Positions 1 to 33,773 of a DNA stretch of 33,773 nt are shown piece after piece. How positions within the stretch are numbered: the first letter of the stretch is position 1; each line of letters opens with the position of its first letter. Under the pieces are notes generated by a model. The model was given only the letters and a program-made list of their open reading frames with translations. It ran no database searches and was not told the origin of the DNA. Where the stretch lies: NCBI GenBank assembly GCA_947458835.1, contig CANHBC010000016.1, forward strand, positions 1-33,773, read 5' to 3'. The DNA comes from Betaproteobacteria bacterium. GTDB taxonomy: Bacteria; Pseudomonadota; Gammaproteobacteria; Burkholderiales; CAIKXV01. The translations under genes and the position numbers were made by a program.

Positions 1-517
1 CCATCAGGATGGCCATCATCGCGCCGACGGTACCGGCGACGCGGGCGCAGTAATCCTCCAGCTCGGCGATGGTCTCGTAGCGCCGGCCTTCGGCGTCCCA
101 GCGGAAGCCCTCGATCAGCGCATCGAGCAGCCCGCGCGGAAGGTCGAAGCGGCGCACCACGGCGCACAGTGCGCGGTCGGACTCGAACGGCTCGGGGCAG
201 CCGGCGTAGATGGCATCGAGCCGGCGGTCGAGTCGCAGCACGGCGGCACTCGGGTCGTCGGCAAGGTCGATGGCGTCGTCGGCTACGCGGCAGAACGCAT
301 ACAGTGCGATGGCCGGTCCCCGGACCCGTGCCGGCAGCACGCGCGAGGCGGCGAAGAACGACTTCGATCCGCCGCGCATCAGTGCCTCGCAGGCGGCGAG
401 GTCGTCGCCCGCGGCAGACACGGTCCCGAGGGCGGGCCCACTATTGGCGGCCGCGAACGCAACGGTGGCTTCCATCGCGTTGCGGACTTCGGGTGCACCC
501 ATCGCGGTATCAGGCAT
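1..517 (-). CDS. crtB: Phytoene synthase CrtB (3' part missing, runs off the window)
   Basis: CrtB condenses two geranylgeranyl diphosphates to phytoene, the first committed carotenoid step. The visible 172 residues show the family start pattern: an SKSFFAASRVLP stretch at about 51-62, then YAFCRVADDAID, whose DDAID (about residues 80-84) is the first Asp-rich DXXXD substrate/Mg-binding motif. The family is usually 300-350 residues, so roughly half is present; the second Asp-rich motif lies outside the window. The ATG at 517-515 overlaps the crtI stop by 8 bp, which implies translational coupling, and no other start is better placed. The N-terminus seems about 40 residues longer than a minimal CrtB, so a later Met is possible. 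It is the last visible gene of the long leftward operon. Confidence 0.93.
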   Translation of the reverse strand, partial: MPDTAMGAPEVRNAMEATVAFAAANSGPALGTVSAAGDDLAACEALMRGGSKSFFAASRVLPARVRGPAIALYAFCRVADDAIDLADDPSAAVLRLDRRLDAIYAGCPEPFESDRALCAVVRRFDLPRGLLDALIEGFRWDAEGRRYETIAELEDYCARVAGTVGAMMAILM

Positions 518-2093
518 GGATCCTGGCAATCCGGTCTGCATCGGGGACGACTGAGTCGAGGGCCTTGGCCGACATCAGGACTCCCGGCACGCCGGCGCCG
601 GGATGCGTGCCTGCGCCGACGAGGTAGAGATGGCGCACGTCCTCGCTGCGGTTGTGCGGCCTGAACCACGCGCTCTGCAGCAGCAGGGGCTCCAGGCCGA
701 AAGCCGCGCCCTTGTACGACAGGAGGCGGTCCTGGAAATCCTGCGGCGTCGTGATGCGCGAGGTGACAATGTCGCGCTCGAACCCCGGCAGCACGGTGCG
801 GTCCAGCAGCTCGGCGATGCGCGAGCGATAGGTCTCGGCGAAGGCCGGCCAGTCGGTGCCGCTGTCGAGATGCGGAACGGGCGACAGTGCATAGAACGCA
901 TCGCAGCCGGGCGGTGCCATCGAGGCGTCGGTGGCGGTGGGCCGGTGCAGGTACAGGCTGAAATCGTCCGCGAGCTTGTGCTTGTGGAAGATGTCGTCGA
1001 GCAGTTCCCTGTAGCGCGGCCCGAGCAGCATCATGTGGTGCGGCACGTCGGGGTAGGTGCGCTTGACGCCGAAGTACCAGACGAACAGGCTCATCGAGTA
1101 GCGGCCGCGGTCGATCCGACGGTCGGTCCAGTGCCGGCGATGCTGCGGCTCGACCAGGTTGCGGTAGGTCCAGGCCATGTCGGCATTGGACACGACGATG
1201 TCCGACCGAAGCCGCTCGCCATCCTCGAGTTCGACCCCGGTCGCTCGGCTGCCCTCGACGGTGATGCGCTTCACCTGCGTACCATAGCGGATCCTGCCGC
1301 CGCGCCCTTCGAGAAGGCTGACCAGGCCCTGAACCAGCGAACCGGTGCCGCCCATCGCCCAGTGCACGCCGGCACGCCGCTCGAGGGCGTTGATCAGGCT
1401 GTAGACGCAGGTCACGGAGAACGGATTGCCACCGATCAGCAGCGTCTGCAGGCTGAACGCAGCCTGCAGGCGGGGGTCCTTCATGTAGTGCGCGACCATC
1501 GAGAACATCGTGCGCCAGCCGCGCATGCGCACCAGCGACGGCACCGAAGCGAGCAGGGTGCCAACGTTGTCGTAGGCCACGCCGCCCAGCTGCTCGAAGC
1601 CCAGGCGGTAGCAATGCTCGGCTTCCACGATGAAGCGGTCGTAGCCGTCGGAGTCGCCCGGGCTCAGGCGAGTCACCTCCGCACGCATCTTCACCGGGTC
1701 GCCGCTGTAGTCGAAGTGGGTGCCGTCGACGAAGCGGATCCGGTAGAACGGATCGAGCGCCTTCAGTTCGACGTCGTCGGACAGGCGCCGGCCGCACATC
1801 GCCCACAGTTCCTCGAGCATGAACGGCGCGGTGATGATGGTCGGGCCGGCATCGAAGGTGAAGCCGTCCTGCCGATGGACGTAGGCACGGCCACCCGGAG
1901 CGTCGAGCTTCTCGAGCACGGTCACCGCGTAGCCACGGCAGGACAACCGAACCGCGGCGGCCAGGCCGCCGAAGCCGCTGCCGATCACGATCGCGGTCGG
2001 TGCGCCGGCACCCGGCGGCGGCAGTCCCGGTCCAGCGGGTGCGAGCGCGGCCCGTGCACCGCTTTTGGCGGTGCTGGCGAAGATCGATTTCAT
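510..2093 (-). CDS. crtI: Phytoene desaturase CrtI
   Basis: CrtI is an FAD-dependent desaturase acting on phytoene to give neurosporene or lycopene at the membrane. The 527-residue product has the dinucleotide-binding GSGFGG at residues 38-43, followed by LAAAVRL and an acidic/Gly FAD patch (EKLDAPGGRA). The C-terminus carries the GAGTHPGAGVPGVLMSAK signature of CrtI-type desaturases. Length matches the family (about 490-530), with some 30 extra residues before the Rossmann fold. It starts 7 bp after the puhE stop and its stop overlaps the crtB start. The sequence alone does not tell whether it does three or four desaturations, so spheroidene versus spirilloxanthin cannot be decided here. Confidence 0.96.
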   Translation of the reverse strand: MKSIFASTAKSGARAALAPAGPGLPPPGAGAPTAIVIGSGFGGLAAAVRLSCRGYAVTVLEKLDAPGGRAYVHRQDGFTFDAGPTIITAPFMLEELWAMCGRRLSDDVELKALDPFYRIRFVDGTHFDYSGDPVKMRAEVTRLSPGDSDGYDRFIVEAEHCYRLGFEQLGGVAYDNVGTLLASVPSLVRMRGWRTMFSMVAHYMKDPRLQAAFSLQTLLIGGNPFSVTCVYSLINALERRAGVHWAMGGTGSLVQGLVSLLEGRGGRIRYGTQVKRITVEGSRATGVELEDGERLRSDIVVSNADMAWTYRNLVEPQHRRHWTDRRIDRGRYSMSLFVWYFGVKRTYPDVPHHMMLLGPRYRELLDDIFHKHKLADDFSLYLHRPTATDASMAPPGCDAFYALSPVPHLDSGTDWPAFAETYRSRIAELLDRTVLPGFERDIVTSRITTPQDFQDRLLSYKGAAFGLEPLLLQSAWFRPHNRSEDVRHLYLVGAGTHPGAGVPGVLMSAKALDSVVPDADRIARIHA

Positions 2094-2100
2094 CGGACGC

Positions 2101-2934
2101 TCATTCTGCTGTCTTCAGCGGCAAGGTGGCCAGTTCGATCGGGCCGATGGAACCGGGGACTTCCGAACCCGGCTTGCGGCGCTTGCGCATCGCCCACTTC
2201 CAGAGTGCGGTAGACGACAGCGGCAACACCATGAACCAGTGTTCGAGGATGGCCAGCGACAGCAGGGTCGCCGCCAGCACGTACTTTGCGGCATCGAAAC
2301 CGCTGGCATAGGGCATCGCGGCATGCGCCCAGAGCACCGCCGCCAGAGCGGTGGCCGCGGTCACGGCCACCGGGAACAGCAGGTTGATCGAGCGGCGCGC
2401 GAAGTAGCTGTCGATATGGCGCATCTTCTCGGGCAGGAACTCCTCGCCCCGGTTGCGCACGCCCAGGAACAGGTTGAGCTTGGCCGACAGGCGCATCGCC
2501 CACAGGATCATGAACGTCCATGTCCCGGTCTGGTTCGGGGCATCCAACGTCAACATCACCACCGCCGCGCCAGCCGCGAGGATGAACAACTCGTGGTGCA
2601 GGATCGCGCCGACGGCATGGCGGAAGCGCTCGTAGTCGCTGGCGCCCGGTGGGGAAGGCTCGCGGCGGGGACCCGTCACGAAGCCCATCAGGAAGGCGAC
2701 CTCGATCCAGCCCCAGACCAGCACCGCGCTGCTGAATGCGCAGTACGCGCCGGCCACCGTCGGGTCATAGGCCGTCTTCGACAGCGCATACAGCGCGGCG
2801 ATGCCGACCAGGGTCGCACCCGCCATCGACCAGCGGTAGGTCGACACGGGCAAGCCGTCGAGCCAGACGATGACCCCGGTGGTGAACCACCAGACGAACA
2901 TCGCATACAGCGCGGGGAGGATCAGTTCACTCAT
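2101..2934 (-). CDS. puhE: Photosynthetic complex assembly protein PuhE
   Basis: The 277-residue product is strongly hydrophobic with about seven predicted membrane segments. It carries the typical PuhE stretch AKLNLFLGVRNRGEEFLPE, followed by a basic RHIDSYFARR loop. This matches the DUF3623/PuhE family, known from Rhodobacter genetics to affect reaction-centre and bacteriochlorophyll levels; its exact biochemical role is not settled. It sits 39 bp after acsF and 7 bp before crtI, so it is separated from puhABC by acsF. The proposed ATG has only a weak, distant AAGG upstream, suggesting that translation relies partly on read-through from acsF. Family assignment is confident; mechanism is not. 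Confidence 0.9.
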   Translation of the reverse strand: MSELILPALYAMFVWWFTTGVIVWLDGLPVSTYRWSMAGATLVGIAALYALSKTAYDPTVAGAYCAFSSAVLVWGWIEVAFLMGFVTGPRREPSPPGASDYERFRHAVGAILHHELFILAAGAAVVMLTLDAPNQTGTWTFMILWAMRLSAKLNLFLGVRNRGEEFLPEKMRHIDSYFARRSINLLFPVAVTAATALAAVLWAHAAMPYASGFDAAKYVLAATLLSLAILEHWFMVLPLSSTALWKWAMRKRRKPGSEVPGSIGPIELATLPLKTAE

Positions 2935-2973
2935 TCAGTGCGAGCCTTGCCGTTCGACCGTGCGCTTGCGCGC

Positions 2974-4041
2974 CTACCAGGCAGGCGCCATCAGGACCTG
3001 GTCTGGCACCGCATTGCGCTTGACCGGGAGCAGGTACAAGCGGGCGAACATGCCGGCTGCACGGACAGCGCACGCCGCCTGCTTCACCTTGCCGACCAGC
3101 CCGCCCTGCGCCTTCGCACGTTCGTTGTCGGCACTGATGCGGCACAGGGCCTCGAGCCCGCTGCGGAAGCGCGGGTCATCGATGTCCAGTTCGATCGGGA
3201 ATACCTGCCGGGCAATCTCGGAGGTGATGCGGAACACCTGGAAGTCGTATTCGGTCGAGTCGAGGCCGAGCGCATGGTGCAGTTCTTCACGGGTGTGGTC
3301 GCGCACGTACATCGTCGCGTACACCGCCACCAGGAAGAAACGGATCCAGAGCTTGTTCAGGCCGGTCAGCAGCTTGGGGTCGGCGCGCATCAGCAGCGCG
3401 AGCGACTCGCCATGGCGGAATTCGTCGTTGCACCAGCGCTGGAACCATTTGAAGATCGGGTGGAACCGGTGCTCGGGATGGCGCTCGAGCTGGCGGAAGA
3501 TCGAGATGTAGCGGGCATAGCCGATCTTCTCGGACAGGTAGGTCGCGTAGAGGATGAACTTCGGCCGGAAGTAGGTGTACTTCTTTTCGCGCTTGAGGAA
3601 GCCGAGGTCCACCGCGACGCCGAAATCCTTGAGCGACATGTTGATGAACCCGGCATGGCGCGACTCGTCGCGGGCCATGTAATGCATCAGCTTCTTGATG
3701 TCCGGGTTGGTGACATTCTTCTCGATCTCCTTGTAAAGCACGCAGCCGGAAAACTCGGAGGTTACCGACGAGATCAGGAAATCGAGGAACTCGCGCTGCA
3801 GCGCATCCGGCAGTTCGCGGATCTCGGAGGTGAACTCGGGCGTGCGCTTGAAGTGATCGACGTTGTTGTCGCCTTCGAACTCCAGCATCAGCTTGTCCCA
3901 CTCGGCGCGCACCAGCGACACGTCCATGCGGTTCATTGCCGCAAAGTCGGTCGTGTAGAAGCGCGGGCTCAACATCGTGCTTGCTTCGGCGTGGCGGGTT
4001 GCGTCGAGGCCGGAGGTGATGACGGGTGCTGTCGTTTCCAT
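2974..4041 (-). CDS. acsF: Aerobic Mg-protoporphyrin IX monomethyl ester oxidative cyclase AcsF
   Basis: AcsF is the O2-dependent di-iron enzyme that closes ring E of the macrocycle, giving divinyl protochlorophyllide. The ATG at 4041 has AGGAG about six bases upstream, so this start is preferred over the longer open frame reaching 4230; the product is 355 residues, as in proteobacterial AcsF. Two E/D-x-x-H iron motifs are intact: DESRH at about 125-129 and DEFRH at about 206-210. Conserved blocks such as [13 protein letters not shown] and [12 protein letters not shown] are also present. The O2-independent enzyme BchE is not seen in this window. The gene lies between puhC (16 bp upstream) and puhE in the operon. 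Confidence 0.97.
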
Positions 4042-4057
4042 CGGGTATCTCCTGGTT

Positions 4058-4564
4058 TTACGGGCGCACGGACTGCTGCGTGGCAAGCTGCGCGCTCTGC
4101 GGGGGCGCCGCGCCGTCGGAAACTTCGGTTTGGAGGAGCAGGCGGGCGAACACTCGGGCATTGGTCGGGCCGAACGACTCGAGGTCGATGCGGCCGCCGG
4201 TGGCAGTGTCGACCAGGGTGAGCCGGCCATCCTTGCGCCCGATCAGTTGGAACGGCTGTTCGGGGCCCAGGCCGCGCGCGCGGCGTTCACGGGCCAGCGC
4301 GCGCAACGAGCCGCGCAGAAAGCCCTGCTCGCCGGCGATCGACTCGACGGTGCGGCCGCTGCGTGCATCGATCACCGCGACCGAGCCGTCCGCGGCGTCC
4401 TCGAAGCGCAGGTCGCGCGTCATCACGGCTTCGGCATCCGGTACGCGCACGTCGATGCCGGACACGCGCACCGCTGTGACCGCCACCAGGGAAACAGCCA
4501 GCAGGATGCCGATGCCCACCAGCGCGCCTTGGGGAACCTGGTCATGTACGGATGCTTCGCTCAT
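4058..4564 (-). CDS. puhC: Photosynthetic complex assembly protein PuhC
   Basis: The product is 168 residues with one N-terminal membrane segment (about residues 14-36, [16 protein letters not shown]) and a soluble domain predicted to lie in the periplasm. It contains family-like features: the V(A)VIDARSGR stretch, [18 protein letters not shown] and [30 protein letters not shown]. PuhC is known in Rhodobacter to help organise the reaction-centre/LH1 core complex. It follows puhB by 30 bp and precedes acsF by 16 bp. The C-terminal tail is Gln/Ala-rich and probably not conserved. Assignment rests on sequence pattern plus position directly after puhB. Confidence 0.88.
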
Positions 4565-4594
4565 CTGGATCGGCCTGGTTGTGCGGTTCGGGGA

Positions 4595-5302
4595 TCAGTG
4601 CGCCGGCAGTGCGCCGACGGCGCCGCGGTGGCTGGCGGGCGATGCGCGGCGGGGTGCCGCTGCCGGCGAGGCCGCTGTGGCGGTGCCGGTGCCTGCGATG
4701 CCGGTGGCGGCGGTCCAGGCATCGACCATCCTGCGCGCGACCGCGGCTGCATCCGGCACGCTGCGCAACATCGGCTGCGGATGCTTCAGGTGCCAGGGTC
4801 GGGCGTGCGGCCACAGGTTCAGGTAGCCGACGTGGTCGGCATCCGGAAGCTGCACCGCGATGTCGCCGCTGCCGTTGGCGTCGACGCGCAGGTCGGCGTT
4901 GCGCAGCGTGCGCAGCGGCAGGTTGAAGGTCAGGGTAAGCACGATGCCGATGCGCATGACCAGCCGCTTGTCGGTGAGCGTATAGACCGCCGTGCGGCTG
5001 GTCAGCCAGGCCAGCGAAAGCAGCGTGCCGAGGGCGAACAGCGGCACCGGGGCCAGCCACAGGAGGTCGACGACCGCCTCGCCGACGCTGGCGCCGTCGG
5101 ACACCAGCAGCGCGCCTCGTACCGCGAGGATCAGCCCGAAGTACAGGGCGAGCTTGCGAACATGGAAAACGTGCCGCGCCAGCCCGCGCCATTCGGGCGA
5201 GCCCTGCCAGAGGATCGTCTCGGTCTCTGGCAATGGTTCGGGCAGGCCGAACTGCGGCTCCAGTTCATGCTCGTGGCCGTTGTGTCCGACGGGGTTGCTC
5301 AT
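4595..5302 (-). CDS. puhB: Photosynthetic complex assembly protein PuhB
   Basis: This 235-residue membrane protein matches PuhB, a reaction-centre assembly factor with a bacterial PH-like domain. After a polar N-terminus comes the typical PETETILWQGSPEW box, two hydrophobic segments (about 50-68 and 80-102), then the PH-like region with VYTLTDKRLVMRIG and FNLPLRTLRNADLRV. The last 40 residues are Ala/Ser/Pro-rich and look like an unconserved tail. Its ATG overlaps the puhA stop as ATGA, so the two are probably translated together. PuhB is thought to dimerise and act before the final assembly of LH1 around the core. Confidence 0.92.
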   Translation of the reverse strand: MSNPVGHNGHEHELEPQFGLPEPLPETETILWQGSPEWRGLARHVFHVRKLALYFGLILAVRGALLVSDGASVGEAVVDLLWLAPVPLFALGTLLSLAWLTSRTAVYTLTDKRLVMRIGIVLTLTFNLPLRTLRNADLRVDANGSGDIAVQLPDADHVGYLNLWPHARPWHLKHPQPMLRSVPDAAAVARRMVDAWTAATGIAGTGTATAASPAAAPRRASPASHRGAVGALPAH

Positions 5303-6060
5303 AGCAGGGCTTCCGCGCGGTCGGGCGTCGCATACAGGGTGCCGGCAGCGAAGAAGCCGGCGATCTTCTCGTCCTCGAGCATCGTGACCAGCTCAGGATG
5401 GCGGGTCACCGGCGCCTGCGCGATCTGCGCGCCGAGCACCGCGTCGACCTTCACGCTTTCGCGGCCAATGCGCGCGAACAGGATCGGCACCAGCACCGTG
5501 CGGGCAGCACCGGGCACCTCGACCTCGAGGAAGCGGAACGCCATCTCCATGCGGTCCACCCACAGGTCCTTCACCACGCCACCGGTGACTCCATCGGCAC
5601 CCACCACCGGCATGCCACGCGGGTCACGATCCTGGCGCGCGACGCCGAAGCCGGAGGCCAGGCGCAGCGGAACCATCTTGGGTTTGCCATGCTCGTCCGG
5701 CTCGGGGACGTCGGCACGCTGGGCCCATGCACCGGGACCGACGCCGGCCAGCAGCGGGTTACCCGTCGGCACCAGCGGTGCGCCGATCCACGAATGCAGC
5801 GGCTCGGCGCTGAACTCGGGCTCCAGCTTGTCGCGGTTGGGCACCACGACCGTGGAGCCGTCGTGCAGCTTGTAGGTCTTGGGCGCGGGCACCGGCCAAC
5901 CGGTGATCTTCCCGCGTGCATGGCCGTCGGTCTCCATCGGATAGCCCTCGCGATGGTTCTCACGGATCAGGTAGTAGATCAACCCGAAGAAGAAGGCCCA
6001 AAACGCGTACAGCACGAGCTGTGCGACGTCTACGTACTGCGTGATGGCTCCTGTTCCCAT
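5299..6060 (-). CDS. puhA: Photosynthetic reaction centre H subunit PuhA
   Basis: PuhA caps the L/M core of the type II reaction centre on the cytoplasmic side and shapes proton uptake to the QB quinone. The 253-residue protein (normal family size) has a single N-terminal membrane helix (about residues 12-31, VLYAFWAFFFGLIYYLIREN) followed by the classic REGYPME junction and a large soluble beta-rich domain with PKTYKLHDG and WVDRMEMAFRFLEVEVPG. The start has AGGAGAG seven bases upstream. It opens the puhA-puhB-puhC group and overlaps puhB by 4 bp. The partner L and M genes (puf operon) are not in the window. Confidence 0.97.
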   Translation of the reverse strand: MGTGAITQYVDVAQLVLYAFWAFFFGLIYYLIRENHREGYPMETDGHARGKITGWPVPAPKTYKLHDGSTVVVPNRDKLEPEFSAEPLHSWIGAPLVPTGNPLLAGVGPGAWAQRADVPEPDEHGKPKMVPLRLASGFGVARQDRDPRGMPVVGADGVTGGVVKDLWVDRMEMAFRFLEVEVPGAARTVLVPILFARIGRESVKVDAVLGAQIAQAPVTRHPELVTMLEDEKIAGFFAAGTLYATPDRAEALL

Positions 6061-6112
6061 TTTTCGCTCTCCTAGTTGCGGACGTTCCGTGTCGGTGTAT
6101 TGAATGCGTCGG

Positions 6113-7579
6113 TCAGCCCGGCAATTCGGCCAGACCGAACTTCGACGGCGCCTTGCGCCGGGACTGCCCGACCGGCCGGACCAGCGGCCCGAGCGCGATC
6201 AGCGTTGCAAATAGCAGGTAGATCTCGATGTGCCACACGAAGCTGTATCCGGTGGAGGCGCTCATCAGCGCCTCTCCGAGCAACCCTTCCGTGGCGGCGT
6301 GGGACACAACGTCGCGGATGACACCGCCCAGCGCGATGGCGACGCCTGCGCAGGTGGCCTGTACGGCGCCCCAGGCACCGAGCGCGAGGCCGACATGCTC
6401 GCGGCGCTCCATGCCCATCGCGGCGCACAGCGTACCGACCGCGAACAACCCGCCCCCGAATCCGATCAGCAGGGTGCCGACCCGGAACAGCAGCGGGGAC
6501 TCGAGCGGCGCCGAGAACACGACGGCCGCGAACGCGGGAAGGCCGAGCACGGCTCCGGCGGCGGCCACGCGCATCGCGTCCGCACCGCGAGTGAGCAGGC
6601 GAGCGGCGAGCGCGAAGGCGGCGAGGGAGCCACCGGCGAGCAGCGCGGTAAGCCCGGAGGTGGCACCCACCGACAGGTTCAGCACTTCGGCGCCGTAGGG
6701 TTCGAGCACGATGTCCTGCATGTTGAACGCCATCGTGCCCAGGCCGACGGTCCACAGGAAGCGGCGCGCCTGCGGCTGCGCGATGAACATCCGCCAGGTC
6801 GCGCGAAAGCCGGGCGCATCTGCCGGGCGGGCGCGATTGCGGCTCGGGTCGCGCGGCTCCTGCTTCCACAGGGCGACGACGTTGAGCAGCACGGTGAGCA
6901 CTGCGGCGCTCTGGATCACCTGCACCAGCCGGGTCTCGGAGAAATTCGTGAGCGCCACGCTGAAGACGATGCCGGCACCGACCATGCCCACCAGCAGCAT
7001 CACGTACATCAGTGCGACGACGCGTGGCCGGGTCTGCGCCGATGCCAGGTCGGTGGCCAGGGCGAGGCCGGCGGTCTGGGTGGTCTGGACGCCGGCCCCG
7101 ACCATAAGGAACGCCACCGCCGCACCGATGTGGCCGAGCCAGATCGAACCTGGCTCGCCGCGGCCGGTCAGGAGCAACAGTGCGAACGGCATGATCGCCA
7201 GCCCGCCGAACTGGAGGAACGAGCCCATCCAGACATACGGCACCCGGCGCCAGCCGAGCGCTGAACGATGGATGTCGGAGCGGAAACCGACCAGGGCCCG
7301 CAACGGCGCGACCAGCACCGGCAGCGAGACCATCAACGCGACCAGCCAGGCGCCCACGCCCAGTTCGACGATCATCACCCGGTTCAGCGTGCCGACCAGT
7401 AGCGCGATCGCGATGCCGACGGAAACCTGGAACAGCGACAGCCGCAGCAGGCGGGACAGCGGCAGGTCTTCGGTCGCCGCATCGGCGAACGGCATGAAGC
7501 GCGGCCCGAGCGTCTGCCAGTTCGGCGCGAGCTTGCGGCTCAGGCCGTAGGCACGATGGGCGAGCGACACCGAACTCAT
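6113..7579 (-). CDS. lhaA: Light-harvesting 1 assembly protein LhaA (PucC-family MFS)
   Basis: The product has 488 residues and about 12 predicted membrane spans, and belongs to the PucC/BCD branch of the major facilitator superfamily. Family signatures include GTLNRVMIVELGV near residue 60, the loop RALVGFRSDIHRSALGWRRVPYVW and the central FNMQDIVLEPYGAEV. LhaA is needed for LH1 assembly and is thought to hand bacteriochlorophyll to the nascent antenna. Its ATG overlaps the bchM stop (ATGA) and it ends 52 bp before puhA, the usual bchM-lhaA-puhA order. A second, distant PucC-family gene lies at 20477-21895; position rather than sequence is the main reason to name this one LhaA. Confidence 0.93.
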   Translation of the reverse strand: MSSVSLAHRAYGLSRKLAPNWQTLGPRFMPFADAATEDLPLSRLLRLSLFQVSVGIAIALLVGTLNRVMIVELGVGAWLVALMVSLPVLVAPLRALVGFRSDIHRSALGWRRVPYVWMGSFLQFGGLAIMPFALLLLTGRGEPGSIWLGHIGAAVAFLMVGAGVQTTQTAGLALATDLASAQTRPRVVALMYVMLLVGMVGAGIVFSVALTNFSETRLVQVIQSAAVLTVLLNVVALWKQEPRDPSRNRARPADAPGFRATWRMFIAQPQARRFLWTVGLGTMAFNMQDIVLEPYGAEVLNLSVGATSGLTALLAGGSLAAFALAARLLTRGADAMRVAAAGAVLGLPAFAAVVFSAPLESPLLFRVGTLLIGFGGGLFAVGTLCAAMGMERREHVGLALGAWGAVQATCAGVAIALGGVIRDVVSHAATEGLLGEALMSASTGYSFVWHIEIYLLFATLIALGPLVRPVGQSRRKAPSKFGLAELPG

Positions 7580-8304
7580 GCGCGGACCAACTCCATTGCC
7601 TGGGAAATGTAGAAGCTGCGGGAGATGCGCCGGGTGCGGCCGATCTGCCAGCCATCGAGTGCCGGGTCGTTCGCCACCGCACGGCGCAAGCGCCGTTCGG
7701 ATACCGGCTCGATCATCGGCGATCGATCGCCGCGCGGGAACAGCTTGCCGACGCCGATCAGCACGGTCAGCAGCGGGGTGCGCGGTGCGAAGGTGAATAC
7801 CATCGACCTCGACGTGCGCTCGGCCAGTGCCGCCAGGACCGAGATGACGTCGTCGTTGTCGTAGTGGATCACCGAATCCATGCCGACCACATGGTCGAAC
7901 GAGCCGAGCGCCGGGTCGAGCATGTCGCCGGAGCGGAAGTCGATCGTGCCGCTGCCGCCACCGTCGCGGTTTCGTTCGGCGATATCGGCCGGCAGGCGCT
8001 CGCGCGCGAGGCCGACCAGCGTCGGCGAGAGGTCGATGGCCACGACTTCAGCGCCTCGGCGGGCGGCTTCGACGGCGAGCGCGCCAGTGCCGCAGCCGGC
8101 GTCCAGCAGCCGGCGACCGGTCAGGTCTGCCGGGAGCCAGCCGAGCAGGGTGCTGCGCATCTCGTCGCGCCCGGCGCGAACTTTCGCCCGAACGCCACTC
8201 ACCGGTGCATCAGAGGTCAGCCGCGCCCACGCCTGCACCGCGGTGCGATCGAAGTAGGTCTCGATCTGCCCGCGCCGCTGCTGGTAGGAACTTGCAAGGC
8301 TCAT
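7576..8304 (-). CDS. bchM: Mg-protoporphyrin IX O-methyltransferase BchM
   Basis: BchM moves a methyl group from SAM to the ring-C propionate of Mg-protoporphyrin IX, the step before the cyclase. The 242-residue product starts at the ATG at 8304 (MSLASSYQQRR), preceded by GAGGGG; a longer open frame reaching 8877 runs through bchL and is not used. The SAM-binding motif I is LLDAGCGTGALAVEAARRG, with AIDLS as motif II. The C-terminal FTFAPRTPLLTVLIGVGKLF and FPRGDRSPMIEPV blocks are specific to this methyltransferase family. It lies 17 bp after bchL and overlaps lhaA by 4 bp. Confidence 0.96.
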   Translation of the reverse strand: MSLASSYQQRRGQIETYFDRTAVQAWARLTSDAPVSGVRAKVRAGRDEMRSTLLGWLPADLTGRRLLDAGCGTGALAVEAARRGAEVVAIDLSPTLVGLARERLPADIAERNRDGGGSGTIDFRSGDMLDPALGSFDHVVGMDSVIHYDNDDVISVLAALAERTSRSMVFTFAPRTPLLTVLIGVGKLFPRGDRSPMIEPVSERRLRRAVANDPALDGWQIGRTRRISRSFYISQAMELVRA

Positions 8305-8321
8305 GGTCGTCGTCCCCTCGG

Positions 8322-13204
<4,883 letters not shown>

Positions 13205-13233
<29 letters not shown>

Positions 13234-14878
13234 AGAGCGTCTCGACCGTGATCTGCGCCAGCCCGCGCTCGCGGGCGAAGCGTTCGGTATTCCTGCGTGC
13301 CTTGCCGCGCACGAAGAACGGGATCTTCTTCAATTCGAGTTCACCGGCACCGGTCCAGACCGGTTCGGCTTCGGTCTGGGCTACCGCGACGCCTTCGCCG
13401 GCCCGCGCATCGAGTGCGGCGACCGAGACGGGAGCAGCGTTGAGGACCGGAGCTGCAATGGCGGTTTCGGCCGGCGCTGCTGCCGGCGCCGCCGGCCGCG
13501 CAACCGCGGGCAGGTGCGACGGCTTGGCACCGTCGTTGAACTCGAAGTCGTCGCGGAACATCTGCAGCAGGTGCTCTTCCAGGCCCATCACCAGCGGATG
13601 CACCCAGCTGTCGAAAAGCACGTTGGCGCCTTCGAAGCCGAACACGGGGCTGTAGCGGGCCGGCACGTCCTGTACGTGGATGGGCACGGAAATCACCGAG
13701 CAGGCGATGCCCAGCCGCTTGGCGATATGGCGTTCCATCTGCGTGCCGAGCACCAGTTCGGGCGCGCACTCGCCGATCGCCTTCTCGACTTCGAGGTAGT
13801 CGTCGGTGATCAGCGCCTCGACGCCGTACAGCTTCGCGGCCTCGCGCACTTCACGGGCGAACTCGCGGCAGAAGGTGCCGAGGCCCACCACGGTGAAGCC
13901 CATCTCCTCTGTCGCGATGCGTGCAGCAGCGACGACATGGGTCGCATCGCCGAACACGAATACGCGCTTGCCCGTCAGGTAGGTCGAATCGACCGAGCGT
14001 GCATACCACGCAAGGCGCGACTGCGACCCGGACAGGGATGCGACGCCGGGATGCTCGCGCGAGAGCACCGGGTCGGCACTGACGCCGGCCATGGCGGCGA
14101 CTTCGGCCACGAATGCGCGGGTGCCATTCACGCCCATCGGCGTGGCCTTCGTGAACGGCATGCCGAAGGTGCGCTGCAGCCAGGACGACAGCGTGCGCGA
14201 CACTTCCGGGTACAGGCAGACGTTGAAGTCGGCATCAGGCAGGCGCCTGAGGTCATCGGGCGATGCGCCCATCGGCGCGACCACGTTGACATCGATCCCG
14301 AGCTCGCCGAGCAGCCGGCTGATCTCGACCACGTCGTCGCGGCAGCGGAAGCCGAGCGCGGTCGGGCCGAGCAGGTTCGCCTTCGGCCGCACGCCCTCGG
14401 CGCGCGGCGTGCGCACCGTGCCCGGCGCCGGGATCCGGTCTGCGAGCAGCGTGCGTGCCAGCTGGTAGAAGGTCTCGGCCGCGCCCCAGTGCTCCTTCTT
14501 CGAGTAGGCCGGCAGTTCCAGCGGCACCACCGGCACCGGCAGGCCGAGCGTCTGCCCGAGGTGGCCGGCCTGGTCCTGCAGCAGTTCGGCGGTACACGAC
14601 TCACCGACCAGCATCGCCTTCGGCTGGTAGCGCTCGTAGGCTTCGGCGACGGCGGACTTGACCATGTCGGCGGTGCTGCCGCCGAGGTCGCGCGCCTGGA
14701 ACGTGGTGTAGCTGACCGGCGGGCGCTTGTCCTGGCGCTCGATCATCGTGAAGAGCAGGTCGGCGTAGGTGTCGCCCTGCGGCGCGTGCAGCACGTAGTG
14801 CACGTCGCGCATCGAGGTGGCAACGCGCATCGCGCCGACGTGCGGGGGGCCTTCATAGGTCCAGAGGGTCAGTTGCAT
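13205..14878 (-). CDS. bchB: Dark-operative protochlorophyllide reductase subunit BchB
   Basis: BchB pairs with BchN to form the NifDK-like catalytic tetramer. The 557-residue product begins [20 protein letters not shown], typical of the family, and has Asp36 (in APQGDTYAD), the unusual aspartate ligand of the NB 4Fe-4S cluster. [12 protein letters not shown] and RNPRHVP-like core blocks are followed by an Ala/Pro-rich linker (about residues 450-500) and a C-terminal domain of about 50 residues ([23 protein letters not shown]) known as the PCP-reductase domain. It starts 7 bp after bchN. The end overlaps the proposed bchH start by 29 bp, which fits coupled expression. Confidence 0.97.
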
Positions 14879-14885
14879 GGTCTGC

Positions 14886-16705
<1,820 letters not shown>

Positions 16706-16790
16706 TTCCCGGCCCGGCCCTCGTCCCCGACTTCCCGCATCTGGTTCCTCCACATCTGGATACCCGTTTTTCCACGTGCTGTTTGAGGTC

Positions 16791-16819
16791 AATCTAGACG
16801 CCTCGGAATGAGATGTCAA
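16791..16819 (-). promoter_or_regulatory. Putative sigma70-type promoter of the bchF superoperon
   Basis: On the minus strand a perfect -35 hexamer TTGACA (16819-16814) is followed, after exactly 17 bp, by TAGATT (16796-16791), four of six matches to TATAAT. The transcription start would be near 16784. The -35 hexamer is also the outer arm of the PpsR-like operator next to it, so repressor binding would block polymerase. No transcription data exist here. Confidence 0.6.
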
Positions 16820-16847
16820 CTTTAAGTTACGTCTAAAGTTCTTGACA
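16814..16847. promoter_or_regulatory. Twin PpsR/CrtJ-like operator between bchF and ppaA
   Basis: The 34-bp element reads TGT-N12-ACGT-N12-ACA. Each half is one base off the PpsR/CrtJ consensus TGT-N12-ACA: TGT-N12-ACG at 16814-16831 and CGT-N12-ACA at 16830-16847. The two halves share a central ACGT, and the outer arms TGTCAA and TTGACA are exact inverted repeats. The left half contains the palindrome AACTTTAAGTT, which also occurs upstream of bchG. Known PpsR/CrtJ proteins bind pairs of such sites. The regulator gene itself is adjacent, which supports the call. Confidence 0.6.
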
Positions 16848-16871
16848 AGTGTAAAGCGGGTTTGTTCTCAT
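16842..16871 (+). promoter_or_regulatory. Weak putative promoter toward ppaA
   Basis: TTGACA at 16842-16847 on the plus strand is the mirror image of the bchF -35 box. The best -10 candidate is TCTCAT (16866-16871, 18-bp spacing, four of six matches). Transcription would leave a leader of about 230 nt before the ppaA ATG. The weak -10 makes this uncertain. Confidence 0.3.
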
Positions 16872-17109
16872 TTGACCTCTCGCGCCACAGGCGTATCGTG
16901 TGTGTACCCGGACGCCGCTTCAGTCCGGCCCGAACGTCGGAAAATTGCCCGTTCGCTCGACACAACAACCAGCCCGGACAGGTAGCGTCTCGTCAACTGG
17001 ACACTGCCCGGATCGAGGCTGGAAACGTCGGAAGTGGGATTCCCGTGGTGGGTCAATACCGTTGCGCGGCCGTCATCGGTCTGCGCGGGTGCGAGAAGCG
17101 GAGGGGTCG
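16872..17109. other. Non-coding leader region upstream of ppaA
   Basis: Together with the promoter elements to its left this is the only gene-free stretch longer than 300 bp (16706-17109). The part from 16872 on shows no convincing riboswitch, terminator or further PpsR box by eye. It ends with GGAGGGG before the ppaA start. The ppaA frame stays open upstream to a GTG at 16900, so part of it could encode an N-terminal extension, but the residues are Arg/Ser/Pro-rich and look non-coding. Confidence 0.5.
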
Positions 17110-18015
17110 ATGACAGGCGCGGACAGTGACGATAACGATCTGGGCTACGATGGCGAACGGATGCGGGGACAGGCGGGCGACGCATTCGACGTCAACACCC
17201 GGCTCGGCTCTCAGCAGCATGACGACACCGAGCGTCGCATCGCGGGCCTGGTGCGCACGATCGAGGGCGAGATCATTCCCCGCCTGATGCTGGCCCATGC
17301 CGCACGCGGCCGGGAGCTCGTCTCCGCGTCCGGCGCGTCAGGACGCCCGGTCGAGCCGGAACACGTCGACACGCTGATCCGTGCGGTAATGGCCGAGGAC
17401 ACCGCCACGGCGCTCCAGCTGGTGCGCACGCTGGCCGCCTCCGGCATCTCGCTCGAGGCGCTCTACCTCGAACTGCTGAGCCCGGCGGCCCGGCGTGCCG
17501 GTGAGCTCTGGGAAGCGGACCAGTGCTCATTCACCGACGTTACAATCGGGTTGTGGCGATTGCAGGAAGTCATGCATGAACTGGGCATGGCCAATGCGAT
17601 CCCGCCACGGGCGGCGGAACCGCCGCACCGCGTGCTGCTGCGCCAGACCCCCGGTGAGCAGCACAGCTTCGGCCTCAACATGGTGGCCGAATTCTTCCGC
17701 CGTGCCGGCTGGCAGGTCCACGACGAGTCCACCGAAGCAGGCACGGACCCGGTCGCGAACGTCCGCAGCCGCTGGTTCGACGTGGTCGGGCTTTCGCTGT
17801 CGGGAGAGCGGCACCTCGACGTGCTGGCAAGGACCATCCATGCGATCCGCAAGGCATCGCGCAACCGGGGCGTCGGCGTAATGGTCGGCGGCCCACTGTT
17901 CACCGAGCATCCCGACTGGGTCGCACGCGTGGGCGCCGATACCACGGCCGGTGACGGCCGCCAGGCGGTGCTCCAGGCACACACCATGATCGGGTTGCTT
18001 GCCCGCTGCGGCTGA
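17110..18015 (+). CDS. ppaA: Cobalamin-binding antirepressor PpaA/AerR
   Basis: PpaA/AerR proteins bind vitamin B12 and relieve repression by PpsR/CrtJ in response to light. The 301-residue product starts at an ATG with GGAGGGG six bases upstream. A helical region with LWEADQCSFTDVTIGLWRLQ (about 133-152) resembles the SCHIC-type upper part, followed by a B12-binding Rossmann domain: EQHSFG (183-188) is the ExHxxG form of the DxHxxG motif with H185 as the likely cobalt ligand, GLSLSGERHLD (227-237) gives the S-x-L element, and VGGPLF (259-264) the GG element. ppsR follows 37 bp downstream, the standard pair. An in-frame extension to 16900 is open and could give a longer isoform. Confidence 0.92.
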   Translation: MTGADSDDNDLGYDGERMRGQAGDAFDVNTRLGSQQHDDTERRIAGLVRTIEGEIIPRLMLAHAARGRELVSASGASGRPVEPEHVDTLIRAVMAEDTATALQLVRTLAASGISLEALYLELLSPAARRAGELWEADQCSFTDVTIGLWRLQEVMHELGMANAIPPRAAEPPHRVLLRQTPGEQHSFGLNMVAEFFRRAGWQVHDESTEAGTDPVANVRSRWFDVVGLSLSGERHLDVLARTIHAIRKASRNRGVGVMVGGPLFTEHPDWVARVGADTTAGDGRQAVLQAHTMIGLLARCG

Positions 18016-18052
18016 CGCGCGGCAGGTCGGCAGCTCCCACGGAGACTTGAAC

Positions 18053-19480
18053 TTGGTAGTCGAGGCAGCACGGCAGTTCCGGTCCCCCAAGCGTTCCCTT
18101 GGCGAACTCGACGCCGAGGCGACGGCGACCCTTGTCGCGGCCGCCACCGACGTCGCGCTGGTGATCGACGCCGGTGGCGTCATCCGGGACATCGCCGTGG
18201 GCAGCGACGAGCTCGCGCAAGAAGGCTACGACGACTGGATCGGCCGCCATTGGGTCGAGACAGTCACGGTCGAGAGCCGGCGCAAGGTCGAGGAGATGCT
18301 GCGCGACGCGGGCGCCGGCGGGCCGTCGCGCTGGCGGCAGGTGAACCATCCGTCGAGCCGCGGCGACGACATGCCGATGCTCTATTCGACCGTCCCGGTC
18401 GGCAGCAAGGGTCGGGTGGTGGCGATCGGCCGCAACCTGCGCTCGATCGCCACGCTCCAGCAGAAGCTGCTCGACGTGCAGCAGTCGATGGAGCGCGACT
18501 ACCTGCGCCTGCGCCATGCAGAGACGCGCTATCGTCTGCTCTTCCAGATGGCCGCCGAGGCGGTGCTGATCGTCGACGCAGGCACGCAGCGCGTGGTCGA
18601 GGCGAACCCGGCGGCTGCCCAGCTACTCGAGGAGACGGCGCGCCGGCTGGTCGGCCGTCCCTTCCCGGAAGGGTTCGATGCGCCGAGCACACAGGCGCTG
18701 CAGTCGCTGCTCGCGGCGGTCCGCGCCGCAGGCAGCGCGGACGAGGTACGCGTGCGTCTGCTGGAGGGGCGTCGCGAGTTCATGGTCAGCACGTCGATGT
18801 TCCGCCAGGACAACGCTTCGCTGTTCCTGGTCAGGTTGTCCCCCATCAACACTGATTCGGGAGCTGGTCCGATGCCACGTGCACAAACCCGGCTGTCCGA
18901 TATCGTCGAGAGCCTTCCCGACGGATTCGTGGTCACCGACGTCGACGGCCAGATCATCACCGCGAACCGCGCATTCCTCGACGTGGTGCAGCTCGCCACC
19001 GAAGAACAGGCGCGCGGCGAGTCGATCGAGCGATGGCTGGGTCGGCCCGGCGTAGACCTCAACGTGCTGCTTGCAAACCTGAAGCAGCATGGTTCGGTAC
19101 GCATGTTCGCGACCACGCTGCGCGGCGAGTACGGCGCGAACACCGAGATCGAGATCTCGGCCGTATCGGCACCGAACACCGAACCGCCATGCCTGGGCTT
19201 CACGGTGCGCAACATCATGCGTCGTCCAGTGGCCGAGAACCGGAGCAGCCACGCACTGCCGCGTTCGGTCGAACAGCTCACGGAACTGGTTGGCCGCGTA
19301 TCCCTGAAGGAACTGGTGCGCGAGACCACAGACGTGATCGAGCGACTGTGCATCGAAGCTGCGCTCGAGCTCACCGGCGACAACCGTGCCTCGGCTGCCG
19401 AGATGCTCGGCCTGAGCCGACAGAGCCTTTATGTGAAGCTCCGTCGCTACGGAATGGGCGACCTGGCACCGGAAGCCTGA
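18053..19480 (+). CDS. ppsR: Photosynthesis gene repressor PpsR (CrtJ)
   Basis: PpsR represses bch, crt and puc/puf genes under aerobic conditions. The 475-residue product has an N-terminal sensory domain, a coiled linker (about 132-160, LQQKLLDVQQSMERDYLRLRH), PAS-like domains at about 160-265 and 280-390, and a C-terminal Fis-type helix-turn-helix (GDNRASAAEMLGLSRQSLYV, 442-461). The start is a TTG at 18053 with GGAG eight bases upstream; an earlier TTG at 18047 is too close to that site and the open frame from 17999 overlaps ppaA. Only two cysteines occur: C380 and C433. C433 corresponds by position to the redox cysteine of the DNA-binding domain; a cysteine near residue 250 is absent. Confidence 0.95.
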   Translation: MVVEAARQFRSPKRSLGELDAEATATLVAAATDVALVIDAGGVIRDIAVGSDELAQEGYDDWIGRHWVETVTVESRRKVEEMLRDAGAGGPSRWRQVNHPSSRGDDMPMLYSTVPVGSKGRVVAIGRNLRSIATLQQKLLDVQQSMERDYLRLRHAETRYRLLFQMAAEAVLIVDAGTQRVVEANPAAAQLLEETARRLVGRPFPEGFDAPSTQALQSLLAAVRAAGSADEVRVRLLEGRREFMVSTSMFRQDNASLFLVRLSPINTDSGAGPMPRAQTRLSDIVESLPDGFVVTDVDGQIITANRAFLDVVQLATEEQARGESIERWLGRPGVDLNVLLANLKQHGSVRMFATTLRGEYGANTEIEISAVSAPNTEPPCLGFTVRNIMRRPVAENRSSHALPRSVEQLTELVGRVSLKELVRETTDVIERLCIEAALELTGDNRASAAEMLGLSRQSLYVKLRRYGMGDLAPEA

Positions 19481-19491
19481 TTGTCCCGAAC

Positions 19492-19512
19492 GGCGGGATT
19501 TCGCCACTTTTT
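19492..19512 (+). terminator. Weak candidate terminator after ppsR
   Basis: A short stem GGCG/CGCC with a 6-base loop is followed two bases later by five T residues. Only four base pairs form, so termination would be partial at best. It lies 11 bases after the ppsR stop and just before the bchG control region, which fits separate control of bchG. Confidence 0.3.
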
Positions 19513-19517
19513 GCATA

Positions 19518-19559
19518 TGTCAGTCAGGTTTACAGTTCTACTGTAACTTTAAGTTGACT
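19518..19559. promoter_or_regulatory. PpsR/CrtJ-like operator pair upstream of bchG
   Basis: Two boxes lie seven bases apart: TGT-N11-ACA at 19518-19534 and TGT-N12-ACT at 19542-19559. The second, read on the minus strand, contains GTCAACTTAAAGTTAC, differing at a single base from GTCAACTTTAAGTTAC in the bchF operator. Between them sits an exact inverted repeat, TTACAG-N5-CTGTAA (19530-19546). Close pairing of boxes is typical for PpsR/CrtJ targets. The one-base deviations lower certainty for each box alone, but the repeated sequence supports them together. Confidence 0.6.
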
Positions 19560-19582
19560 ACTCGGGCCGCCCCCAGTAGTGT
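19554..19582 (+). promoter_or_regulatory. Putative bchG promoter with the bchF-promoter layout
   Basis: TTGACT (19554-19559) and TAGTGT (19577-19582) are 17 bp apart, the same spacing as TTGACA/TAGATT at bchF. In both, the -35 box is preceded by GTAACTTWAAG. The -10 box is poor (three of six). Transcription would begin at about 19589-19590, at the bchG ATG itself. Confidence 0.4.
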
Positions 19583-19589
19583 GGTGGCG

Positions 19590-20480
19590 ATGAACGCCCC
19601 TGCGCCAAGAGCGGTCCTGGAACTGCTCAAGCCGATCACCTGGTTCCCGCCGATGTGGGCCTTCGGCTGCGGCGCCGTGTCCTCGGGAATGCCCGCGTCC
19701 GGTCAATGGCTCACGGTCGCCGCCGGCATACTCCTCGCCGGCCCGCTGGTCTGTGCGACCAGCCAGGCGGTAAACGACTGGTTCGACCGCCATGTCGACG
19801 CGATCAACGAGCCGAACCGGCCGATTCCGTCGGGCCGTATTCCCGGGCAGTGGGGGCTCTATATCGCCATCCTCTGGACGCTGTTGTCGCTGGCGCTCGC
19901 CTGGTCGCTGGGTCCGCTGGTCCTCGCCGCCGCATCGGTCGGGCTGGTTCTCGCATGGATGTACAGTGCGCCGCCGTTCCGGCTGAAGCAGAACGGCTGG
20001 TGGGGCAACAGCGCGGTGGCGGTGAGCTACGAAGGCCTGCCGTGGATCACTGGAGCGGCGGTGATGCTGGCCGGCGCGACGCCCGACCACCGCATCTTCG
20101 TGCTCGCTGCGCTCTACAGCCTCGGCGCGCACGGGATCATGACCCTGAACGACTTCAAGTCGGTTGAGGGCGACCGCCAGATGAAGCTCGGCTCGCTGCC
20201 AGTCCGGCTCGGACCGGAGCGTGCGGCGCGCCTCGCGTGCGTAGTGATGGCCCTGCCGCAGTTCGCCGTGGTGGGTCTGCTGTTCGCCGGCTGGGGGCAG
20301 GTCCATCACGCCGTGATCGTGTCCGTGATGCTGCTGGCCCAGCTCGCGCTGATGGCCCGGCTGTTGACGGATCCCCGCAGACTGGCGCCCTGGTACAACG
20401 CGACCGGGGTCAGCCTCTACGTCCTGGGCATGCTGGTCAGCGCCTTCGCGCTGCGCCACGGGCTGCCCGCTCCCGCATGA
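19590..20480 (+). CDS. bchG: Bacteriochlorophyll a synthase BchG
   Basis: BchG esterifies bacteriochlorophyllide a with geranylgeranyl or phytyl diphosphate in the membrane. The 296-residue product is a UbiA-family prenyltransferase with about eight or nine membrane spans. Both Asp-rich motifs are intact: NDWFDRHVDAINEPNRPIPS near residue 63 and LNDFKSVEGDRQMKLGSLPV near residue 188. The ATG at 19590 is preferred over a TTG at 19554, which lies inside the operator; the only ribosome-site-like bases upstream are GGTGG, very close to the ATG. It is followed by an ATGA overlap with the next gene. Confidence 0.96.
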   Translation: MNAPAPRAVLELLKPITWFPPMWAFGCGAVSSGMPASGQWLTVAAGILLAGPLVCATSQAVNDWFDRHVDAINEPNRPIPSGRIPGQWGLYIAILWTLLSLALAWSLGPLVLAAASVGLVLAWMYSAPPFRLKQNGWWGNSAVAVSYEGLPWITGAAVMLAGATPDHRIFVLAALYSLGAHGIMTLNDFKSVEGDRQMKLGSLPVRLGPERAARLACVVMALPQFAVVGLLFAGWGQVHHAVIVSVMLLAQLALMARLLTDPRRLAPWYNATGVSLYVLGMLVSAFALRHGLPAPA

Positions 20481-21895
20481 ACATGACGACGCAGGACAAC
20501 GGACTCGGCTGGCTGGGTATCGTCCGTCTCGGTCTGGTACAGACGGCGCTGGGTGCGATCGTGGTGCTGACCACCTCGACCATGAACCGGGTGATGGTGG
20601 TGGAACTGGCGCTGCCGGCGATGCTGCCCGGTGCCCTGGTCGCGCTGCACTATGCAGTGCAGATGCTGCGCCCCAGGCTGGGCTACGGCTCCGACGTCGG
20701 GGGTCGGCGCACGCCGTGGATCATCGGCGGCATGGCGTTGCTCGCGCTCGGCGGCCTTGGTGCATCAGCAGCCACCGCGCTGATGGGCAGCCACCTGGCC
20801 GCGGGCGTCGCGCTGGCGGTCCTGTCCTTCCTGGTCATCGGCGTGGGCGTCGGTGCCGCCGGCACCTCGCTGCTCACGCTGCTCGCCAAGCAGGTCGCGC
20901 CCGGGCGGCGCGGCGCCGCCGCCACGATCGTCTGGATGATGATGATCGTCGGATTCATCATCACCGCAGCCACCGTCGGCCATTTCCTGGATCCGTTCAC
21001 GCCGCTACGCCTGGTCGCGATCACCGCCTGCGTGTCGGCCACGGCCTTCCTGCTCACGCTGGTGGCGGTGCGCGGCATCGAGGCACGCCGGGACAGCGCC
21101 GCGACCGGCGGTGCATCCGTGGCGGCTCGCGTGCCCGACGGCTCCACCCAGCCGTTCCGCGCAGCGCTCACCGAGGTCTGGGCTGACCCGAAGGCGCGCC
21201 GGTTCACGATCTTCGTGTTCATGTCGATGCTGGCCTACAGTGCCCAGGACCTGATCCTGGAACCGTTCGCCGGCATGGTGTTCGGCTACACGCCGGGCGA
21301 ATCGACGAAGCTCGCCGGGCTGCAGAACGGCGGCGTGCTGCTCGGCATGCTGGTGGTTGCGGTGGCCACCACGCTCGGACGGCGCGGCCGGCGGTTCGGT
21401 TCGCTCGCGGCCTGGACGGTCGGTGGCTGCATCAGTTCGGCCGTCGCGCTGGCACTGCTCGTGGTCGGCGGCCATGCCGGCGGCGACTGGCCACTCAAGC
21501 CGACCGTGTTCTTCCTGGGCGCCAGCAACGGGGCCTTCGCGGTCGCCGCGATCGGCTCGATGATGGCGCTGGCCGGCGACGGTCAGCCCTCGCGCGAAGG
21601 CATACGCATGGGCCTCTGGGGCGCATCGCAGGCGATCGCCTTCGGCGCCGGCGGCTTCGTCGGCGCGGTGCTCAGCGACGCGATCCGCGCGCTGTCCGGG
21701 TCGGTAGTCACCGGCTACACGACGGTGTTCGCGATCGAAGCGGTGCTTTTCATCGCCGCGGCAGTACTCGCCGGGCGCATCGGCATGGCCGCGAACGCGG
21801 CCGCAGCGGCGACCCGGGACCAGACACGGCGCACCGGCGCGGATGCCGGCAGTGGTTTCAAGGCTGGACTCGCACCCGGACTGAACGGTCGCTGA
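20477..21895 (+). CDS. PucC/BCH2-family MFS protein of the bchG-bchP operon
   Basis: The 472-residue product has about 12 membrane spans and belongs to the same PucC/BCD branch of the MFS as LhaA: TMNRVMVVELALPA near residue 35, the loop LRPRLGYGSDVGGRRTPWIIGG, and YSAQDLILEPFAGMVFGYTPG in the middle. In purple bacteria a gene of this type (often called bch2 or orf428) lies between bchG and bchP, as here. A role in tetrapyrrole handling or antenna assembly is inferred from family and place; no substrate is known to me. Its ATG overlaps the bchG stop (ATGA). The C-terminal 40 residues are polar and probably cytoplasmic. Confidence 0.9.
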   Translation: MNMTTQDNGLGWLGIVRLGLVQTALGAIVVLTTSTMNRVMVVELALPAMLPGALVALHYAVQMLRPRLGYGSDVGGRRTPWIIGGMALLALGGLGASAATALMGSHLAAGVALAVLSFLVIGVGVGAAGTSLLTLLAKQVAPGRRGAAATIVWMMMIVGFIITAATVGHFLDPFTPLRLVAITACVSATAFLLTLVAVRGIEARRDSAATGGASVAARVPDGSTQPFRAALTEVWADPKARRFTIFVFMSMLAYSAQDLILEPFAGMVFGYTPGESTKLAGLQNGGVLLGMLVVAVATTLGRRGRRFGSLAAWTVGGCISSAVALALLVVGGHAGGDWPLKPTVFFLGASNGAFAVAAIGSMMALAGDGQPSREGIRMGLWGASQAIAFGAGGFVGAVLSDAIRALSGSVVTGYTTVFAIEAVLFIAAAVLAGRIGMAANAAAAATRDQTRRTGADAGSGFKAGLAPGLNGR

Positions 21896-21954
21896 ACCGG
21901 TGGCCCGGGCCTGCATTTCAAAGGTCGATTGAAGATTCCGAGGGGAGTTCCGAG

Positions 21955-23217
21955 ATGAATGGCTCGCAAGACAAGGCAGCACGCAGCGCATCGCTGGCGG
22001 CCTGGGCGGTGGCACCGCAGCAGGCGCAGTACGACGTCGTCGTGGTCGGAGGCGGACCTTCGGGCTCGACCGCCGCCGCCGACCTCGCCCGCAAGGGCCG
22101 CTCCGTGCTGCTGATCGACCGGGGCGGACGCATCAAGCCCTGCGGCGGGGCCGTCCCGCCCGCGCTGATCCGCGAGTTCGAGATCCCCGACTCGCTGCTG
22201 GTCGCGCACGTCACCTCGGCGCGCATGGTGTCGCCGAGCAACCAGGAAGTGGACATGCCGATCGAGGACGGCTACGTCGGCATGGTCGACCGCGATGTGT
22301 TCGACGAGTGGCTGCGCGAGCGGGCACGCGCCTGCGGCGCGGAACGCGTCACCGGAACCTTCGAGCGGATCGACCGGAGCGCCGACGGAGTCGCGGTCGT
22401 GCATTTCAGCGGCCAGTCTGACGACGCACCGACCCATGCGGTGCGCGCACGTGCGGTGATCGGGGCCGACGGCGCGCAGTCGGTGGTCGCGCGCACCGCG
22501 TTGCCAGACGTCCCGCCCGCACCGTACGTGTACGCGTACCACGAAATCGTCCGCTCGCCAGTAGGCACCGATGCGGCGAAAGCACCGAAGTTCGACCCGG
22601 CGCGCTGCGATGTCTACTATCAGGGCAAGCTGTCGCCGGACTTCTACGGCTGGGTGTTCCCGCACGGCGACACCACCAGTATCGGCACCGGAACGGCGCT
22701 ACGCGGGTTCTCTCTGCGCAATGCCACCAGCGCGCTGCGCGACGCGGCGGGCCTGGGCGGCGCGATGACCCTCCGGCGCGAAGGAGCGCCGATCCCGATG
22801 AAGCCCATGAAGCGCTGGGACAACCAGCGCGACGTTCTGCTGGCCGGCGACGCCGCCGGCGTGGTGGCGCCCGCTTCGGGCGAAGGCATCTACTACGCGA
22901 TGGTCGGCGGCCGCTTCGCGGCCGATGCGGTGCAAGCCTTCCTAGAGACCGGTAACGCCAGCGAACTGGCCGGTGCGCGCAGGCGCTTCATGCGCGCGCA
23001 TGGCCGCGTGTTCTGGGTGCTCGGCATCATGCAGAAGTTCTGGTACAGCTCCGACCGCCGGCGCGAACGCTTCGTGTCGATCTGCCGGGACAAGGACGTG
23101 CAGAAGCTGACGTGGGAGTCGTACATGAACAAGAAGCTCGTGCGCAAGAAGCCGATGGCGCACGTACGCATCTTCTTCAAGGATCTGGCGCACCTGCTGG
23201 GCCTGGTGCGCGCCTGA
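21955..23217 (+). CDS. bchP: Geranylgeranyl reductase BchP
   Basis: BchP reduces three double bonds of the geranylgeranyl tail to phytyl, using NADPH. The 420-residue flavoprotein has the FAD-binding VVVVGGGPSGSTAAADLARKG near residue 28, the family-specific IKPCGGAVPP near 60, and the second FAD motif VLLAGDAAGVVAPASGEGIYY near 300. The ATG follows GGGGAG by eight bases. The gene is separated from the upstream PucC-family gene by 59 bp, in which no promoter or PpsR box is obvious. A small overlapping ORF follows. Confidence 0.96.
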   Translation: MNGSQDKAARSASLAAWAVAPQQAQYDVVVVGGGPSGSTAAADLARKGRSVLLIDRGGRIKPCGGAVPPALIREFEIPDSLLVAHVTSARMVSPSNQEVDMPIEDGYVGMVDRDVFDEWLRERARACGAERVTGTFERIDRSADGVAVVHFSGQSDDAPTHAVRARAVIGADGAQSVVARTALPDVPPAPYVYAYHEIVRSPVGTDAAKAPKFDPARCDVYYQGKLSPDFYGWVFPHGDTTSIGTGTALRGFSLRNATSALRDAAGLGGAMTLRREGAPIPMKPMKRWDNQRDVLLAGDAAGVVAPASGEGIYYAMVGGRFAADAVQAFLETGNASELAGARRRFMRAHGRVFWVLGIMQKFWYSSDRRRERFVSICRDKDVQKLTWESYMNKKLVRKKPMAHVRIFFKDLAHLLGLVRA

Positions 23218-23525
23218 ACACGGGACTGCCCTGGCTCGACCGCTGGATCACCAGCGGCAGCGCGATCGACTGGATACTCGGCGCGATCGTGTTGGAGCTC
23301 GCCTTCCTGTTGGCCTGGCGCGCATGGACCGGCAGGGGCCTGCCCGCCCGCCAGGCGCTGACGGCGGTCGGCGCCGGGGCCGGCCTGTTCCTCGCGCTGC
23401 GCTTCGCGCTGCAGGATCCTCCGCAGGCAGGGCCGATCGCGCTGTTCCTCATGGTCGCGCTAGTTGCGCACCTTCTGGACCTGCGGGCTCGCTGGAGCAA
23501 TCGCACTAGCCCAGACCGTAGGTGA
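23214..23525 (+). CDS. Small hypothetical membrane protein overlapping the end of bchP
   Basis: I do not recognise this family. The frame encodes about 103 residues with three hydrophobic stretches (roughly 18-32, 48-62 and 72-88), separated by Arg-rich turns as expected from the positive-inside rule, and a polar C-terminus (RARWSNRTSPDRR). No ATG or GTG exists at a sensible place: the ATG at 23112 is deep inside bchP and a GTG at 23289 cuts the first helix. A CTG at 23214 would give a CTGA overlap with the bchP stop, like the other 4-bp overlaps here, so it is the working start. The 3' end overlaps the convergent tauE by 20 bp. Position suggests a link to BchP or pigment metabolism. Confidence 0.55.
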   Translation: MNTGLPWLDRWITSGSAIDWILGAIVLELAFLLAWRAWTGRGLPARQALTAVGAGAGLFLALRFALQDPPQAGPIALFLMVALVAHLLDLRARWSNRTSPDRR

Positions 23526-24306
23526 ACACCATCTTCAGCGCGAGGCCCATCAGCAGCAGCGCGAACAACCGGCGCAGCAGTTGCACCGGCAGCCGGTGCA
23601 TCAGGCGCGCCCCGACCGGCGCGAACAGCATGCTAGCGACCACCAGCGCCGCCAGCGCAGGCAGGTAGACGAAGCCGAGCGACCCGTCGGGCAGACCGGC
23701 CACCGACCAGCCGCTGACCACGTAGCCGATCGTGCCGAACAGGGCCACCGGCCAGCCGATCGCCGCTCCGGTACCGATCGCGGTGCGCAGCGGCACGCCG
23801 CAGTACACCATGAACGGCACGGTGAGGAAGGCGCCACCGGCCGACATCAGCCCGCACACCATGCCGATGGCGAACATCCAGGACCAGAGCCAGGCCGCGC
23901 CGGGCAGCGAGCGTGCCGCGGCGGGCCTGGAGCTGCGCAGCAACTGTACGCCACCGAACACGGCGATCACGCCGTAGGCGAGCGCCAGCACCTGCTGGCT
24001 GAACCAGCCGCTGGCGGCGCTCGCCGCAAACGATCCGAGCAGGATGCCCGGCACCATGCGCCGGGCGACGGTCCAGTCCACCGAACCCAGCCGGTGGTGC
24101 TCGCGCAGGCTCGCGAACGAGGTGAAAACCATGGAAGCCATGCCGGTCCCCAGTGCGAGGTGGACGACATAGCCCGGAGCGAGCGCCTGTGCCGAGAACA
24201 GCGCGGACAGGATGGGCACCAGCGTCATGCCCCCACCGATACCGAGCAGCCCGGCCAGCAGTCCGACCACCGCGCCGGATGCGAGGTAGGCGGCGACCCA
24301 GATCAT
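23506..24306 (-). CDS. TauE/SafE-family membrane transporter
   Basis: The 266-residue product has about eight membrane spans and two copies of the TauE/SafE (DUF81) half-repeat: GLLGIGGGMTLVPILSALF near residue 18 and GLMSAGGAFLTVPFMVYCGVP near 140. Members are linked to export or uptake of sulfite, sulfoacetate and other small anions; the substrate here cannot be told. The ATG at 24306 overlaps the upstream sua5-like stop as ATGA; the longer frame to 24432 belongs to that gene's C-terminus in another frame. It converges on the photosynthesis cluster and marks its right border. Confidence 0.88.
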   Translation of the reverse strand: MIWVAAYLASGAVVGLLAGLLGIGGGMTLVPILSALFSAQALAPGYVVHLALGTGMASMVFTSFASLREHHRLGSVDWTVARRMVPGILLGSFAASAASGWFSQQVLALAYGVIAVFGGVQLLRSSRPAAARSLPGAAWLWSWMFAIGMVCGLMSAGGAFLTVPFMVYCGVPLRTAIGTGAAIGWPVALFGTIGYVVSGWSVAGLPDGSLGFVYLPALAALVVASMLFAPVGARLMHRLPVQLLRRLFALLLMGLALKMVFTYGLG

Positions 24307-25379
24307 CGTCGTCGGCCAGGTACCGGCGATGGCAAGCGTGCGGGTGCGGTTGCCGTGACCGGCGGTACCGGATCCGATGCCACCGGACGGTCCGCGGCCG
24401 CTCGCAGGAGCCGGTCGTGCACTGCCGCCCAATCCACGTCCTGCGGCGGTTGCTCGACCACGATCACGTCGGTGCCTGGGACGTCCAGACCGCGCAGCGT
24501 AGCGTACAGCTCATGGGCATACGCCGCAGGATCAGCCGGCGCACGCTGCCAGCGGGGGGCTGCGGGACCCGCCGGAAACAGCGGCTCGCCCGCGGTACGC
24601 GCGAGCACCGCAACCGAGCGGCCGTCCCCGGCGAGGAATCGGACGACTTCCCCGACCAGGTCGGCCTCGACCAGCATCACCTGCGCCTGCGGCGCGTAGT
24701 GCGAGGCGAGCGTACCCGACGCCCTCGGCGAGCGCGCGTCGCGGGCGGCGGGCGGCTCGCCGAGCACCTCGGCCAGCCGATCGATCCCGATCGCTCCCGG
24801 GCGCAGCAGCACCGCACGACCGTTCGAGACGTCGACGATCGTCGATTCGATGCCCACGTCGCTGCCGCCACCGTCGATGACCATCGGCACGGCATCGCCG
24901 AACTCGTCGACCACGTGCGCCGCACGCGTCGCGCTCAGCCGACCGAAGCGGTTCGCCGACGGTGCGGCCACCGCTCCGCTGCCTACCCGCGCGAACGCCT
25001 GCAGCAGCGCCAGCGCGACCGGATGCGAAGGCACTCGCAGACCGATCGTGTCCTGGCCGCCCGTGACCGCGGTGTCGACGTGGGCCGCACGGCGCAGCAC
25101 CAGCGTCAGCGGACCGGGCCAGAACCGCTCGGCGAGGCGCCGCGCGAGCGGCGGCATCGATTCGGCCCAGGCCTCGGCCGCCTCGACCGAGGCTACGTGC
25201 ACGATCAGCGGATGATCGGCCGGGCGCCGCTTCAGCGCGAACACCCGTGCGACCGCCGCCGGGTTGGCGGCATCGGCGCCCAGCCCGTAAACCGTCTCGG
25301 TGGGAAAGGCGACCACATCGCCGGCGGCCAGCGTCCGCGCGGCCTGCTCCAGCGTCGCCGGGGTCGCGGGGACGATCAT
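24303..25379 (-). CDS. L-threonylcarbamoyladenylate synthase (Sua5 type)
   Basis: This enzyme makes threonylcarbamoyl-AMP from threonine, bicarbonate and ATP, the precursor of the t6A modification in ANN-decoding tRNAs. The 358-residue length is that of the two-domain Sua5 type rather than the short YrdC/TsaC type. The N-terminal YrdC domain shows [16 protein letters not shown] (22-37), [12 protein letters not shown], and [11 protein letters not shown]; a linker with [15 protein letters not shown] (about 240-254) leads to the C-terminal Sua5 domain. The last 20 residues are Pro/Ala-rich. Its start overlaps purC and its stop overlaps the TauE gene, each by 4 bp. Confidence 0.93.
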
Positions 25380-26260
25380 CCCGACGTGAGCAGGCGCAGC
25401 GCCTCGCGGTACTTCGCGGCGGTCTTCGCGAGGATCTCGGGCGGCAGCGCCGGCGCAGGCGGGCGCTTGTCCCAGCCGACGCTTTCCAGCCAGTCGCGCA
25501 CGAACTGCTTGTCGAACGCCGGCGGACTGATGCCGGTGCGGTATTCATCCATCGGCCAGAAGCGCGACGAGTCGGGCGTGAGCGCCTCGTCGATCAGCCA
25601 CAGCCCGCCCTCGGCATCGGTGCCGAACTCGAACTTGGTGTCGGCGATGATGATGCCCCGGGCCAGCGCATGCGCAGCCGCCGCGCGGTAGAGCGCGAGC
25701 GATACCTCGCGCACCTTCGCCGCCATCGGGGCGCCGATCGTGCGCTCGACCTCGGCGAACGTGATGTTCTCGTCGTGCTCCCCCTTCGGCGCCTTGCTCG
25801 CCGGCGTGAAGATCGGCTCGGGCAGCTTCTGGGCCTGCTCGAGGCCGGCCGGGAGCGGTACGCCGCAGATCGCGCCAGTCGCCTGGTAGTCCTTCCATCC
25901 GGAGCCGGCGACGTAGCCACGCACCACCGCTTCGACCAGCAGCGGTGTCAACCGGCGCACCACCATCGAGCGGCCAGCGACCTGGTCGCGTTCCGACGGC
26001 GCGACCACAGACAGCGGATCGTCGTCGAGCAGGTGGTTGCGCACCACCGGCGCGAGCCGGTGGAACCAGAACGCCGAAAGCTCGGTGAGCACCTGCCCCT
26101 TGCCAGGAATCGGGTCGGGAAGGATCACGTCGAACGCCGACAGCCGATCGGTCTGCACCACCAGCAGGCGGTCCGCGTCGATCGCGTAGAGATCGCGCAC
26201 CTTGCCCCGGTGCAGGAATTCAAGGCTCTTCAGCGAGGATTCGGCCAGCGGTTTGCTCAT
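25376..26260 (-). CDS. purC: SAICAR synthase PurC
   Basis: PurC ligates CAIR with aspartate using ATP to give SAICAR in purine synthesis. The 294-residue product shows the N-terminal [13 protein letters not shown] strand-turn with the ATP-site Gly-Lys-Val-Arg, [27 protein letters not shown] near residue 100, and the IADTKFEFG and [14 protein letters not shown] motifs near 205-240. The length suits the fungal/proteobacterial long form. It lies 111 bp downstream of purK; that gap shows no clear terminator or promoter. Its stop overlaps the sua5-like start as ATGA. Confidence 0.96.
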
Positions 26261-26371
26261 CGGATACAGGCCCTCGGGGCACGGTTGTGGATCGGTGACG
26301 GGATTGGTGCCGCCCCGGCCACGACGGACAGGCGGTTGCGGAAACGGCGGTGCCGCGAAAGCGGCCGCGGG

Positions 26372-27547
26372 TCAGTCCAGTGGCGCGGACGGGATCGGCT
26401 GCGCCGGTTGCGCCAGCGGCCGGAGTTGTTCGCGGATGTGCAGCGCCTGCGCGAGTGCCTCGCCGGTGCTGCTGGCGAGCACGGTGTAGTGTCCCATCTT
26501 CCGGCCAGCCCGTGCTTCCCGCTTGCCGTAGAGATGCAGCTTCGCGCATGGGTTGCCGAGCACGACCGACCAGTCAGGCTCGCCGCCAGCGTGCAGCCAG
26601 GCCTCGCCGAGGATGTTCACCATCACGACGGGGCAATGCAGCGCGGTATCGCCCAGCGGAAGGCCGGCGAGCACCCGGACCTGCTGCTCGAACTGCGAGG
26701 TGACGCAGGCGTCGATGGTGTAGTGGCCGCTGTTATGCGGCCGCGGCGCGATCTCGTTCACCAGCAGCCTGCGATCGTCGAGCACGAAGAACTCCACGCA
26801 CAGCACGCCGCGATAGTCGAGCCGTTCGGCCAGCGCCACCGCATTGCCACGCGCCTGAGCCGCCAGCGCGTCCGGCACCCGGGCCGGCACGATGGTGACG
26901 TCCAGGATCCCGTGCTGGTGGTGGTTCTCCGCGACCGGGAAGGTCGCCACCGTACCGTCGAAGCCGCGCGCGACCACGACGGACAGCTCGCGCGCGAGCG
27001 GCAGCCACTGCTCGAGCACACAAGGTTCGCCGCCCAGGGCCGTCCAGGCCGCGCGCGCTTCCTCCACGCTGCGCACCCGCGCCTGACCCTTGCCGTCGTA
27101 GCCGAAGCGGCTCACCTTCAGGATGCCCGGAACGAGCGCGGCGGCCTCCGGGGCATCGAAGTCGGCGAGCGAGCGCACGACACGGAACGGCGCGACCGGA
27201 AAACCGTTGTCGTGCAGGAAGGTCTTCTCGGCGATGCGATCCTGCGCGACCGCCACGCTCTCGGCGGCCGGGCTGACCACGCAGTGGCGGGCGAGGTAGC
27301 GCAGGCTCTCGGCCGGCACGTTCTCGAACTCGGTGGTCGCCCCGGCGCAGGTCGCAGCCAGTTCGCGCAGTCGGTCATCGTCGAGGTACTCGCCCTTCAG
27401 GTGGCGGTCGGCCACCGTGCCTGCGGGGCTGTCCGGACCCGGGTCAAGTACCGTGACCCGGTAGCCCATCGACTGCGCGGCCATCGCGAACATGCGGCCG
27501 AGCTGGCCCCCGCCGAGCAGCCCGAGCGATGCGCCTGGCGGGATCAT
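26372..27547 (-). CDS. purK: N5-carboxyaminoimidazole ribonucleotide synthase PurK
   Basis: PurK uses ATP and bicarbonate to carboxylate AIR to N5-CAIR. The 391-residue ATP-grasp protein begins with a Rossmann-like [17 protein letters not shown], and shows [27 protein letters not shown] (ATP-grasp loop) and [15 protein letters not shown], the signature around the catalytic Glu and Asn. The ATG at 27547 overlaps the purE stop (ATGA); the open frame further up to 27622 lies within purE and is not used. The pair purE-purK works in sequence, and the overlap suits coordinated amounts. Confidence 0.96.
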
Positions 27548-28044
27548 GGCTTCGCCGGTGGCAGCGTCATCGCCTCCACCTTGAGCCGAAGCGCCTCGCG
27601 GTAAGCGTCCAGCCGGGCACACAGCGTCGCGTCATGGCCGGCGAGCAGCGACACCGCGAACAGCCCGGCGTTGACCGCACCGGCCTCGCCGATGGCAAAG
27701 GTGGCCACCGGGATTCCGCGCGGCATCTGCACGATGGACAGCAGCGAGTCCTGCCCCTGCAGGTGGCGGGACGGCACCGGCACCCCGAGCACCGGTACGG
27801 TCGTCTTCGCAGCGAGCATCCCGGGCAGGTGCGCGGCACCCCCGGCGCCGGCGATGATGCAGACCAGCCCGCGGCCGCGCGCCGAGGCTGCGTACTCGAA
27901 CATCGCATCCGGCGTACGGTGCGCGGAGACGACCCTCGCCTCGTGCGCAACACCGAACTCGGCCAGCACCGCCACCGCGTGCTGCATCACGTCCCAGTCG
28001 CTGTCGCTGCCCATCACGACTCCGACCAGCGCAGAAGCATCCAT
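27544..28044 (-). CDS. purE: N5-CAIR mutase PurE (class I)
   Basis: PurE converts N5-CAIR, the product of PurK, to CAIR. The 166-residue product has the class I motifs [12 protein letters not shown] (9-20), VVSAHRTPD (about 38-46) with the catalytic His, and [19 protein letters not shown]. Length and presence of purK agree with class I rather than the direct AIR carboxylase of animals. A GAAAGG site precedes the ATG. It is the first gene of the leftward pur block and is divergent from the Bug-type gene to the right. Confidence 0.96.
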
Positions 28045-28224
28045 CCCGGGCCTTTCGCCAAAACCCGGATTCTATTCCTGCGGCGGCCGGAGGACATTTC
28101 TGCTGACACCTGCCGGGGCATTGCGAAGGTGCTACCCGTCGCTGATCGACGATGGTCCATAATCGGAATCACGGCCACCTGGATCAGCACTGGGCTGCAG
28201 GATGGCCGACCGATCGGGGGGAAC
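28045..28224. promoter_or_regulatory. Divergent intergenic region purE / Bug-type gene
   Basis: For purE, TAGAAT on the minus strand at 28074-28069 is a good -10 (five of six) about 25 bp before the start codon, but the -35 (ATGTCC) is poor. For the plus-strand gene, CATAAT at 28158-28163 is a good -10 without a clear -35; just upstream is a CGTCG-N5-CGACG inverted repeat (28137-28151). No known operator is recognised. Confidence 0.35.
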
Positions 28225-29220
28225 ATGCTGCGTCGTCATTCCGCGCCGGGCGCCGGCAGCGTCTTGATCGCGCTACTGCCGTGGCTGCCGGGCTGGGCCG
28301 CGGCCCAGCCGCAGCAGCCGCGCGACTGGCCGACCAGGCCGATCCGGCTGGTGGTGCCGTTTCCACCCGGCTCCGGCGTCGACATCGTGTCGCGCCATGT
28401 CGCGCCACGCCTGTCCGAAGGGATCGGGCAGCCAGTGGTCATCGACAACCGCGGGGGCGCGGGTGGCGTGGTCGGCGCAGAGGTGGCAGCAAAGTCGCCG
28501 CCTGACGGCTACACGCTGCTGATGGGTACTGCCGGCATCCTGACGGTCGTGCCAGCGCTGGCGAAGGTCAATTACAACGTGCAGCGCGACTTCGCCCCGG
28601 TGTCGGTGGTGGCCTCGGTGCCGAGCATGCTGGTGGTGCATCCATCGCTCCCCGTAAAGAGCGCGCGCGACCTGGTCGCACTGGCCCGTTCTCGGCCCGG
28701 AACGATCAACTACGCCACCACCGGCAACGGCACGCTGCCGCACCTGGCCGCGGAGTTCCTCCGCCTGCGCGCCTCGATCGACATCGTGCACGTGCCATAC
28801 AAGGGCAGTGCGCCCGCGATCACCGACCTGCTCGGCGGCCAGGTGGAGATGTTCTTCGCGAACATGCTGTCTGCGATGCCCCACGTGAGCAGCGGGCGGC
28901 TTCGCGCTCTGGCGGTGTCGAGCGCAAAACGCTCCGCGGTGCTGCCGGCGGTGCCCACGATGGTCGAGGCCGGCTATCCCGATTTCGAGGCGAGCACCTG
29001 GTTCGGGCTGCTGGCACCGGCAGGCGTGACGGCGGATATGGTGCAGCGGCTGCATGCGGAGGTGGTGAAGCTGCTCGCGGGGCGCGAGCTGCAGCAGCGC
29101 CTCGCCTCCGAGGGAGCAGTGGCGGTGGGTAATACGCCCGCGGAGTTCGCCGCCTACATCCGCAGCGAGACCGAGAAGTGGACGCGCGTGGTGAAGGCCG
29201 CGCAGATCCGCGCCGAATGA
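28225..29220 (+). CDS. Bug-type (tripartite tricarboxylate) periplasmic binding protein 1
   Basis: The 331-residue product is a Bug/TctC-family solute receptor, a class greatly expanded in Burkholderiales. A signal peptide is visible: a basic MLRRH start, hydrophobic SVLIALLPWLPGWA and a likely cut after AAA (near residue 28). The mature part starts with the family pattern WPTRPIRLVVPFPPGSGVD, followed by VIDNRGGAGGVVGAEVAAK and HVPYKGSAPAITDLLGGQV. Ligands of this family are mostly carboxylates, often unknown; no TctA/TctB membrane genes are present here. The ATG has GGGGGG four bases upstream and was preferred to the long frame reaching back into purE. Confidence 0.92.
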   Translation: MLRRHSAPGAGSVLIALLPWLPGWAAAQPQQPRDWPTRPIRLVVPFPPGSGVDIVSRHVAPRLSEGIGQPVVIDNRGGAGGVVGAEVAAKSPPDGYTLLMGTAGILTVVPALAKVNYNVQRDFAPVSVVASVPSMLVVHPSLPVKSARDLVALARSRPGTINYATTGNGTLPHLAAEFLRLRASIDIVHVPYKGSAPAITDLLGGQVEMFFANMLSAMPHVSSGRLRALAVSSAKRSAVLPAVPTMVEAGYPDFEASTWFGLLAPAGVTADMVQRLHAEVVKLLAGRELQQRLASEGAVAVGNTPAEFAAYIRSETEKWTRVVKAAQIRAE

Positions 29221-29230
29221 AGGGCAGGAC

Positions 29231-30607
29231 ATGACCGACATCACACGCACGCTGGCACGGTTCATCGTCGGGAGCACGCCCGACGCGGTGCCCCCTCCGC
29301 TGTACCACGAAGCGACGCGCGCGCTCGTGAACTGGATGGGCTGCGCGGTCGGCAGCGCGCATACCGACACGGTGGACAATGCCCTGCGCGGCCTCGCGCC
29401 CTGCATAGGGCCGGCCGTGGCTTCGCTGTACGGTCGCACCGAAAAGGTCGACATGCTGCATGCCGCGCTGCTCAACGGTATCAGTTCGCACGTGCTCGAC
29501 TACGACGACACCCATGCGCGCGCCATACACCCGAGCGCACCGGTTTGGCCGGCACTGCTCGCCATCGCCAGCGCCTGCGCCGGAGGCGTCGACCGGCCGG
29601 GATCGGTCGCCGGCATCGGTCCGATCGATGGCCGTCGCCTGCTTCACGCGTTCGTGCTCGGTGTCGAGACGGAGTGCCGCGTCGGGCTGTCGGTGTTCCC
29701 CGAACATTACGAGATCGGCTGGCACATCACCGGCACCGCGGGCATCTTCGGCGCTGCTGCGGCGGCGGGCAAGCTGCTTGGCCTGGACGAGCGGCAGATG
29801 TGCTGGGCGCTGGGCATCGCAGCCACCCAGTCGTCCGGGCTTCGAGAGATGTTCGGTTCGATGTGCAAGAGCTTCCATCCTGGTCGGGCCGCCCACGGGG
29901 GGCTGATGGCGGCGCTGATGGCGCGGCAGGGCTTCACCAGTTCGGAGCACGCAATCGAGGCGAAACGCGGCTTCGCGCACGTGATGTCCACCAGGTTCGA
30001 CCCGGCAGTGATCACCGAGCGCCTCGGCGAGACCTGGGAGCTCGCGAACAACATGTACAAGCCGTTTGCCTGCGGCCTGGTGATCCATGGGGTGATCGAC
30101 GGGTGCATCCAGCTGTCGACCGAGCACCAGCTCACCGCCGACATGATCGCGGGCGTGGACCTCGTGGTGTCTCCGATCGTGATGGAACTCACGGCGAAGA
30201 AGGCGCCGCGCACGGGCCTCGAGGGCAAGTTCAGCGTCTACCACGCGGCAGCCGCGGCGCTGGTGCGCCGCGCGGGCGGCGAGTCGCAGTTCAGCGACGC
30301 CTGCGTGAACGATCCGGAGGTGCGCGCGCTGCGCGAGAGGGTAAGCACCTCCGTGGACGCATCGATCCGGCGCACCGAGGGTAAGGTAACGGTGCGGCTG
30401 CGCGACGGTCGCGTCCTGTATCGCCATGTCGAGCACGCGCTGGGGACGTTGCAGCACCCGATGTCGGACGCCGACCTCGAGCGCAAGTTCTGCGCGCTGG
30501 TGGTGCCACCCCTCTCTGTCGAAAGGGCGACGAGTATCCTGGGAACATGCTGGTCGATAGGGAGCGCGGCCGATGCCGGTGCCGCGCTGGAGTGCGCGAA
30601 CGGCTGA
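29231..30607 (+). CDS. MmgE/PrpD-family protein
   Basis: The family includes 2-methylcitrate dehydratase, cis-aconitate decarboxylase and iminodisuccinate epimerase, so the usual substrates are small di- and tricarboxylates. The 458-residue product has the family landmarks: HVLDYDDTHARAIHPSAPVWPALLA near residue 90, GWHITGTAGIFGAAAAAGKLLGL near 160, and KSFHPGRAAHGGLMAALMAR near 215, plus NNMYKPFACG near 275. It follows the first Bug gene by 10 bp with an AGGGCAGGA site, and probably shares its transcript. The exact reaction is not predictable from sequence; annotation as PrpD itself would be too specific. Confidence 0.9.
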   Translation: MTDITRTLARFIVGSTPDAVPPPLYHEATRALVNWMGCAVGSAHTDTVDNALRGLAPCIGPAVASLYGRTEKVDMLHAALLNGISSHVLDYDDTHARAIHPSAPVWPALLAIASACAGGVDRPGSVAGIGPIDGRRLLHAFVLGVETECRVGLSVFPEHYEIGWHITGTAGIFGAAAAAGKLLGLDERQMCWALGIAATQSSGLREMFGSMCKSFHPGRAAHGGLMAALMARQGFTSSEHAIEAKRGFAHVMSTRFDPAVITERLGETWELANNMYKPFACGLVIHGVIDGCIQLSTEHQLTADMIAGVDLVVSPIVMELTAKKAPRTGLEGKFSVYHAAAAALVRRAGGESQFSDACVNDPEVRALRERVSTSVDASIRRTEGKVTVRLRDGRVLYRHVEHALGTLQHPMSDADLERKFCALVVPPLSVERATSILGTCWSIGSAADAGAALECANG

Positions 30608-30661
30608 TCCAGTCAATCGCCGGTGCGGCCCCCGGCAGCACTTTCCGTCCCGAAGATTCCT

Positions 30662-30711
30662 GTTCCACCAGGCGGAACGCGTTCCGAGTGGCGGTCCACC
30701 GGTGCTATGGT
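30662..30711 (+). promoter_or_regulatory. Candidate promoter/operator before the second Bug gene
   Basis: Within a 155-bp gap, GTTCC (30662-30666), GGAAC (30674-30678) and GTTCC (30681-30685) form overlapping inverted repeats, the second pair being part of the perfect 14-bp palindrome CGGAACGCGTTCCG at 30673-30686. TATGGT at 30706-30711 is a possible -10, with the palindrome sitting at about the -35 position. This looks like an operator for a local dimeric regulator, but none is encoded nearby. Confidence 0.4.
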
Positions 30712-30762
30712 CTCTCGACCGACAGACAGCACCGGGACCACCCGGTCGTGGAGGAGATCACG

Positions 30763-31761
30763 ATGAGCGTCCGCCCTTCGGCTGCACGTGCAGTCGGCAT
30801 CCTTGCAGCTGGCTTTTGCACCCTGGCGGCATCCGCTGCCTTCGGAGCTGCGCCGGCTGCGGCCAACTACCCTAACCGCCCGATCCGGCTGATCACGCCC
30901 TTTCCGCCGGGCGCGACCACTGATGCCCTGTCGAGGATCATCGCGCTGCGCATGGGCGAGAACTGGGGGCAGAGCGTGCTCGTCGACAACCGCCCGGGCG
31001 CGGGCGGCATGGTCGGCACCGAACTGGCGGCGCGCGCGCCGGCCGATGGCTACACGATCGTGAACGTGATCAGCTCTCACGCCGTGAACCCGTTCATCTA
31101 TTCGAAGCTCACGTTCGACGCCATCAAGGATTTCACGCCAGTGATTCCGCTCGCGCGGGTCGCCAGCGTGCTGGTCGTGCCTGGCACATCGCAGATTACG
31201 TCCATCAAGGACCTGGTCGCGGTGGCGCGAGCCAATCCGGGCAAGATCAGCTTCGGTTCGGCGGGCACCGGCAGCTCCAGCCACCTGACCGGCGAACTGT
31301 TCCGGCTACTGGCCAAGGCCGACATCACCCACGTGCCGTACAAGGGGGGCGCTCCGGCGCTCAACGACGTGCTCGGCGGCAACATCCCGCTGGTGATCGG
31401 CACGACCACCACGGTCACGCCCTTCGTGCGCAGCGGCAAGCTGCGCGCGCTCGCGGTGACCAGCGCACGACGATCGAAATTGCTGCCCGACGTGCCCGCG
31501 CTCGCCGAGCAGGGGTTCCCGGAGATCGACGCGACCGAGTGGTGGGCGATCCTGGCTCCTGCGGGTACCCCGCAGGACATCGCGCTCAAGCTCAATGGCG
31601 AGATCACGCGGATCATGACGCTGCCAGACGTTGCGGAGCAGCTCAACGGTTTCGGCGCGGAGTTCATCGGCGGCTCGCCGGCAGACCTGATGGCCTTCAT
31701 CAAGCGGGAAATGACGCGCTGGAGCGCGGTCGTGAAGGCCGCCAAGATCAAGGCCGACTGA
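30763..31761 (+). CDS. Bug-type (tripartite tricarboxylate) periplasmic binding protein 2
   Basis: This 332-residue product is a second Bug/TctC-family receptor. The signal peptide (SAARAVGILAAGFCTLAASAA, cut near residue 28 after FGAA or later) is followed by YPNRPIRLITPFPPGATTD, VDNRPGAGGMVGTELAARA and HVPYKGGAPALNDVLGGNI. The ATG has GGAGGAG six bases upstream, the strongest ribosome site in this half of the window. The protein resembles the first Bug protein only at family level, so it is not a recent duplicate, and probably binds a different or related carboxylate. The acyl-CoA dehydrogenase gene begins 1 bp after its stop. Confidence 0.93.
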   Translation: MSVRPSAARAVGILAAGFCTLAASAAFGAAPAAANYPNRPIRLITPFPPGATTDALSRIIALRMGENWGQSVLVDNRPGAGGMVGTELAARAPADGYTIVNVISSHAVNPFIYSKLTFDAIKDFTPVIPLARVASVLVVPGTSQITSIKDLVAVARANPGKISFGSAGTGSSSHLTGELFRLLAKADITHVPYKGGAPALNDVLGGNIPLVIGTTTTVTPFVRSGKLRALAVTSARRSKLLPDVPALAEQGFPEIDATEWWAILAPAGTPQDIALKLNGEITRIMTLPDVAEQLNGFGAEFIGGSPADLMAFIKREMTRWSAVVKAAKIKAD

Positions 31762-31762
31762 G

Positions 31763-32941
31763 GTGGATTTCGCGCTCGACGACGAACAGCGGATGATGCG
31801 CGAGATGGCGTTGCGCATCTGCCGCAACGAACTCGAGCCAAGACTGGGCGCACACCCGGCGGATGCACCGATGAGCCGGTCCCTGCTGCTGGAGCTCTTC
31901 GCGGCCGTTCGCGGGACCGGGCTTCTGGCACCGCGGCTGCCCGAGACCGACGGTGGCGCCGGTCTGCGCATGCTCGACTACGGCCTGATGCTCGAGCTGG
32001 TGCCGGCGGCGCTGGCGATTTCGCTGATCGCGCACGAAGGTTGCATCGCCCGCCTGTATTCCGAATGCACGCCGGCGCAGAAGGCCCGGCTGCTGCCGCC
32101 ACTGATCGCCGGCGAGGCGATCGGCTGTACCGGTTCGACCGAGCCGGACGCCGGCTCCGATCCGCGGGCAGTGCAGTCACGGCTGCACCGGCAGGGCGAT
32201 CGGCTGCTGCTGTCGGGGCGCAAGCTGTGGATCACCAACGGCTCGGTCGCGGACGTGATGATCGTCACCTGCCGCGACCTGCGCGACGGATCCGGCAGCC
32301 GCGCCCCCATGGCAAAGGTGATCGTCGAACGCGCACGTACGCCGTTCGAGGCGCGCGAGATCGACACCATCGGCCTGCGCCAGGGCCTGCTCGCGGAGAT
32401 CGTGTTCGAAGACTACCCGGTCGAGCCCGGCAACGTGATCGAATCGGGCGGCGGTGCGACTGAGGTACTCAAGGCGACCTGGTCGGTGAACCGTCCGCTG
32501 ATCGGACTGGTCGCCGTCGGGCTCGCGCAGCGTGCATTCGACCTCGCGCTCGACTACAGCCGGCTGCGGACCCAGTTCGGCAAGCCGATCGCCGGACACC
32601 AGCTGGTGCAGAAGGCGCTCTCGGATGCCGCCACCGCGATCGAATCCAGCCGCCTGCTCTGCCACAGCGCGCTTGCGGCGATCGACCGCGGCGAAGGCTC
32701 GCCAGGCCGCGGCGCAATGGCCAAGCGCCACGCACAGAACGCCTGCCAGGAAGCGATCTGGCAGTCGATGAACGTGCTCGGGGCGAGCGGCCTCGCGGTG
32801 GAGACCGGCATCGAGCGCCTCTATCGCGATGTACGCATGCTCGCGATCCCCGACGGTACCAACGAGATCCTCTCGCTGATCCACGGTCGGGAGCTCACCG
32901 GCGTGGAAGCGCTGCGCGGCACCGCCGCGCGCGCATCGTGA
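31763..32941 (+). CDS. Acyl-CoA dehydrogenase family protein
   Basis: The enzyme is expected to introduce a 2,3-double bond into an acyl-CoA, passing electrons to ETF through FAD. The 392-residue product starts at a GTG (GTG-GAT-TTC) and shows GCTGSTEPDAGSDP (121-134) and the SGRKLWITNGSVAD region that bind FAD and substrate, plus RLRTQFGKPIAGHQ (268-281). The usual catalytic Glu in the ...EGT... motif near the C-terminus is Asp364 (AIPDGTNEI), and the alternative position in helix G is Asn243. It overlaps the next gene by 4 bp (GTGA), so substrate activation and oxidation are probably coupled. The substrate is unknown. Confidence 0.93.
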   Translation: MDFALDDEQRMMREMALRICRNELEPRLGAHPADAPMSRSLLLELFAAVRGTGLLAPRLPETDGGAGLRMLDYGLMLELVPAALAISLIAHEGCIARLYSECTPAQKARLLPPLIAGEAIGCTGSTEPDAGSDPRAVQSRLHRQGDRLLLSGRKLWITNGSVADVMIVTCRDLRDGSGSRAPMAKVIVERARTPFEAREIDTIGLRQGLLAEIVFEDYPVEPGNVIESGGGATEVLKATWSVNRPLIGLVAVGLAQRAFDLALDYSRLRTQFGKPIAGHQLVQKALSDAATAIESSRLLCHSALAAIDRGEGSPGRGAMAKRHAQNACQEAIWQSMNVLGASGLAVETGIERLYRDVRMLAIPDGTNEILSLIHGRELTGVEALRGTAARAS

Positions 32942-33773
32942 ACACCGGCGACGAGCGCGGCATCGGCGCCACCGGCGCCCTGCGCGGTGTGCGCGTCCTC
33001 GAGTTGCCCGGCCGGCTGGCCACGCGCGTATGCGGCATGCTTCTCGCACAGCTCGGGGCTTCGGTCGAAGTGTTCGACGGCGGTGCCGAAGCTCCCGCGC
33101 CCGACCCGTTCGTCCAGCGGCTCCTCGGCGGCGGGAAGACGCCGGGCGGCGATGTCAACGGGGCACCGATCGTGGTCGGCGACGCCAGCGGCAATGCCCA
33201 CCAGCGGGCGTTGCTCGACCGCCTGCTCGGAGAATCGCCTGCGGAGCGGATCGTCTGCACGCTGTCGACCACCGGCCTGCCTTGCATCGGCCCGACAGAC
33301 GAGCTCGGGGAGCTGGCGCTGCAGGCACGCGCCGGCGTGATGTCTGTCACCGGCGAGGAGGGCGGTGCGCCGACGCCGGTGTGCGCACCTGTGGGCGAGA
33401 TGCTGGGCGGCCTGGTGGCGGCGACGGCGATGCTGGCCGCCTGGCGATACCGGCGCCTCGTCGGATTGGCACAGCGCATCGACCTCAGCCTGCTCGAGGT
33501 GATGGCCGACCAGTTGCGCACGCAGGCCTCGCTGGTCCTGGCGGGAAAGGCTTCCGGCTATCGCGCCGGCAGCCGGCATCCGGTCTGTGCGCCGTGGAAT
33601 GCGTACCGGGCATCCGACGGCTGGGTCGTGATCTGCTCGGCGAGCGATGCCCAGTGGCTGGCGCTGGCGCGGATGATCGATCCGGCGCTCGCTGCCGACC
33701 CGCGCTTTGCCACCGTCGCACAGCGGCGACGCGACGTCGATGCGCTCGACGCGGCGATCGAGGCGTGGACTTC
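32938..33773 (+). CDS. Family III CoA-transferase (CaiB/BaiF), 3' end outside window
   Basis: Family III enzymes move CoA between carboxylic acids through aspartyl-CoA intermediates. The visible 278 residues begin at a GTG in the GTGA overlap and show LRGVRVLELPGRLA (15-28), MLLAQLGASVEVFD (34-47), GVMSVTGEEGG (133-143), LAAWRYRRLVGLAQRIDLSLLEVM (166-189) and a C-terminal-like DPRFATVAQRRRDVDAL. The N-terminal part between residues 48 and 110 is short and lacks the usual LNRNKRSV block. The residue aligned with the catalytic Asp is Glu154 (PVGEMLGG). It may be a divergent first domain of a tandem two-domain protein; the downstream sequence would decide this. Confidence 0.85.
   Translation, partial: MNTGDERGIGATGALRGVRVLELPGRLATRVCGMLLAQLGASVEVFDGGAEAPAPDPFVQRLLGGGKTPGGDVNGAPIVVGDASGNAHQRALLDRLLGESPAERIVCTLSTTGLPCIGPTDELGELALQARAGVMSVTGEEGGAPTPVCAPVGEMLGGLVAATAMLAAWRYRRLVGLAQRIDLSLLEVMADQLRTQASLVLAGKASGYRAGSRHPVCAPWNAYRASDGWVVICSASDAQWLALARMIDPALAADPRFATVAQRRRDVDALDAAIEAWT

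Follow-up and report, generated by a model that had tools for sequence, protein, structure and literature searches.

A compact candidate PpsR/CrtJ operator of two overlapping boxes at the −35 of the bchF promoter

The gap between the divergent bchF and ppaA-ppsR genes of a betaproteobacterium is likely to carry a compact PpsR/CrtJ operator, in which two 18-bp boxes overlap by 2 bp and are anchored on the −35 of the bchF promoter. Anoxygenic photosynthesis in bacteria has PpsR/CrtJ as its central repressor, and the binding rule for this protein, spaced pairs of TGT-N12-ACA, was derived mostly from Rhodobacter. The reading given here was obtained from sequence comparison.

Results

The window, the whole stretch of 33,773 nucleotides that was analysed, contains a photosynthesis gene cluster. 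On the minus strand lies bchF (16178..16705; 2-vinyl bacteriochlorophyllide hydratase, TIGR02020, E 1.4e-58), the first gene of bchFNB..., with its ATG near 16705. On the plus strand follow a ppaA/aerR-like gene with B12-binding domains (17110..18015; PF02310, PF02607), whose start codon was inferred from where the similarity to relatives begins (tblastn), and ppsR (17999..19480; TIGR02040, E 8.9e-167), whose product presumably binds the operator. To the left the cluster continues with bchN, bchB, bchL and bchM, and to the right with bchG and bchP. A search of the bchF-ppaA gap against Rfam gave no match to an RNA element up to E = 1.

Between bchF and the ppaA/aerR-like gene, positions 16814-16847 read TGTCAACTTTAAGTTACGTCTAAAGTTCTTGACA, a 34-bp element with the layout TGTCAA-N9-ACGT-N9-TTGACA. 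This direct read agrees with an earlier note on this DNA, which had located a TGT-N12-ACGT-N12-ACA element there and described it as a twin PpsR-like operator. Two putative PpsR/CrtJ-type boxes, conserved in relatives and without an assigned strand, make up the element: box 1, TGTCAACTTTAAGTTACG (TGT-N12-ACG, 16814..16831), and box 2, CGTCTAAAGTTCTTGACA (CGT-N12-ACA, 16830..16847). The ACG of box 1 and the CGT of box 2 overlap by 2 bp within the central ACGT and the box centres are 16 bp apart. The boxes had been described as abutting with 0 bp between them; the spacing is in fact minus 2. The missing spacer is indeed unusual; the overlap lies outside the 7-9 bp pairs that have been studied.

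Each box matches TGT-N12-ACA at five of six positions, with one mismatch apiece, and the strict consensus is found in neither. Single one-mismatch boxes were near the chance level within the window (87 found versus 70.6 expected), so that the case for the element rests on the 34-bp combination. Counted from a predicted bchF start near 16784, the boxes occupy −30 to −47 (box 1) and −46 to −63 (box 2). The canonical paired PpsR operator, with boxes 7-9 bp apart over −35 and −10, was rejected as a description, since here a 2-bp overlap takes the place of the spacer and the pair extends from −30 to −63. We propose that the element would work like a canonical PpsR operator at the −35, though outside that subtype.

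The palindromic core AACTTWAAGTT was also considered as a conserved feature and rejected, because the congeners have not retained it. It occurs at just two places in the 3.76-Mb genome, in box 1 of the operator and in a box at 19542-19559 of the window. The latter is a one-mismatch PpsR-type box upstream of bchG, TGTAACTTTAAGTTGACT, which has AACTTTAAGTT in common with box 1.

The occurrence of the element was analysed in 398 genomes spread over the phylum Pseudomonadota. TGTCAA-N9-ACGT-N9-TTKACA was found in 16 of them, that is in 16 of the 31 bchF-positive genomes and in none of the 367 without bchF. Among 48 bchF-positive Burkholderiales genomes, 28 had TGTMAA-N9-ACGT-N9-TTKACA exactly once and the remaining 20 lacked it, and the reversed control pattern had 0 matches in the same 48. 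The earlier note had suggested a comparison among relatives with the same gene order, and there both arms and the centre are kept. The strict pattern TGT-N12-ACGT-N12-ACA was present in 24 of 30 Burkholderiales bchF upstream regions, and a divergent ppaA-like gene adjoins bchF in all 24 loci. Allowing up to two mismatches of 16, the element was found in 107 of 136 bchF loci, some of them redundant. Since 0 of the 136 reversed controls and 0 of 2720 shuffles matched, the 34-bp combination is not due to chance.

The 80 named loci with the element, mostly with 0-2 mismatches of 16, belong to alpha-, beta- and gammaproteobacteria; the selection by 16 fixed letters makes the conservation at those letters partly circular, which spares the pattern counts in genomes and the unselected columns. 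The carriers are Roseospira, Rhodopila, Rhodoplanes, Rhizobium, Hyphomicrobium, Sphingomonas, Bradyrhizobium and Rhodopseudomonas among the alphaproteobacteria, Variovorax, Rhodoferax, Rubrivivax and Comamonas among the betaproteobacteria, and the gammaproteobacterium Thiorhodococcus. Movement of photosynthesis clusters from one lineage to another is known. Box pairs with a centre distance of 16 bp were present in 26 of 118 non-redundant loci, and the next commonest distance in 3. The position of the element varies among the genomes and its geometry is constant.

The element is almost confined to the bchF/ppaA gap, with one promoter per genome. Away from bchF a single compact element was found, at another photosynthesis promoter (L177:1994-2027, genome G666). 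It is flanked on one side by a nitrogenase-like gene of the bchN/B/Y type and on the other by an FrhB/FdhB gene, after which comes a Mg-chelatase-like gene. One family of Burkholderiales (L026, L034; genomes G069, G189) lacks the compact element and has two full boxes 180 bp apart. In this family the PpsR match is interrupted immediately ahead of the HTH, between the model positions 368 and 377.

To the left, the arm of the operator coincides with a predicted bchF promoter. The promoter scan reported TTGACA-N17-TAGATT on the minus strand from 16819 to 16791 with 10 of 12 matching positions; the −35 TTGACA (16814..16819) is the left arm itself, and the −10 TAGATT (16791..16796) follows after a 17-bp spacer. 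Across relatives, 89 non-redundant elements were compared, 70 near bchF and 19 far from it; we ourselves chose where to divide near from far, the thresholds for deduplication and TANNNT as the criterion. An outward TANNNT at 17-18 bp from the left arm was present in 79 of the 89 (63/70 near, 16/19 far), and all 10 congeners have it at 17 bp. Likewise, the −10 columns −22 to −17 are conserved across the 70 near-bchF elements. The earlier assignment of the left arm as the bchF −35 is thus borne out by the scan and by the congeners.

The binder was addressed with the columns that had not been used for selection. In the 70 non-redundant near-bchF elements, T13 was found in 60, T14 in 49 and G15 in 46 (TTGACG), while A or C occupied position 20 in 63 and A22 was present in 54 (CGTMAA). 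The TTG at 13-15 and the MAA at 20-22 are the letters of PpsR half-sites. In four loci (L018, L032, L033, L162) the centre is ACAT, which makes box 1 a perfect TGT-N12-ACA with the 34-bp length kept. PpsR scored above the cut-off in every bchF-positive genome tested, with ppsR adjacent or elsewhere in the same genome; for this reason, operator and PpsR cannot be separated by co-loss. Degenerate boxes of both kinds are bound in other species: in R. gelatinosus, PpsR gave footprints on promoters that contain TGT-N12-ACG and CGT-N12-ACA boxes (PMC4452267), and in vivo occupancy of a CGT-N12-ACA site is known for the R. sphaeroides protein (PMC4344238). The bchF/ppaA gap of D. shibae is repressed by PpsR via boxes over −35 and −10 (PMC10890935). 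The genome of the window also has a classical pair at bchC, TGTAAATGACACTTGACA-N8-GGTCAGAGTAATCTGACA, with centres 26 bp apart. Taken together, these comparisons suggest that the element is probably a pair of PpsR boxes.

A second classical pair in the same genome, TGTCACTTGCCAATTACA-N8-TGTAACGTTTGCGTTACA (L176:2761-2804, contig C47), consists of full boxes spaced by 8 bp. The open frame downstream of it matches a MnuA-type nuclease only weakly, below the cut-off, and no photosynthesis gene was identified nearby.

On the ppaA side, the promoter scan reported TTGACC-N16-TATCGT on the plus strand (16872..16899), a likely ppaA-ppsR promoter that is separate from the operator. The TATCGT block is kept in 9 of 10 members of the genus and reads TATTGT in the tenth; it is also present in L097 and L150, there with TTGCCA at the same 16-bp spacing. 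In this genus, TTGACC-N16-TATCGT is the likelier ppaA-ppsR promoter when compared with the right arm. The operator does not cover this promoter but lies upstream of it, so that any effect on ppaA-ppsR would come from an upstream-bound regulator rather than from occlusion of the promoter.

A TTGNC-type −35, a 16-bp spacer and a GGCGTATCGT-like −10 were seen on the ppaA side of the operator at 16872-16899 of the window and in the congeners L006-L014. The same arrangement was also observed in some alphaproteobacterial loci (L097, L150, L151, L152, L159). With this recurrence in a betaproteobacterial genus and in alphaproteobacteria, it has the look of a ppaA-ppsR promoter of old origin. In the far-group elements (L091, L100, L106, L108, L114, L117, L139, L143), ppaA is close and bchF is 230-300 bp away. 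Of their two boxes, box 2 (CGTAAA...CTTGAC) is the better conserved, as though the operator had its strong side towards ppaA.

Discussion

The earlier note had read both arms as the −35 hexamers of two divergent promoters, so that one PpsR complex would close bchF and ppaA-ppsR, giving repression plus autoregulation. The left half of this reading stood, with the bchF promoter in 10 of 10 congeners. In this genome the right arm is a perfect TTGACA, and some ppaA-close elements, those of the Bradyrhizobium, Rhodopseudomonas and Rhodopila loci, have a weak rightward conservation near 18 bp (A54 and T58, 10/19 each). However, the right arm has no acceptable −10 in the window and the scan reported no promoter there. 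A TANNNT at 17-18 bp beyond it was found in only 10 of 89 elements (7/70 near, 3/19 far), and none of the 10 congeners has one at 12-25 bp. A back-to-back pair in which each arm has an outward −10 at 16-18 bp was accordingly rejected for the genus (left 10/10, right 0/10). Moreover, the right arm reads TTTACA in 28 of the 70 near elements, and the conserved TTGACC-N16-TATCGT provides a separate promoter. We therefore regard a single complex closing two arm-based promoters as unlikely.

Another regulator or a heteromer, for example PpsR with PpaA, might instead target the element through a core TTGACGTMAA, the likeness to PpsR boxes being secondary. The strictly fixed ACGT centre departs from both box consensuses, and the element is found at about one promoter per genome, whereas other PpsR targets have spaced or single boxes. 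Against this, box-like letters are present at all four half-sites, the ACAT centre variants fit the PpsR consensus, and PpsR control of bchF in Rhodobacteraceae is known from boxes at the same place, which makes such a regulator an improbable answer. It is harder still to believe that the bchF promoter alone is functional and that the rest of the palindrome arose by chance or is left over from the past. In favour of this, the left arm is a true −35 and has a conserved −10. Against it, the ACGT centre and the right arm TTKACA are both placed well upstream of the −35; they do not vary across three classes although the intervening letters drift, and the 367 genomes without bchF lack the pattern altogether. 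We consider this possibility almost negligible.

For the compact PpsR/CrtJ operator that we favour, the deviation of both boxes from the strict consensus and the spacing outside the studied 7-9 bp pairs are points on the other side, and the 2-bp overlap might bar simultaneous binding of two dimers. In the usual pair with an 8-bp spacer the centres are 26 bp apart; the 16 bp seen here are about one helical turn less, so that the relative facing of the dimers would be kept. Two PpsR dimers, probably as one tetramer, could thus bind on roughly opposite faces of the helix. The R. gelatinosus PpsR is a tetramer in solution (PMC4452267). Such a tetramer would be clamped on the −35 and the DNA upstream, covering −30 to −63 and leaving the −10 open, and would exclude sigma-70 from the −35 and close the bchF operon. 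By analogy with R. gelatinosus, where a positive action of upstream-bound PpsR is reported in work cited in PMC4452267, the bound protein could also act positively. The ppaA-ppsR genes would probably be transcribed from the separate promoter, whose −35 starts 25 bp beyond the operator.

More tentatively, the overlapping operator may be the prevalent and probably old bchF switch of phototrophic Proteobacteria, with a distinct pair-of-dimers mode that activates as well as represses. If this mode is true, the dimers would sit on opposite faces with the −10 free, and the upstream-bound PpsR or a PpsR-PpaA complex would activate as well. If the form is indeed prevalent, the spaced layout of Rhodobacter would be exceptional, and in many species the site would have escaped consensus scans. 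Scans for the exact consensus can miss the element because each half has one mismatch. In a survey of Sediminicoccus, bchC and puc were the only places for which sites were reported, although target-like behaviour is seen for ppaA and ppsR as well (PMC10949492). In the open-access literature searched, we found no earlier description of an overlapping PpsR pair.

Among the known systems, the R. capsulatus bchC operator has two TGT-N12-ACA boxes at −47/−30 and −21/−4 that are bound by CrtJ (PMC5362033). The paired palindrome at a CrtJ-repressed bch operon is alike, and box 1 has the register of the upper palindrome (−30 to −47) over the −35. There, however, the second box is downstream over the −10 and 8 bp away, whereas here it is upstream and overlaps the first by 2 bp. 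At pucB and crtI of R. gelatinosus, a betaproteobacterial PpsR likewise binds degenerate TGT-N12-ACG and CGT-N12-ACA boxes, but these are 9 and 8 bp apart and not overlapping (PMC4452267). In that species a spacing change of 1 bp alters the redox control (PMC4452267), and the conserved fused-box operator is therefore a natural experiment in the reading of DNA by PpsR oligomers. In D. shibae and R. sphaeroides the same divergent genes bchF and ppaA are under PpsR and a box spans the bchF −35, but each promoter has separate full boxes (PMC10890935, PMC4344238). The compact element is missing from the Rhodobacteraceae-type loci (Rhodovulum, Tateyamaria, Sulfitobacter); in these and similar genomes the two main boxes, both full, are separated by about 120-145 bp, a layout that matches the separate ppaA and bchF sites of R. 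sphaeroides (PMC4344238).
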